DNA of 64,000 bases, from NCBI GenBank assembly GCA_031291275.1, contig JARLJJ010000674.1, positions 1 through 64,000 of the forward strand, given 5' to 3'. Shown here piece by piece: positions 1 to 64,000 of the stretch (positions are counted from its first letter, which is position 1; each line of letters opens with the position of its first letter). Source of the DNA: Formivibrio sp. Its GTDB lineage: Bacteria > Pseudomonadota > Gammaproteobacteria > Burkholderiales > Chitinibacteraceae. The notes beneath the pieces are model-generated. The model was not told where the DNA came from and made no database searches. It saw only the letters and a program-made list of their open reading frames with translations. Made by a program: the position numbers and the translations under genes.

Positions 1-1
1 C

Positions 2-427
2 GAAGTGTTCAACACCATCTGGGATTGCAAGCAACTGATCGAAGAACAGTTGATCGACTACATCCGCATGACCATCACCCACTCGGGCGGCATTACCCAC
101 ATGCGCCGGATTGCCGACTTTGCTGCGATGTACCAGGTCCGCACCGGCAGTCATGGCCCGTCCGATCTGTCGCCGGTGTGCATGGGCGCGGCCTTGCACT
201 TCGACCTGTGGGCGCCGAACTTTGGCATGCAGGAATACATGGGCCACCACGAGCAGACCATGGATGTCTTCAAGTGCGGCTGGAGCTTCAACGACGGCTA
301 CATGCATCCGGGCGAGCTGCCGGGTCTGGGTGTGGAGATCGACGAAGAATTGGCCAAGAAGTATCCGTACGAGCCAGCTTATCTGCCGGTGGCGCGTCTG
401 GAAGACGGCACGTTGTGGAATTGGTAA
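2..427 (+). CDS. Mannonate dehydratase / RspA-like enolase-superfamily protein, C-terminal part (5' end outside window)
   Basis: ORF open at left edge; motifs [35 protein letters not shown] and C-terminal [12 protein letters not shown]-like end resemble the ManD/RspA family. Confidence 0.85.
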
Positions 428-454
428 GCACGCGTTAATCGCGTAATACCATCT

Positions 455-483
455 AAAAAGCCCTGCAAAATGCAGGGCTTTTT
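455..483. terminator. Bidirectional rho-independent terminator
   Basis: Perfect palindrome AAAAAGCCCTGCA-AAA-TGCAGGGCTTTTT just after the stop at 427. Confidence 0.9.
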
Positions 484-561
484 GCTGCTCACAGACTTCA
501 ATAGCCCTGGCAATACGCTGGGGTTATTGATCTTAAATAAGGCATGTTCGAGCCTCAGCTT

Positions 562-1044
562 TCAGGCGTGGGCGAAGCTTTTATCAGATAGAGACGGGGA
601 TGCTGTGAGCCGGATCAGTCGCTGATTGGCCGATCCGCGCCAGGGTTGGCTGGTGGGTTTGTCCTGCTCGTATTTACCGTCAATCAGCACGTCGATCAAA
701 GTCAGAATTTCCAAATCGGCAATGTCTTCGTACAGGTAGCCGGTCCACAACCATATGTCCTTGTGCGGATAGCGTTGCTTGAACGCACGGCATAGCGCCA
801 GGATGGTGGGGCGATTGTGCGGAAGCAACGGGTCGCCACCGGAAAGACTCAGTCCGTCGTGCGTTGCGCAGGCAGCAAGGATCTGTTCCTGGACATCAGC
901 AGTGAAGGGGAGGCCAGCCTTGCGGTCCCAGGCTGAGCGGTTGTAGCAGCCTGCGCAGGCATGCAGGCAACCGGTCACGAACAGCGTGACGCGGATGCCT
1001 TCGCCGTTAACCAGATCGCAGGTGTAGAAACGATCGTAATTCAT
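562..1044 (-). CDS. nrdG: Anaerobic ribonucleoside-triphosphate reductase activating protein (radical SAM)
   Basis: MNYDRFYTCDLVNGEGIRVTLFVTGCLHACAGCYNRSAWD; downstream of nrdD; ORF-track start (1149) is too early. Confidence 0.93.
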   Translation of the reverse strand: MNYDRFYTCDLVNGEGIRVTLFVTGCLHACAGCYNRSAWDRKAGLPFTADVQEQILAACATHDGLSLSGGDPLLPHNRPTILALCRAFKQRYPHKDIWLWTGYLYEDIADLEILTLIDVLIDGKYEQDKPTSQPWRGSANQRLIRLTASPSLSDKSFAHA

Positions 1045-1049
1045 CGAGT

Positions 1050-3188
1050 TTAGTGTACGGCTTCGCCGAAATGCTTGACGCGGCGGACCATTTCTTTTTG
1101 CTTGCCTGCATTGAACGGACGGGAGTTGGGGCTGCCCAGATAACCGCATACACGCCGGGTCACGGAAAGCGTTGCGCTATCGGTATTGCCACAGTCGGGG
1201 CAGGTGAAGCCGTCTTCTGTGGTTTTCGTTTCGCCCATGAAGCCGCATTTGCCGCAGGAATCGACCGGCGTGTTGGTGCCGAAGTAGGGGACATGCTCAA
1301 CGGCGTAATCCCAGATCTGTTCCAGTGCTTTCAGGTTGTGCCGCATATTCGGCAATTCCACATAGCTGATGTGGCCGCCGCTGGCGTGGTCGGCAAAACC
1401 GGCCTCGAAATCGATTTTCTCGAACGGGTTGACCTTGCGGAATACGTCGAGGTGGAAGGAATTGGTGTAATAACCCTTGTCGGTGACGTTCTCGATCGTG
1501 CCGAAGCGTTCCTGGTCCAGTTTGCAAAAACGGTTGCACAAGGATTCGCTTGGCGTCGAGTAGAGCGAGAAGGCAAAACCGGTTTCACGGCTCCAGACTT
1601 TGGTTGCAGCCGTCATGCGCGAGACGATGTCATGCAGGAAAGACTGGCATTCGGTGTCGTCGAACGGATGCTTGCCGAACATCAGCATGCCGACTTCGTG
1701 CAGGCCGATATAACCGAGCGATATCGAAGCTCGACCATTCTTGAATAGATCCATGATGTTTTGCTGCGGGTCGAGCCGGGTGCCGAACGCGCCTTCGGAG
1801 TACAGGATCGGCGCGACATTGGCCTTAACGCCTTCCAGGCGACGGATGCGGCTCATCAGTGCGCGGAAACACAATTTCAAACGGGCATTGAATAGCTCGT
1901 CGAAGCGCACCCGATCACCCTTGGACTCGATTGCGATGCGCGGCAGGTTCAGGCTGATCACGCCAAGGTTGTTCCGACCATCCAGAATTTCTTTACCCGA
2001 GGCGTCTTTCCATACCGAGAGGAAGCTGCGGCAACCCATCGGCGAGACGGGAACGCTGGAGCCGGTGATCTTGCGGTTGAGCTTGGTCGAGATGATGTCC
2101 GGGTACATGCGCTTGGACGTGCATTCGAGCGCCAGCTGTTTGATATCGTAGTTCGGGTCTTCCGGACGCAGATTGATCCCTTCTTCCAGGAACAGCACCA
2201 GCTTGGGAAAAACCGGGGTAATGCCGTCGCGGCCGAGCCCCTTGATGCGGATCTGCAGAATAGAACGCTGGATCGCGCGTTCCTGCCAAGTCGTGCCCAT
2301 GCCGAAAGAGAACGTGACAAAGGGCTGCTGGCCATTGGAGCTGAACAGGGTGTTGATTTCGTACTCGCAGGCCTGCATCCCGTCATAGGCCTCTTTTTCG
2401 GTCATTTCCCGTGCGTAGATTTCCGGCTGGGCGATGCCATATTTCTGTGCCACCTCGAGATTTTTTTCGTAGGTTTTCTGCACATATGGCGCCAGTGTCT
2501 GATCGATGTTGGGGATCGTGGTACCGCCGTATTGATGGCTGGCGACCTGTGCGATGATCTGCGAGGTGACCGCGCAGGCGACGCCAATTGAGCGCGGGCT
2601 CTCGATTTGGGCGTTGCCCAGGCGGAAGCCCTTGTCGAGCATGCCTTTCAGGTCGACCAGGCAGCAATTGGTGAATGGCAGAAACGGCGAATAGTCGAGA
2701 TCGTGGTAGTGAATATCGCCTTTGCGGTGCGCTTCCAGTATGTCCTTGGGCAGGAAGTTGCTGGCGAACTGCTTGGAAACGATGCCAGCCATCAGGTCGC
2801 GCATGACCGGAAAGACGTTGGCATCCTTGTTGGCGTTCTCGGTAGTGGCATCCAGATCGGTCTTGTGCACCATTCCCATCAACTTGGCGTGTAGCTCCGA
2901 CCCGCGTGTGCGGATCATGTCGCGGTCATGGCGATACTGGATGTAAACCCGGGCTACTTCCGGGCAATCTTTCATCAAGGAGTTTTCGACCATATCCTGA
3001 ATAGTCGGAATATCGAGCGCGTCCTGCTGGCAGGCCAGACACTGCAGCTCCACCTGATTGGCGATACTGAGCGCAAGCTCGCGCGGATTGGGGTAGTTCA
3101 CTGCACGTGCTGCACGTTCGCAAGCATCGGCGATTTTTGCACTGGTGTATTCAACAATGGCGCCATCGCGCTTGGTAACTTGCAGCAT
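1050..3188 (-). CDS. nrdD: Anaerobic (class III) ribonucleoside-triphosphate reductase
   Basis: N-terminal ATP-cone-like MLQVTKRDGAIVEYTSAKI; C-terminal CGKCGFMGE...CPDCG zinc site and RRVCGYLGSPNSRPFNAGK glycyl-radical region; AGGAG 8 bp upstream of ATG at 3188 favours this start over 3341. Confidence 0.93.
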   Translation of the reverse strand: MLQVTKRDGAIVEYTSAKIADACERAARAVNYPNPRELALSIANQVELQCLACQQDALDIPTIQDMVENSLMKDCPEVARVYIQYRHDRDMIRTRGSELHAKLMGMVHKTDLDATTENANKDANVFPVMRDLMAGIVSKQFASNFLPKDILEAHRKGDIHYHDLDYSPFLPFTNCCLVDLKGMLDKGFRLGNAQIESPRSIGVACAVTSQIIAQVASHQYGGTTIPNIDQTLAPYVQKTYEKNLEVAQKYGIAQPEIYAREMTEKEAYDGMQACEYEINTLFSSNGQQPFVTFSFGMGTTWQERAIQRSILQIRIKGLGRDGITPVFPKLVLFLEEGINLRPEDPNYDIKQLALECTSKRMYPDIISTKLNRKITGSSVPVSPMGCRSFLSVWKDASGKEILDGRNNLGVISLNLPRIAIESKGDRVRFDELFNARLKLCFRALMSRIRRLEGVKANVAPILYSEGAFGTRLDPQQNIMDLFKNGRASISLGYIGLHEVGMLMFGKHPFDDTECQSFLHDIVSRMTAATKVWSRETGFAFSLYSTPSESLCNRFCKLDQERFGTIENVTDKGYYTNSFHLDVFRKVNPFEKIDFEAGFADHASGGHISYVELPNMRHNLKALEQIWDYAVEHVPYFGTNTPVDSCGKCGFMGETKTTEDGFTCPDCGNTDSATLSVTRRVCGYLGSPNSRPFNAGKQKEMVRRVKHFGEAVH

Positions 3189-3356
3189 CAGGTTCTCCTG
3201 TATTCCGGACCGGCGGTTTGCAGGCTCCGCCATGACCAGGTTCTTCAAAGCAAAGGCGCCGCTGTTTTCGGACGTCTCTGCCGTAATCAAGGCCTGTAAT
3301 GTATTCGATTCAACGAAAGCAGGGGGCGATATATTTTGCAAAAGTGACGATAGAAT

Positions 3357-3370
3357 TTGTCTTTAATCAA
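3357..3370. promoter_or_regulatory. Candidate FNR/ANR-type box upstream of nrdD
   Basis: TTGTCTTTAATCAA matches TTGAT-N4-ATCAA at 8/10. Confidence 0.4.
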
Positions 3371-3393
3371 TATCTGATACTTTGAAATAAACG

Positions 3394-3439
3394 CACACCA
3401 TATTGTGCCGTTTGTTTGCGTGGTGTCAATATATTGTGT
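3394..3439. promoter_or_regulatory. Candidate pair of NrdR boxes upstream of nrdDG
   Basis: CACCATATTGTG (3396-3407) and TGTCAATATATTGTGT (3424-3439), centres 30 bp apart; second matches ACACWATATMTWGTGT at 13/16. Confidence 0.65.
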
Positions 3440-3674
3440 TTTTTGATGAATCTATATTTTTTGATCGTAGCGAGAGGACTGAGGAGTAGCGCATTGGATA
3501 GGGGTTGATATCAAGCATATGCTTTCTTTTTGCTTTTTTGTTAAGTAAATAATTTGTCAATAAATTATCGGACTTGAGGCCGGAAATTTCTTGTTCCGAT
3601 AGCTTGAATCGACGGTAGGGCAACAAAAAGGTTGCGATCGTTATGCGTGATCGCCTTTGCATACATGTTGTTTA

Positions 3675-3690
3675 TGTTCGATAACGAACG
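3675..3690 (+). promoter_or_regulatory. TGTNCGNTANCGNACR motif, site 1
   Basis: TGTTCGATAACGAACG followed by GATG, upstream of the 3914 diguanylate cyclase. Confidence 0.6.
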
Positions 3691-3913
3691 GATGTTTCTA
3701 TCCATTATCGCCAGAATGCTTCCTTGCATTGACTGGACCACTGTTGCCCATATTGAGGGCGATTTATGCAGTTATTTTGCGAATCAGTGTTGAGGATTTC
3801 GGGGGTTTTGAATGAATCTTTGCTAACTAACACTATCAGGCTGGCATCGCTGGTGTCTGGTGTTGAGCAAAGCCTTGAAGACCGAGAGTGAAATTTCCAT
3901 TGGATGAAATGTA

Positions 3914-4822
3914 ATGAGCGAACCGATTGCCGAGCAACTCGAAAACAACGATCTTCACCGTTTCCGTAATGATTTTCGGCGGGCCGTGATGATGCATCGG
4001 AAAGGCCTGCTCAATTTTTTCTTTCGGCTGCATTTCCCTAATGTTGATGGGCCGCTAGATGAAAGTGTCGGTACGCTTGAATACCTGGATTTCAGACACT
4101 GGCTAGAAGAAGTTCCACCAGTGGAAGTCAGTGGGCATTGGGTTTATCGGGAGTTGGTTGTCAGGCAGGATAAACTCAGTTTGCTGGCAAAAGAAGTGCT
4201 GGACGAAGCAATAAACGGCTCGTTCCAGCCGATGCAGTTGGCGAACCTTGTCCGTGCGTTGCATGAATTTGACCGTTTCGAGAGTCGTCTGGATTCCGGC
4301 ATTAATCTCTCGCTCACGGATGTGGATACCTTGACAGGCTTGCGCAATAGGGCAGCCATGGAGCGCGATCTTGACCGCGAGCATGAGCGGGCAAAGCTCA
4401 CCGGTCGCCACCTTACCATCGCCATGTTAGATATCGATGAGTTTAAAAATACCAACGACGAATACGGGCATTGCTTTGGGGATGTCGTGCTTGAAACTCT
4501 GGCGCAACGCTTCGTCGAAAGCCTGCGTCCCCAAGACATGGTGTACCGATATGGCGGAGAAGAATTTCTTGTTCTGCTAACGGATACATCACTCGAGAAA
4601 GCCGCACCGGTGCTGGAAAGGCTGCGTCAACGAGCGTGTAAAAACAAGATAAGCGATGGCAAGAACAATGTTCACCAATCGGTTTCTATAGGTTTGGCCG
4701 AGGTGGCGGAAAACGAGCTGATAGGGGATGCGATCGAGCGTGCAGACAAAGCTTTGTATCGTGCCAAGGAGGCGGGTCGTAACCGGGTGGAACTGGATCA
4801 TCTTGATTCTGACCAGATTTAA
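3914..4822 (+). CDS. Diguanylate cyclase with DgcZ/CZB-like N-terminal domain
   Basis: GGDEF domain (DTLTGLRNR, YRYGGEEF) with RxxD I-site (RPQD) 5 residues before GGEEF; N-terminus lines up with E. coli DgcZ by eye. Confidence 0.88.
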   Translation: MSEPIAEQLENNDLHRFRNDFRRAVMMHRKGLLNFFFRLHFPNVDGPLDESVGTLEYLDFRHWLEEVPPVEVSGHWVYRELVVRQDKLSLLAKEVLDEAINGSFQPMQLANLVRALHEFDRFESRLDSGINLSLTDVDTLTGLRNRAAMERDLDREHERAKLTGRHLTIAMLDIDEFKNTNDEYGHCFGDVVLETLAQRFVESLRPQDMVYRYGGEEFLVLLTDTSLEKAAPVLERLRQRACKNKISDGKNNVHQSVSIGLAEVAENELIGDAIERADKALYRAKEAGRNRVELDHLDSDQI

Positions 4823-4960
4823 CTAACTTTCATTGGCAACGAGCAGAGATTTGCGCAGGAATTGCATCCGTTTGTTTACCCATCGTGGTGATGCCAAGTC
4901 GTCTGGAGCTATTGAAATCATCTGCAATGTTCCCCTGCGCAATGATAGAAGGAACAGCAG

Positions 4961-6151
4961 TCATGTCTTCGAGGGTAAGTCGTAACCACGCAGCGTGTGA
5001 GAAAACTCCCGTAGTGCGCCAATACCACTTGTTTCGGCACGCCGGCACCAGTCTTCCAGTTGTTTCACGAGCTGTTCAGTCGTAATGCCGGATCGATTCA
5101 ATAAGGCAGCGAGATCTTGTCGCATCGAATCAATGGTGTTCAACACCGCGCTGGAGTGCAGCATCTGTTCCAGCGTAACGCGTTCCTTCGCAGGCAGGGT
5201 CAAGGCGTCTCTTTGCAACCAGTGTTTGATCACGTAGCGCAACTGGGAATACTTGAATTCCGGCAGCGCAGTACGCCGTTTGCGAATTTCTTCCATTGCG
5301 GTTCGGCGCACGGAGCGGCCGAAACGCGCCAGCACGTCGCAGCGGTGCGTGATAACCGCCCGCAAGGTATCTGCGTCGCAGAATATCTTGGAGGGGTTGT
5401 TACATACCTTCGGTGCAACTTTCTTCACCCGCGCGAGATGTAGCTGCGCCAGGAGGCAGATGTACAGCCAACCGATATCGAATTCCCACCAGCGATTTGA
5501 AAAACGCGCCGAAGTGGCATAGGCATGATGATTGTTGTGCAACTCCTCGCCCCCGATCAAAAGGCCCCATGGAACGATGTTGCGTGAGGCATCGGTCGGT
5601 GCAAAATTCCGATATCCCCAATAATGACCAACACCATTGATCACGCCAGCAGCAAAAAACGGAATCCATAGCATCTGCACTGCCCACATGCTGAGCCCAA
5701 TCGGGCCGAACAGGGCGATATCGATTACCAGCATCAAGCCGAGGCCGAAAGGGAAATGCTGCGCGTACAGTTTGCGTTCGATGAAGTCGTCAGGCGTGCC
5801 CTTGCCATATTTCTCTATCGTCGCGGTATTCCTGGTTTCCTGCCGATAGAGATCAACGCCATCGAACAGGACTTTTCGAATACCGAAAACTTGCGGGCTG
5901 TGGGGGTCTCCTGGCAAGTCGCTCCTGACGTGGTGTTTGCGGTGAATTGCCACCCACTCCCGGGTGACCATGCCAGTAGTGAGCCACAGCCAGAAGCGTA
6001 AAAAATGACTAATGACGGGATGCAATTCGAGTGCCCGATGTGCTTGATGGCGATGAAGATAGATAGTGACTGCCACGATGGTGATGTGGGTCAGAACGAG
6101 CGTGACCAGTATATAAGCCCACCAGGGAAAATCGAAAAACATGAGTAGCAT
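4961..6151 (-). CDS. Acyl-CoA / fatty-acid delta-9 desaturase
   Basis: Histidine boxes HRHQAHR, HRKHH, HNNHH and hydrophobic segments. Confidence 0.92.
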   Translation of the reverse strand: MLLMFFDFPWWAYILVTLVLTHITIVAVTIYLHRHQAHRALELHPVISHFLRFWLWLTTGMVTREWVAIHRKHHVRSDLPGDPHSPQVFGIRKVLFDGVDLYRQETRNTATIEKYGKGTPDDFIERKLYAQHFPFGLGLMLVIDIALFGPIGLSMWAVQMLWIPFFAAGVINGVGHYWGYRNFAPTDASRNIVPWGLLIGGEELHNNHHAYATSARFSNRWWEFDIGWLYICLLAQLHLARVKKVAPKVCNNPSKIFCDADTLRAVITHRCDVLARFGRSVRRTAMEEIRKRRTALPEFKYSQLRYVIKHWLQRDALTLPAKERVTLEQMLHSSAVLNTIDSMRQDLAALLNRSGITTEQLVKQLEDWCRRAETSGIGALREFSHTLRGYDLPSKT

Positions 6152-6244
6152 TTCAGATTCCTTTCACTAGAAGAGTTCGGCTAAAAAACAGACTCTGATG
6201 TCATGCCTCTTTGATAAGTATCAACTTGTAGAGTTGCAATCATC

Positions 6245-6260
6245 TGTGCGGTAGCGCACA
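6245..6260 (-). promoter_or_regulatory. TGTNCGNTANCGNACR motif, site 2
   Basis: TGTGCGGTAGCGCACA; read toward the desaturase: TGTGCGCTACCGCACAGATG. Confidence 0.65.
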
Positions 6261-6392
6261 TAAGAAGCGGTTCCGGATGGATGCCTCGCAAGGATGACAA
6301 GATATTTCCAGTAGCCATAGGTTTTCAATTCGGGATTTGGCCCCCTCCGGTTGCTTTTGTGATTTTGATTTCCAGATATTCCGAAGTTGCTA

Positions 6393-6408
6393 TGTACGGA
6401 TACGTACA
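6393..6408 (+). promoter_or_regulatory. TGTNCGNTANCGNACR motif, site 3
   Basis: TGTACGGATACGTACA followed by GACC, upstream of the crystallin-like gene. Confidence 0.6.
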
Positions 6409-6610
6409 GACCCAAGCGTTTCAACCCGTCATCATCAACGTCTGGTCGCCTGATTCTGCATGCTGCCAGCACCGTGCTACATCCCAAATGGATGAGTGCC
6501 TTGCAGTGTTGAATCAGTATCCCGCTAAGCCCGATTTTCGAGCGGTGGGGGTGGGTATCGTAGTTCGATATGGACGACGGTATTTGCAACTTTTTCTCTG
6601 GAGACATCAA

Positions 6611-7732
6611 GTGAATGCAATTTTGAAAAACGCATTGGCAGTGGGTTTATTGACCATTGCCACACAGGCGATAGCACAAGTCACTTTTTATGAACACGAA
6701 GGCTTTGAGGGAGGCTCCTTCTCGACGGACAGATCGATCAGCAATTTCAAACGCTTCGGTTTCAATGATCGAGCCTCATCAGCGATGGTGGAACAGGAGC
6801 GGTGGGAGGTTTGTGAAGATGCCCGGTTTCGTGGGCGGTGCGTTGTACTGCGCCCAGGCCAGTACCCGTCGTTGGCTGCGATGGGCTTGAATGATCGCGT
6901 TTCATCAGTACGTGCCGTGAGCCGTAATGAACGCATCAATGATTATCGCTATGCACCTATGCCTGTTGCTATCCACGACAACAATGAGGCAGCACAAATT
7001 ACCTTTTACGAACACGAAGGTTTTTCCGGCCGCTCTTTCACCGCAGAAGAACAAATTGGCAATCTGCAGCGTTATGGTTTTAATGATCGTGCCTCGTCGG
7101 TGGTGGTTTCCCGTGGCCAGTGGGAGGTTTGCGAAGATGTCCGGTTTGGCGGTCGTTGCGTCAATTTGCGCCCGGGCCGCTACCCGTCACTTGCTGCGAT
7201 GGGATTGAATGATCGCGTTTCATCGATGCGTGCGGTAAGCAGGAATGCGCGTGTTGAAGATAATCGCTATGCACCTGCCGTGACCGACAACTACCGTCGG
7301 CGCGACAATGAACGGCTGTACGATGCCAATGTGACATCCGTGCGCGCAGTGGTTGGCCCGCCCGAGCAGCGTTGCTGGGTCGAACGCGGACAAGTCGTTC
7401 AGGAACATAATGATGCCAACATCCCCGGAGCCATTGCCGGCGCGGTAATTGGCGGAATACTCGGTCATCAGATTGGCGGGGGCAGCGGTAAAGATCTTGC
7501 CACTGTCGGCGGTTTGGTCGCAGGGGCCGCGGTGGGCGCCAACGTAGGCCGCAGCGGTGGGCAACAGGTCACGACTCAAGATGTCCAGCGTTGTCGTAGC
7601 GTACCCAGTCAAGCAAAACCGGATTTCTGGGATGTGACCTACAACTTCCGGGGCCAGGAGCATCAAGTGCAGATGACCTATGATCCGGGAGCCACGGTGA
7701 CAGTTAATCAGCAAGGCGAGCCGCGCGAGTAA
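6611..7732 (+). CDS. Secreted beta/gamma-crystallin protein with C-terminal glycine-zipper 2TM domain
   Basis: GTG start VNAILKNALAVGLLTIATQAIAQ signal peptide; two 106-aa crystallin units with NDRASS/NDRVSS motifs; GAIAGAVIGGILGHQIGGGSGKD glycine zipper. Confidence 0.85.
   Translation: MNAILKNALAVGLLTIATQAIAQVTFYEHEGFEGGSFSTDRSISNFKRFGFNDRASSAMVEQERWEVCEDARFRGRCVVLRPGQYPSLAAMGLNDRVSSVRAVSRNERINDYRYAPMPVAIHDNNEAAQITFYEHEGFSGRSFTAEEQIGNLQRYGFNDRASSVVVSRGQWEVCEDVRFGGRCVNLRPGRYPSLAAMGLNDRVSSMRAVSRNARVEDNRYAPAVTDNYRRRDNERLYDANVTSVRAVVGPPEQRCWVERGQVVQEHNDANIPGAIAGAVIGGILGHQIGGGSGKDLATVGGLVAGAAVGANVGRSGGQQVTTQDVQRCRSVPSQAKPDFWDVTYNFRGQEHQVQMTYDPGATVTVNQQGEPRE
6692..7240 (+). repeat. Two-copy tandem repeat encoding crystallin domains
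   Basis: GAACACGAA at 6692 and 7010, offset exactly 318 bp (106 codons), with near-identical flanking peptides. Confidence 0.8.
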
Positions 7733-7753
7733 AGATTAAACGCTGTATGAACA

Positions 7754-7784
7754 CGAAACGGCCCTGCGAGGCCGTTTCGTTTTG
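7754..7784. terminator. Rho-independent terminator after crystallin gene
   Basis: CGAAACGGC ... GCCGTTTCG followed by TTTT. Confidence 0.85.
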
Positions 7785-7866
7785 GCGCTACCCATCAGCA
7801 CGCATTCAATGGAACCGCACTTCTGTCAAAAACCAGTTTGTTTCCCTATGCCATGGTCACTGAATG

Positions 7867-8064
7867 TCAGGAATCCGTTGTTTCTGTGGACTCCACCGCA
7901 ACGTCGCACCCCCATTCGAACCAATCCTCTCCAAACATCTCAATAGGGTGCTGTGTGCGGTCCGAGCCATTACCGCATCTGAGTGAATCAGCAGGGCAGT
8001 ATTTGTCGCACCCCCAACAGATTCGTTCTGGGTGTTTGGGATTCAGAGGAAATTTTTTAGCCAT
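7867..8064 (-). CDS. DUF3079 family protein
   Basis: MAKKFPLNPKHPERICWGCDKYCPADSLRCGNGSDRTQHPIEMFGEDWFEWG, family-typical Cys-rich small protein. Confidence 0.85.
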   Translation of the reverse strand: MAKKFPLNPKHPERICWGCDKYCPADSLRCGNGSDRTQHPIEMFGEDWFEWGCDVAVESTETTDS

Positions 8065-8159
8065 TATCGGAGTCTCTTAACTGGCTTTGTCTGAGTGGTG
8101 TTCTTGCCGCAGCGGTGTGGCCGGTTTTGAATCGCTCATTTGTTTAATCCGAGTCTGTA

Positions 8160-9578
8160 TCAAATAACTTTCGAATACCGTACCAGCGGTGCGGTCGTGC
8201 GCAGATAGCAGTCAAATGCCATCGCGATATTGCGTACCAGCAAGCGCCCGCGCGGCAGGATGCGGATGTATTCGGCATCCTGTATCAGCAGCCCTTGTTC
8301 AATGAACTCGGCGAGCTTGGGCAATTCCTGCGCAAAATAATTGTCGAAGACGATTCCCCATTCCGCTTCGATGGCGCGGATATCCAGCGTGAACTGGCAC
8401 ATCAACTGCTGGATCAGACTGCGGCGCAACTCGTCGTCGCGAGTGAGTTGAATGCCGCGAAACAGCGGCAGTTTCCCCTGATCGAGCAGCGCGTAATATT
8501 CGTCGGTCGTACGCACATTCTGGCTGTAGCTCGCGCCGATCTTGCCGATGCCGGAAACGCCAAGCGCGACCAGATCGATGTCGTCGTGCGTCGAATAGCC
8601 CTGGAAATTGCGGTGCAGCGTGCTGGCACGTTGCGCAATAGCCAGCTCATCATCGGGCAGCGCGAAGTGGTCCATGCCGATATACACATAGCCGGCATCG
8701 GCCAGCTTGCTGATCGCCAGGCTCAGGATATCGAGCTTGGCATCGAGCGAGGGCAAGTCGGATTCTTCGATGCGCCGCTGCGGTTTGAAGAGATGTGGCA
8801 GGTGCGCGTAGTTGTAGACCGACAACCGGTCGGGCCGTGCGGCGATGATCTTGTCGAGTGTGACACTGAATCCCGCCAGCGTTTGCTTGGGCAGGCCGTA
8901 GATCAGGTCGATCGAGACCGACTTGAAGCCATGCTGGCGCGCGGCATCGATCACCACCATGGTTTCAGCTTCGCTCTGGATGCGATTCACCGCGGCCTGC
9001 ACCTCCGGATCGAAATCCTGTACGCCCAGACTCATGCGGTTGAAACCGAGCTGGCCGAGCAGCGCCACCGTGTGCGGCTGCACCTTGCGCGGGTCGATCT
9101 CGATCGAATATTCGCCTTCGTCGTTCGGGGAAAAATCAAAGTTCCGGCGCAGCGTGGTCACCAACCGGGTCAGTTGCTCGTCCGACAGGAAAGTCGGCGT
9201 ACCGCCGCCAAAGTGCAATTGCTCGACGCGCGTGCGGCCCTCGAACAGCGGAGCCTGCAGCGCGATTTCCTTGTCGAGGTAATCGAGGTAAACCGCGGCC
9301 TTGGATTTGTCCTTGGTGATGATCTTGTTGCACGCGCAGTAATAGCAGATGGTGTTGCAGAACGGGATATGCACATACAGCGACAACGGGCGCTGCGTAC
9401 CAGGTGCGAAGCGCTCGCCGGCGATCCGGCGGTATTCGGCCTCGCCAAATCCGGCATGAAAGCGGTCGGCGGTCGGGTACGAGGTATAGCGCGGGCCATT
9501 GCCGGCCAGGCGCTCGATCAACGCCTTGTCGAAAGTCAGACCGTGGACATCAAACGCATCGGTTTGCGGAAAGTTCAT
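8160..9578 (-). CDS. hemN: Oxygen-independent coproporphyrinogen III oxidase (radical SAM)
   Basis: GPRYTSYPTADRFH, YVHIPFCNTICYYCACNK, FGGGTPTFL. Confidence 0.95.
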   Translation of the reverse strand: MNFPQTDAFDVHGLTFDKALIERLAGNGPRYTSYPTADRFHAGFGEAEYRRIAGERFAPGTQRPLSLYVHIPFCNTICYYCACNKIITKDKSKAAVYLDYLDKEIALQAPLFEGRTRVEQLHFGGGTPTFLSDEQLTRLVTTLRRNFDFSPNDEGEYSIEIDPRKVQPHTVALLGQLGFNRMSLGVQDFDPEVQAAVNRIQSEAETMVVIDAARQHGFKSVSIDLIYGLPKQTLAGFSVTLDKIIAARPDRLSVYNYAHLPHLFKPQRRIEESDLPSLDAKLDILSLAISKLADAGYVYIGMDHFALPDDELAIAQRASTLHRNFQGYSTHDDIDLVALGVSGIGKIGASYSQNVRTTDEYYALLDQGKLPLFRGIQLTRDDELRRSLIQQLMCQFTLDIRAIEAEWGIVFDNYFAQELPKLAEFIEQGLLIQDAEYIRILPRGRLLVRNIAMAFDCYLRTTAPLVRYSKVI

Positions 9579-9592
9579 GGCGAGGCTCCCGG

Positions 9593-10033
9593 TTAGGCTC
9601 TGCGCTGGAATTGCAAAATATGAATCATCGGTTCTGGCTGCGTCAGCAGATCGGCCAGCGTGTATTGATCGAGCGAGGCATACAGCGCTTCAAAAGCGCG
9701 GTGCAGGATGCCGGCCAGTTTGCAGTTCGGTGTGATCTTGCAGGTATCGTGGCTGGAAAAACATTCAACGATCGGGCTATCGCCTTCGGCCGCGCGAATC
9801 ACCGTGCCAATGCGGATCTGATCAGGCGGCAACGCGAGACGAATACCGCCGCCCTTGCCGCGCAGCGATTCGACCATGCCGCTCTTGGCCAGATGATGCA
9901 CGACCTTCATCAGGTGGTTTTCCGAAATGCCATACGCCTCTGCGATACCCTGGATCGTCGCAAGACGGTCGGTTTCCAGCCCCAGGTACATCAGCACGCG
10001 CAGGGTGTAATCAGTAAAACTGGTTAGTTTCAT
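9593..10033 (-). CDS. nsrR: Rrf2-family NO-sensing transcriptional repressor
   Basis: MKLTSFTDYTLRVLMYLGL; cysteines C-FSSHDTC-KITPNC; next to norZ. Confidence 0.9.
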   Translation of the reverse strand: MKLTSFTDYTLRVLMYLGLETDRLATIQGIAEAYGISENHLMKVVHHLAKSGMVESLRGKGGGIRLALPPDQIRIGTVIRAAEGDSPIVECFSSHDTCKITPNCKLAGILHRAFEALYASLDQYTLADLLTQPEPMIHILQFQRRA

Positions 10034-10128
10034 AAGATTGGATGCATCGCGTTGTTAAAAGCAGTGTATGAAATATACCTTAACGACGCAGTGCTGAGCG
10101 ATCCTCAATTAATTACATTATTGTGTAG

Positions 10129-10169
10129 CATGCATTCGAGCGACGAAGCTGATTCTGCTCGAATGCATG
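10129..10169. repeat. Perfect 13-bp inverted repeat between norZ and nsrR
   Basis: CATGCATTCGAGC - 15 nt - GCTCGAATGCATG. Confidence 0.85.
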
Positions 10170-10186
10170 AGGCCTGGGTTGATCAG

Positions 10187-12466
10187 CTACGGAAATGTTC
10201 GTATTCCCGGCAATTCGACCTGCCTGGACTCTGCATGCTTTCGGTTAAGCAAGCACAGCGCGAACACACCCAGGCAAAGCACGCCGACCGAAAACACGAT
10301 GTCTCCCGGCACGCGCATCCAGACCAACGTGGTCATCAGCTTGGAGTGAATCACATCGGCCGAGCGGGCATACCACAGGCCCTGGCTCACGCTGGCCCAC
10401 GCCTGGTAGATACCGGCCGGCAGCAATGACAGGAACACCATCATCGCCAAGCCGATATTCAGCGACCAGAACGCCGGGCTCAGCCATTTATCCTGCCACG
10501 CAGCACGCGGCGACAGACCGCGCAGGCAGAACAGCATCAAACCGATTCCCAACATGCCGTACACGCCGAACAGCGCCGCATGGCCGTGCGCTGCAGTCAT
10601 GTTCAAACCTTGCACGTAATACAGCGCAATCGGCGGGTTGATCGCGAAGCCGAGCAACCCGGCGCCGACACTGTTCCAGAAACCGACGGCAATGAAATAC
10701 ATGATCGGCCAGCGATACGCGGTCAGCCACGGCGCAGACTTGCTGCGTTGATAGTTGCGATAGCCTTCCAGCCCGACCAGCGCCAGCGGGACCACTTCCA
10801 GCGCCGAGAACATCGCGCCGACGGCGATCACCGAAGTCGGCGTACCGGTGAAATACAGGTGATGCAGCGTACCGAGGATGCCGCCGAACAGGAACACGAT
10901 GGTTTCCAGCACGATCGCCGTGTTGGCGGTCGAGGCGCGAATCAGGCCCAGACGGGTGAAGATCAGTGCAATCACGGCAGTGGCGAACACTTCGAAGAAG
11001 CCTTCCACCCACAGGTGCACCAGCCACCAGCGCCAGTATTCGATCATCGAGTAATGGCTGTGCTGGCCCCACATCAGCGAGCTGGCGTAGAAACCGCCGA
11101 TACAGGTGGCCGAGAGGAACACCATCGCGATCAGGCCACGGCTCTCAGACGGCTTCTTGATTGCCGGCCACAGCGCACGGCCCATCAGCAGCAGCCAGAT
11201 CATCAGGCCGACGAACAGCAGGTATTGCCAGATCCGGCCCATGCTGGTGTATTCCAGACCCTGATTGCCGAGCCAGAAGCTGAAATTACGCCCCAGCCGA
11301 GCTTGGGTACCGACCCAACCACAGGCAATTGAACCGACCACGATCAGCAGCAAGGCATAGAACAACACGTTGACGCCGAGCTTCTGGAATTTCGGCTCAT
11401 GCTCGGACAGTGCCGGCGAGATATACAAGCCCGTCGCCAGCCAAGCGGTGGCAATCCACAACACGCCCAGCTGGGTGTGGATGGTGCGGCTTACCGTGTA
11501 CGGCAGGATTTCAGCCAGCGGGAAGCCGAAGAAACTTTGCCCTTCGACCGCGTAATGCGCCGTGATCGCGCCCATGCCGACCTGCACCAGCAGCAAACCG
11601 ATCACCACGTAGAAATACTTGCGCGTGGCCTTCATCGATGGCGTGGGCTTGAGATCAAACAGCGGATCGGATTTGAGCGGCGCCGGATCGGCAGCTTCAT
11701 GATGCATCATGTGGAACCACAGCATCACGGCAATACCGGCGATCAGCAAGATCACGCTGGCAATCGACCAGACCCCGTTCGAGGTCGTCGGCACGTTGTC
11801 GACCAACGGCTCGTGCGGCCAGTTGCTGGTGTAGGACAGGTTCGTTTCGCCCGGACGATCGGTCGCGGCTGCCCAGGAAGCCCAGAAGAAGAACGCCGGT
11901 AGCGCTTGCAGATCCTGCTTGTTTTTCAGCGTGGAAAGCACCATCGCATACTGGTCGCGCAGGCTATTGAACGACGGATCGTCGCCAAACAGGCCGGAGT
12001 AATGCTTCACCTGTTCGGCAATCGCCGTTGCGCGCTCGGCGCTGACCGTGATCGTGCCAGTTGCGGCGTCATAGCTGTTGCTGCGCAATTCATATTTCAC
12101 CCGCGCCGCCACCACCGCTTGCTCATCACGACCCAGATTGGCGTAGGCCGCGTGATACTGCTTTTGCGCGATCGCCTCGCCCAGCGCCAGCGCCTCGCGG
12201 TGCAGCCAGTCGGCCGACCAGTCTGGCGCCAGATAACTGCCGTGCCCCCATACCGAACCCAGTTGCTGGCCGCCGGCGGAAAACCACGCTTCCTGGCCCA
12301 TCTGCACTTGTCCGGCGCTGAACAGCACGCGGCCATCGGTACTGACAACCTGCTTTGGAATCGGCGGTGCCGAAAGATAGATTTCCCTGCCGATCCAGCC
12401 CAATACCGAGAAGGAAAGCAGGAAGATGACAGCAAGGATGCGCCACAGTCTGCGCGATGAACTCAT
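10187..12466 (-). CDS. norZ: Quinol-dependent nitric oxide reductase (single-subunit qNOR)
   Basis: 759 aa, N-terminal cytochrome c-like extension (GQEAWFSAGGQQLGSVWGHGSYLAPDW) fused to NorB-type catalytic domain. Confidence 0.94.
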   Translation of the reverse strand: MSSSRRLWRILAVIFLLSFSVLGWIGREIYLSAPPIPKQVVSTDGRVLFSAGQVQMGQEAWFSAGGQQLGSVWGHGSYLAPDWSADWLHREALALGEAIAQKQYHAAYANLGRDEQAVVAARVKYELRSNSYDAATGTITVSAERATAIAEQVKHYSGLFGDDPSFNSLRDQYAMVLSTLKNKQDLQALPAFFFWASWAAATDRPGETNLSYTSNWPHEPLVDNVPTTSNGVWSIASVILLIAGIAVMLWFHMMHHEAADPAPLKSDPLFDLKPTPSMKATRKYFYVVIGLLLVQVGMGAITAHYAVEGQSFFGFPLAEILPYTVSRTIHTQLGVLWIATAWLATGLYISPALSEHEPKFQKLGVNVLFYALLLIVVGSIACGWVGTQARLGRNFSFWLGNQGLEYTSMGRIWQYLLFVGLMIWLLLMGRALWPAIKKPSESRGLIAMVFLSATCIGGFYASSLMWGQHSHYSMIEYWRWWLVHLWVEGFFEVFATAVIALIFTRLGLIRASTANTAIVLETIVFLFGGILGTLHHLYFTGTPTSVIAVGAMFSALEVVPLALVGLEGYRNYQRSKSAPWLTAYRWPIMYFIAVGFWNSVGAGLLGFAINPPIALYYVQGLNMTAAHGHAALFGVYGMLGIGLMLFCLRGLSPRAAWQDKWLSPAFWSLNIGLAMMVFLSLLPAGIYQAWASVSQGLWYARSADVIHSKLMTTLVWMRVPGDIVFSVGVLCLGVFALCLLNRKHAESRQVELPGIRTFP

Positions 12467-12507
12467 GATGATCTCCTCTGAAGGTGAGGGCCGATCCGTT
12501 GGCCAGT

Positions 12508-12530
12508 AAGATTCATTTTATGTGCATCTT
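12508..12530. promoter_or_regulatory. NsrR-type operator 1 upstream of norZ
   Basis: AAGATTCATTTTATGTGCATCTT vs AAGATGYATTTNAAATRCATCTT, 3 mismatches. Confidence 0.8.
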
Positions 12531-12534
12531 TTAT

Positions 12535-12557
12535 AAAGTGCAAATAAAATACATCTT
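12535..12557. promoter_or_regulatory. NsrR-type operator 2 upstream of norZ
   Basis: AAAGTGCAAATAAAATACATCTT vs same consensus, 4 mismatches; right half perfect. Confidence 0.65.
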
Positions 12558-12995
12558 TAAAGGGACTAAACAATTCAGACTACGGTGTTTCCTCGCGAAT
12601 GAGGGGGCAATGAATGAAAACCGCGGGGGTGAGAAGGTTTGCATTTTCGTCAAGGCGACGAAATCTGCTTGCGCGCAGCAAGGTGTATGGGAAGAGGAAG
12701 GAAGGGTGACTAGTCCTTATGGGGGGTATCAACCCCTGCTAATGGCGAATTTCACCGGTGCATTCCAAAGCCTAGGCTTCAAGTATTGAAATTCGCCCAC
12801 CCAAGACTCGTCATGTCTAAGCAAAACGAACAAGCAAACCCAGTTCATTTGGCAGCATTGCCTTATGTACGTACTGCTTTTCAAGCCTGGTGGTTATTGC
12901 CATTCGAATTCTGCGTCCGATCAGAACACTGCGACCAATTCCAGCAGCTACGTGTTGCCAACCCATTTTGATTTAAATAACCCGGAGACAAATCC

Positions 12996-14378
12996 ATGTC
13001 ATACATCATTCGCTGCTGGGAACCTGAAAATCCGACCTTCTGGAAGGAAAGCGGCAAAAGCATCGCTCGGCGCAACTTGTGGATTTCCATTCCCTGTTTG
13101 ACCCTGGCTTTCATCATTTCGGTCATGTGGAGCATGGTCACACTGAATTTGCCCAGTGCCGGATTTTCTTTTAACAAGGAACAGTTGTTTTTGCTGGCAG
13201 CGTTGCCGCAACTTTCTGGCGCTACGTTACGTATTTTTTATTCGTTCATGCCTTCACTGTTTGGCGGACGCAAGTGGACGACTTTTTCGACTGCTATATT
13301 GCTGATTCCTGCGCTGTGGTTGGGTTTTGCGGTCCAGGACACAAGTACTTCTTACCCAACCATGCTGACGATTGCATTGCTGTGCGGCTTGGGTAGCGGG
13401 AACTTTGCCAGTTCGATGGCCAATATTGCGCACTTCTATCCTTCTGCACAAAAAGGCGGTGCCAATGGACTGAATGCCGGTTTTGGCAATCTGGGCGTGT
13501 CGATTGGACAATTCCTGATTCCGCTGGCGATTACGATTCCCTTGTTTGGTGGTTTGGGCGGGGAGGCACAACATTTTGTCAAAGAGGGTGTTGAAAAAAC
13601 CCTGTGGTTGCAAAACGCCGGGTTCATGTGGGTGCCATTGATCGTTATTGCGACGTTCGCTGCCTGGTTTGGCATGAACGATATTTCCGATGCCAAATCC
13701 TCCTTCACCGACCAGTCGGTTATTTTTCGCCGGTTTCACAACTGGGTCATGTGCTACCTGTATATCGGCACTTTTGGCAGTTTTATCGGTTTTGCCGGTG
13801 CGTTTGCCTTGCTGACCAAAACCCTGTTTCCAGCGGTACCAGTCACGCACTATGCCTTCCTCGGTCCCTTGGTCGGCGCCTTGATCCGGCCAGTCGGCGG
13901 CATTGTTGCTGACAAGATCGGCGGCGCCAAAGTTACGTTCCTGGTCTTTCTTGGCATGACTCTCGGCGTGGCTGGGGTGCTGTATTGCCTGCCTGGCCAT
14001 GGCGCTGCCGGCAGCTGGCCTGGGTTCTTTGCCAGTTTCATGCTGTTGTTTACTTGCTCCGGTATCGGCAATGGTTCTACCTACAAAATGATCCCGACGA
14101 TTTTTGTCACCGTCGTTCAGCGTCAAGCGGCCAATCAGGGAGAACAGGCCATTCACCGGGCGAAACTCGCCGGCGTGAAGGAATCTGCCGCAGCAGCAGG
14201 ATTTATCAGTGCTATCGGTGCTTACGGCGGCTATTTCATTCCGCAGAGTTTTGGCTTGTCGATGAAAAACACCGGCGGACCTGAAGTGGCACTGTATGTA
14301 TTCATGGCCTTCTATGTGAGTTGCGCATTGATCACCTGGTATTTCTACAGCCGCAAACATGCCGCAATGCCCTGCTGA
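12996..14378 (+). CDS. narK: MFS nitrate/nitrite transporter
   Basis: 12-TM NarK-type sequence (GLGSGNFASSMANIAHFYPSAQKGGANGLNAGFGNLGVS), immediately upstream of narG. Confidence 0.93.
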   Translation: MSYIIRCWEPENPTFWKESGKSIARRNLWISIPCLTLAFIISVMWSMVTLNLPSAGFSFNKEQLFLLAALPQLSGATLRIFYSFMPSLFGGRKWTTFSTAILLIPALWLGFAVQDTSTSYPTMLTIALLCGLGSGNFASSMANIAHFYPSAQKGGANGLNAGFGNLGVSIGQFLIPLAITIPLFGGLGGEAQHFVKEGVEKTLWLQNAGFMWVPLIVIATFAAWFGMNDISDAKSSFTDQSVIFRRFHNWVMCYLYIGTFGSFIGFAGAFALLTKTLFPAVPVTHYAFLGPLVGALIRPVGGIVADKIGGAKVTFLVFLGMTLGVAGVLYCLPGHGAAGSWPGFFASFMLLFTCSGIGNGSTYKMIPTIFVTVVQRQAANQGEQAIHRAKLAGVKESAAAAGFISAIGAYGGYFIPQSFGLSMKNTGGPEVALYVFMAFYVSCALITWYFYSRKHAAMPC

Positions 14379-14396
14379 TTGAACGGAGAATACAGA

Positions 14397-17300
14397 ATGA
14401 GTCACTTCCTGGATCGACTGAAATTCCTGTCTCGTACCCAGTCCACGTTTTCCAATGGTCATGGTGCTGTCGTTAATGAAGACCGTAGTTGGGAAAACGC
14501 ATACCGCAGTCGTTGGCAGCACGACAAAATCGTGCGTTCGACCCATGGGGTGAACTGCACCGGTTCTTGCTCGTGGAAGATTTACGTGAAGAACGGCCTG
14601 ATTACCTGGGAAACCCAGCAGACCGACTATCCCCGTACCCGGCCAGACTTGCCCAATCACGAACCGCGCGGTTGCCCGCGTGGTGCTTCGTACAGCTGGT
14701 ATGTGTATTCGGCGCAGCGTGTGAAATACCCGCTGGTTCGCGGTCGTTTGATGGAAATGTGGCGCGAGGCGCGCGTGACCATGGATCCGATCTCTGCCTG
14801 GCAAAGCATCAGCCAGGATCCCGTCAAGGCCAAGCGTTACAAGAGCGTGCGCGGACTGGGTGGTTTTGTGCGTGCAAGTTGGGATGAAGCGACCGAGATC
14901 ATTGCTGCCGCCAATGCCTTCACGATCAAGAACTACGGCCCGGACCGCATCATCGGTTTTTCGCCCATTCCAGCGATGAGCATGATCAGCTACGCGGCTG
15001 GCAGCCGGTACCTATCGCTGATTGGTGGCGTGTGCATGAGTTTTTACGATTGGTATTGCGATTTGCCACCATCCAGTCCGCAAGTATGGGGTGAGCAGAC
15101 CGATGTGCCGGAAAGTGCCGATTGGTACAACTCGACTTACCTGATGGTGTGGGGCTCGAACGTGCCGCAAACGCGCACACCGGATGCACACTTCTATACC
15201 GAGGTGCGCTACAAGGGCACCAAAACTGTGGCGGTATCGAGCGATTACGGTGAAATGGTCAAGTTCGGCGACATCTGGCTTGCGCCCAAGCAAGGTACCG
15301 ATGCTGCGCTGGCGATGGCAATGGGCCACGTGATCCTGAAGGAATTCCATACTGCCGGGCAGTCTGAATACTTCAGTAGCTATATCAAGCAGTACACCGA
15401 CATGCCAATGCTGGTACTGCTCAAGCATCAGAACGGCATGTTTGTGCCCGACCATTTCCTGCGTGCTTCGCACCTGACAGGCAGCCTCGGCGAAGCCAAC
15501 AACCCGGAGTGGAAAACGCTGTTGATTGATGCTGCGAGTGGCGATGTGGTTGCGCCGAATGGCGGCATCGGTTTCCGCTGGGGCGAGCAGGGCGACAAGA
15601 TCGGCCGTTGGAACCTGGAACAGAAAGATGGCAACAGCCAGCGCGAGATCGACCCGCGCCTCTCGCTGATTGACAACCGCGATGACGTGGTCGGTGTCGG
15701 CTTCAGCTACTTCGGCGGGCGCGATGCGGATGATCTGCTGGTGCGCAATGTGCCGGTGAAGAAGATTTTGCTCGCCGATGGCTCCGAAGTGCTGGTCGCT
15801 ACCGTGTTCGATCTCTCCATGGCCAACTATGGCGTCGATCGCGGATTGGGCGGTGGCAATGTCGCTGGCAGTTACGAAGACGATATTCCCTATACCCCGG
15901 CCTGGCAGGAAAAACACACGGGCGTGAAGGCCGCCGACGTGATCACTGTGGCGCGTGAATTCGCCCAGAACGCGCACGACACCCACGGCAAGAGCATGGT
16001 GATCGTCGGTGCGGCACTGAACCACTGGTATCACATGGACATGACCTACCGCGGCATCATCAACATGCTGATGCTGTGCGGCTGCGTTGGCCAATCGGGT
16101 GGCGGATGGGCGCATTACGTGGGGCAGGAAAAGCTGCGTCCGCAGACCGGCTGGACGCCGCTGGCATTCGGAACTGACTGGGTGCGCCCGCCGCGCCAGA
16201 TGAACTCGACCAGTTTTTTCTACGCGCACACCAGCCAGTGGCGTCACGAAAAACTCTCGCTCGGCGAAATCCTGGCACCGACCGCCGACAGCGGCAAGTA
16301 CGGCCACCAAACGCTGCTTGACTTGAATGCCAAGTCGGAGCGCATGGGCTGGTTGCCTTCCGCGCCGCAACTGGAGACCAATCCACTCGACATCGCTGCG
16401 GCTGCAAAAGCAGCCGGTGCCGATCCGGTGAAATTTGCCGTGGACGAGATCAAGGCCGGGCGGCTGAAATTTTCCTGCGACGATCCCGACAATCCAAAGA
16501 ACTTCCCGCGCAACATGTTTGTCTGGCGCTCGAATATTCTCGGCAGCTCGGGCAAGGGCCACGAGTATTTTCTCAAGTACTTGCTTGGCACGCAAAACGC
16601 GCTCTTCAGCGATGAGGACGATTGCTTGCGCCCGAGTGAAGTGACCTATCGGGAAGAGGCGGAGGAAGGCAAACTCGATCTGCTAACGGTTCTTGACTTC
16701 CGTATGTCGACCACCTGTCTTTACGGGGATGTCGTGCTGCCCACGGCCACCTGGTACGAAAAGGACGACCTCAATACTTCGGATATGCATCCGTTTATCC
16801 ATCCGCTCTCAGAAGCTGTACAACCGTTGTGGCAATCGAAGAGCGACTGGGAAATCTACAAGTCCATAGCCAAGAAATTCTCTGAACTGGCCGAACCGTA
16901 CCTGGGTACGCAGCAAGATCTGGTGTTGACTCCTTTGCTGCACGACACGCCGGGCGAACTTGGTCAAGCGTTCGAGCCGAAGGACTGGAAACACGGCGAA
17001 TGCGAGCCGATTCCGGGCAAGACCATGCCGAATATTGCAGTGGTCGAGCGCAATTATGGCGATGTGTACAAGAAGTTCACCTCGATCGGCCCGCTGCTCG
17101 ACAAACTCGGTAATGGTGGCAAGGGCATCGGCTGGAAGACCGGCGAGGAAATCACCGAACTGGCGCACCTGAACAAAACGGTGCTCACCGAGGGCGTAAG
17201 CCAGGGTCGACCCAAGCTGGAAAGCGCGATCGACGCGGCCGAGATGATCCTGAGTCTGGCGCCGGAAACCAACGGCCATGTCGCGGTGAAAGCCTGGGAA

Positions 17301-18119
17301 GCGCTGGGCAAGATCACCGGGCGTGACCACACCCACCTGGCCGAGGGCCGCGAGCACGACAAGATCCGCTTCCGCGATGTGCAGGCGCAGCCGCGCAAGA
17401 TCATCTCGTCGCCGACCTGGTCCGGGCTGGAGTCCGAAGAAGTTAGCTACAACGCCGGTTACACCAACGTGCACGAGCTGATCCCCTGGCGCACGCTGAC
17501 CGGCCGTCAGCAGTTCTATCAGGATCACCGCTGGATGCTCGATTTCGGTGAAGGCTTGTGTGTCTACAAACCGGCGATCGACACCAAGACCGTCAGCCCG
17601 ATGCTCGGCAACAAGTCGAACGGCAACCACGAACTGGTGCTGAACTGGATCACGCCGCACCAGAAGTGGGGCATCCATTCGACCTACACCGACAACCTGC
17701 GCATGCTGACCTTGAGCCGCGGCGGCCCGCACGTGTGGGTGTCGGAGATCGAAGCCAAGCAAGCCGGCCTTGTCGATAACGATTGGGTCGAGGTCTTCAA
17801 CGTGAACGGTACGCTGACTGCGCGTGTGGTGGTGAGCCAGCGCGTACCCAAGGGCATGTGTCTGATGTACCACGCGCAGGAAAAAATCATCAACGTGCCG
17901 GGTGCGGAAACCAGCGGCAAACGTGGCGGTATCCATAACTCGGTCACCCGTACGGTGACCAAGCCTACCCACATGATTGGCGGCTACGCGCAGCTTTCCT
18001 ACGGCTTCAATTACTACGGCACCGTCGGCAGCAACCGGGATGAATTTGTGATTGTGCGCAAAATGAACAAGGTGGACTGGCTGGAAGGGCCGTTGGTCGA
18101 AGCGACCAGTGAGGGGTAA
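14397..18119 (+). CDS. narG: Respiratory nitrate reductase alpha subunit
   Basis: MSHFLDRLKFLSRTQSTFSNGHG...; molybdoenzyme motifs; ~1240 aa. Confidence 0.96.
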   Translation: MSHFLDRLKFLSRTQSTFSNGHGAVVNEDRSWENAYRSRWQHDKIVRSTHGVNCTGSCSWKIYVKNGLITWETQQTDYPRTRPDLPNHEPRGCPRGASYSWYVYSAQRVKYPLVRGRLMEMWREARVTMDPISAWQSISQDPVKAKRYKSVRGLGGFVRASWDEATEIIAAANAFTIKNYGPDRIIGFSPIPAMSMISYAAGSRYLSLIGGVCMSFYDWYCDLPPSSPQVWGEQTDVPESADWYNSTYLMVWGSNVPQTRTPDAHFYTEVRYKGTKTVAVSSDYGEMVKFGDIWLAPKQGTDAALAMAMGHVILKEFHTAGQSEYFSSYIKQYTDMPMLVLLKHQNGMFVPDHFLRASHLTGSLGEANNPEWKTLLIDAASGDVVAPNGGIGFRWGEQGDKIGRWNLEQKDGNSQREIDPRLSLIDNRDDVVGVGFSYFGGRDADDLLVRNVPVKKILLADGSEVLVATVFDLSMANYGVDRGLGGGNVAGSYEDDIPYTPAWQEKHTGVKAADVITVAREFAQNAHDTHGKSMVIVGAALNHWYHMDMTYRGIINMLMLCGCVGQSGGGWAHYVGQEKLRPQTGWTPLAFGTDWVRPPRQMNSTSFFYAHTSQWRHEKLSLGEILAPTADSGKYGHQTLLDLNAKSERMGWLPSAPQLETNPLDIAAAAKAAGADPVKFAVDEIKAGRLKFSCDDPDNPKNFPRNMFVWRSNILGSSGKGHEYFLKYLLGTQNALFSDEDDCLRPSEVTYREEAEEGKLDLLTVLDFRMSTTCLYGDVVLPTATWYEKDDLNTSDMHPFIHPLSEAVQPLWQSKSDWEIYKSIAKKFSELAEPYLGTQQDLVLTPLLHDTPGELGQAFEPKDWKHGECEPIPGKTMPNIAVVERNYGDVYKKFTSIGPLLDKLGNGGKGIGWKTGEEITELAHLNKTVLTEGVSQGRPKLESAIDAAEMILSLAPETNGHVAVKAWEALGKITGRDHTHLAEGREHDKIRFRDVQAQPRKIISSPTWSGLESEEVSYNAGYTNVHELIPWRTLTGRQQFYQDHRWMLDFGEGLCVYKPAIDTKTVSPMLGNKSNGNHELVLNWITPHQKWGIHSTYTDNLRMLTLSRGGPHVWVSEIEAKQAGLVDNDWVEVFNVNGTLTARVVVSQRVPKGMCLMYHAQEKIINVPGAETSGKRGGIHNSVTRTVTKPTHMIGGYAQLSYGFNYYGTVGSNRDEFVIVRKMNKVDWLEGPLVEATSEG

Positions 18120-18122
18120 GGC

Positions 18123-18223
18123 GTGAGGAATCAGGAGTAAATGCCTTCCCCGCATCTGTAAACAAAAATGCGCCGGTGGAGAGTGAGTGCGAGCGGGGTT
18201 ACTCCTCGCCCCCGACACCTCAC
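18123..18223. repeat. Large nested inverted repeat in narG-narH intergenic gap
   Basis: GTGAGG/CCTCAC, AGGAGTAA/TTACTCCT and CCCCGC/GCGGGG arms nest at 18123-18153 and 18193-18223. Confidence 0.65.
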
Positions 18224-18254
18224 TTCTCACCGCACGCCGCAAGGAGTGTAATGA

Positions 18255-19805
18255 ATGAAGATCAGAGCCCAAGTCGCCATGGTGCTGAACCTGGACAAAT
18301 GCATCGGCTGCCACACCTGTTCGGTTACCTGCAAAAATGTCTGGACCAGCCGCGATGGCGTGGAATACGCATGGTTCAACAATGTCGAAACCAAGCCTGG
18401 CATCGGTTTCCCGAAAGAGTGGGAAAACCAGGAAAAATGGCAGGGCGGCTGGGTTCGCCGTAGCGACGGCAAACTCGAACCCAAGCAGGGCGGCAAACTG
18501 AAGATACTGTCGAACATCTTCGCCAACCCAAACATGCCCGAGATCGACGATTACTACGAGCCGTTCACCTTCGATTACGAGCATCTGCAAAAGGCACCGC
18601 TGTCGCAAACGCCGCCGACCGCACGACCCATCTCGGTAATCACCGGCAAGAAGATGCCCAAGATCGAATGGGGCCCGAACTGGGAAGACGATCTGGGCGG
18701 CGAATTCAGCTCGCGCAGTCGCGACCAGCTGTTCAATGACATCCAGAAGGAAATGTACTCGACCTTCGAGAACACTTTCATGATGTACCTGCCGCGTCTG
18801 TGCGAGCACTGCCTGAACCCGACCTGTGTGGCGAGCTGTCCGTCCGGATCGGTCTACAAGCGCGAGGATGACGGTATCGTACTGGTCGACCAGGACAAGT
18901 GCCGCGGCTGGCGCATGTGCATCTCCGGCTGCCCGTACAAGAAAATCTACTTCAACTGGCAATCGGGCAAGGCCGAGAAGTGCACGTTCTGCTTCCCGCG
19001 CATCGAAGCCGGCCAGCCGACCGTGTGCTCGGAAACCTGCGTTGGGCGTATTCGCTACCTTGGCGTGATGCTGTACGACGCTGACCAGATTGAAGCCGCC
19101 GCGTCGGTAGAAAATACCCAGGATCTGTACGAAGAGCAGCTCAAACTGTTCCTCGATCCGAACGATCCGGCGATCATCGAAGAAGCACGCAAGCAGGGCA
19201 TTCCGGAAAGCTGGCTCGATGCGGCGAAGAAATCGCCGGTGTGGAAGATGGCAATGGAATGGAAGGTCGCTTTTCCGCTGCATCCGGAATACCGCACGCT
19301 GCCGATGGTCTGGTATATCCCGCCACTGTCGCCGATCCAGTCGCGCGCCGAGTCGGGTCAACTCTCTATGAACGGCATCATTCCGGACACCAGCCAACTG
19401 CGCATTCCGGTCAAATACCTCGCCAACCTGCTCACCGCAGGCAAGGAAGCGCCGGTGGTTTCCGCGCTTGATCGCATGCTGGCGATGCGTGCCTTTAAAC
19501 GCGGCGAGTCGGTGCACGGCAAGGGTGATCCGGCGGTGCTTGAACAGGTTGGGCTGACCGCTGCGCAGGTCGAAGAAATGTATCAGGTCATGGCGATTGC
19601 CAACTACGAAGACCGCTTCGTGATTCCGTCCAGCCACAAGGAAATGGTCGAGGACAGTTTCAACGAGAAAGGCAGTTGCGGCTTTACCTTTGGCAACGGC
19701 TGTTCGGGTGGCACCAGCGAAGGCTCGCTCTTTGGCAAAAAATCGCAAGGCAGCACGATCTTTGTCGACATGCCCAAATCGCGCAAAAAACCGGAGGTGG
19801 AATGA
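18255..19805 (+). CDS. narH: Respiratory nitrate reductase beta subunit
   Basis: MKIRAQVAMVLNLDKCIGCHTCSVTCKNVWT; ferredoxin cluster motifs. Confidence 0.96.
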   Translation: MKIRAQVAMVLNLDKCIGCHTCSVTCKNVWTSRDGVEYAWFNNVETKPGIGFPKEWENQEKWQGGWVRRSDGKLEPKQGGKLKILSNIFANPNMPEIDDYYEPFTFDYEHLQKAPLSQTPPTARPISVITGKKMPKIEWGPNWEDDLGGEFSSRSRDQLFNDIQKEMYSTFENTFMMYLPRLCEHCLNPTCVASCPSGSVYKREDDGIVLVDQDKCRGWRMCISGCPYKKIYFNWQSGKAEKCTFCFPRIEAGQPTVCSETCVGRIRYLGVMLYDADQIEAAASVENTQDLYEEQLKLFLDPNDPAIIEEARKQGIPESWLDAAKKSPVWKMAMEWKVAFPLHPEYRTLPMVWYIPPLSPIQSRAESGQLSMNGIIPDTSQLRIPVKYLANLLTAGKEAPVVSALDRMLAMRAFKRGESVHGKGDPAVLEQVGLTAAQVEEMYQVMAIANYEDRFVIPSSHKEMVEDSFNEKGSCGFTFGNGCSGGTSEGSLFGKKSQGSTIFVDMPKSRKKPEVE

Positions 19806-20452
19806 TGAAACACTCGCCATCGTTGTATCGCGCGCTGTCAGCGTTGTTGTCCTATCCTGAACCCACGCTGCTTGCTGCGCGCGATGAAATCGACGAAGCC
19901 ATTGGTAACTGTTTGAGCGCACGCGATGATTTGCAGGTGCTGAGCCGCTTTCTGTCGGCGCATAGCCTGATCGAATTGCAGGAAAACTACGTTGCCACGT
20001 TCGATCGCAATCCAGCGCATTCGCTGCACTTGTTCGAGCACATTCACGGCGAATCACGCGATCGTGGTCAAGCCATGGTCGATCTGATGGAGGAGTATCG
20101 CCGCTATGGGCTAGAACCTGGCAACGAAGAATTGCCCGATTTCGTGCCGCTATTTCTGGAATTCTTGGGAGAGTTGCCGGCGGACGAGGCGAAACAGATG
20201 CTGGGCGAAGCGATCCACGTGCTTGCCGCCATTGGTACGCGGCTGCGGCGTAATGAAAGTCCGTACGCTGCAATCTTCCAGGTATTGGTCGAGCTGAGTG
20301 ATGTCGTACCACTGCCGCTTTCAGAGCCGCCAATCCGCAATATGGACGAGGCGATGGAAATGTTCGGCCCCAGCCCGGATGGCACCGAGCCATTGCTAAA
20401 ACCGGCCACCCAGACCATCCAGTTCCACCCCCGCGCCCACAGCGCACGGTAA
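19802..20452 (+). CDS. narJ: Nitrate reductase molybdenum cofactor assembly chaperone
   Basis: MMKHSPSLYRALSALLSYPEPTLL...; overlaps narH stop. Confidence 0.93.
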   Translation: MMKHSPSLYRALSALLSYPEPTLLAARDEIDEAIGNCLSARDDLQVLSRFLSAHSLIELQENYVATFDRNPAHSLHLFEHIHGESRDRGQAMVDLMEEYRRYGLEPGNEELPDFVPLFLEFLGELPADEAKQMLGEAIHVLAAIGTRLRRNESPYAAIFQVLVELSDVVPLPLSEPPIRNMDEAMEMFGPSPDGTEPLLKPATQTIQFHPRAHSAR

Positions 20453-20464
20453 CGGGAGAAGAAA

Positions 20465-21148
20465 ATGACTAACCTGCACCAATTCCTGTTCGGAATTTAT
20501 CCCTACATCGCCCTGACCGTGTTCCTGCTCGGCAGCCTGGTCCGTTTCGAGCGCGAGCAATACACCTGGCGCAGCGAATCAACGCAGCTGCTGAAACGCG
20601 GCAATCTGCGCATTGGCAGCATCTGTTTTCATATCGGCATCCTCAGCCTGTTTGCCACGCACATGGTCGGTCTGCTCACGCCGACCGAGGTCTATCACAG
20701 CTTTGGGCTGACCACGGCGGCGAAACAGATGATGGCGATCATCGGCGGCGCCGGACTGGGGCTGCTTTGCCTGCTCGGGCTGTTGATCCTGTTGCATCGT
20801 CGTTTCGCTGAACCGCGCATTGCTGCTGTCACCTCCTTTGGCGACAAGCTGGTGATGCTGTGGATACTGGCCACGCTGCTGCTGGGACTGACCAGCATCT
20901 TTACTTCGGTCGGGCATCTTGATGGTCATGTGATGGTGCAGCTCGGTTACTGGGCTCAGCACATCATCACCTTCAAGGGCGATGCTGCCAGCATTATCGT
21001 TAACGTGCCGTGGATTTACCGTGTTCACATGGTGATGGGCATGACGCTGTTTGTGATCTTTCCATTTAGCCGCCTGGTTCACGTATGGAGCGGGTTTGGA
21101 TCGGCCAGCTATGTAACCCGGGCATGGCAACTCGTGCGGCCACGCTAA
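20465..21148 (+). CDS. narI: Respiratory nitrate reductase gamma subunit (cytochrome b)
   Basis: MTNLHQFLFGIYPYIALTVFLLGSLVRFEREQYTWRSESTQLL. Confidence 0.95.
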   Translation: MTNLHQFLFGIYPYIALTVFLLGSLVRFEREQYTWRSESTQLLKRGNLRIGSICFHIGILSLFATHMVGLLTPTEVYHSFGLTTAAKQMMAIIGGAGLGLLCLLGLLILLHRRFAEPRIAAVTSFGDKLVMLWILATLLLGLTSIFTSVGHLDGHVMVQLGYWAQHIITFKGDAASIIVNVPWIYRVHMVMGMTLFVIFPFSRLVHVWSGFGSASYVTRAWQLVRPR

Positions 21149-21312
21149 AAAATTTCGGAGACAACGCACAGCTTGCAAGTCATTCAAAAAATAAGTGCGT
21201 TTTCTTGGTGGCTGTCAGGGTAACCTGGCGGCCGTTTTAATGACCAATCGAAAATGCGGGTGTTTACCCAGAGTTCGGGAGGCAATAAACATCAGGGTTT
21301 ATAGAATCTGCA

Positions 21313-21600
21313 ATGAAGACAAATCCCATTCCTCGGCGACTTTTTCTAAAAATAGGTGCAGCGGCTCTCGCGAGCATTCCTGTTGTCGTGGTTTCTGGCC
21401 GTGCGGAAGCGGCCACCAATGTGGCCATGCGCTCGGCGTTAAAGTATCAAATCAAACCTCAGGGCGATAAAAGTTGCAGTACTTGCCTGCAGTTCATCCC
21501 CGGCGCTTCCGCTAACAAGCTGGGTGCTTGCAAATTATTCCCCGGCGATACTGAAGTCTCTCCTCAAGGGTATTGCTTGGCTTGGGCCAAAAAAGCTTAA
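21313..21600 (+). CDS. High-potential iron-sulfur protein with Tat signal
   Basis: PRRLFLKIGAAALASIPVV Tat signal; CSTCLQF-x-LGACKLFPGDTEVSPQGYCLAWAKK four-Cys HiPIP pattern. Confidence 0.9.
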   Translation: MKTNPIPRRLFLKIGAAALASIPVVVVSGRAEAATNVAMRSALKYQIKPQGDKSCSTCLQFIPGASANKLGACKLFPGDTEVSPQGYCLAWAKKA

Positions 21601-21722
21601 ACAGCAAGATCGGCATGATCATTCGTGTATGGATGATCAAGGGAGGTGGACTATTCCTGGCGCATACCGATTAGAGCGCTTGATCTGTCATCACTCATTG
21701 CTTTTACCTTCATTTCCCCAAT

Positions 21723-21745
21723 AAGATGTATTAATTATATTGATT
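21723..21745. promoter_or_regulatory. NsrR half-site-like element
   Basis: AAGATGTATTAATTATATTGATT; left half of NsrR consensus nearly perfect, right half poor. Confidence 0.35.
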
Positions 21746-21769
21746 AAGGCGGGGCGAGATGGTATCTTT

Positions 21770-21792
21770 AAGATATATTAAAAATAAATCTT
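21770..21792. promoter_or_regulatory. NsrR-type operator upstream of DUF2249-nnrS operon
   Basis: AAGATATATTAAAAATAAATCTT vs AAGATGYATTTNAAATRCATCTT, 3 mismatches. Confidence 0.75.
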
Positions 21793-21838
21793 ATAAGCAA
21801 GGCGAGATACATCAATTTACATCCAAAAGGAACACAAC

Positions 21839-22102
21839 ATGAGCGGTTGTAACCACCTGCATATTTTGCAAGATGCAATTTACCCCTTTGATGCCAGAGG
21901 CATTGCCAAACGTTTTCGCCATGCGGCGATCTTTGGCGCTCTGGATGCCTTGGCTGGCGGTGAAACCATGCGTTTTGTGAATGATCACGACCCGATTCCA
22001 CTACTGCAACAGCTTGAGGCCCGTTTTGGGCCGAGTGTAGAAATCCATTATCAGCAGCGTGAGCCCGGCAATATCGTGATCGATTTTCGTAAGCAGGCCT
22101 GA
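21839..22102 (+). CDS. DUF2249 domain protein
   Basis: YPFDARGIAKRFRHAAIFGALDALAGGETMRFVNDHDPIPLLQQLEARFG. Confidence 0.88.
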   Translation: MSGCNHLHILQDAIYPFDARGIAKRFRHAAIFGALDALAGGETMRFVNDHDPIPLLQQLEARFGPSVEIHYQQREPGNIVIDFRKQA

Positions 22103-22107
22103 TAGGG

Positions 22108-23307
22108 ATGAAGGCCATGAAAACCGTTACAGCATTTGTCGCGCCTCATCGGACCGGTTTTTTGCTAGGCAGCTTGTTGTTGCTGACCAGTTTGGGCTGG
22201 TGGTCGATGGAGATGATTGCTCGTCAGCGCGGCGTTGTGTTGGGCATGGCCATGCCGGCAATGTTCCTGCATGGTTATCTGATGCTGTACGGTTTTTTTC
22301 CATTATTCATGCTCGGTTTTATCTATACCGCCGGTCCACGTTGGCTCGGCGTTACCTCGATTACATTGTCCAGTTATGTTCCCGTCATGCTGGGTTATGT
22401 AACTGGGTCGGTATTGGTGTTGGCAGGAGGCTGGTTCCATCTTCTGTTGTCGATCGGCATTCTGGTGCATATCGTGAGCTGGAGCGGCGCGTTAATGCTG
22501 TGGCTTGGGCGTATTCGTGCAAGCAAGGCGTCAGAACGAAGGCACGCGATGTTGATTGCCGCTGCTTTTATGCTTGGGCTTCTGGGTCAGATTTTGGGAT
22601 TGCTGTGGAGCGCCGGACAGTGGTTTTCTGCCTGGCAAGCGAGCGTTGATGTTGGCTTGTGGGGATTCTTGCTACCGGTATTTCTGATCGTTTGTCACCG
22701 CATGGTGCCATTCTTCAGTAGTAACGTGTTGATGCCGTATTCGATCTGGAATCCGCAAGGCTTGTTGTATACCCTGGTTGGCATGTCTTGGGCGCATGGG
22801 TTTCTTGCCCGTGTTGGCTGGATGAGCTGGCCCGTCGATATGGTTTTTGCCGGCATCCTTGCTTATATCGTCTGGCGTTGGGGATTCTTTCGCGCATTCA
22901 AAGTGCCCTTGCTGGCGATGCTGCATGCCTCGCTCGCTTGGACCGCAGTTGCCCTGGTGCTGTACTCCGTACAGGGAGTTGCGGCGATGATGGGTGTGAG
23001 CTTGTTGGCTTTCGCACCACTGCATGCACTGACGCTGGGTTTTTTCTGCACCATGCTGCTTGGTTTTGTCACACGGGTTAGCCTCGGTCACTCGGGACGG
23101 CCTTTGGTGGCAGGACGCTTGCCTTGGACGCTCTATTGGCTAGTTCATTGCATTGCGTTGACGCGCGTTGTGGCCGACATCGTGCCGGGGTGGCAACAAC
23201 CCATGTATCTGTTTTCAGTATCCGTCGCGCTATTGGCATTCCTGTTGTGGGGAACACGTTTTGTGCCCATTTACTTGAAGCCACGCATTGACGGGAAACT
23301 GGGGTAA
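22108..23307 (+). CDS. nnrS: NnrS family membrane protein (NO-stress associated)
   Basis: Polytopic; FLHGYLMLYGFFPLFMLGFIYTAGPRWLGV typical of NnrS. Confidence 0.9.
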   Translation: MKAMKTVTAFVAPHRTGFLLGSLLLLTSLGWWSMEMIARQRGVVLGMAMPAMFLHGYLMLYGFFPLFMLGFIYTAGPRWLGVTSITLSSYVPVMLGYVTGSVLVLAGGWFHLLLSIGILVHIVSWSGALMLWLGRIRASKASERRHAMLIAAAFMLGLLGQILGLLWSAGQWFSAWQASVDVGLWGFLLPVFLIVCHRMVPFFSSNVLMPYSIWNPQGLLYTLVGMSWAHGFLARVGWMSWPVDMVFAGILAYIVWRWGFFRAFKVPLLAMLHASLAWTAVALVLYSVQGVAAMMGVSLLAFAPLHALTLGFFCTMLLGFVTRVSLGHSGRPLVAGRLPWTLYWLVHCIALTRVVADIVPGWQQPMYLFSVSVALLAFLLWGTRFVPIYLKPRIDGKLG

Positions 23308-23409
23308 ATATGCAGCCTCTAGTCCCTCCGGACTAGTCCTCTCGCCCTATATCCACTTTATTGCCCGCAGCACAGAATTCTGGACAAGGCCAACATCAAC
23401 GAAGGGTAA

Positions 23410-23691
23410 ATGGTGAACGATTGCATTATTGATGTGCGTACGCTGGAACCTTATGACCGGCATCCCACTATTTTTCAGACTTTTGCCATTCTTGGTACGG
23501 GTGATGCGCTGCAGATTGTGAACGATCATGATCCCCAACCGCTGCTTCGGCTGTTTGAGCAAGAATTGGCAGGTGTTTTTTCGTGGCACTATCTTGAGCG
23601 TGGACCGGTTTGGCGCGTGCGTATTGGCAAAACGGCGCAGAGCGACAAGCTGGTATCCGGTCGCATTGGTTGCGGCTGCATGGCCCATTAG
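23410..23691 (+). CDS. DUF2249 domain protein (second copy)
   Basis: VRTLEPYDRHPTIFQTFAILGTGDALQIVNDHDPQPLLRLFEQE; C-terminal GCGC. Confidence 0.85.
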   Translation: MVNDCIIDVRTLEPYDRHPTIFQTFAILGTGDALQIVNDHDPQPLLRLFEQELAGVFSWHYLERGPVWRVRIGKTAQSDKLVSGRIGCGCMAH

Positions 23692-23693
23692 TC

Positions 23694-24677
23694 ATGGCGA
23701 CCACCCTGATCGATTCATATCACCGGCGCATTGATTACCTGCGGGTGTCAGTGACCGACCGTTGTGATCTGCGCTGTACTTACTGCCTGCCTGATGGATT
23801 TAACGACTTTGAAGAGCCAGCCAAATGGCTCAGTCACGCAGAGATGGCCAGGTTGATAGGCCTGTTTGTCATGCTTGGCGTTGCCAAGGTTCGATTGACC
23901 GGAGGTGAGCCATTGCTTCGCCGTGGGTTGATCGATCTTGTCCAGAGAATTGCGCCATTGCCGGGATTGCGTGATCTTTCTCTATCGACCAATGGCACCC
24001 AATTGGCCCGACACGCACAGGCTTTGAAATCTGCAGGTGTTACCCGGCTGAATGTCAGCCTCGATAGCCTCAATCCGGATTGCTTTGCCCATATTACTGG
24101 CCGAGATGGTTTGCATCAGGTGATCGCCGGGCTGGCCGAGGCCAAGGCTGCCGGTTTTGCGCCGATCAAACTGAATATGGTTGTACTGGCCGGGCAAAAT
24201 CTCGATCAGATCGAACCCATGGCAGAATTTGCTTTGCGTGAGGGCTTCGTGTTGCGTTTGATCGAACCCATGCCCCTGGGCCAAACCGGCCAGCGTATGC
24301 CGCTGATCGACCTGACACGGCTCGGAGAATCCTTGGCCGCCCGTTTTGGTCTTTTGCCGCGCATCATGTCTCATGGCGCAGGGCCAGCACGCTACTGGGC
24401 CGATCCGACCGGTAGTGCCAGCATTGGGGTCATCACGCCACTTTCACAGCATTTTTGTGAAGGTTGCAACCGTGTGCGTCTGACGGTAGATGGCACCTTG
24501 TTGCTTTGCCTTGGCCAGGAAGCAAGCGTTGAACTTGGCCCTATGCTGCGAGCCGGTGCCAGTGATGCTGAATTGGTTGCTGCAATTCAGTCCGGTATTG
24601 CCCGCAAACCGGAACGACATGAGTTTAATGAAGCACCACAAAAAATAGTACGGTTCATGGCGCAAACCGGTGGCTAG
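23694..24677 (+). CDS. moaA: GTP 3',8-cyclase (molybdopterin biosynthesis)
   Basis: DYLRVSVTDRCDLRCTYCLPDG radical SAM; C-terminal FCEGCNRVRLTVDGTLLLCLG. Confidence 0.94.
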   Translation: MATTLIDSYHRRIDYLRVSVTDRCDLRCTYCLPDGFNDFEEPAKWLSHAEMARLIGLFVMLGVAKVRLTGGEPLLRRGLIDLVQRIAPLPGLRDLSLSTNGTQLARHAQALKSAGVTRLNVSLDSLNPDCFAHITGRDGLHQVIAGLAEAKAAGFAPIKLNMVVLAGQNLDQIEPMAEFALREGFVLRLIEPMPLGQTGQRMPLIDLTRLGESLAARFGLLPRIMSHGAGPARYWADPTGSASIGVITPLSQHFCEGCNRVRLTVDGTLLLCLGQEASVELGPMLRAGASDAELVAAIQSGIARKPERHEFNEAPQKIVRFMAQTGG

Positions 24678-24679
24678 TT

Positions 24680-26668
24680 GTGAGTAAAAACCCGATACTG
24701 CACATGATTCCTGTCAACAGTAGCCACTCTATCCCGATGGACGCAGAATTCCCGGAAATTCCCGCGCACCAACGTATTTCCACGCGGATTGTTGCCGCAT
24801 CTTTTATTGCACTCGCCGTGGTGCTAACCATGGTTGGTGGCACGCTCTGGCTTTCCTGGCAACTGGAAGGCGGCGCGGCAGCCATTAACGATGCCGGCAG
24901 CTTGCGCATGCGCTCGTACAAACTGGCCCTTGCGCTGGATACTGTTTCGTCGAAAGGGCAGGGGGCTGCACGAGAGGATCTGCGCCAACTCGATATCACG
25001 CTGGAAGGCTTGCGGCGAGGGGACCCATCCCGGCCATTATTCCTGCCGGAAAAACCGGCGATTCGTACGCAATATCAAGTTGTGACCACTATCTGGCAGC
25101 AGAAAATGCGCCCGTTTGCCTTAGCCACACTGGCTGGCGATCCCGCTGCAATTCTGGCTTATCGGCAAGCTGTGGATGATTTTGTCTCCGAAATAAACAA
25201 CCTGGTTTTCCTGATAGAGCATGACAACGCCCACAAGACCACGCTATTGCGCTTATCGCAGGCAGTACTGATAGCCATGTCAATTCTGGGCACGGTAATG
25301 ATGATTTACCTGCTTTACTTGTGGATTATCCGCCCAGTAGTCCATTTGCGTAACGGTATCCAGCGCATGGCTGCGCGTGAGTTCGACGTAGTCTTGCCGG
25401 TAGAAACACATGACGAATTTGGTGTGCTGGCAGAAGGTTTTAACAGCATGGCGGCCGAGCTTGCCAGCCTTTACCACGGACTGGAAGCCCGCGTTCACGA
25501 AAAAACAGCCCAACTCGCGGCACAAAATCGCGAACTGTCCGCCCTGTATGACATCACGGCGTTTCTGAGTATTCCGGCTTCAATAGAAAAACTTTGCCAG
25601 GGTTTTCTTTCCCGCTTGATGCAATTGTCCGGTGCCGATGGCTGCAGTGTGCGGATCAGCGATCCTGATGGAGACAATATCCGCATCGTGGTTTCCGCGG
25701 GATTGCCTTTGAAGCTGGTCAACGAAGAGCAATGCTTGAAAGCGCATGAATGTTTGTGCGGTCAGGCGCTGCGTGAAGGGGTACTGGAAATTCGCGATTT
25801 TCGCCATCTTCCGCATCCGCAGGCTTATCGTTGCGAGGAAGCTGGGTTCTCCGGCATCTGTATTTTTCAGGTGGCTTCTCCACAAAGCACGCTAGGCACT
25901 TTTGCACTCCATTTTCGCAATGAGCACATCCTAGCTCCGGCGGAAAAGCAATTACTGGAAACGTTGGGTCAGCATCTTGGTCTGGCTATCGAGAATATCC
26001 AGCTCAGTGCCAAAGAAAGGCAACTGGCCATTCTCGAAGAGCGCAATCTGGTCGCCCAAGGCTTGCATGACAGCATCGCGCAAAGTCTGAATTTCCTGAA
26101 TATGCAGGTGCAGATGCTCGAAGGCGCACTGTCACGGCAAAGCCTGACGGATGCGCGCCAGATAGTTCCGCTGCTACATGCCGGGGTGGAAGAAAGCTAC
26201 AACGATGTGCGCGAATTATTGCTCAACTTCCGCAGCCGTCTGGAAGTTGGGCAATTGGAAATCTCCTTGCAGAAAACACTGAACAAATTCAGTCAGCAAA
26301 CGGGTATCCAAGTGAGTCTTGAAAGTACCGGCAACGGCGCACCGCTTCTACCGGAACAACAATTGCAGGTACTGTTCATCGTGCAAGAAGCACTGTCCAA
26401 TATCCGCAAGCATGCACTGGCGTCAAATGTTAGTCTGCATATCAATAACCAGCATGAATACACACTCGATATTGCTGACAACGGGCAAGGTTTCGACCAA
26501 GCGCAGCAGACAAAACAAAATGAAAAACATGTAGGTCTGGCCATTATGCAAGAACGCGCTACGCGCCTTGCTGCCACATTGAATGTGGATTCCGCCCCTG
26601 GCCAAGGAACGCGTTTGCATCTTGTGGTTCCGCGAGCAAGCACGGCAGTTCATCAAGGAAAATCATGA
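24680..26668 (+). CDS. narX: Nitrate/nitrite sensor histidine kinase
   Basis: P-box INDAGSLRMRSYKLAL, HAMP, HisKA_3-type LVAQGLHDSIAQSLNFL, HATPase; GTG start. Confidence 0.92.
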   Translation: MSKNPILHMIPVNSSHSIPMDAEFPEIPAHQRISTRIVAASFIALAVVLTMVGGTLWLSWQLEGGAAAINDAGSLRMRSYKLALALDTVSSKGQGAAREDLRQLDITLEGLRRGDPSRPLFLPEKPAIRTQYQVVTTIWQQKMRPFALATLAGDPAAILAYRQAVDDFVSEINNLVFLIEHDNAHKTTLLRLSQAVLIAMSILGTVMMIYLLYLWIIRPVVHLRNGIQRMAAREFDVVLPVETHDEFGVLAEGFNSMAAELASLYHGLEARVHEKTAQLAAQNRELSALYDITAFLSIPASIEKLCQGFLSRLMQLSGADGCSVRISDPDGDNIRIVVSAGLPLKLVNEEQCLKAHECLCGQALREGVLEIRDFRHLPHPQAYRCEEAGFSGICIFQVASPQSTLGTFALHFRNEHILAPAEKQLLETLGQHLGLAIENIQLSAKERQLAILEERNLVAQGLHDSIAQSLNFLNMQVQMLEGALSRQSLTDARQIVPLLHAGVEESYNDVRELLLNFRSRLEVGQLEISLQKTLNKFSQQTGIQVSLESTGNGAPLLPEQQLQVLFIVQEALSNIRKHALASNVSLHINNQHEYTLDIADNGQGFDQAQQTKQNEKHVGLAIMQERATRLAATLNVDSAPGQGTRLHLVVPRASTAVHQGKS

Positions 26669-27330
26669 GTTCCCCAACGATCCGATTACTACTGATTGAT
26701 GACCACACGCTGTTTCGTTCTGGCTTGCGCTTGCTGCTGCAAACACAAGCCGATTTCGAAATTGTCGGCGAAGCTGCAGATGGATTGGAAGGCGTCAAGC
26801 GTGCGCGCCAATTGCGCCCGGATGTGATCTTGCTCGATCTGAATATGCCAGGACTTTCTGGCCTGGAAGCGATGCAATTGATCGGGGAGGATCTTCCTGA
26901 GTGTGCCGTTCTGATGCTGACCGTATCTGAAGAAGCGGACGAGTTGGTTACCGCCTTGCAAGCCGGTGCTCGCGGTTATCTGCTGAAGAATATTGATGCT
27001 GATGCTCTGACTGCAGCCATTCGAAAGGCTGCTCAGGGTGAAGATGTGATTGCTGAAGCCATGACCGCAAAGTTGGTCACCCGGCTTCGCATTCGGCCCG
27101 CTGCACCTGTCGTTTCTGCCGGCGACGAAAGAGAAAAATTGACCCCGCGCGAACGCGAGATTGTTCAGGCATTAGCGCGGGGTGAAAGTAATAAGGAAAT
27201 TGCCCGACGCTTTGATCTGGCAGAAAGCACGGTCAAGATTCATGTGCAGAATATCCTGAAAAAACTGCATCTGAATAGCCGGGTACAAGCCGCGGTTTAC
27301 GCGGTTGAACATGGCTTGGCCGGGGAGTAG
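26665..27330 (+). CDS. narL: NarL-type response regulator
   Basis: Receiver (LLIDDHTLFRSGLR) plus LuxR HTH (LTPREREIVQALARGESNKEIARRF); overlaps narX. Confidence 0.93.
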   Translation: MSSPTIRLLLIDDHTLFRSGLRLLLQTQADFEIVGEAADGLEGVKRARQLRPDVILLDLNMPGLSGLEAMQLIGEDLPECAVLMLTVSEEADELVTALQAGARGYLLKNIDADALTAAIRKAAQGEDVIAEAMTAKLVTRLRIRPAAPVVSAGDEREKLTPREREIVQALARGESNKEIARRFDLAESTVKIHVQNILKKLHLNSRVQAAVYAVEHGLAGE

Positions 27331-27344
27331 CGCATCAATGGCGT

Positions 27345-28184
27345 TTACTCAATCCCAAGTACCGACTTGATTGTGCGGACAACCCCGTTATCAGCGTTAC
27401 CGGGCGCAAGATACTTGGCCCGCTCCTTCAGTTGCGGATGGGCATTGGCCATGGCAAAGGAATAGGTGGCCTCGTCCATCATTTCCAGGTCGTTGAGAAA
27501 ATCCCCGAAAACCATGGTTTGTTCTCTAGTGATGGCCAAGGCTTCCTGAATGTGCCGGATGCCCGATCCTTTATTGGCTTGTGGCGCCATGACGTCCAGC
27601 CAGTGCTCACCGGAAACGACCACCTGATGGGTGGTGCGATAGCTCGCAAAAAACGGGTAGGCAACACGTTCGGAAGATTCAAAGTCGAAGATCGCCACTT
27701 TGAGGATGTCATCCTCGACGGTCAAAAGATCATCGACAATCTCCAGCCGCTGATAATACTTGTCCACTTCAGCACGAAAATCCGGGTCAATTCTTTCGAT
27801 GTAGGCAGAGCGTTTACCACACAGGACAACACCGATGCTCGCAGCTTTTGCGTAAATCTTTCGGGCAATTCGAACCAGATCCTGAGTCACATTCCTGGCC
27901 AGGCAGTCCGAACTCAGCTCAATGCCGTTTTGAACTACGTAAGTGCCATTCTCCGCAATAAAGATGACCTCGTCGGCAATCGGTTTGAATCGCTCCAGCA
28001 GGTTGTAATACTGACGGCCGCTGGCCGGACAGAAAATAATGCCACGAGCATGCAACTGGTCGATCAGCGGCCAGAAATCGGCATGGATCGCATTGTCGTC
28101 GTCGAGAAGCGTGCCGTCCATATCGCAGGCAATTAGCCTGATGTCTGGCACATGATCGAAGTTGATTGGGATAACTTTTGGCAC
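27345..28184 (-). CDS. Cof-type HAD-superfamily hydrolase
   Basis: IRLIACDMDGTLLDDDN; FGDFLNDLEMM. Confidence 0.9.
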   Translation of the reverse strand: MPKVIPINFDHVPDIRLIACDMDGTLLDDDNAIHADFWPLIDQLHARGIIFCPASGRQYYNLLERFKPIADEVIFIAENGTYVVQNGIELSSDCLARNVTQDLVRIARKIYAKAASIGVVLCGKRSAYIERIDPDFRAEVDKYYQRLEIVDDLLTVEDDILKVAIFDFESSERVAYPFFASYRTTHQVVVSGEHWLDVMAPQANKGSGIRHIQEALAITREQTMVFGDFLNDLEMMDEATYSFAMANAHPQLKERAKYLAPGNADNGVVRTIKSVLGIE

Positions 28185-28550
28185 TTGACGGGTCGCGGAA
28201 GTTGTAGTTAAGTAATTGAAAATAAAGCGTAACAGGTTGAATTATCCTGTGACCGGGTTTTCCGGTCAATCAGGTTTGACTACGGAATTGCCTTGATTCT
28301 CCGCTGATCTATGGCATTTCGCTCCGGAAGTTTTCCCAATGTTGTGATGGCAATCCATGACTGGTAAGCAAACGGTTGATTGTTTACATTGAAAATTCGG
28401 ATATCGAATGCTTGGATAAAATACTGTTGTTTCACAATCTCGGTATAGTGAGATAGCGCTCTGCTGATGAATTCAAACTGAATCGAACTTAACCGTCAGC
28501 CGTTTTTATTACACCGTTCCTGAATGCTACTTGATCATTGAGAATCCATC

Positions 28551-30530
28551 ATGGCAAAACAATCTCTAGATATCTCGCTAAAGTATCTGCAACTGCTGTC
28601 GGAAAAATATCCGTCTATCCAGTCTGCATCCACTGCCATCATCAATCTCACTGCCCAGCAGCAGCTGCCCAAGGGAACAGAACATTTTCTTTCCGACGTG
28701 CATGGCGAGCATGAAGCGTTCGAGCACGTGTTGCGCAACGGTGCCGGATCGATCAAGCGCAAGATTGATGAGCTGTTCTCCGATACGATGACCAAGCTTG
28801 AGCGGCGCAATCTGGCCACGCTGATCTACTATCCCGAATTGAAAGGGCCACTGATTCTTCAGTCCGTTCCCAATAAGGAGGAGTGGAGCCGGCTGACCTT
28901 GATCCGACTGGTTAAGTTTTGCCGAAATCTTACAGCCAAATACCGCCGCGAAGCGGTGCGTAGCTTCTTGCCGAAAGATGTCGCCGAAACGCTAGAGGAG
29001 TTGCTGTACGACCAGGAGGGGGTTGAGTTCAAGGCGGCGTACTACCAGAGCCAGATCGACACCATCATTTCGACCGGCAGCACCCAGATGTTCATCACCC
29101 TGCTGGCAGAGCTGATTCAGCGCCTGGCAGTCAGAAGACTTCATATCATTGGTGATATCTACGATCGTGGTCCCGGTGCCCACATCATCCTTGATTTGCT
29201 GATGAAACATCATCAGGTGGATATCCAGTGGGGGAATCACGACATTCTGTGGATGGGCGCAGCCGCAGGCAATGAAGCCAGTATTGCGAACGTGATCCGC
29301 TTCAGCCTGCGTTACGGCAACTTGGAAACGCTGGAAAATGGCTATGGCATCAGCTTGATGCCCTTGGCTTCCTTTGTCCTTGAAGCCTACCAGGACGATC
29401 CTTGTGAGTTGTTCATCCCCAAGCTATCCAAGGATAACGGTTTCACCGGGCATGAAATCCAGCTTATGGCCAAGATGCAGAAAGCTATCTCGATCATCCA
29501 GTTCAAGCTGGAAAGCCAGATCATCAAACGGCGACCGCAGTATGAGATGGATGACCGACGCTTGCTCAATAAAATCGATTATGAACGAGGTGTAATCACT
29601 CTGGACGGCAAAGAATACCCCTTGCTCGACAAACATTTCCCGACCATAGACCCCAAAGACCCCGAAGCGCTTTCTGCCGAAGAACTCGTGGTGATGGAAA
29701 AGCTGAAATATTCGTTTGCCAATAGCCGAAAACTTCAGCAACACGTGCGTTTCCTGTTTGCCAAAGGCAGCCTTTATCTGGCGCACAACGGCAACCTGCT
29801 TTACCACGGTTGCATTTCGATGAATGAAGACGGTGAGTTCCGCTCCTTTGACGTCAATGGCGAATCTTTCGCTGGCAAGGCCTTTCTGGACCGCGTTGAT
29901 CGCCTGGCGCGGCAAGGCTATTTCGACATTGAAAATTCAGAGCAAAAGCAATACGGGATGGATACCTTGTGGTTCCTGTGGTGTGCGCCAAAATCGCCCC
30001 TCTTCGGTAAGGAAAAGATGGCAACTTTCGAGCGCTATTTTTTGGCCGACAAGGTGACGCATTATGAAAAGCGCAATCCCTACTACGCCCTGCGCGATAC
30101 GGAAGAAACTGCGCGCAAGATTCTGCAGGAATTTGGCTTGAACCCGGATACCGGCTGCATCATCAATGGTCACGTTCCGGTCAAGGTCAGTAAAGGGGAG
30201 CGACCGATCAAGGCCAACGGCAAACTGATTGTGATCGACGGCGGTTTTTCTCGGGCGTATCAGCAAGAAACCGGCATTGCGGGCTATACGCTGATTTCCA
30301 ATTCGCGCGGGTTGCTGCTGGCTGCCCACCAACCCTTCGAATCCAAACAAAAAGCAGTATCGCAGGCCCTGGATATCGATACCGAAACCGAAATCATCCA
30401 CACCTATCCAAGACGGGTGTTGATCGGCGATACCGACCGCGGCCGCGAATTCCAGGAGCAAATCGATGAGTTGCATGCGCTACTGCAAGCTTACCGAGCC
30501 GGCCTGATCAAGGAACATAGTCTTGCGTAA
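28551..30530 (+). CDS. fbp: Fructose-1,6-bisphosphatase class III
   Basis: 659 aa; HFLSDVHGEHEAFEHVLRNGAGSIKRKIDELF; HIIGDIYDRGPGAHIILDLLMKHHQVDIQWGNHDILWMGA metallophosphatase motifs. Confidence 0.92.
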   Translation: MAKQSLDISLKYLQLLSEKYPSIQSASTAIINLTAQQQLPKGTEHFLSDVHGEHEAFEHVLRNGAGSIKRKIDELFSDTMTKLERRNLATLIYYPELKGPLILQSVPNKEEWSRLTLIRLVKFCRNLTAKYRREAVRSFLPKDVAETLEELLYDQEGVEFKAAYYQSQIDTIISTGSTQMFITLLAELIQRLAVRRLHIIGDIYDRGPGAHIILDLLMKHHQVDIQWGNHDILWMGAAAGNEASIANVIRFSLRYGNLETLENGYGISLMPLASFVLEAYQDDPCELFIPKLSKDNGFTGHEIQLMAKMQKAISIIQFKLESQIIKRRPQYEMDDRRLLNKIDYERGVITLDGKEYPLLDKHFPTIDPKDPEALSAEELVVMEKLKYSFANSRKLQQHVRFLFAKGSLYLAHNGNLLYHGCISMNEDGEFRSFDVNGESFAGKAFLDRVDRLARQGYFDIENSEQKQYGMDTLWFLWCAPKSPLFGKEKMATFERYFLADKVTHYEKRNPYYALRDTEETARKILQEFGLNPDTGCIINGHVPVKVSKGERPIKANGKLIVIDGGFSRAYQQETGIAGYTLISNSRGLLLAAHQPFESKQKAVSQALDIDTETEIIHTYPRRVLIGDTDRGREFQEQIDELHALLQAYRAGLIKEHSLA

Positions 30531-30542
30531 TTGAGCAGGGCA

Positions 30543-30581
30543 CGGATGTCATTTTACGAAAGGGTCTTAGAATGACATCCG
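30543..30581. repeat. Perfect 11-bp inverted repeat downstream of fbp
   Basis: CGGATGTCATT - 17 nt - AATGACATCCG. Confidence 0.8.
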
Positions 30582-30736
30582 GCTTGCGGTGAGTGGAGAG
30601 CGTTATTCTTCATATCATCAATAACAAATGCCGTGTCATAACCCCGCATGAAACAGCTTTCAACGCATTCGCTACGCACGCGACCCAGTCAAACTTCAGC
30701 TTCGCCGCGTATGCTCAATAATCTTCTTGTTTATCA

Positions 30737-33409
30737 TTATTCTTTCGTGTTGTTGCTGGCGTCAACGCGCAGTTGTGCTTCCAGGGTTTTTGCCCGGCCA
30801 ATGTCGTTGAAGGTAATGACAACGCCATCGATCACATTTTCCAGCGTGCGGTAGGGCATGATTTTTACCTGAAACCAGCGTCCGTCGCTGGTGGCGATTT
30901 CCTTGTCAGAGTAGACCAGGGTACGCAATACCTCTTCGGCATCGTCGAGGAGGTCGTGATAAACCAGGTCGGTAACAATATCGGACAAGGGGCGGCCGAC
31001 ATCGCTGGGGATCAGTTTGAAAAGCCGCGTGGCCTGCGTTGTGAAACGGCGGACATGCAGTGCGTTATTGAGAAAAATGGTGGCGATGTCGGTGCTGTTG
31101 AGCAGGTTCTTCATGTCATTGTTGGCGGAAGACAGCTCATCCACTTTCGACTGCAGTTCAAGGTTGACGGTTTGCAGCTCTTCGTTGAGCGACTGCATTT
31201 CCTCTTTTGAGGTGGTCAATTCCTCGTTGGTCGATTGCAATTCTTCATTGGTTGACTGCAGTTCTTCGTTGGTCGACTTGAGCTCTTCCTGCGAGGTTTG
31301 CATTTCCTCGCGCAGCGTCTGCATTTGCTGTTGCAGTTGAGCCAGAACACGTTCCAGTTCGGCTTCGCGCTGACTGCTACGCGTTCTGGATTTAGTCGAA
31401 ACAGCTTCTGGAAGTGGCGTTGTGGCGACATCGGTGAATACCACCATCACCATGCCACGCAGGGCGGCGGGTTCCTTGATGGCCTGTACGGTCATATCTA
31501 CAACCTGCGTGCCTGCGTCGGTGCTGACCCGAAGATTACGATATACCGCACGCTCGTTGTCACGCAGGGCTCTGGGCAGGGCCAGGGATAGTTCATGGCG
31601 CAGTCCTTCCCGTGCCATCGCATGGATGTTCCAGTTCACCTTGCCTGCGGCAGGTTCCAGATACTTGCCGGTACGGCCACTGATATACAGCAGATCCCCT
31701 GTGCCCGTGACCAGGACAGCAGTGGGAGAGAATTGTTGCAGCAGAAGTTGGTCGGCAAGGTTTTGTAGATTGTCTGTCGTCGGTTCGGGTTTGGTAACCA
31801 TGATTGATTCAGTTCTTGTCGGGAAATGACGGGTGGGAAATTCAAGCTGGTAGGCGGGCAGCAGATTACTGCTGCGCCGGAACAAGCGCATCTTGGCATC
31901 CAGAGGCTCGAATAATTCGGTAAAGCCGCCAATGGATTCGGCACTGCCGAGCATCAATGTCCCGCCAGGATTGAGGCTGTAGTGGAACAGAGGCAGCAGC
32001 TTCTTTTGCAATTCGGCGCCAAGATAGATCAGAAGATTACGGCAGGTAACGATGTCCAGCTTGGTAAAAGGAGGATCCATAATCAGATTATGGGGGGCAA
32101 ATACCACCATTTCGCGAATTTCCTTGCCAACCTGATATCGCCCGTCGTTTTCGACGAAGTAACGTCTCAGGTGTTCCTCTGAAACATCTGCGGCAATATT
32201 GGCAGGATAGAAGCCCTGACGTGCCTTTGCGATGGCGTCCGGGTCGAGGTCGGTAGCGAAAATCTGCAATGAATAGCGTCCCGGCAGTTTCAGCTTTTCA
32301 TGCACTTCACGGAAGGCGATGGCTAGCGTATAAGCTTCCTCCCCGGTGGAGCACCCCGCCACCCAAGCACGGAAGGCCGCACCCATCGGGTAGGCCGCAA
32401 GCAAGTCGGGCAGAATCCGTTCCTGCAGGCATGCCCAAGATACCGGATCGCGAAAGAACCGGGTGACGCCGATCAGCAACTCCTTGAACAAGAGGTCGAT
32501 CTCCTGCGTGTTCTCGCGCAGGAAGTGGACATAGTTGCTGATGTGGTCGAGTTGGTGGATGGTCATGCGGCGTTCTATTCGACGGTAGACAGTACTCTTT
32601 TTGTACAGAGAAAAATCATGGCCGGTACGGTTGCGCAGCAGGATGCAAATTTTGTCGAAAGCGCTTGTCTGTTCCTCGGTTTCCACTTCATCTATCTGCC
32701 GCTGGATGGTAGTGACAGGGAAATGGAGCACATAGTCTGCAATGCGTAGCGGTAGTTCGTCGGCAGTTGCCATGATGTCGACCAGACCTGCTTCAATCAC
32801 ACTGCGCGGCATGCTATCGAATCGGGCTGTCGTCGGGTCTTGCACCAGCACCAGCCCGCCGCGCTCCTTGATGGCGCGCAAACCCAGCGTTCCATCCGAG
32901 CCCATACCCGACAGGATGACGCCGATGGCCTGTTCCTGCCGGTCTTCCGCAAGAGAGCGGAAGAAAAAATCGATCGGCAGACGCAGTCCGTGCGGCGCGA
33001 TGGGTTCGAGCAGATAAAGGCAGTCATGCAGGATCGATAAATCCCGATTTGGGGGAATGACGTAGACGCATCCGGGCTGAACCTTCATGCGGTTCTTGGC
33101 CTGAGCCACTGGCATGGCCGTTGCGCGTTGAAGCAGCTCCGGCATCATGCCCTTGTGGTTGGGATCCAGATGCTGGATGACCACGAATGCCATGCCGCAG
33201 TCGGCCGGAACATGGCGAAGGAATAATTCCAAGGCTTCGAGTCCACCGGCAGAGGCGCCAATGGCAACAATAGGGAAGGGCCGTGCAGTCCGGGCGGTTG
33301 CAGGCGCAGCAGCGGACTTCACTGTCTTGACTGACTTGATGCCGGGATTTGCAACTTGGCGTTTTACCGCAATGATGTCTGCTTTTTTGGGCTGCACTGG
33401 TTTGGCCAC
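30737..33409 (-). CDS. CheB methylesterase-CheR methyltransferase-coiled coil-PAS fusion protein
   Basis: FPIVAIGASAGGLEALELFLRHVP (CheB), VAGCSTGEEAYTLAIAFREV (CheR), EELKSTNEELQSTNEELQ coil, C-terminal PAS. Confidence 0.92.
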   Translation of the reverse strand: MAKPVQPKKADIIAVKRQVANPGIKSVKTVKSAAAPATARTARPFPIVAIGASAGGLEALELFLRHVPADCGMAFVVIQHLDPNHKGMMPELLQRATAMPVAQAKNRMKVQPGCVYVIPPNRDLSILHDCLYLLEPIAPHGLRLPIDFFFRSLAEDRQEQAIGVILSGMGSDGTLGLRAIKERGGLVLVQDPTTARFDSMPRSVIEAGLVDIMATADELPLRIADYVLHFPVTTIQRQIDEVETEEQTSAFDKICILLRNRTGHDFSLYKKSTVYRRIERRMTIHQLDHISNYVHFLRENTQEIDLLFKELLIGVTRFFRDPVSWACLQERILPDLLAAYPMGAAFRAWVAGCSTGEEAYTLAIAFREVHEKLKLPGRYSLQIFATDLDPDAIAKARQGFYPANIAADVSEEHLRRYFVENDGRYQVGKEIREMVVFAPHNLIMDPPFTKLDIVTCRNLLIYLGAELQKKLLPLFHYSLNPGGTLMLGSAESIGGFTELFEPLDAKMRLFRRSSNLLPAYQLEFPTRHFPTRTESIMVTKPEPTTDNLQNLADQLLLQQFSPTAVLVTGTGDLLYISGRTGKYLEPAAGKVNWNIHAMAREGLRHELSLALPRALRDNERAVYRNLRVSTDAGTQVVDMTVQAIKEPAALRGMVMVVFTDVATTPLPEAVSTKSRTRSSQREAELERVLAQLQQQMQTLREEMQTSQEELKSTNEELQSTNEELQSTNEELTTSKEEMQSLNEELQTVNLELQSKVDELSSANNDMKNLLNSTDIATIFLNNALHVRRFTTQATRLFKLIPSDVGRPLSDIVTDLVYHDLLDDAEEVLRTLVYSDKEIATSDGRWFQVKIMPYRTLENVIDGVVITFNDIGRAKTLEAQLRVDASNNTKE

Positions 33410-33609
33410 AGATAGGCTTCCTGGTCAGATATCGGTTGATCAACACGGTCTTCGGGACCGAGTTTGCGATGTGCACGATACAAGAATACTTAAAACTGCT
33501 CGGCTTCAATATCCTTTTTTAGATTTGGAATCTATCTCGCTATGACCACTACAGAAGAAGTGTTAACCACAGTGTGGGAGCACGGGCTTTATTAAGCCAA
33601 CAAAAGTGC

Positions 33610-34584
33610 TCAAAAAACCGCATCACGGGTAATACCACCCCGGTTCAATATACGGCGCAATTTTTCTAAAGCTTCGATCTGGATTTGTCGTACCCGTTCA
33701 CGCGTCAGGCACATGTTTATCGCCAGGTCTTCCAGGGTACAAAGTTCATAACCATTGAGACCATAGCGGCGCTCGACCACGGCACGTTGTTTCTCGGATA
33801 ACTGCTGGACCCATCCGTGGATATAGCGATCCACTTCGGCATTCTGCAGCATGGTTTCCGGACCTTCATACTGATCATCGGCGATCGATTCGCCGACGGT
33901 CAGCATCGGATCAATATCCAACGGCGTATCGAGAGAAATAACGCTTTTATTCAGGTTCATGACTCGACGTACATCTTCAACATCCTTGCCCAGCATGAAA
34001 GCAATATTTTCAACGGTCGCATCCTGCCCATGATGTGTTTCCAGATGGCGCTGGGCGCGCAGGTAGACATTGAGTTCCTTGATCACGTGAACCGGCAAGC
34101 GAATAGTACGTGCCTGGTTCATGATCGAACGTTCAATACCTTGTCGGATCCACCAGGTAGCATAAGTCGAGAAACGAAAACCTCGTTCGGGGTCGAATTT
34201 ATCCAGGGCATGCATCAAGCCCAGATTGCCTTCTTCAATCAGATCCAAGAGTTCCATGCCGCGATTGATGTAACGCTTGGCAATGTTCACCACAAGACGC
34301 AAGTTGTGCTTGATCATATCTTGCCGGGCAGTCGCATCACCCTGTACAACTTTGCGTGCCAGCTCGCGTTCTTCGCCGGCCGTCAGTAATTTGCTTTGGC
34401 CAATCTGGTTTAGGTAGATCTGCGTAACATCTCCGGTATGGGTGCTGCTTTCTTTCGCCTGTTCCTGATCTTCTTTCCCCCCATCTTCAGCGTCTTCATT
34501 ACCATTAATTTCATCATTTTCTAGCTCTGCATCCCCATCCGGTTCTTGGAGACAGGATTCCACTACGTCGTTTTTTTCAATCAT
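33610..34584 (-). CDS. rpoS: RNA polymerase sigma factor RpoS
   Basis: VTQIYLNQIGQSKLLTAGEERELARKVVQGD...LLDLIEEGNLGLMHALDKFDPERGFRFSTYATWWIRQ...CLTRERVRQIQIEALEKLRRIL. Confidence 0.94.
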   Translation of the reverse strand: MIEKNDVVESCLQEPDGDAELENDEINGNEDAEDGGKEDQEQAKESSTHTGDVTQIYLNQIGQSKLLTAGEERELARKVVQGDATARQDMIKHNLRLVVNIAKRYINRGMELLDLIEEGNLGLMHALDKFDPERGFRFSTYATWWIRQGIERSIMNQARTIRLPVHVIKELNVYLRAQRHLETHHGQDATVENIAFMLGKDVEDVRRVMNLNKSVISLDTPLDIDPMLTVGESIADDQYEGPETMLQNAEVDRYIHGWVQQLSEKQRAVVERRYGLNGYELCTLEDLAINMCLTRERVRQIQIEALEKLRRILNRGGITRDAVF

Positions 34585-34720
34585 GATTTATCTACCGTGA
34601 TGAATGTTGTGGGCTCCACCGGGTGGCCCAATTTACTGATGTTTACATGCCGGTTGATTGGGTCGTTTGTATTGGGCATGTAATGCACATTCAGCAAATT
34701 ACAGGCTTTTATTTCATACG

Positions 34721-34740
34721 TATGTTCGATATCGAACATA
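34721..34740. promoter_or_regulatory. Perfect 20-bp palindrome, TGTNCGNTANCGNACA motif site 4
   Basis: TATGTTCGATATCGAACATA in divergent region upstream of rpoS and the lipoprotein gene. Confidence 0.7.
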
Positions 34741-34895
34741 GCGAAAGCGGCATTGTTTATGGATTCACGGAACCACTACCTCGCTGTGTTCCATCCTCTT
34801 TCTCTTTTTCTTCATGCCGAAAAAGTGGGTACATCTATCTTCCATTAATGCGCTAACTCATCCGCAGGCAAGGCGCAGCGGCAATTCTTTTTATG

Positions 34896-34911
34896 TGTTC
34901 GATAGCGCACG
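34896..34911 (+). promoter_or_regulatory. TGTNCGNTANCGNACR motif, site 5
   Basis: TGTTCGATAGCGCACG followed by GAGC, upstream of the lipoprotein gene. Confidence 0.6.
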
Positions 34912-35023
34912 GAGCCGTGCCCATCTTGAGCCTATGCTGACCTCATGCCGATTGTGGCTTGGCAAATTGTTTCATTCACTTCTCGCCATATCGGTACGTG
35001 CTTCCACTTTCAAAGGATTACCT

Positions 35024-35257
35024 GTGAACCGCTCAATTCCGTTTTTGGTACTGCTCGTTGCTTTGAGTCTGGCCGCTTGTAATAAACCTTCCGAGGAAGT
35101 TGTCCCTGCGGGATCTGTTGGTGTTCCAGGTCCGGCAGGTTCTCAAAGGGCATCCGGTGCGGAAGACATGAATAGTAGTAAAGGTGAATCCAGTCAGTCT
35201 GGTGATGGCAGTTCCGTGATCATGGCGCCGCCTACCGCATCTACGCCAGCAAACTGA
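35024..35257 (+). CDS. Small putative lipoprotein with short collagen-like Gly-X-Y stretch
   Basis: VNRSIPFLVLLVALSLAAC lipobox; GSVGVPGPAGSQ; GTG start. Confidence 0.7.
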   Translation: MNRSIPFLVLLVALSLAACNKPSEEVVPAGSVGVPGPAGSQRASGAEDMNSSKGESSQSGDGSSVIMAPPTASTPAN

Positions 35258-35293
35258 TCTCGCCATCTCGTCAATTCGTATAAGGAGAAAATC

Positions 35294-35452
35294 ATGAGCT
35301 TGGGAACCATTTTATTAATCGTACTGATCCTGATGCTGGTAGGAGCTTTTCCGGCCTGGCCGCACAGCATGCACTGGGGTTATTTCCCTAGTGGCGGGTT
35401 GGGTTTGCTGCTGATCGTGGTCATCGTACTGTTGTTGATGGGGCGCTTGTAA
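35294..35452 (+). CDS. DUF3309 family small membrane protein (not in ORF track)
   Basis: MSLGTILLIVLILMLVGAFPAWPHSMHWGYFPSGGLGLLLIVVIVLLLMGRL, 52 aa; AAGGAG upstream. Confidence 0.88.
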   Translation: MSLGTILLIVLILMLVGAFPAWPHSMHWGYFPSGGLGLLLIVVIVLLLMGRL

Positions 35453-35493
35453 CTCGCCCTAACCTGCCTTGATCACCGTAAACCACGCCATGG

Positions 35494-35545
35494 CTAGCAC
35501 TGGCCGATTATTTGCAGCGTTTTGTGCAAGTATGGCCAGTGCTAG
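35494..35545. repeat. Perfect 12-bp inverted repeat
   Basis: CTAGCACTGGCC - 28 nt - GGCCAGTGCTAG. Confidence 0.85.
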
Positions 35546-35793
35546 TTCTGTTGACGAGGCATGAGCGAAATTGTGGATCGCAGGCAGTTTTCAATGGATG
35601 CCAGAATCGAAGCTTTGGCTTGACTGGCAAGCCGTCAGTAATGCCCATGTTCGCTCTGCGGCAGAAGAAATCCGCGAGCAAAGATATTTGCTGTGTGATG
35701 ACCAGGCAAATCCTCGGCATTGCGATGAGTAAATTCGACGAATCTTTGCCGTTCAGCCCGGTCCTAAGCTAATACGAAAGCAAGGAGCCAAAA

Positions 35794-36156
35794 ATGCCTA
35801 TCAAACTCAATGAAGAAAACAATGGCAAGCTGCTCATTATTTATGTCAGTGGCAAGCTGGTGAAAGACGATTATGCAGACTTTGTGCCTGCGTTTGAGCG
35901 ACTTGTCTTGCAGCATGGAAAATTGCGCGTGCTATTCGATATGACGGATTTTCATGGTTGGAGTGCGGGAGCCGCGTGGGAAGACACCAAGTTCGCCCTG
36001 CATCATTTTGCCGATATCGAGAAAATCGCCATGATTGGAGAGCGGCGGTGGCAGCACGGCATTGCCACTTTCTGCAAACCATTCACCAAAGCCATGGTCC
36101 GATACTTTGATCAGAATGATGTAACCGAGGCAAGGCGATGGTTGGATGAAGGCTGA
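35794..36156 (+). CDS. STAS/SEC14 (SpoIIAA-like) domain protein
   Basis: GKLLIIYVSGKLVKDDYADFVPAFERLVLQHGKLRVLFDMTDFHGWSAGAAWEDTKF. Confidence 0.82.
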   Translation: MPIKLNEENNGKLLIIYVSGKLVKDDYADFVPAFERLVLQHGKLRVLFDMTDFHGWSAGAAWEDTKFALHHFADIEKIAMIGERRWQHGIATFCKPFTKAMVRYFDQNDVTEARRWLDEG

Positions 36157-36255
36157 TCCCGTCGGCACGCCCAGATCATTAGACGTGGAGTCGTTAGAGG
36201 ATCAAGACTTTGCTGTAGACCGATGCTTGACAACGCGGCCGGGATAACCGGAAGG

Positions 36256-37131
36256 ATGAAGATGAAAATCAACTCAAAAGATTTCCTCGTGCAGGAAGGT
36301 GAAAAGGTCGATCTCAAGAAGTGGCCAACGCTCGTAAAACCAGCGTACAAATCAAAAAAAACATATAGCAAATACCTTCAGGAACATGTGGAGGCATTGA
36401 GCGAGTTACAACGCCTTCACTATGCATCCAACCATTATTCCGTGTTGCTGATATTCCAGGCCATGGATGCTGCCGGCAAGGATGGTGCCATCCGCCATGT
36501 CATGTCTGGCGTTAATCCACAAGGGTGTCAGGTCTTCAGTTTTAAGCATCCGAGTGCGACGGAGCTGGAACACGATTTCTTGTGGCGTACCACGCGCGAT
36601 TTGCCGGAGCGCGGTCGGATCGGCATTTTCAATCGATCCTATTATGAAGAAGTGCTGATCGTGCGGGTGCATCCGGAGATCCTCCGTAGCCAGGGGCTGT
36701 CGGATAAAGAGATAGACGAAGAGACAATCTGGCGGGACAGATACCGCTCCATCGTGGATCAGGAAAGCCATCTCTATCGCAATGACACGCGGATTATCAA
36801 AATCTTCCTGCATCTGTCGGAGGAAGAACAGCGCAAGCGTTTTCTCGATCGCATCGACAATCCAGAAAAGAACTGGAAATTCAGTGTGGCCGACATTGAA
36901 GAACGCAAATTCTGGAAGCAGTATATGCAGGCCTATGAAGCATGCCTGAGCGCCACGAGTACCAAAATCGCTCCCTGGTACGTCGTGCCCGCCGACGACA
37001 AGGAAAATGCCCGACTGATTGTTTCTCAAATCATCCTGGATACCTTTAAAGCGCTCGATTTGCGCTACCCTGAAACGGATGCGAAACGCAGGCAGGAGTT
37101 GCTGGAGATTCGTAAGCAGCTTGTGAAGTAA
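36256..37131 (+). CDS. ppk2: Polyphosphate kinase 2 family protein
   Basis: [37 protein letters not shown] Walker A-like; [20 protein letters not shown]. Confidence 0.92.
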
Positions 37132-37254
37132 GCTGCTGCTTGCTTGATGATCGAAAGGTTCTGCTGGTTAGAAAAAGCGGTTTTCTTCCGTGACGAAATG
37201 CCTTTCTCCGGAAGAAAAATGCACTTCTGGCGACGTTTCACGGAAGGGGTTGAG

Positions 37255-38652
37255 ATGGAGAAATCCGATTGCCGTACGACGCCAGCCGATGCGCTGGTTA
37301 TCTTTGGCGTGACGGGCGATCTTGCTCATAAGATGATCTTTCCCGCGCTCTATGCCATGGCCAAACGCGGAGTGCTTACTGTGCCGGTGGTCGGCGTGGC
37401 TTCCTCGACATGGAGCTTGGCGCAACTGCGCAAGCGGGTGAAAGAGAGCATCAAGCAAGCCGGGTCGATTGATGATCGGCCTGCTCTCGATCTGCTGCTT
37501 TCGCAACTTCAATATGTGGCCGGGGATTACAACGACCCTGCGACGTTCAAGAAACTCAAGCGCAAACTGGGCGCTTCCAGGCGACCGGCGCATTACCTGG
37601 CTATTCCACCTGCGCTGTTTTCCATTGTGATCGAAAATCTTGGTGCTTCGGGCTTGGCCGATCAGGCCCGCGTGATCGTTGAAAAGCCATTTGGGCGCGA
37701 CCTGGCTTCGGCGCGTGAACTGAACCGGATTGCACTGTCGGTGTTCGCTGAAGATTCCATCTTCCGAATCGACCATTACCTTGGAAAAGAGGCGATCATG
37801 AATATCCTCTATTTCCGTTTCGCCAACTCGTTTCTTGAACCGATCTGGAATCGCAACTGCGTGGCGAGCGTGCAGATTACGCTGGCCGAGGATTTCGGCG
37901 TCAAGGCACGCGGCGCGTTTTATGAAAGTGCCGGCTGTCTGCGCGATGTGATCCAGAACCATTTGTTCCAGATTGTCGCGTTGCTGGCGATGGAACCGCC
38001 CGCATTTCAAGGCTTTGGCGCCGTCCAAAGCGAAAAAGCCAAAGTGTTCCAGGCCATGCGTCCATTGCAACCCGATGATGTGGTGCGCGGTCAGTACGCT
38101 GGTTATCTTGATGAGCCAGGGGTATCGAAGCTCTCGGATGTGGAGACGTTCTGTGCATTGCGTTTGTTCATTGATTCATGGCGCTGGCAAGGTGTGCCGT
38201 GGTATCTGCGTTCCGGCAAATATTTAGCCACCACGGCCGCCGAAGTGTTGGTGGAATTGAAGCCGCCGCCACAACGATTGTTTGACGATGCGGCAGCGCC
38301 GGAAGGTCGAGCCAACTATCTTCGCTTCCGGCTTTCTCCCAATTCGGCTGTTGCCCTGGCTGCGCGCGTCAAACGGGCCGGCAAGGAGTTCGTTGGCGAC
38401 CAGCGTGAACTCTTCCTGCTGAATGAACAAGCAGGGCAGGAGACACCCTACGAGCGATTGCTGAGTGATGCCATGGCAGGAGACGGAGCACTTTTCACCC
38501 GCGAGGATGCCGTCGAAGCGGCCTGGGCGGTAGTTGACCCCATACTCGATACGCACCATCCGGTTCAACTTTATCCGCAAGGTAGCTGGGGGCCGGAACA
38601 AGCCGATACGCTTCTCCCGGCACATGGCCGCTGGCACAACCCAGTTCGGTAA
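37255..38652 (+). CDS. zwf: Glucose-6-phosphate 1-dehydrogenase
   Basis: [58 protein letters not shown]. Confidence 0.95.
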
Positions 38653-38728
38653 GTCGCTGCGCAAATCGAGCGGGAATGATTGCATGCCGAGCTCAGGTCC
38701 CCGCATAAGCGCAAAGCGCCTGCTGTCA

Positions 38729-39700
38729 TTATCTGGAATTCGATTTGAGGTGACCGTACACAGCCACGACTGCGCCGGACACGGTAATAATCAGCATCCC
38801 CAACAAGGTCAGTCCGGTGGGTATATGGCCGAATACCAGCCAGCCCAAGATGCCAGACCAGAACAATTGCAGATAGGTAATGGGTGCCAGTGTCGATGCG
38901 GGGGCATCGCGATAGGCATAACTGAATAGCAAATGCCCGATAACCCCAACAAGTCCCAGACTGATCAATAAAAAGAAATCAAACGTGGTTGGCTGCTCGC
39001 CAGTCCAGAACCAGGGTAGCGCCAGGCTGGTACAGGTAAATCCTATCAGTGCCAAATAATAAAGCATGACCAATGGGCGCTCGCTTGCGCCCAGAAGTCG
39101 GGAAATCATCTGGTAGAAAGCATTACCCAAGGCCCCCAGAAACACGAACAAGAGTCCCAATCCGTTCAGATTGCTGCCCGGACGAACCACCAGCAATACG
39201 CCACAAAATCCTGCCACAACACACACACCACGCACCCAGCCGATTTTCTCTTTCAGGAGCGGTCCCGCCAGCAATGTCACCAACAAGGGGGCAATAAACT
39301 GGACGGCGGTCACTTCTGCCAAGGGCATACGCTGCAAGGCAAGGCCCATTAGCAGCGATACAAGTACCAGGCTGAAGGCACGAAGTGCTACCAGCCAGGT
39401 TTGTTGCGCGATCAGTATCCGCCCGCGTTCTCTCGGCACGAACAACACCGTCATAAACAGCAGGTGGATGCAGTAACGCACCCAGATCAAAAGGGGAACG
39501 GTATAACGATTCGCCAAATATTTGGTGGTGGTGTCGACATAGGCAAACAGCAATAACGTGACCACATAAAACGCAATGCCACGCATAACCTGTCGCGAAG
39601 AAATTGCGGGTGAAACAGTGTCGGAGTTGGGCATTGAGATCGCGGGCATGGCACGGTGAATGGCAGTAGGGAAAGTACACCCCGCCGGCTGGTTTTGCAC
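38729..39700 (-). CDS. DMT superfamily (EamA) transporter
   Basis: 10-TM EamA-like protein; start codon uncertain. Confidence 0.85.
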   Translation of the reverse strand: MQNQPAGCTFPTAIHRAMPAISMPNSDTVSPAISSRQVMRGIAFYVVTLLLFAYVDTTTKYLANRYTVPLLIWVRYCIHLLFMTVLFVPRERGRILIAQQTWLVALRAFSLVLVSLLMGLALQRMPLAEVTAVQFIAPLLVTLLAGPLLKEKIGWVRGVCVVAGFCGVLLVVRPGSNLNGLGLLFVFLGALGNAFYQMISRLLGASERPLVMLYYLALIGFTCTSLALPWFWTGEQPTTFDFFLLISLGLVGVIGHLLFSYAYRDAPASTLAPITYLQLFWSGILGWLVFGHIPTGLTLLGMLIITVSGAVVAVYGHLKSNSR

Positions 39701-40038
39701 GCTGCTTGATAAGCATTTTTCCCATTATTTTACAGTGAGTCATGTTCACGGAGTGATCACTTTGCGCGATGGTATTGAGCTTCAAGTCACATTTCTGAAA
39801 CCGTGATAATTTTAATTGCCTAAATGCATTTAATATCTATTAAATAAATTGGTAACGGTAATTAATTTTTATGTGTATTTTGTTTTAATATGGATTAAAG
39901 ATTAAATTTAATTTATTGATACTGGCAATATTTTATTGCTTGCTGTTCCTGATGGTTATTCTTGTGTTTCTGCTGTTTTGATCTCATCCTGCACGCATCT
40001 CCTTGAAAAACAATATAAATTTTTAATGCAATTAACTC

Positions 40039-40065
40039 CATAAAATTTACATAAAAGCCATAAAA
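40039..40065. repeat. Three short direct repeats CATAAAA upstream of citrate transporter
   Basis: CATAAAA at 40039, 40050, 40059 in AT-rich leader. Confidence 0.5.
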
Positions 40066-40300
40066 ATCTTATTAATGAGTTGAATGCCAAGTGGTTTGTT
40101 GGCAAATTTCACCTTGTTTTAGAGCGTTATGTGTGCACAGCTGAATTGCACGCGCTTGACAACATATTAGCGTGGGTTCCGGCCACGTAAAAAAGCAAAA
40201 CCGATCTGGTTTATATCTGGCAAGTATGTGTACTTCATCGGTTTTTTGGGTTTAGTCAAATAGAAGGCGAAAAAATCGCCGGATATCTAAGGAGGTCAAG

Positions 40301-41671
40301 ATGACCGAAGCAAATAGCGCAGTGTTGGACGCAGATAGCGCAAATGCAGCCGAAACAAGTGAGAAATTCTGGCCGCATGGCTGGTGGAAAATGATGAACT
40401 TCAAGATAGGCGTGATCCCGGTCCCGCTGTTCTTGCTAACGGGTGGTTTGATTTACGCACTCGTCGCAACCAAAGGCGGGATCAAGGCCGACATCACCAG
40501 TATGGTGGCAATGTTCGCGTTTTTTGGTTTTGCCTGTGGCGAAATTGGCAAACGCATCCCGTTCTTGGGGAAAATGGGGGCTGCTGCAATCTGCGCCACT
40601 TTCATTCCTTCAGCGATGGTGTACTACGGTGTCTTGCCTCCAGTACTCATCAAGGTAACCACCGAGTTCTACAAGTCGACCAACATTCTGTATTTGTACA
40701 TTTGCTGCATCATTGTTGGCAGCATTCTGAGTATGGATCGCAAGACCTTGATTCAAGGTTTCATGAAAATCATGGTGCCAATGGCTTGTTCTGCCGTGGC
40801 CGCCATGACCGTTGGAACGCTGGTTGGCGTGCTGATGGGAAAGACAGCCTTTGATTCATTCTTCTTTATCGTTCTGCCATGCATGGCCGGAGGTGTGGGT
40901 GAAGGTGCGATTCCGCTGTCGATTGGTTTCTCCGAGATTCTTAAACAGGATCAAGGTCTCATGTTCGGCAGAATCATTCCAATGGTGATGATGGCCAATG
41001 TGATTGCAATTTTCACGGCTGGTGCATTGAATCAACTGGGTAAAAAACACCAGCACCTGACCGGGAATGGTCGTCTGTTTCCTGGGGAAACTGATGAAAC
41101 AGGTGCTCTCAATCTCAATTCCGCGATCGGAAAGATAGATATTGTCGGACTGGGCGGCGCTGTGTTGATGGCCATTCTGATGTACCTGGCGGGCGTGATT
41201 GGTCAACGTGTGATCGGTTTGCCGGCGCCTGTGGGCATGCTGTTCGTCGCGGTCATTGTGAAGTTGCTTCAGCTTTCTTCTCCCGAGCTGAATGACGGTG
41301 CCCAAACAGTCTACAAATTCTTCTCGACTTCAGTGACTTACCCGATTCTGTTCGCAGTGGGCGTTGCCATTACGCCATTTAACGAGCTGATCAATGCCTT
41401 CCAGATCAGCAACGTCATTGTGATTTTTGCCACCGTGATGACGGCTGTGTCGGTGGGTTTCTTTGTGGCTAAACGCATCGGCATGAATCCGGTCGATGTT
41501 GCTGTGGTTTCCTGTACGCAATGTGGTCAGGGCGGTACGGGTGACGTGGCGATTCTTTCTTCAGCCAACCGTATGCAATTGATGCCTTTTGCACAAATTG
41601 CCACCCGTATTGGCGGTGCAATCAATGTGACGTTGGCATTGATCGTATTGGCCCGTTTTTTCCACGGGTAA
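40301..41671 (+). CDS. 2-hydroxycarboxylate (citrate/malate) Na+ symporter family
   Basis: 2HCT/CitS-like: PCMAGGVGEGAIPLSIGFSEIL and CTQCGQGGTGDVAILSSANRMQLMPFAQIATRIGGA re-entrant-loop motifs; citrate-lyase context. Confidence 0.93.
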   Translation: MTEANSAVLDADSANAAETSEKFWPHGWWKMMNFKIGVIPVPLFLLTGGLIYALVATKGGIKADITSMVAMFAFFGFACGEIGKRIPFLGKMGAAAICATFIPSAMVYYGVLPPVLIKVTTEFYKSTNILYLYICCIIVGSILSMDRKTLIQGFMKIMVPMACSAVAAMTVGTLVGVLMGKTAFDSFFFIVLPCMAGGVGEGAIPLSIGFSEILKQDQGLMFGRIIPMVMMANVIAIFTAGALNQLGKKHQHLTGNGRLFPGETDETGALNLNSAIGKIDIVGLGGAVLMAILMYLAGVIGQRVIGLPAPVGMLFVAVIVKLLQLSSPELNDGAQTVYKFFSTSVTYPILFAVGVAITPFNELINAFQISNVIVIFATVMTAVSVGFFVAKRIGMNPVDVAVVSCTQCGQGGTGDVAILSSANRMQLMPFAQIATRIGGAINVTLALIVLARFFHG

Positions 41672-41680
41672 GCAATGAAA

Positions 41681-41715
41681 ACGCTGCCGGAGAAGTAAGT
41701 GTTTTCCGGCAGCGT
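41681..41715. terminator. Stem-loop between citrate transporter and FAH-family gene (possible attenuator)
   Basis: ACGCTGCCGG - 15 nt - CCGGCAGCGT, no clear U tract. Confidence 0.55.
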
Positions 41716-41826
41716 GTTAATCACAAAGCCAGTTGGTATCGAAGTTTTTGAAATGGGTGGGATCGTACATTTGGTCCGGCAAATTTTCCTGATTGCAGCA
41801 GGCATCGTTTAGAAGTGAGATTAAAA

Positions 41827-42678
41827 ATGAAGTTAGTCAGTTTCCAAACCCAGGACGGCAGAAAAAGCTATGGGATTTACACAGACGAGGGCATCGTCGA
41901 TTTGGGCAAACGCCTGGGCGACCGTTTCCATGACATAAAGAGTCTGCTCGGGGCAAATAGCCTTTCACTGGCAAGGACTTACAGTGAATCCCAGCCGGAT
42001 TACAAGGAAGAGGAGATTGTCTTTCTGCCTATCATCGAACAACCGAACAAGATTTTCTGTGTTGGGATGAACTATGCCGAGAAACGCAAAGAGTTTAACG
42101 AAACCAACAATGCCCCGACCTTGTTTATCCGCTTTCCTGATTCCCAGACTGGCCATGATTGCCGGGTGGTGAAACCCGAGCACAGCAACGAATTTGATTA
42201 TGAAGGCGAGCTGGCCGTCATCATCGGCAAGGGCGGGATGGCAATCAAGCAGGAAGATGCCTTGAGTCACGTCGCAGGCTATAGCTGCTATATGGATGGT
42301 TCCGCCCGCGACTGGCAACACACCTGGTTTACTGCCGGTAAAAACTGGCGTGAAACGGGTGCCTTTGGTCCGTGCCTAGTGACTGCAGACGAAGTTGGCA
42401 ATCCACAAGAGTTGGGTATTCGCACCTATCTGAACGGCATGAAAGTCCAGGATGACAATACCGGCAACATGATTCACACGATTGCTTCGCTGATCGAATA
42501 CATCAGCACGTTCAGTGCGTTGTCCGCTGGTGATGTGATCATTACCGGCTCGCCAGGTGGCGTCGGCAAGAAGCGCGTACCGCCCTTGTTCCTCAAGGAA
42601 GACGACATTATTGAAGTCGAGATCGACCGGCTGGGCCGGTTGCGTAACTACATTGCCCGAGAGGCTGCCGTTGCATAA
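41827..42678 (+). CDS. Fumarylacetoacetate hydrolase family protein (candidate oxaloacetate decarboxylase)
   Basis: KIFCVGMNYAEKRKEFNE, DYEGELAVIIGKGG, DVIITGSPGGVGKKR FAH motifs; located inside cit cluster. Confidence 0.88.
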   Translation: MKLVSFQTQDGRKSYGIYTDEGIVDLGKRLGDRFHDIKSLLGANSLSLARTYSESQPDYKEEEIVFLPIIEQPNKIFCVGMNYAEKRKEFNETNNAPTLFIRFPDSQTGHDCRVVKPEHSNEFDYEGELAVIIGKGGMAIKQEDALSHVAGYSCYMDGSARDWQHTWFTAGKNWRETGAFGPCLVTADEVGNPQELGIRTYLNGMKVQDDNTGNMIHTIASLIEYISTFSALSAGDVIITGSPGGVGKKRVPPLFLKEDDIIEVEIDRLGRLRNYIAREAAVA

Positions 42679-42767
42679 GTGAATGCTTGATGTTTGAGGA
42701 TGGATCGCTGTCACGCACTGACGGCAACCATTCTCCAGCATCAGGCAGCGGCGAGGAGAGTTTGCTC

Positions 42768-43793
42768 GTGAGTGATGGAATTGATTTTTACACCATAGAT
42801 CCCCGCGCCAATGTGGCAGAAGGGGCTGAAGTCCGCCAGTTGTTGGCGCAATGCGATCTGGGTTTTGAAGAGAGCATCGAAACCTTCGTGCTTGCTCGGC
42901 AAGGGCGCCGTCTGGTTGGGTGTGCCGGGCTGGACGGCAATATCGTCAAGTGCGTGGCCACGGCGCCGGAATTCCGGGGCGAGTCGCTCAGTCTGAAGTT
43001 GATGAGCGAAGTGATCCACTTGGCCCTGGAGCGTGGTCATCTGCACCTGTTCCTGTTTACCCATCCGGAGAATGTTTCGTTCTTTGAAGGCTGCGGATTT
43101 TATGAACTGGCCGAAGTGCCTGGCTATGTCAGCCTGATGGAAAACACCCCGATAGGCATCAAGGGGTATTGCGATCGCCTCCGGCAAAAACGCAAGCCCG
43201 GTGCCAAGATTGGCTGCATCGTCATGAACGCCAATCCCTTTACCCTGGGACATCAATACCTGGTGCGCCTGGCTGCCAGTCAGTGCGATTGGTTGCATTT
43301 GTTCGTCGTGCGCGAGGACGCTTCGCTATTCTCCTACCGCGACCGTTTTGCCCTGGTGCAAAGCGGTGTGGCCGACATTCCCGGCCTGACCCTGCATCAT
43401 GGCTCCGAATACATGGTTTCCCGAGCCACGTTCCCCGATTATTTCTTCAAGGAAAAAGGCATTGTTGGCGACTGCTGCTCCGCCATCGATCTGTTGCTGT
43501 TCCGCAATTACATCGCCCCGGCGTTGGGCATTACCCACCGTTTTGTCGGTACCGAGCCGTTCTGTGCGACCACGCGCAAATACAACAACGACATGAAGCA
43601 TTGGCTGCAAATTACCGACTCGGGTGCAGCGCCTGTCGCTGTCGTCGAAGTCCCGCGTACCGCCTGCGCGGGTGTGCCAATTTCGGCGTCTGAAGTGCGC
43701 AGATTGCTGCACACAAGTGAAATCTCGCACATCGAATCGCTGGTGCCGCGCGGCACCCTGAATTTCCTGACCCAACACAATTACGCCATATAA
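42768..43793 (+). CDS. citC: [Citrate (pro-3S)-lyase] ligase
   Basis: GNAT-like N-terminus and IGCIVMNANPFTLGHQYLVRLAA nucleotidyltransferase motif; start uncertain (42690 possible). Confidence 0.93.
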   Translation: MSDGIDFYTIDPRANVAEGAEVRQLLAQCDLGFEESIETFVLARQGRRLVGCAGLDGNIVKCVATAPEFRGESLSLKLMSEVIHLALERGHLHLFLFTHPENVSFFEGCGFYELAEVPGYVSLMENTPIGIKGYCDRLRQKRKPGAKIGCIVMNANPFTLGHQYLVRLAASQCDWLHLFVVREDASLFSYRDRFALVQSGVADIPGLTLHHGSEYMVSRATFPDYFFKEKGIVGDCCSAIDLLLFRNYIAPALGITHRFVGTEPFCATTRKYNNDMKHWLQITDSGAAPVAVVEVPRTACAGVPISASEVRRLLHTSEISHIESLVPRGTLNFLTQHNYAI

Positions 43794-43808
43794 ATGGGAG
43801 TTTTACTG

Positions 43809-44105
43809 ATGAAAATTGTTAAAGAGGCCCTGGCAGGCACGCTCGAATCGAGCGACTTGCTAGTCAAGGTCGCCCCGCTTGCCGAAGACCAGGTCGAGGT
43901 GGTGATCCAGAGTGAAGTCATGCGTCAGTTCGGGGCGCAGATTCGCAAAGTGGTTGAAGAAACGCTGCAGCAGTTGGGCGTGACCTCGGGCCAGATCGTG
44001 ATTGAAGACAAAGGCGCACTGGATTGCGCCATCCGTGCCCGGGTACAGACGGCCGTGCTGCGCGGCGCCGAATGCAAGGAATTGAATTGGAGTGCACTGT
44101 CATGA
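43809..44105 (+). CDS. citD: Citrate lyase acyl carrier protein (gamma)
   Basis: [23 protein letters not shown]...[20 protein letters not shown]. Confidence 0.95.
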
Positions 44106-44974
44106 AGTTGCGTCGAAGCATGCTGTTCCTGCCCGGGGCGAATGCCGCCATGTTGAGCACGGCTTTTGTCTTCAAGCCAGACTCGATCATGTTTGATCTG
44201 GAAGATGCCGTTTCCCTGCGTGAAAAAGATGCCGCGCGCCTGCTGGTATTCCATGCCCTGCAAAACCCGGCCTATGCCGACATCGAAACCGTAGTGCGCA
44301 TCAACCCGCTGAATACCCCGTTCGGCTTGCTGGATCTGGAAGCCGTGGTGCGTGCCGGCGTTGATATCGTCCGCCTGCCCAAGACCGATAGCGCTGACGA
44401 TGTGCACGAACTTGAATCTCACATTGAACGCATCGAACGCGAATGCGGTCGTGAAGTGGGTTCAACCCAACTGATGGCTGCCATTGAATCGGCGTCCGGC
44501 GTGGTCAATGCGCTGTCAATTGCCATCTCCAGTAAACGCATGATCGGCATCGCACTGGCCGGTTTCGACTACGTCATGGACATGCAGACCGAACGCGGCG
44601 ATGGCACCGAGCTGTTCTATGCCCGTTGTGCCGTGTTGCATGCCGCCCGTTTTGCCAAGATCGACGCCTTCGATGTGGTCTATGCCGACGTGAACGACGA
44701 AGAAGGTTTCCTCAAGGAAGTCGAACTGATCAAGAAGCTTGGATTCAATGGCAAGTCGCTGATCAATCCACGCCAGATCGAACTGCTGCATAACGCCTAC
44801 GCACCGACCGAAGAAGACGTCGACTACGCCCAGCGCGTGATTGCCGCCGCCGAAAAAGCCGAGCGGGAAGGGCTGGGCGTAATTGCCCTGAACGGCAAAA
44901 TGATCGATGCCCCGATCGTGGATCATGCCAAGCGCGTGCTGCAGAAGGCCCAGGCCTCTGGCGTGCGCAAGTAA
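44102..44974 (+). CDS. citE: Citrate lyase beta subunit (citryl-CoA lyase)
   Basis: [38 protein letters not shown]; overlaps citD. Confidence 0.96.
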
Positions 44975-44984
44975 TCCGGAGAAA

Positions 44985-46511
44985 ATGAAGATGAAACAGG
45001 AAACACGCAAACAATTACAGACAGAGCCTTGCCTTCAAGGCCTGGAAGTGTTCGAGCATTTCGCGCAGCAAGCCCCGTATCTGAAAAACCTCGAACAAAA
45101 GCTCTCGCGCAAGATTATTGCCACGCTGGAAGAAGCGATCCGTCTGTCTGGATTGCAGGATGGGATGACCATTTCGTTTCACCATGCATTTCGCGAAGGC
45201 GACAAGACCATCAATAACGTGGTGCAGATTCTCGCCGACATGGGGTTCAAGAACCTCACGCTAGCCTCGTCCTCGCTGTTGAGCTGCAACTTCCCGCTGA
45301 TCGAGCATATCAAGAGCGGCGTGATCAGCCGCATCTATACCTCGGGCATGCGCGGCAAGCTGGCTGAGGCGATCTCCAACGGCCTGATGGAACACCCGGT
45401 GCACATCCATTCGCATGGCGGACGGGTCAAACTGATCCAAAGTGGCGAGCTGAATCTGGACGTCGCTTTCCTCGGGGTTTCCGCCTGCGACGAATTCGGC
45501 AACGCCAACGGCGTCAGCGGAAAATCGCGCTGCGGATCGCTCGGCTATGCCAAGGTCGATGCGCATTTCGCCAACAAGGTGATCATGCTGACCGAGGAAT
45601 TCGTCACCTTCCCCAATACGCCGGCAAGCATCTCGCAGGACCAGGTTGATTACATCGTCAAGGTCGATCAGGTTGGCGATCCGTCCAAGATCAGCGTTGG
45701 TGCCGCACGCGTGACCAGCAATCCGCGAGAACTGCTGATTGCCCGATTGGCTGCCGATGTGATCGAGCATTCCGGCTACTTCAAGGATGGATTTTCGTTG
45801 CAGACCGGTTCCGGAGCCTCATCCACCGCGGCCACGCGTTTCCTTGAAACACGCATGCGCAATCAAAACATCAAGGCGAGCTTCGCCTTGGGCGGCATCA
45901 CCGGCGGGATTGTCGATCTGTTCCGTAAAGGCTTGATCGGCAAACTGGTCGATACCCAGAGCTTCGATGCCGATGCATCCGAATCGTTGCGCGATTCGCC
46001 CAACCATATTGAAGTCTCGACCAACGAATACGCCAATCCCGGTTCCAAGGGTACCTATTGCGATCGCGTCGATGTGGTGATCCTCAGTGCGCTGGAAGTC
46101 GATCTCGACTTCAACGTCAATGTCATCACCGGTTCGGATGGCGTGATGCGTGGTGCTTCCGGTGGGCATTGTGACGTGGCGGCTGCAGCGAATCTGTCGA
46201 TTGTAGTGGCACCGTTGATCCGCAGCCGCATTCCGACCATCGTCAAGCATGTGACCACAGTGGTTACACCGGGCGAATGCATTGGGGTGCTGGTGACCGA
46301 CCACGGTATTGCGGTCAATCCGAATCGCCCAGAAGTGGCCGAACGGCTGAAGGCGGCAGGATTGCCGGTGATGACGATCGAAGAGTTGTATGCGCGTTCG
46401 GTCGCGATTACCGGTGAACCGGCGCCCATCGAATTCCTCGACAAGATTGTCGGCATCATCCGTTTCCGCGATGGCACCGTGATCGACGTCGTGCGCCAGG
46501 TCAAGCCTTGA
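44985..46511 (+). CDS. citF: Citrate lyase alpha subunit (citrate CoA-transferase)
   Basis: GMTISFHHAFREGDKTINNVVQILADMGFKNLTLASSSL; start 44985 or 44991. Confidence 0.96.
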   Translation: MKMKQETRKQLQTEPCLQGLEVFEHFAQQAPYLKNLEQKLSRKIIATLEEAIRLSGLQDGMTISFHHAFREGDKTINNVVQILADMGFKNLTLASSSLLSCNFPLIEHIKSGVISRIYTSGMRGKLAEAISNGLMEHPVHIHSHGGRVKLIQSGELNLDVAFLGVSACDEFGNANGVSGKSRCGSLGYAKVDAHFANKVIMLTEEFVTFPNTPASISQDQVDYIVKVDQVGDPSKISVGAARVTSNPRELLIARLAADVIEHSGYFKDGFSLQTGSGASSTAATRFLETRMRNQNIKASFALGGITGGIVDLFRKGLIGKLVDTQSFDADASESLRDSPNHIEVSTNEYANPGSKGTYCDRVDVVILSALEVDLDFNVNVITGSDGVMRGASGGHCDVAAAANLSIVVAPLIRSRIPTIVKHVTTVVTPGECIGVLVTDHGIAVNPNRPEVAERLKAAGLPVMTIEELYARSVAITGEPAPIEFLDKIVGIIRFRDGTVIDVVRQVKP

Positions 46512-47062
46512 ACGTGACAACGACTGGCTGCGCGTGCGGTGAATCCGTCACGCTGGAGCAAGTGCTCGAGTGCCGGGATCAGCGTGCGTTGCGGCAGCGT
46601 GTTGCATTGCAGGAGCACGGCAAGCCCGTGCTCTCGCTGACCCTGGTGATGCCAGGGCCAGTCAAGGAATCGACAGATGCCCGCTTCTTGTTTTGGACCG
46701 CGATCAATTCGATTGATGCAATGTTGCAAGAAAAATGCTGGCCGATTTTGGCGCGCGAAGTAATTCTGATGCCGACGGGACCCGAAGCGTTGTACGTGGT
46801 CAATGGCAATGCCCATGACTTGAAATGTGGGTTGACTGAACTGGAAGACCAGCATGCTTTGGGGCGGCTGTGGGATATCGATGTGATTGGCCCGGACAAC
46901 GTGGCCATTTCCCGGTCCATGTTGGGTTTGGCGTCGCGCCGCTGTTTGGTGTGTGGCGCAGCAGCCCATGCTTGCGCCCGTTCCCGCGCACATCCGCTGG
47001 AAGATTTGTTGAAAGTGATTGAGGAGAAAGTCGATGGATATCGGCGTAGCGTGGAGCGTTGA
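46508..47062 (+). CDS. citX: Apo-citrate lyase phosphoribosyl-dephospho-CoA transferase
   Basis: VLECRDQRALRQRVALQEHGKPVLSLTLVMPGPVK; non-ATG start; overlaps citF and citG. Confidence 0.9.
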   Translation: MNVTTTGCACGESVTLEQVLECRDQRALRQRVALQEHGKPVLSLTLVMPGPVKESTDARFLFWTAINSIDAMLQEKCWPILAREVILMPTGPEALYVVNGNAHDLKCGLTELEDQHALGRLWDIDVIGPDNVAISRSMLGLASRRCLVCGAAAHACARSRAHPLEDLLKVIEEKVDGYRRSVER

Positions 47063-47942
47063 AAGCCCAACATGGCGTACGCCGGACGTCAGTAATGCAC
47101 GTGCCATGGCTTCTGCTATAGGTGCGTATGCCTATCTGGCCTTGATCAAGGAAGTTGAATTGACGCCCAAGCCGGGTCTGGTCGATCGCTTTAACACCGG
47201 TGCGCACAAGGATATGGATATCTCCACTTTCCGTGCCAGCGCTGGCGCCATTGCACCATGGTTCCCTGCTTTCTTCCGGCGCGGTCTGGCCGAATACGAT
47301 TTGCCAGCACGGGATTTTTTGCCAATGCTGCGGGTGGATGGCCTTGCCTGCGAGCGGGACATGTTCCGTGCCACCAGCGGAATCAATACGCACAAAGGCA
47401 GTATCTTTGCCCTGGGATTGCTGTGTGCTGCAGCGGGTAGACTTTGCGGCGCACGGCGGCGAATCGATTACCAGAGTTTATGCTTGGAAGTGGCTGCGAT
47501 GAGCGCCATGTTGATCGAGCAGGAATTGGGTTCGACACACGAGGCACGTACCGCCGGCGAATTGTTGTTCCAGCGTCATGGTCTGACCGGCGCGCGTGGC
47601 GAGGCGGCTAGCGGTTTTGCGACGGTATGCCAACATGGTCTCGCGCCGTACTGGACGGCACGAGCGCAAGGCTGCGACGAGCGGGAGGCGTTGCACGAGG
47701 TATTGATACACTTGATGGCTTACAATCAAGACACCAATCTGGTGGCCCGTGGCGGGATGGAGGGTTTGGCTTACGTGCAAAGCTATGCCCGGGGATTGCT
47801 GGCAGAGAAGCCCAGGACCACTGAGGATCGAATATCCCAGCTTTCCTGCTTTGATAATGAACTGATCTCGCGCAATCTCAGTCCTGGTGGCAGTGCGGAT
47901 CTTTTGTCGGTAACTTGGTTTTTGTCGAATTTTTATATTTAA
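47034..47942 (+). CDS. citG: Triphosphoribosyl-dephospho-CoA synthase
   Basis: LALIKEVELTPKPGLVDRFNTGAHKDMDISTF; GINTHKGSIFALGLL. Confidence 0.94.
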   Translation: MDIGVAWSVESPTWRTPDVSNARAMASAIGAYAYLALIKEVELTPKPGLVDRFNTGAHKDMDISTFRASAGAIAPWFPAFFRRGLAEYDLPARDFLPMLRVDGLACERDMFRATSGINTHKGSIFALGLLCAAAGRLCGARRRIDYQSLCLEVAAMSAMLIEQELGSTHEARTAGELLFQRHGLTGARGEAASGFATVCQHGLAPYWTARAQGCDEREALHEVLIHLMAYNQDTNLVARGGMEGLAYVQSYARGLLAEKPRTTEDRISQLSCFDNELISRNLSPGGSADLLSVTWFLSNFYI

Positions 47943-48107
47943 TGTGTTGCTTTTGATATGCTAGTTAATTAATTGAAAAATAAGTAAATAACTTTATTTT
48001 ATAGGGTGTATTACTATTGAAATTAAGTTGGTTTATATAGAGTGCGATTTGTAGTCCGGTAGCAGAAGCAGGTGAAAAACTGCTCGCAAGCGCCGACGGG
48101 GATGGAG

Positions 48108-49733
48108 ATGAGAAGACTAGTCGACAGGCTGGCACGAACGCTGACGTTCGATGTTCGCCTGTTTTTGTTGTTGCTGTGTGTTTCGGCGATCCTGCTGTTC
48201 GTCGTGGGTTATTACGTCTCGCAAAAGATGCAGGAGTCGCTTTACCAGCAAATTGGCCAAAGGGCCGAGGTGCAGGCCAAGCAGATTGCTGCAATGCCGG
48301 AGCTGATCAATGCGGTACAGACTCGCAATTTGCCGTTGATTGCCTCCATCGCCCAGACGATGAAACAGCGCACCGATGCCAGTTTCATCGTGATTGGCGA
48401 TGATCAGGGGCGGCATTTGTATCACCCGGTTGCACCGGTGGGCTCTCCGATGCAAGGGGATGACAATGATCCTGTACTGATTGGCGGAATGAGCATAATT
48501 AGCCTGCGCACAGGTTCACTGGGCATAGGATTGCGCGGCAAGGCGCCGATCAGTAATGCACAGGGCAAGATCATCGGTGTGGTGTCGGTCGGTTATTTGC
48601 AGGACATGATTTTCAAGCGCTATATGGCGCAGCGTGGTTCAGTCATCGTGTTCCTGGCATTTGCGCTCGGGGTATTGTTTTTAAGTGCATGGCTGCTTGC
48701 AAAGGGTATCAAGCGTCAAATGTTGAATATGGAACCTATCGATATCTCACGCCTGGTCAGGCAACAGGATGCAGTGTTCGAATCGATCATGGAAGGCGTG
48801 GTAGCGGTGGATAGCCGCAATAATGTCACTGCGGTGAATCGCGCGGCACGCGAAATCCTTGGCGATACACGTTCCAGTAGCGAAATCATCGGGCAGCCCT
48901 TCGATGAGTTGGTCGATCATCAATCCTTTGAAGGATTCGAGGATGCCAGCAAGGAAATTCGTGATGAAATCTTCCTGTTTCGAAATGTGCAGGTGATCGC
49001 CAACCGCGTCCCGATTGTGATCGACAAGAAAAACCAGGGTTGGGTAATCAGCTTCCGGCGCAAGGATGAAATCAGCACGCTGAGCTTGCAGCTCAGCCAG
49101 GTCAAACGCTATGCAGACAATCTGCGCGTCGTCCGTCACGAGCACATGAACTGGATTTCGACGCTGTCTGGTTTGCTGGAAATGCGTCATTACGATGAAG
49201 CATTCCAGCTGGCAAAGATGCAGTCGGAGACCCAGCAACGGGTGCTGGACTACATCTCGGCGACTTTTTCCCATCCTCAGATTTGTGGCCTGTTGATCGG
49301 CAAGTATTACCGTGCCCGGGAACTGGGACTGGAGCTGGTATTCGATCCGGGTTGTCGACTGACGGAATTGCCACGGGGCTTGACCATTTCAGAATGGATG
49401 TCGATCATCGGCAATCTGCTGGACAATGCCTTCGATGCCACGCTCAGCGTGGAAGAACGCAACCAAAAAGTGACGCTCTTTTTGGCCGATTCGGCCACTG
49501 AAGTCATCATCGAAGTGGCCGATAATGGCTGTGGTGTTAATGAAGAGTTGCGTAACCAGATATTTGAGCGCGGTGTCAGCAGTAAACCGGGCGGGGAGCG
49601 TGGAATTGGGCTGTATCTGGTGAAAACCTATGTTGAACAGGCCGGTGGCGCGATTACCATCGACGATAATGAGCCCAGGGGAACGGTATTCTCGGTATTC
49701 ATCCCAAAAGGAGCAGATAGTGCAAACGTATGA
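48108..49733 (+). CDS. citA: CitA/DcuS-family sensor histidine kinase
   Basis: Periplasmic sensor flanked by TMs, PAS, VRHEHMNWISTLSGLLEM phospho-acceptor region, HATPase. Confidence 0.9.
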   Translation: MRRLVDRLARTLTFDVRLFLLLLCVSAILLFVVGYYVSQKMQESLYQQIGQRAEVQAKQIAAMPELINAVQTRNLPLIASIAQTMKQRTDASFIVIGDDQGRHLYHPVAPVGSPMQGDDNDPVLIGGMSIISLRTGSLGIGLRGKAPISNAQGKIIGVVSVGYLQDMIFKRYMAQRGSVIVFLAFALGVLFLSAWLLAKGIKRQMLNMEPIDISRLVRQQDAVFESIMEGVVAVDSRNNVTAVNRAAREILGDTRSSSEIIGQPFDELVDHQSFEGFEDASKEIRDEIFLFRNVQVIANRVPIVIDKKNQGWVISFRRKDEISTLSLQLSQVKRYADNLRVVRHEHMNWISTLSGLLEMRHYDEAFQLAKMQSETQQRVLDYISATFSHPQICGLLIGKYYRARELGLELVFDPGCRLTELPRGLTISEWMSIIGNLLDNAFDATLSVEERNQKVTLFLADSATEVIIEVADNGCGVNEELRNQIFERGVSSKPGGERGIGLYLVKTYVEQAGGAITIDDNEPRGTVFSVFIPKGADSANV

Positions 49734-50406
49734 AGTATTGATTGTTGAGGACGAGGTGCGACAGGCCCAGCTTCATGCAGAGTTCATCCGTTCGCACGAG
49801 CGCTTCAATGCAGTGGGCTTGGCCGGCACGCTGGCCGAAGCCCGTCAGATGATCGATGTATTCAAACCCCAGTTGATCTTGTTGGACAATTACCTGCCCG
49901 ATGGAAAAGGAATTGATCTGCTTGAGTATCTGGTAACGCACAAGAGCGATGCCCGGGTTATCTTCATCACGGCAGCGAGCGAGATGGAGACCTGTGGCAA
50001 GGCGATTGGTTACGGTGCTTTCGATTACATCATCAAGCCGATTTCCTATGACCGCCTGAAAGCCGCGTTGAACCGCTTTTGCCAGTTCCTCGATTCACAA
50101 CTCGCGCATACTCTGGTCAATCAGCGCCGAGTCGATGAACTTTACAATCTGCAATCCAGAACTGCACACGAAGAACGGCGCACAAAAGGGATTGAAGAAA
50201 TAACGTTAGGTCGACTCAAGGATCATTTTCTCGATAATACGGCTGAAGAAACAACCGAGAGCGTGGCGCAGGCACTGGGTATCAGCAAGACGACTGCTCG
50301 CCGATACCTTGAGTTTTGCGTAGAGATTCATTTCCTTCGTGCCGAAATTTCGTACGGCAAGGTAGGTCGACCCGAACGTGTCTATAAGCGCGCGGATCTA
50401 ATCTGA
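49720..50406 (+). CDS. citB: CitB/DcuR-family response regulator
   Basis: GTG start VQTYEVLIVEDEVRQAQLHAEFI; C-terminal HTH; overlaps kinase. Confidence 0.9.
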   Translation: MQTYEVLIVEDEVRQAQLHAEFIRSHERFNAVGLAGTLAEARQMIDVFKPQLILLDNYLPDGKGIDLLEYLVTHKSDARVIFITAASEMETCGKAIGYGAFDYIIKPISYDRLKAALNRFCQFLDSQLAHTLVNQRRVDELYNLQSRTAHEERRTKGIEEITLGRLKDHFLDNTAEETTESVAQALGISKTTARRYLEFCVEIHFLRAEISYGKVGRPERVYKRADLI

Positions 50407-50570
50407 GTTAAACGGCGCGATGTGCCATGCAATAGAAGTCTAAGCATTCGGCGAGAGGGATATACATTGAGACAACAAAGAAATACGGATCAAGACTGCT
50501 TGCCCCGGTGCTTTTGCAGAAACCGGCGCCTTTTGAAATCCCTGTTTACATATCCTTGTGACAAGCTTTG

Positions 50571-51164
50571 ATGGAATCGCGAGTTTTAAGCCAGACTGAA
50601 GAAACATTGATTGCTGCCGCTTCGCGCTATGAATTCGTGCTTATCCCCGGCCGGTATGACAGTAGCCAGGATCACTGGCAATCGTACTGGCAAAACCAAT
50701 TGCCAATCTGGCAACGGCTGACCCAACGTAATTGGAACGACCCGGATATCGAACGCTGGATTGGTTCACTCCGCCGCTTGTTGGCACCGTGCAAGCGGCG
50801 TGCGATCCTGGTGGGGCACAGTCTGGGTGCGCTGGCGTCCTGTTGCGTGGCCGTGGATCACCCCGATCTCGTGGCGGGCCTGATGCTGGTGGCGCCTGCC
50901 GAACCCGGAAAGTTTGAAGTCGAAGACCGGGTGCCAGTCCATGATCTGGGTGTGCCGAGCATCCTGGTTGCCAGTCATAACGATCCCTTCATGAGCTTGT
51001 CCCGTGCTGAACACTGGGCCTCGGTGTGGCGCAGCGATCTGGTCGATATTGGGGAGGCGGGACACATCAATGTGGAATCAGGCTTTGGGCGTTGGCCTTA
51101 TGGTCTTGAGATCATACGCATGCTGGTTGAAAAGGCTGACCAGGCCTTCCCGGCCCCCCGTTGA
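50571..51164 (+). CDS. RBBP9/YdeN-type alpha/beta hydrolase
   Basis: FVLIPGRYDSSQDHWQSYWQNQLP; LVGHSLGALASC; GHINVESGFGRWPYG. Confidence 0.88.
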   Translation: MESRVLSQTEETLIAAASRYEFVLIPGRYDSSQDHWQSYWQNQLPIWQRLTQRNWNDPDIERWIGSLRRLLAPCKRRAILVGHSLGALASCCVAVDHPDLVAGLMLVAPAEPGKFEVEDRVPVHDLGVPSILVASHNDPFMSLSRAEHWASVWRSDLVDIGEAGHINVESGFGRWPYGLEIIRMLVEKADQAFPAPR

Positions 51165-51433
51165 AGCAGTTTGATCCGGTTCGCATCCACTGAATCGCCC
51201 CTGTTTTTCTAGAAACTTCAATTTAGCCAAAAAAGCAGTTTTCTCATTCGAGGAACGCGTACTCAGTGTCCAGCCTTTCAAGCCGTCACCCGTTAAATGG
51301 CAGGGAGCTAAATACAGCGGTTATTCATGACGACTACACACCGAAAATCTTCGACATAACTCGCCATCTAGGCACGCTTTGCGCACCTCTTTCGGCTCCT
51401 TCAGTCAAGCTTAGCGTGATTTCTCCTCATCGG

Positions 51434-51449
51434 TGTGCTGACCCGTACA
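51434..51449 (+). promoter_or_regulatory. Degenerate TGTNCGNTANCGNACR motif, site 6
   Basis: TGTGCTGACCCGTACA followed by GATT; upstream of csbD. Confidence 0.35.
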
Positions 51450-51469
51450 GATTTGCGAGATTTTGCATC

Positions 51470-51485
51470 GGTTCGTTACCGTACA
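51470..51485 (+). promoter_or_regulatory. TGTNCGNTANCGNACR motif, site 7
   Basis: GGTTCGTTACCGTACA followed by GACC, 76 bp upstream of csbD. Confidence 0.6.
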
Positions 51486-51560
51486 GACCATTGCAATGAT
51501 TACGCTCAACCTTGTTGCTCTGCAGCGAAATCTGCCAATTCTGATGAAGGAATATGTGCT

Positions 51561-51758
51561 ATGAACAAGGATCAAGTTAAAGGCATTGCAAAAGACATCG
51601 CGGGTAAAGTGCAAGAAGAGACGGGAAAGCTGGTTGGCAGCAAGGAGCAACAAATCAAGGGACTCGACAAACAGATTTCCGGTAAAGCCGAGAAAAATTT
51701 CGGCAATGCGAAAGAAGTTATCAAAGATGTCACTAAGAATACACACAAGCATTTCTGA
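51561..51758 (+). CDS. CsbD family stress protein
   Basis: MNKDQVKGIAKDIAGKVQEETGKLVGSKEQQIKG. Confidence 0.93.
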   Translation: MNKDQVKGIAKDIAGKVQEETGKLVGSKEQQIKGLDKQISGKAEKNFGNAKEVIKDVTKNTHKHF

Positions 51759-51958
51759 AATACCACGTTGATCAGGAGGCTGCTGCGTGCAGCCGTTAAT
51801 CCGTTTGACCGTCGCCATGGGCGTTCACCATTCTAAATAGGGCGAGATGCGCTTAACAATGGCGCGGATTAGGCGGAATCATTCATGCAACAGGCCGTGC
51901 AAATGTGACCATCGAGAGTGCGGCTGCTCGGTCAGAAATTATCCTGATCAACTCGGAG

Positions 51959-52013
51959 GCAGGTTGAAAACGCGGGTTTAGCGAAGCTAAAAGCGAAGCG
52001 TTTTCCGACCTGC
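51959..52013. repeat. Nested cruciform-like inverted repeat
   Basis: GCAGGT(T)GAAAACGC ... GCGTTTTC(CG)ACCTGC enclosing TTTAGC-GAA-GCTAAA. Confidence 0.75.
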
Positions 52014-52276
52014 TCGCTGCCGCCAGATGAAACAAATTCTATCCGGCGATCGCGAGATCTCCGCCCATTATTACTCTCTAATCTAATATTTCGCCGCCAG
52101 TCAGTGGCCGGTTGTCGTGCGTTTGGCAGACCGCGTCGTTCAAGGCGAGGGCGATAATCTGAGAGCCTTTGACAAGCCGGTTCCGGTCGATTTACGCGTA
52201 AGTAATTAGCCTCGGTACTTGGCGCTAATCCGCGTACTATGGGCTAAGAAGGTGCCGTCGGCACCGGAGGAAACTT

Positions 52277-55200
52277 GTGCCCCAAAAACGCCGCAAAACA
52301 CCGCCTCAACCCATCGATACCTCGCCTGCGCCTGTTGCGTTTGAAGCCCACTCGGTGCCCGCTTTTCCTATCGTTGGAATCGGCGCGTCGGCGGGCGGTT
52401 TGGCGGCCTTTGAGGCATTTTTCTCCGGCCTGCCCACCGATAGCTACCCGGGAATGGCCTTCGTTCTGGTGCAACACCTGTCGCCGGAACACAAGAGCTT
52501 GCTTGCCGAACTGATCGGGCGCTGTACGCGCCTGCCGGTCGTCGAAGTCGAGGACGGCATGGTGGTGCAGGCCAATCATGTTTATATCATTCCTCCCGGG
52601 CACGACATGGCGTTTCTCAACGGCACGCTGCAGTTACTCGATCCGTCGGCGGAGCGCGGCCAACGTCTGCCGATTGACTTCTTCTTCCGCTCGCTGGCGC
52701 AGGATCAGCACGAACGGGCGATCGGTATCGTGCTCTCGGGCACCGCTAGCGACGGCACGCTTGGCGTGCGTGCGATCAAGGGCGAAGGCGGCATGGTCAT
52801 GGTGCAGAATCCCGAATCGACCGTGTACGACGGCATGCCGCGTAGCGCCATTGCCACCGGTCTCGTCGATTACGTGTTGCCGCCAGCGGAGATGCCCGCC
52901 CAGCTTATGGCCTACACCCAGCATGCCTTTGGCAAGTCGCGCCATCCGGCCAGCTCGCCGACACCGAAGAGCGAAAGCGCGCTGAAGAAAATCTTTATCC
53001 TGCTGCGCGCGCAGACTGGGCACGATTTCTCGCAGTACAAGCCGAACACTATCCTGCGCCGCATCGAACGGCGCATGGCGGTACACCAAATCGACGCCAT
53101 CGAGCGCTATCTGCACTACCTGCAGCAAACGCCGGCGGAGACCGAGTCGCTGTTTCATGACCTGTTGATTGGCGTCACCCAATTCTTTCGCGATCCTGGG
53201 GCGTTCAAAGTGCTTGAGGACGAGGTTATCCCGAGGCTTTTCACCAGCCGGCGAGCGTCCGGCGACGTCATTCGCGTGTGGACGACGGGCTGTTCGACTG
53301 GCGAAGAGGCCTATTCGATCGCCATGTTGCTGCAAGAAGGCATGGAAGCGGCCAAGCAGAGCCATACCCTGCAGGTCTTCGCCACCGACATCGATAGCCG
53401 GGCGATTGCCACTGCGCGCGCCGCACTCTACCCGGCGAGCATCGCCGCTGACATCAGCCCCGAACGCCTGGCGCGCTTCTTCATTGTCCAGCCCGATGGC
53501 GTCTACCGTGTACACAAGAGCTTGCGCGACGCGCTGGTTTTCTCCGAGCAGGATGTGATCAAGGACCCGCCATTTTCCAGACTCGACCTGATCAGTTGCC
53601 GCAACCTGCTGATCTATCTGGGTGCCGAACTACAAAGGAAGCTGATCCCGCTTTTCCACTACGCGCTCAAGCCAAGCGGCATGCTCTTTCTCGGGACCTC
53701 GGAAGGCATCGGCGACTTTAACGACTTGTTTGCCGTGGTCGATCGTAAGGCCAAGCTCTATCAACGCAAGGATGGCTTGCAGAGCCAACCGCGCCTGCTC
53801 GTGAGCCGCCAGACGCCGCCACTGAGCGCGCTCAATGCGACGTTGGCCGGTGTCCAGAGCAAGACTACCGCACCGCTTAAACGGCCATTGCGCGAGCTCA
53901 CCGAACAGGCGCTGCTGCAGCACCTGGCACCGACTGCGGCCCTCGTTACCGAGCGTGGCGATATTCTTTATTTGCACGGGCGCAGTGGCATGTATTTGGA
54001 ACTGGCGCCGGGCGAGACTGGCGTCAGCAATATCCTCAAGATGGCGCGCGAGGGCCTGCGCCAGGCGCTCGGCATGGCGTTGCATCAAGTCGCAGCCAGT
54101 CGTCAGAGCGTGCGCATCCCGAGCCTCAACGTCAAGACCAACGGCCATTTTACCCGCGTCAACCTGGCCGTCTGCCCACTGGCGGCGGCGCCATCCGAGT
54201 CGGATGCGTCAAATCCGGCGAACGATTCGCTGCTCTATCTCGTTATCTTTGAGCAGGCGCCGGACGCTGTCGCTCCAGCTCCGGTCGCCGTCACGGATGG
54301 TGTGGTCGTCGATATCGAAAGCGAGTCTGCGGTACTGATCGCCGCGCTGCGTGACGAGCTGCGCGCCAAGGACGATTACCTGCAGAGCACGCATGAGGAA
54401 CTCGAGAGTTCGAACGAAGAGCTCAAATCGTCGAACGAAGAAATGCAGTCGGTTAACGAGGAGTTGCAATCGACCAACGAGGAGATGGAAACGTCCAAGG
54501 AAGAGTTGCAGTCGGTCAACGAGGAGCTGGCGACGGTCAATGCCGAACTCAATACCAAGGTGACCGACCTCACGCGGCTCAACAATGACATGAATAACCT
54601 GCTCGCGGGCACCGGTATCGCTACCGTCTTTGTTGATCATCAACTGCACATCGTGCGCTTCACGCCTTCCGCGAGCGCGATCATCAACCTGATCCTGAGT
54701 GACGTTGGGCGGCCAGTTGCGCACATGGTCTCCAATCTGGTCGGGTACAGCAGCCTGATTGCTGACACGCAGGACGTGCTGCAGACAATGGTGCCCAAGG
54801 TGCTCGAGGTTCAGACCACGGCCGGACGATGGTACTCGATGCGCATCCAGCCCTACCGCACGCTCGACAACGTGATCGAGGGCGCGGTGCTGTCCTTCGT
54901 CGACATCACCGAAACCGTGCAGGTCCGCGATGCCTTGCGTAAAGCCAACGAACTGCTGCGTCTGGCGGTTGTCGTTCGCGACGCGCAGGACGCCATCACC
55001 GTGCAGGATCTCGATGGTCGCATCCTGGCCTGGAATCCGGGTGCAGCAAGGATCTACGGCTGGAGCGAAGATCAGGCGCTGAGCCTCAATGTCAGTACGC
55101 GCATCCCGCCGGAACGGCGCGACGAGGCATTGGCGACCGTGCGTGCGCTGGGCCGCAAGCAAATTCTGCAACCCTACTTGAGCCAACGGATCGCCAGCGA

Positions 55201-55324
55201 CGGCGCGCGGATCGACGTCTCGATCACCTCGACGGCACTGCTCGATGGGAAGGGGGAAATGTATGCCATTGCCACCACCGAACGGCCGGTGGCCATGCAG
55301 CCAAGCGCAGGCAGTGTGAAATGA
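52277..55324 (+). CDS. CheB-CheR-coiled coil-PAS-PAS fusion protein
   Basis: FPIVGIGASAGGLAAFEAFFSGLP, TGCSTGEEAYSIAMLLQEG, EELESSNEELKSSNEEMQSVNEELQSTNEE coil, two PAS-like domains; GTG start. Confidence 0.92.
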   Translation: MPQKRRKTPPQPIDTSPAPVAFEAHSVPAFPIVGIGASAGGLAAFEAFFSGLPTDSYPGMAFVLVQHLSPEHKSLLAELIGRCTRLPVVEVEDGMVVQANHVYIIPPGHDMAFLNGTLQLLDPSAERGQRLPIDFFFRSLAQDQHERAIGIVLSGTASDGTLGVRAIKGEGGMVMVQNPESTVYDGMPRSAIATGLVDYVLPPAEMPAQLMAYTQHAFGKSRHPASSPTPKSESALKKIFILLRAQTGHDFSQYKPNTILRRIERRMAVHQIDAIERYLHYLQQTPAETESLFHDLLIGVTQFFRDPGAFKVLEDEVIPRLFTSRRASGDVIRVWTTGCSTGEEAYSIAMLLQEGMEAAKQSHTLQVFATDIDSRAIATARAALYPASIAADISPERLARFFIVQPDGVYRVHKSLRDALVFSEQDVIKDPPFSRLDLISCRNLLIYLGAELQRKLIPLFHYALKPSGMLFLGTSEGIGDFNDLFAVVDRKAKLYQRKDGLQSQPRLLVSRQTPPLSALNATLAGVQSKTTAPLKRPLRELTEQALLQHLAPTAALVTERGDILYLHGRSGMYLELAPGETGVSNILKMAREGLRQALGMALHQVAASRQSVRIPSLNVKTNGHFTRVNLAVCPLAAAPSESDASNPANDSLLYLVIFEQAPDAVAPAPVAVTDGVVVDIESESAVLIAALRDELRAKDDYLQSTHEELESSNEELKSSNEEMQSVNEELQSTNEEMETSKEELQSVNEELATVNAELNTKVTDLTRLNNDMNNLLAGTGIATVFVDHQLHIVRFTPSASAIINLILSDVGRPVAHMVSNLVGYSSLIADTQDVLQTMVPKVLEVQTTAGRWYSMRIQPYRTLDNVIEGAVLSFVDITETVQVRDALRKANELLRLAVVVRDAQDAITVQDLDGRILAWNPGAARIYGWSEDQALSLNVSTRIPPERRDEALATVRALGRKQILQPYLSQRIASDGARIDVSITSTALLDGKGEMYAIATTERPVAMQPSAGSVK

Positions 55325-57102
55325 ATCGCCCCAATCAAAAGCCCGGTGTGGCAGCCGCGCTGCGCCAGCGCGCCGAAGCCGCATGTTGTGAATATGAGCA
55401 GCAGTCGGCGGCCGTGTTGACGGCGCTGTCACCCGAAGCGGCCGAGCAGATGTTGCACGATCTGCGCGTGCATCAGATTGAACTGGAAATGCAGAACGAA
55501 GAACTGCGTGCCTCGCAGTTCGCGCTCGACGTGGCGCGCGAACGCTATTTCGATCTCTATGACCTGGCGCCGATCGCCTATTGCACGCTCAGCGTGTCGG
55601 GGCAGATTGTGCAGGCCAATCTCGCTGCAGCCAATCTGCTTGGCGTGACGCGCGAGGCGCTGGTCGGCAAGCCGCTGTCGCGTTTTATCGGCAACGAATA
55701 CGCTGATCTCTTTTACCAGAAGCGCCAACAGCTCATCGAAAACGGAGTTGCGCTGGTCTGCGAACTGCGCCTGCTCAATGGCCGCAACGCGCCGACCTGG
55801 ACGCGGATCGAAGGCCGCCTTGCGCAACAGGCCGATGGCACGCCGGAGCTGCGTGTGATGCTGATCGACATCAGTGAACGCAAGCGCTTCGAGGACGAAC
55901 GGCGCAAGTCGGGCGCGTTGCAGCGCGCGATCTTCAACAGCGTTAATTTCTTGAGCGTTGCCACCGACGTTCACGGTGTCATCCAGGTTTTCAATGTCGG
56001 CGCGCAGCGCATGCTCGGCTATCCGGCCGACGAGGTGATCGACAAACTGACCCCTGCCGACCTCTGTGATCCGCAGGAAGTGATCGCACGTGCCAATGCC
56101 TTGTCCAATGAACAGGGAAGACCGCTGGCTCCCGGCCTAGAGGCGCTGGTGTTCAAAGCGTCGCGCGGCATCGAGGACATCTACGAACTGACTTTCATCC
56201 GTAGCGACGGAAGCCGCTTCCCGGCGCTCGTCTCGGTCACCGCGCTGCGCGACGATAAGGACCTGATCATCGGTTACCTGCTGATTGGCACCGACAACAC
56301 CGCGCGTAAACTGGCGGATGCCGAGCGAACTCGGTTCGAGGTAACGTTGCTGGAAAAGAACGTTGAACTCGAGAATGCGACGCAGCTGGCGCAAAAAGCC
56401 AACCTCGCGAAATCAGAATTTCTGTCAAGCATGAGTCATGAGTTGCGCACACCGCTAAATTCGATCCTCGGCTTTGCACAGCTTCTCGAATCGGCTGTTG
56501 TGCCACCGACGCCGGGCCAGAAGAAAAGCATCGACCAGATTCTCAAGTCCGGCTGGTATCTGCTCGAACTGATCAACGAAATTCTCGACCTGGCAGTGAT
56601 CGAGTCGGGGAAATCGACACTGTCGATTGAAGCTGTGTCGCTCGCCGCCGTTTTTGAAGAATGTCAGGCGATGATCGAACCGCAGGCGCAAAAATACGGC
56701 ATCTGCGTCACTTTTACGGAGTTCGCGACGCCGGTCCTGGTCAATGTCGACCACATGCGGGTCAAGCAGGTGCTGATCAACCTGCTGTCCAATGCCATCA
56801 AGTACAACCGGGTAGGGGGAACGGTCGCCGTCGATACTGTGCTTTCTGGTGACAATGCAATCCGCATCAGCGTGCGTGACAACGGTGAGGGTTTGACCCC
56901 GGAACTGATCGCGCAGCTCTTCCAGCCCTTCAATCGGCTGGGCCGGGAGTCCAGCGACGAGGCTGGCACGGGAATCGGCTTGGTCGTCTGCAAGCGCCTG
57001 ATCGACTGGATGGGTGGCACCATCGGCGTCGACAGTACCTTGGGTGTCGGCAGCGTATTCTGGTTTGAATTGACGCTGACATGCGATGCTGCTCTTGGCT
57101 AA
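55321..57102 (+). CDS. PAS-domain sensor histidine kinase
   Basis: PAS domains; SEFLSSMSHELRTPLNSILGFAQLLES (HisKA); HATPase DNGEGLTPELIAQLFQPFNRLG...GTGIGL; ATGA overlap with upstream gene. Confidence 0.93.
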   Translation: MNRPNQKPGVAAALRQRAEAACCEYEQQSAAVLTALSPEAAEQMLHDLRVHQIELEMQNEELRASQFALDVARERYFDLYDLAPIAYCTLSVSGQIVQANLAAANLLGVTREALVGKPLSRFIGNEYADLFYQKRQQLIENGVALVCELRLLNGRNAPTWTRIEGRLAQQADGTPELRVMLIDISERKRFEDERRKSGALQRAIFNSVNFLSVATDVHGVIQVFNVGAQRMLGYPADEVIDKLTPADLCDPQEVIARANALSNEQGRPLAPGLEALVFKASRGIEDIYELTFIRSDGSRFPALVSVTALRDDKDLIIGYLLIGTDNTARKLADAERTRFEVTLLEKNVELENATQLAQKANLAKSEFLSSMSHELRTPLNSILGFAQLLESAVVPPTPGQKKSIDQILKSGWYLLELINEILDLAVIESGKSTLSIEAVSLAAVFEECQAMIEPQAQKYGICVTFTEFATPVLVNVDHMRVKQVLINLLSNAIKYNRVGGTVAVDTVLSGDNAIRISVRDNGEGLTPELIAQLFQPFNRLGRESSDEAGTGIGLVVCKRLIDWMGGTIGVDSTLGVGSVFWFELTLTCDAALG

Positions 57103-57152
57103 GTCGTCCGCGAACATCAAGATCCCAACGGTATGCAGTTCCATCCGGTCTC

Positions 57153-59111
57153 TTAGTTCTTTGTATCAACAAGCCGAATCGCGTTGCGCCCGGTCGCCTT
57201 GGCTTGATACATCGCGGAATCCGCCCACTTGAGAATGTCCTTACTGGAGTGATGGTTGGCGAACAGCGCCACGCCGATGCTTGCCGTGCACCGATATTCA
57301 ATGTGCGTGTCGGGCAGTCCTTCGCTGCTGACGGTCAGCAGATATGGGGTTGCCAGGGTGGCACGGACTTTCTCGGCGATCAAGCCCGCTTGGGCCATGG
57401 ATTCTTTGTGGTCCGCATCCAGCTCGCTGATCATGACCACAAATTCATCCCCGCCAAAGCGCGCCACGGTGTCCATCTCCCGGACACACGCTTTAAGTCG
57501 ATCTGCCACCTGAACCAGGAGCAAATCGCCTACCGCATGCCCATGGACGTCATTAAGTTGCTTGAAGTTATCCAGATCGAGGAACATCAGCGCGGCAAAA
57601 TGCGCACGGCGGTTGCTTGCCGCCACCGCTTGACTCAAACGATCATTGAGCAGACGCCGGTTAGGGAGTTTGGTAAGCGCATCATGGAACGCCAGTTGAC
57701 GCACCTGGTCCTCGACCAGCTTGCGTTCAGTGACGTCGCGAGAAACGACGAGCACCCGCTCGACCTGGCCTTGGTTATCCCGGATCACACTACCGGCCGA
57801 TTCCATTTCACGAATATCGCCGTTGGCCATCAGGATTCGATAGTGGGTCTGACGTCCTTCACCGGTTTGCACGGTTTCCCTGAAAATTTGTTTGAGGCGC
57901 TCCCGGTCTTCCGGATGGGTTTTGGCATAGGCGTTTGACCCATCCATGGCATTCGTGTCGCCGAAAAATTTCACGTACGAAGGGCTGTTGTAGAGTTGTT
58001 GCCCGTGCGAATCAAAAACGGCGATGAAGTCACCAATATTCTCGGCAATCAGATGAAAAAACTCCAACTGTTCACGCAAGGCATTTTCGGCCAATTTGAG
58101 TTGGGTGATGTTCGTATGTGCAATGACCGCCCCGTCGCCCAAAGGTGTCACGCGCATACAGAACCAGCGTTGTTGCTCCGCCGAATGAAAGGGATAGTCC
58201 AGACTGAATTTGAGCAAACGACCATTGATTACTGCTTGGATGCCATCGTGGAGGTTGAGGGCGTTAGCCTTCTTGCTTCCAGAGACAGCTTGGCACGCTT
58301 CCAGATAATTGGCCCCGACCGTGATCGCGGATTCGGACTGGCCAGTCTTGACGACATTTTTTGAAAAAAAACGCCGCCAGGATTGATTCACTGCGATGAT
58401 TCTGCCCTCGCGGTCCACGACGGCAATTTCAGCGTCGAGCGAGTCAATGATCGCGCTGTTGAAGGCCTCACTCTTTTGCAACGCGGCTTCAGCCTGTTTT
58501 CGCTTGTCGATGTCAATGAGCACCACACGCAGCACCGTTGCGCCGTCTTCCTCTTGCCCAACGCTAGTGGCCAGTTGTACCCAGAATGGCTTGCCATCGC
58601 TGTTCACAATGCGCAATTCGCAAGTTTGGGGCTCTGCATTTTCAAGGAGTTGTTTGAGGTGCAGGTGGTAGCTGTTAGCGTCTTCCTTGACAAGAAAGCG
58701 GGATAGCAGTTTCCCTACTAACGCACTGCGGGCCGCACCCAACAACGTAGAGGTGAGGAGATTGGTTTGCAGAATCTGACCTGACTTGCTGAGCGTGCAA
58801 TAACCGACGGGTGCCAAGTCATAGAGATCGAAATAACGTGCAAACGAGGTGTCCAATGCAAGTTGGGACTGGCGAAGTTCGTCGTTCTGCATCTCCAATT
58901 CGATCTGATGTACGTGAAGCTCGTGCATCATCAGGCGCGTGGCTTCTGGCGACATTGCTGCCAGTGCCTCCGGCGAGATAGCCGATTGCTCGCGGGAAAT
59001 GGCTTCTGCCTGCTTTCGCAGAGATTTCATTTCCTTTGTGTCCTTCATCTTGGACGGATCGTTTTTCCCAGCGGCAGGGCTTCGCTGTGTGGTGACGGTT
59101 CTCATAGGCAA
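57153..59111 (-). CDS. Multi-PAS diguanylate cyclase
   Basis: PAS domains then DALTKLPNRRLLNDRL, ARFGGDEFVVMISEL; REMD I-site 5 residues before GGDEF. Confidence 0.92.
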   Translation of the reverse strand: MPMRTVTTQRSPAAGKNDPSKMKDTKEMKSLRKQAEAISREQSAISPEALAAMSPEATRLMMHELHVHQIELEMQNDELRQSQLALDTSFARYFDLYDLAPVGYCTLSKSGQILQTNLLTSTLLGAARSALVGKLLSRFLVKEDANSYHLHLKQLLENAEPQTCELRIVNSDGKPFWVQLATSVGQEEDGATVLRVVLIDIDKRKQAEAALQKSEAFNSAIIDSLDAEIAVVDREGRIIAVNQSWRRFFSKNVVKTGQSESAITVGANYLEACQAVSGSKKANALNLHDGIQAVINGRLLKFSLDYPFHSAEQQRWFCMRVTPLGDGAVIAHTNITQLKLAENALREQLEFFHLIAENIGDFIAVFDSHGQQLYNSPSYVKFFGDTNAMDGSNAYAKTHPEDRERLKQIFRETVQTGEGRQTHYRILMANGDIREMESAGSVIRDNQGQVERVLVVSRDVTERKLVEDQVRQLAFHDALTKLPNRRLLNDRLSQAVAASNRRAHFAALMFLDLDNFKQLNDVHGHAVGDLLLVQVADRLKACVREMDTVARFGGDEFVVMISELDADHKESMAQAGLIAEKVRATLATPYLLTVSSEGLPDTHIEYRCTASIGVALFANHHSSKDILKWADSAMYQAKATGRNAIRLVDTKN

Positions 59112-59177
59112 TCCAAATCCTCAAGAAGAATACAAAGTCGCATTTTCCCGATGATGCTCATTTTCCTTATATAAAAC

Positions 59178-59193
59178 CGTTCGGTAGCGCACA
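59178..59193 (-). promoter_or_regulatory. TGTNCGNTANCGNACR motif, site 8
   Basis: CGTTCGGTAGCGCACA; read toward the diguanylate cyclase: TGTGCGCTACCGAACGGTTT. Confidence 0.6.
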
Positions 59194-59662
59194 GTAGTAA
59201 GGAGAATGGCGGCATCCATGTTTTCATCAGTTTTAGTGCTTGTGCCGATATTGCAACCAATCTGTTGTGCCATGTGCGCTAGATTACGATTGCTGACACT
59301 CCTGAGAAGCTCACGTTACTTATTGAAGAGATGGCGATTGCCAATGTGATGAGAAAGTTGGACGAGCCCAACAAATTGCCGCTTCGGCAACGCAGCGGCT
59401 TCTCCATCAGCATGCCGCGCAGCATCTGCAGCGCTATGTTCGCAGGCGAACTGAATCGTCACCCATGATGGCCTACGATGGTGGCGTCCCCAATGGAAGG
59501 GTGCATGCTCGAATACTTGATCATGAATCCATGCAGGAATCCTGGTGCTCAATTCCCGCACACCATTAAGCAAAGAGAATTTCGACATTTTCAGCGGGGC
59601 TGTCGATTTCTATCGCTCCAGCCATACCCAACATCGTTAGGCATCAGAAGGAGATACCCTGC

Positions 59663-60073
59663 ATGCAAACTGCCACTTGGTACGGCCGATTTTCGAAGTC
59701 GGCCTCACACTTCTGCGGCCGGCCACGAACCTTTGCGCTGGCCGTCGCGGTGATAGTCGTTTGGATTGTCACAGGACCACTCTTTGCGTTCAGTGATACT
59801 TGGCAGCTCGTTATAAACACAGGAACGACGATTATCACTTTCTTGATGGTGTTCTTGATTCAGAACACGCAAAACCGAGACACCGAGGCCATTCAAATCA
59901 AGCTTGATGAACTGATCCGCGCAACGACGGGTGCGCACAATGCATTGCTTGACCTGGAGGAACTGGAAGAGGAAACCCTTGACGCCTTTCGCCGGAAGTA
60001 CCAGCTCCTGGCAAGCACCGCGCGCAATGAACTTGACCAAGGTAGCAAGGACACGGGAACCCCAGAAGCTTGA
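59663..60073 (+). CDS. Low-affinity iron permease family protein
   Basis: FSKSASHFCGRPRTFALAVAVIVVWIVTGPLFAFSDTWQLVINTGTTIITFLMVFLIQNTQNRDTEAIQIKLDELI. Confidence 0.92.
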   Translation: MQTATWYGRFSKSASHFCGRPRTFALAVAVIVVWIVTGPLFAFSDTWQLVINTGTTIITFLMVFLIQNTQNRDTEAIQIKLDELIRATTGAHNALLDLEELEEETLDAFRRKYQLLASTARNELDQGSKDTGTPEA

Positions 60074-60388
60074 TCATTGGGCTGACGCCCAACACCCACA
60101 TAGCATGAACGTCGGGTATCGGAAATAAACCGAGGTTAGAAGTCATTGGTGGCGGCGCTGGCGCAGATGCATGTACAGAGGACCGCGTGTTCAGCATGGT
60201 GAATCGAGTGCAGCCGCCCATCTATCTTCTGACTGCCGCCAGCAGGACAAACATCTGTGGTTGCGGTAATACTTCAGCAGAACCTAATATTTGGATTGGC
60301 CATGGGTATCGGGCGATGCGCAACAAGGTTCTCCGGCATACGTTAGTGCCGGAGAGGGTTTTCAGTGCTATTTCGCGAGGGTTTTGAT

Positions 60389-61438
60389 ATGCGTTACAAA
60401 AAGTTTGGTAACACCGGTCTTTTCGTATCCGAGCTGTGTCTGGGCACCATGACCTTCGGTGGCGAGGAGGGGATGTGGGGGCAGATCGGCAAGCTGCAGC
60501 AGGGCGATGCGGAAGCGCTGATTGGGCGTTCGCTTGATGCCGGCATCAATTTTATCGATACCGCCGACGTCTATTCGGATGGCCGTTCCGAGATCATCAC
60601 CGGTCAGGCGCTGAAAAACCTGAAAGTGCCGCGCGAGAATGTCGTGGTGGCTACCAAGGTTTTTGGCGAGACCGGCAGCAAGAGCACTAATTCGCGCGGA
60701 ATGTCGCGCTATCACATCATGGATGCGGTGAAGGCCAGCCTGCAGCGCCTGCAGCTTGAGCATATCGATCTCTACCAAATCCACGGATTCGACCCCGCGA
60801 CACCGATCGAGGAAGCGCTGCGCGCGCTGGATACCCTGGTACAGCAGGGGCATGTGCGCTATCTGGGAGTATCGAACTGGGCCGCCTGGCAGATCATGAA
60901 GGCACTGGGTATTTCGGAACGCCTCGGGTTGGCACGCTTTGAATCGCTGCAGGCGTATTACACGATAGCCGGGCGCGATCTGGAGCGCGAAGTTGTCCCG
61001 ATGCTGAACAACGAAAAGGTTGGCCTGATGGTGTGGAGCCCGCTCGCTGGTGGCCTGCTCAGCGGCAAATACAGCCGCGACGGGCAAGCCGAGGCCGGCA
61101 GCCGCCGCATCACCTTTGATTTCCCGTTGATCGACAAAGAACGCGCTTTCGATTGCGTCGATGTGATGCGCAAATTAGCCGAACCGCGCGGTGTATCGGT
61201 AGCGCAGATCGCCTTGGCCTGGCTGCTGCACCAGTCGGCAGTGACCAGTGTGATCATCGGCGCCAAGCGTGTCGATCAGCTTGATGACAACATCTCGGCT
61301 ACGGCAATCAAACTTAGCCCGGAAGAATTGGCCGAACTCGACAAGGTGAGTGCCTTGCCACGTGAATATCCATGCTGGATGCTGGAACGCCAGGGCGGAT
61401 ACCGGCGCCAGCAACTTGCGGATTCTCAAGCTGGCTAA
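60389..61438 (+). CDS. Aldo/keto reductase
   Basis: MRYKKFGNTGLFVSELCLGTMTFGG; AGINFIDTADVYSDGRSE; LDLYQIHGFDP-type motifs. Confidence 0.94.
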   Translation: MRYKKFGNTGLFVSELCLGTMTFGGEEGMWGQIGKLQQGDAEALIGRSLDAGINFIDTADVYSDGRSEIITGQALKNLKVPRENVVVATKVFGETGSKSTNSRGMSRYHIMDAVKASLQRLQLEHIDLYQIHGFDPATPIEEALRALDTLVQQGHVRYLGVSNWAAWQIMKALGISERLGLARFESLQAYYTIAGRDLEREVVPMLNNEKVGLMVWSPLAGGLLSGKYSRDGQAEAGSRRITFDFPLIDKERAFDCVDVMRKLAEPRGVSVAQIALAWLLHQSAVTSVIIGAKRVDQLDDNISATAIKLSPEELAELDKVSALPREYPCWMLERQGGYRRQQLADSQAG

Positions 61439-61453
61439 GGGAATTGAGTCGCT

Positions 61454-61486
61454 CCAACTCAAGAATGCTTCCTGCTCTTGAGTTGG
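61454..61486. repeat. Perfect 11-bp inverted repeat after aldo/keto reductase
   Basis: CCAACTCAAGA - 11 nt - TCTTGAGTTGG. Confidence 0.8.
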
Positions 61487-61597
61487 CCCCCGAAACTGAA
61501 TATGAACACCAAGCTGACCGGGCCGCATAACTGTAGGAATCTTGCTAGCGAATGCCCCATCAACGCTTTGTCAAAAGCCAGACCAGGGAGAACGATA

Positions 61598-62413
61598 ATG
61601 GATCATACCGATGAATCCAGCCTGCGGCCGATCAGCGAATCGATCACTAAGGAAAAATGGACGTCCGAGCATGTGTTGTCGATCCGGCATTGGACTTCAA
61701 ACATGTTCTCTTTTCGAACGACACGCGATAGTGCTTTCCGGTTTACACCGGGCCATTATGCGCGATTGGGGATCACTTCGCTGGATGGCACTCTGATCTG
61801 GCGACCCTATTCAATGGTGTCTTCGTCGAATGACGACTACCTCGAATTCCTTGTCATCCTGGTTCCTGGCGGAGCATTTTCCTCGGCGTTAGCCACGTTG
61901 CAGCTTGGTCAAACCATTTTTGTAGATAAAGCTTGCTATGGTTTTCTCACCCTTGACCAATTAAGTCCTGGTCGTGATCTCTGGCTGCTGGCGAGTGGGA
62001 CCGGGCTTGGACCCTTTATTTCCATTCTGCGCGATCCTGCGGTGTGGCAAAAATTTGAACGATTGATTGTCGTGCATAGCGTCCGGAAAGCTGCCGAACT
62101 TGCTTACCGCGACGAAATTGGAGCGCTTGCGAGCGAGGAATCATTTACCAATAAAGGGACGCAGCTCACCTATATCCCTGTGGTAACCCGGGAGCCTGAT
62201 GCAACCGCGTTGACCGTTCGTATCCCCCAGCTGTTAAAAGAAGGTCGGCTGGAAGAGGCGGCGGGGAGGGTGCTTAGTGTCGAAGCTTCGCGTTTAATGA
62301 TCTGCGGTAATCCGGAATTGGCCCGCGATTTACGGAAAATGCTCAGTGAACGCGGTTTCAGCACCACTCGACGCGGTGTTCTTGGTCAGATGGCGTTTGA
62401 AAAATACTGGTAG
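61598..62413 (+). CDS. fpr: Ferredoxin--NADP+ reductase
   Basis: FRFTPGHYARLGI, RPYSMVSSSND, WLLASGTGLGPFISILRD, LMICGNPELARDLRKML, FEKYW C-terminus. Confidence 0.92.
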   Translation: MDHTDESSLRPISESITKEKWTSEHVLSIRHWTSNMFSFRTTRDSAFRFTPGHYARLGITSLDGTLIWRPYSMVSSSNDDYLEFLVILVPGGAFSSALATLQLGQTIFVDKACYGFLTLDQLSPGRDLWLLASGTGLGPFISILRDPAVWQKFERLIVVHSVRKAAELAYRDEIGALASEESFTNKGTQLTYIPVVTREPDATALTVRIPQLLKEGRLEEAAGRVLSVEASRLMICGNPELARDLRKMLSERGFSTTRRGVLGQMAFEKYW

Positions 62414-62892
62414 ATTTTCAACACGCCAAAGGTGAAAACATCTTTGGGAAGCTGGATGCTGTCACTGTGTAGACGCAGATGATGCTGACGCCACACTCCA
62501 GAGCTTGTGAGCCACCCTGCTGATGGTCTTGTCTTGAGCCACTGATTTCAAGTGACCGCTATGAATGCAAGTCGTTTGGATCGTGTCCCAAGGAGTCATT
62601 GGACTCCGCACCCAGTCAACTTCGGCTTCCAAAGTTGATCGGTCAGCCCTCCTGCATTCCCCCGTGGCAATTGTTCAGACAAACTTATTTCTTCACGGGA
62701 AAGCCGTTTATCGTTAAATTTCTAATAGTGTAAAGATTTTGTATGTAAAGGTAATTTAAGTTACTACTCTGAAAAATCGTAGAAATTTTCTGTGCTTTTA
62801 AACTTGAACTGGGGAATGTACGCGGCAATAGATCGACTGGATCAGGATTTCTTCGCCAAGTGATATTCCAAGCAGCCTTTGAGGATGAGTAA

Positions 62893-64000
62893 ATGAAGAT
62901 ACTTTTTCGGTTGATTTGTATCGCCGCAAGTTCTCTTGTTGTGAACAATGCGAGCGCATCCGACGGTGTTAACGGAGCAGATGAGTCCCCGCCCCTAACC
63001 GCTCCACCCATAATTATAAACCTGAACGAATTAGGAATTCGTCCTATCGTTATTGATCAATGTAAGCCGTACCTGATCATTGGAACGGAAGGCACGTTTT
63101 ACAACAAAAGCATTTCTGTCGAAACTACCTGCAAGGTCATTCTCACGCTGGAAAATGTTTGGCTTAAGCCTGAGGGGCAAGCACCTCTTGACGTTGGCAT
63201 GAATGTAAAGCTACTGCTCATCGGCCACAATGTATTGACCGGTAGCGACAATAATCCAGGAATTAAGGTTAATCAGGACGCTTTCTTATATATCAACCAA
63301 GCAGAAGATAATACTGATTCCATTACAGTAACTGGCGGCAAGAATGCGGCAGGCATCGGCGGTTCAAATGGAAAATCGAGTGGTACTGTCACCATAGGGG
63401 GTGGCAATATCACGGCGCAAGGCGGAGAAGCCGCAGCAGGGATTGGTGGTGGAAACGGCGGATCAAACGGGAGCATCAATATCGATGGGGGCACAGTCAG
63501 CGCGACAGGGGGCACTTGGGGCGCAGGTATCGGCGGTGGCCGTAGGGTTAAGGACGGCGGTGGAAACGGAGGAAACCTGATTATCAATGGTGGCGTTATC
63601 ACCGCAAAGGGTGGCCAATATGCTTCCGGTATTGGTGCAGGAGAAGGGGGGACGTGCGGAAAAATTGAAATCATTGATGGAACCATCACAGCAGAGGGTA
63701 ACTTCAACGCGGCCGGTATTGGTAACAGTACTAACACCAAAAATCCGATTGGTAACTGTCTTATCACCATCCAGGGCGGGAATGTCACTGCATTGGCTGG
63801 CAAAAATGGTGGGGCAGGTATAGGTGCCGGGAAAAATGGCGCTTTAGTGACCATCAATGGTGGAACAGTGAATGCAATTGGTGCCTATGGGGCGGGCATT
63901 GGTGGTGGTGCGGACGAAAATGGCGGCACTGTCACTATCAACGGAGGCCATGTCATAGCACATGGTGGCGAGGGAGGAGGCCCTGTCTATCACGGATCGG
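62893..64000 (+). CDS. Secreted Gly-rich tandem-repeat protein (putative beta-solenoid), 3' end beyond window; not in ORF track
   Basis: Hand translation MKILFRLICIAASSLVVNNASASDGVNG... stays open to 64000; seven repeats of GIGGGxxGxxGxITIxGGxITAxGGxxAA type; RBS-like GAGGA upstream. Confidence 0.85.
   Translation, partial: MKILFRLICIAASSLVVNNASASDGVNGADESPPLTAPPIIINLNELGIRPIVIDQCKPYLIIGTEGTFYNKSISVETTCKVILTLENVWLKPEGQAPLDVGMNVKLLLIGHNVLTGSDNNPGIKVNQDAFLYINQAEDNTDSITVTGGKNAAGIGGSNGKSSGTVTIGGGNITAQGGEAAAGIGGGNGGSNGSINIDGGTVSATGGTWGAGIGGGRRVKDGGGNGGNLIINGGVITAKGGQYASGIGAGEGGTCGKIEIIDGTITAEGNFNAAGIGNSTNTKNPIGNCLITIQGGNVTALAGKNGGAGIGAGKNGALVTINGGTVNAIGAYGAGIGGGADENGGTVTINGGHVIAHGGEGGGPVYHGS
63340..63970 (+). 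repeat. Protein-coding tandem repeats (26-34 aa period)
   Basis: GIGGSNGKSSGTVTIGGGNITAQGGEAAA / GIGGGNGGSNGSINIDGGTVSATGGTWGA / GIGGG...ITAKGGQYAS / GIGAG...ITAEGNFNAA / GIGNS...VTALAGKNGGA / GIGAG...VNAIGAYGA / GIGGGADENGGTVTINGGHVIAHGG. Confidence 0.85.

Follow-up and report, generated by a model that had tools for sequence, protein, structure and literature searches.

A glycine-rich PF18889 repeat protein from a Formivibrio genome, predicted to be Sec-exported and to fold as a capped beta-helix

The gene and its surroundings

The window analysed here is a stretch of 64,000 nucleotides (contig C456, positions 1-64000; the full contig has 67784 bases). At its right edge, an open reading frame starts at ATG 62893 on the forward strand, with an RBS-like GAGG motif about 10 bases upstream. 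As originally predicted, the frame is open to the end of the window. The part inside the window (62893-64000) continues on the contig as far as the stop codon at 64662, and the whole gene (L002:2893-4662) encodes 589 residues. The gene is real and complete; it would be absent from an ORF track of the window because its reading frame runs off the window edge. The mature product is predicted to be a soluble, Sec-exported protein of ~54 kDa with a pI of 5.4.

A predicted Sec signal peptide occupies residues 1-22 (MKILFRLICIAASSLVVNNASA; 62893-62958, forward strand). The n-, h- and c-regions are recognisable by inspection, as is an AxA site preceding S23, from which the cleavage site was assigned. 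A hydrophobicity scan identifies this region as the most hydrophobic stretch of the whole protein, and the pattern as a whole is consistent with the signal peptide proposed earlier. By inspection, C9 is not within a lipobox. Beyond residue 30, the best mean hydrophobicity over 19 residues is 1.04. The N-terminal cap follows (residues 23-152; 62959-63348, forward strand), with predicted strands starting at residue 40. It contains C57 and C80, the two cysteines expected in this region; the full set of seven lies at residues 9, 57, 80, 255, 289, 484 and 515.

The remainder of the protein consists of eleven coils and a C-terminal cap. Coils 1-7 (63349-64000, forward strand) comprise about 26-37 residues each and follow the pattern GIGGGxxGxxGxVTIxGGxVTAxGG, as delimited with PF18889 and AlphaFold. 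They are the seven degenerate Gly-rich repeats of the original prediction, with GIG-type starts at residues 154, 183, 212, 246, 275, 309 and 335. Coils 8-11, placed by coil positions and PF18889, start at residues 371, 408, 437 and 470; together with the C-terminal cap they lie outside the window on the same strand (contig positions 64003-64659). The cap (residues ~500-589, up to contig position 64659) adds about 90 residues after the last coil and ends in LYFYLPSNAPVTP.

The Pfam model PF18889 (Beta_helix_3) matches the window part with an E-value of 3.4e-22 and the full protein with 104.5 bits (E 2.1e-30, 8-9 stretches), above the gathering cut-off of 27 bits; the repeat array is therefore not due to chance. 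DNA similarity between the copies is only 63-83%, yet the protein pattern is preserved, which indicates an old, diverged coding array, and a simple DNA repeat was rejected on the same grounds. The protein is a further member of an already catalogued repeat family that is rare in its order.

Upstream, the aldo-keto reductase gene has a match of 86% identity in a same-genus genome. This speaks for a native contig and against contamination as an explanation. Among the best first-look candidates scored, the rest of the 7.8-kb stretch to the contig end has no same-genus DNA match except for a segment of the sigma-54 activator. Downstream (L002:5458-7640), a 211-residue protein without a known family is followed directly by an NtrC-type sigma-54 response regulator, and no secretion or glycan gene is evident next to the 62893 gene. 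The GC3 of the gene is 0.46, compared to 0.55-0.73 for its left neighbours. Since the right neighbours are likewise low (0.45 and 0.52), composition alone is no proof of gene transfer.

A repeated element ahead of the gene was rejected, as the 483 upstream bases are present once in the genome. The contig end (L002:7640-7776; C456 67640-67776) matches the end of contig C349 at 99% identity; the assembly thus breaks here at a repeat, perhaps a mobile element. The assembly has 5.55 Mb in 677 contigs with an estimated contamination of 5.01%, whereas two same-genus genomes have 3.1 and 3.8 Mb.

Predicted fold and structural neighbours

The single-sequence AlphaFold2 model places one strand set in each coil (pLDDT 55, pTM 0.66). 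With nine alignment rows the pTM is 0.79, 199 residues have a pLDDT of at least 90 and the strands repeat once per coil. Confidence exceeds 90 over most of residues 100-270, is low past residue ~470, and falls below 50 at residues 1-34 and in most of the C-terminal cap. Stacking of the coils as a beta-solenoid or beta-helix, the type of fold first suggested from the repeat spacing, is thus well supported by prediction. Knotted solenoids (PMC13123833) were set aside as a comparison; these are reported from Brevundimonas and have the pentapeptide-repeat family as their closest kin.

The best Foldseek match in the PDB is Cthe_2159 (4phb; probability 0.94, TM 0.52 over the target, E 0.3). The link is weak because no structure reaches an E-value of 0.001, and we treat kinship with Cthe_2159 as a suggestive lead. 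The model shares the beta-helix with this protein, whereas the sequences have no family in common: the PF14262 profile, to which Cthe_2159 belongs, gives no match to the 589-residue protein up to an E-value of 5. We therefore do not class the protein as a PF14262 member, the resemblance being structural only.

The Cthe_2159 family binds celluloses and polygalacturonic acid, and Cthe_2159 has been described as polysaccharide lyase-like, resembling PL9 (PMC6712302). This description raises the idea that the protein is a secreted polysaccharide lyase-like enzyme instead of a binder. However, no lyase family matches in Pfam or NCBIfam, and the near-uniform coils lack long loops of the kind expected around an active site, making such an activity very improbable.

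Relatives, protein ends and anchors

In the source genome, the 62893 ORF is the single gene of the PF18889 family. A search of other genomes with the Pfam model, covering 369 at class level, 399 at phylum level and 43 at family level, yielded no match, and tblastn with the protein matched none of 60 relatives; both searches are low in sensitivity, as the best single repeat of the gene itself scores only E 3e-5. A nine-row profile matched 3 of 398 genomes of the order: the source genome, G1312 and G1414, the latter two from another family. Outside the order, relatives were found in a Prevotellaceae MAG (L009), in whose phylum 2 of 297 genomes match the Pfam model, and in L024, L026 and L029. 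The repeat thus appears to be rare in this bacterial group. Such repeats had been considered better known from Gram-positive gut bacteria than from betaproteobacteria. The direction of this claim roughly holds, given the Prevotellaceae, SLH/choline-binding and other multidomain relatives and the rarity in the order, but two further genomes of this order do carry the repeats. Phylogeny gave no supported placement of the protein (long branch, support 55/0) and consequently does not discriminate between a donor lineage and vertical descent.

G1312 and G1414 encode several large proteins of this type (L065:4406-11257, L066:1-3759, L067:7889-10618 and L068:1200-3290, with L066 incomplete at a contig end). 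PF18889 scores above its cut-off in L065 and L066 but falls short of it, narrowly or clearly, in L067 and L068. They have the repeats and the long N-cap type in common with the 62893 protein (profile E 4e-28) but are 696-2283 residues long, and some of them also contain Ig-like and choice-of-anchor D regions. IPTL-CTERM-like tails end L065, L067 and L068, of which only L068 passes the NCBIfam cut-off. L024, a Gram-positive-type relative, carries SLH and choline-binding repeats, and L026 has InlB-type repeats and, by inspection, a lipoprotein-like start. L029, a viral-collection contig with an isolate-style record, shares the long N-cap, the GIGGG coils and the C-terminal GKLYFYLP end; it differs in having two solenoid units in a single frame, one of them partly inverted, and an extra C-terminal region.

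Both ends of the protein have counterparts among these relatives. The N-cap resembles the cap ahead of the same repeats in L029 and other relatives, with an hhalign score reached by 0 of 100 shuffles. The C-terminal end scores above all 100 shuffles against the two L029 ends; the alignment over the full length of this end is weak, and its local match covers 11 residues around LYFYLP.

The recovered C-terminus of the 589-residue protein contains no membrane-spanning segment, and no autotransporter, PEP-CTERM, IPTL-CTERM, SLH or T1SS domain or other anchor is visible. Neither Pfam nor NCBIfam matches an IPTL- or PEP-CTERM sorting motif (membrane segment plus basic tail), and Pfam detects no C-terminal beta-barrel (type Va) or TPS secretion domain before the ORF ends at residue 589. 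Recovery of the C-terminus from the contig thus did not bring the autotransporter, PEP-CTERM, T1SS or carbohydrate-binding Pfam domain that had been considered there. Of the original prediction of a surface or secreted protein, secretion fits the signal-peptide pattern, while nothing in the recovered C-terminus would fix the protein to a surface. It had also counted an early stop with no export domain against itself: export and anchor domains of the types listed are indeed missing, but a predicted signal peptide is present.

The PF18889 relatives are mostly larger and multidomain, and several of them carry an anchor or end in a sorting tail, whereas the 62893 protein has a cap-solenoid-cap layout alone, which is not seen among the relatives found. 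The anchors appear to differ by lineage, a pattern drawn from a handful of proteins and not from a survey. The IPTL-CTERM-like tails of the same-order proteins raise the question of whether the gene is what remains, after decay or truncation, of a longer surface protein that lost its anchor, and it does lie in a region not common to relatives, near the contig-end repeat. We consider this improbable: the ORF is intact, its own C-terminal cap resembles the ends of L029 with LYFYLP, and none of the three forward frames over ~530 bases beyond the stop contains an anchor-like tail.

Possible role of the exported protein

A survey of fibrillar adhesin-like proteins handled Beta_helix_3 as a stalk domain and found it without a co-occurring known adhesive domain (PMC8286594). 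In the 589-residue protein, Pfam matches no adhesive, catalytic or carbohydrate-binding domain and NCBIfam no family; of the fibrillar adhesin layout (stalk, adhesive domain and anchor), the two databases recover the stalk-type repeat alone. The protein could be a passive structural rod, acting as a spacer or as a biofilm or envelope scaffold without a specific ligand and retained either in the periplasm or in the matrix outside the cell. The stalk classification and the absence of a binding or catalytic domain fit this role. However, stalks are usually tethered and bear cargo, while neither tip nor anchor is found here, and the sole near structural match, Cthe_2159, binds sugar. We regard a passive rod as rather unlikely.

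Our preferred reading, which we put forward tentatively, is a beta-helix rod, exported but unanchored, that binds glycans or is adhesive. The protein would cross the inner membrane via Sec, as predicted from the putative signal peptide, and the exported chain would fold into a stiff rod composed of the N-cap, eleven Gly-rich coils and the short C-terminal cap. The rod may then be released or held loosely at the cell surface, where its regular strand faces could bind polysaccharide of a host, of plants or of the cell's own matrix. Outer-membrane passage and glycan binding are suggested by the fold neighbour and by the adhesin-like setting of the relatives (PMC8286594, PMC6712302). The intact ORF, the signal-peptide pattern and the lack of any other strongly hydrophobic segment speak for a sugar-binding or adhesive rod, as do the PF18889 score, the modelled strands, the Cthe_2159 match, the stalk role of Beta_helix_3 in the adhesin-like survey and the multidomain relatives with SLH/choline-binding, InlB-type and IPTL-CTERM-like parts. 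The weakness of the Cthe_2159 match, the negative PF14262 search, the low model confidence past residue ~470, the survey's failure to see Beta_helix_3 beside a known adhesive domain, and the apparent lack of an adhesive or catalytic domain, an anchor, or an adjoining secretion or glycan gene speak against it.

More speculatively, and in our view doubtful, a glycan-binding beta-helix module may move between phyla, with each lineage adding its own anchor (SLH/choline-binding repeats, IPTL-CTERM or others), and have been retained here on its own, as a secreted protein for attachment of a Gram-negative cell. The patchy distribution of PF18889 would bear on the spread of surface modules across phyla. 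The repeats are catalogued, yet tied to no function in the literature searched, and the stand-alone 54-kDa form without other domains would be convenient for fold determination and ligand-binding assays.

Plasmid and phage collections gave no match by tblastn, where the low-complexity filter may mask Gly-rich queries, and scans of viral contigs with protein and alignment queries confirmed nothing. Foldseek against viral proteins was likewise unconvincing, and the in-window part has two weak PHROG matches (E 0.055 and 0.51). Degenerate repeat patterns did find relatives in the viral collection; two further patterns led mostly to unrelated contigs. In L029, a GIGGG-repeat stretch of ~600 bp (L029:2850-3470) is inverted relative to the rest of its own reading frame, which stays open throughout. 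An invertible DNA segment or an assembly error could account for this.
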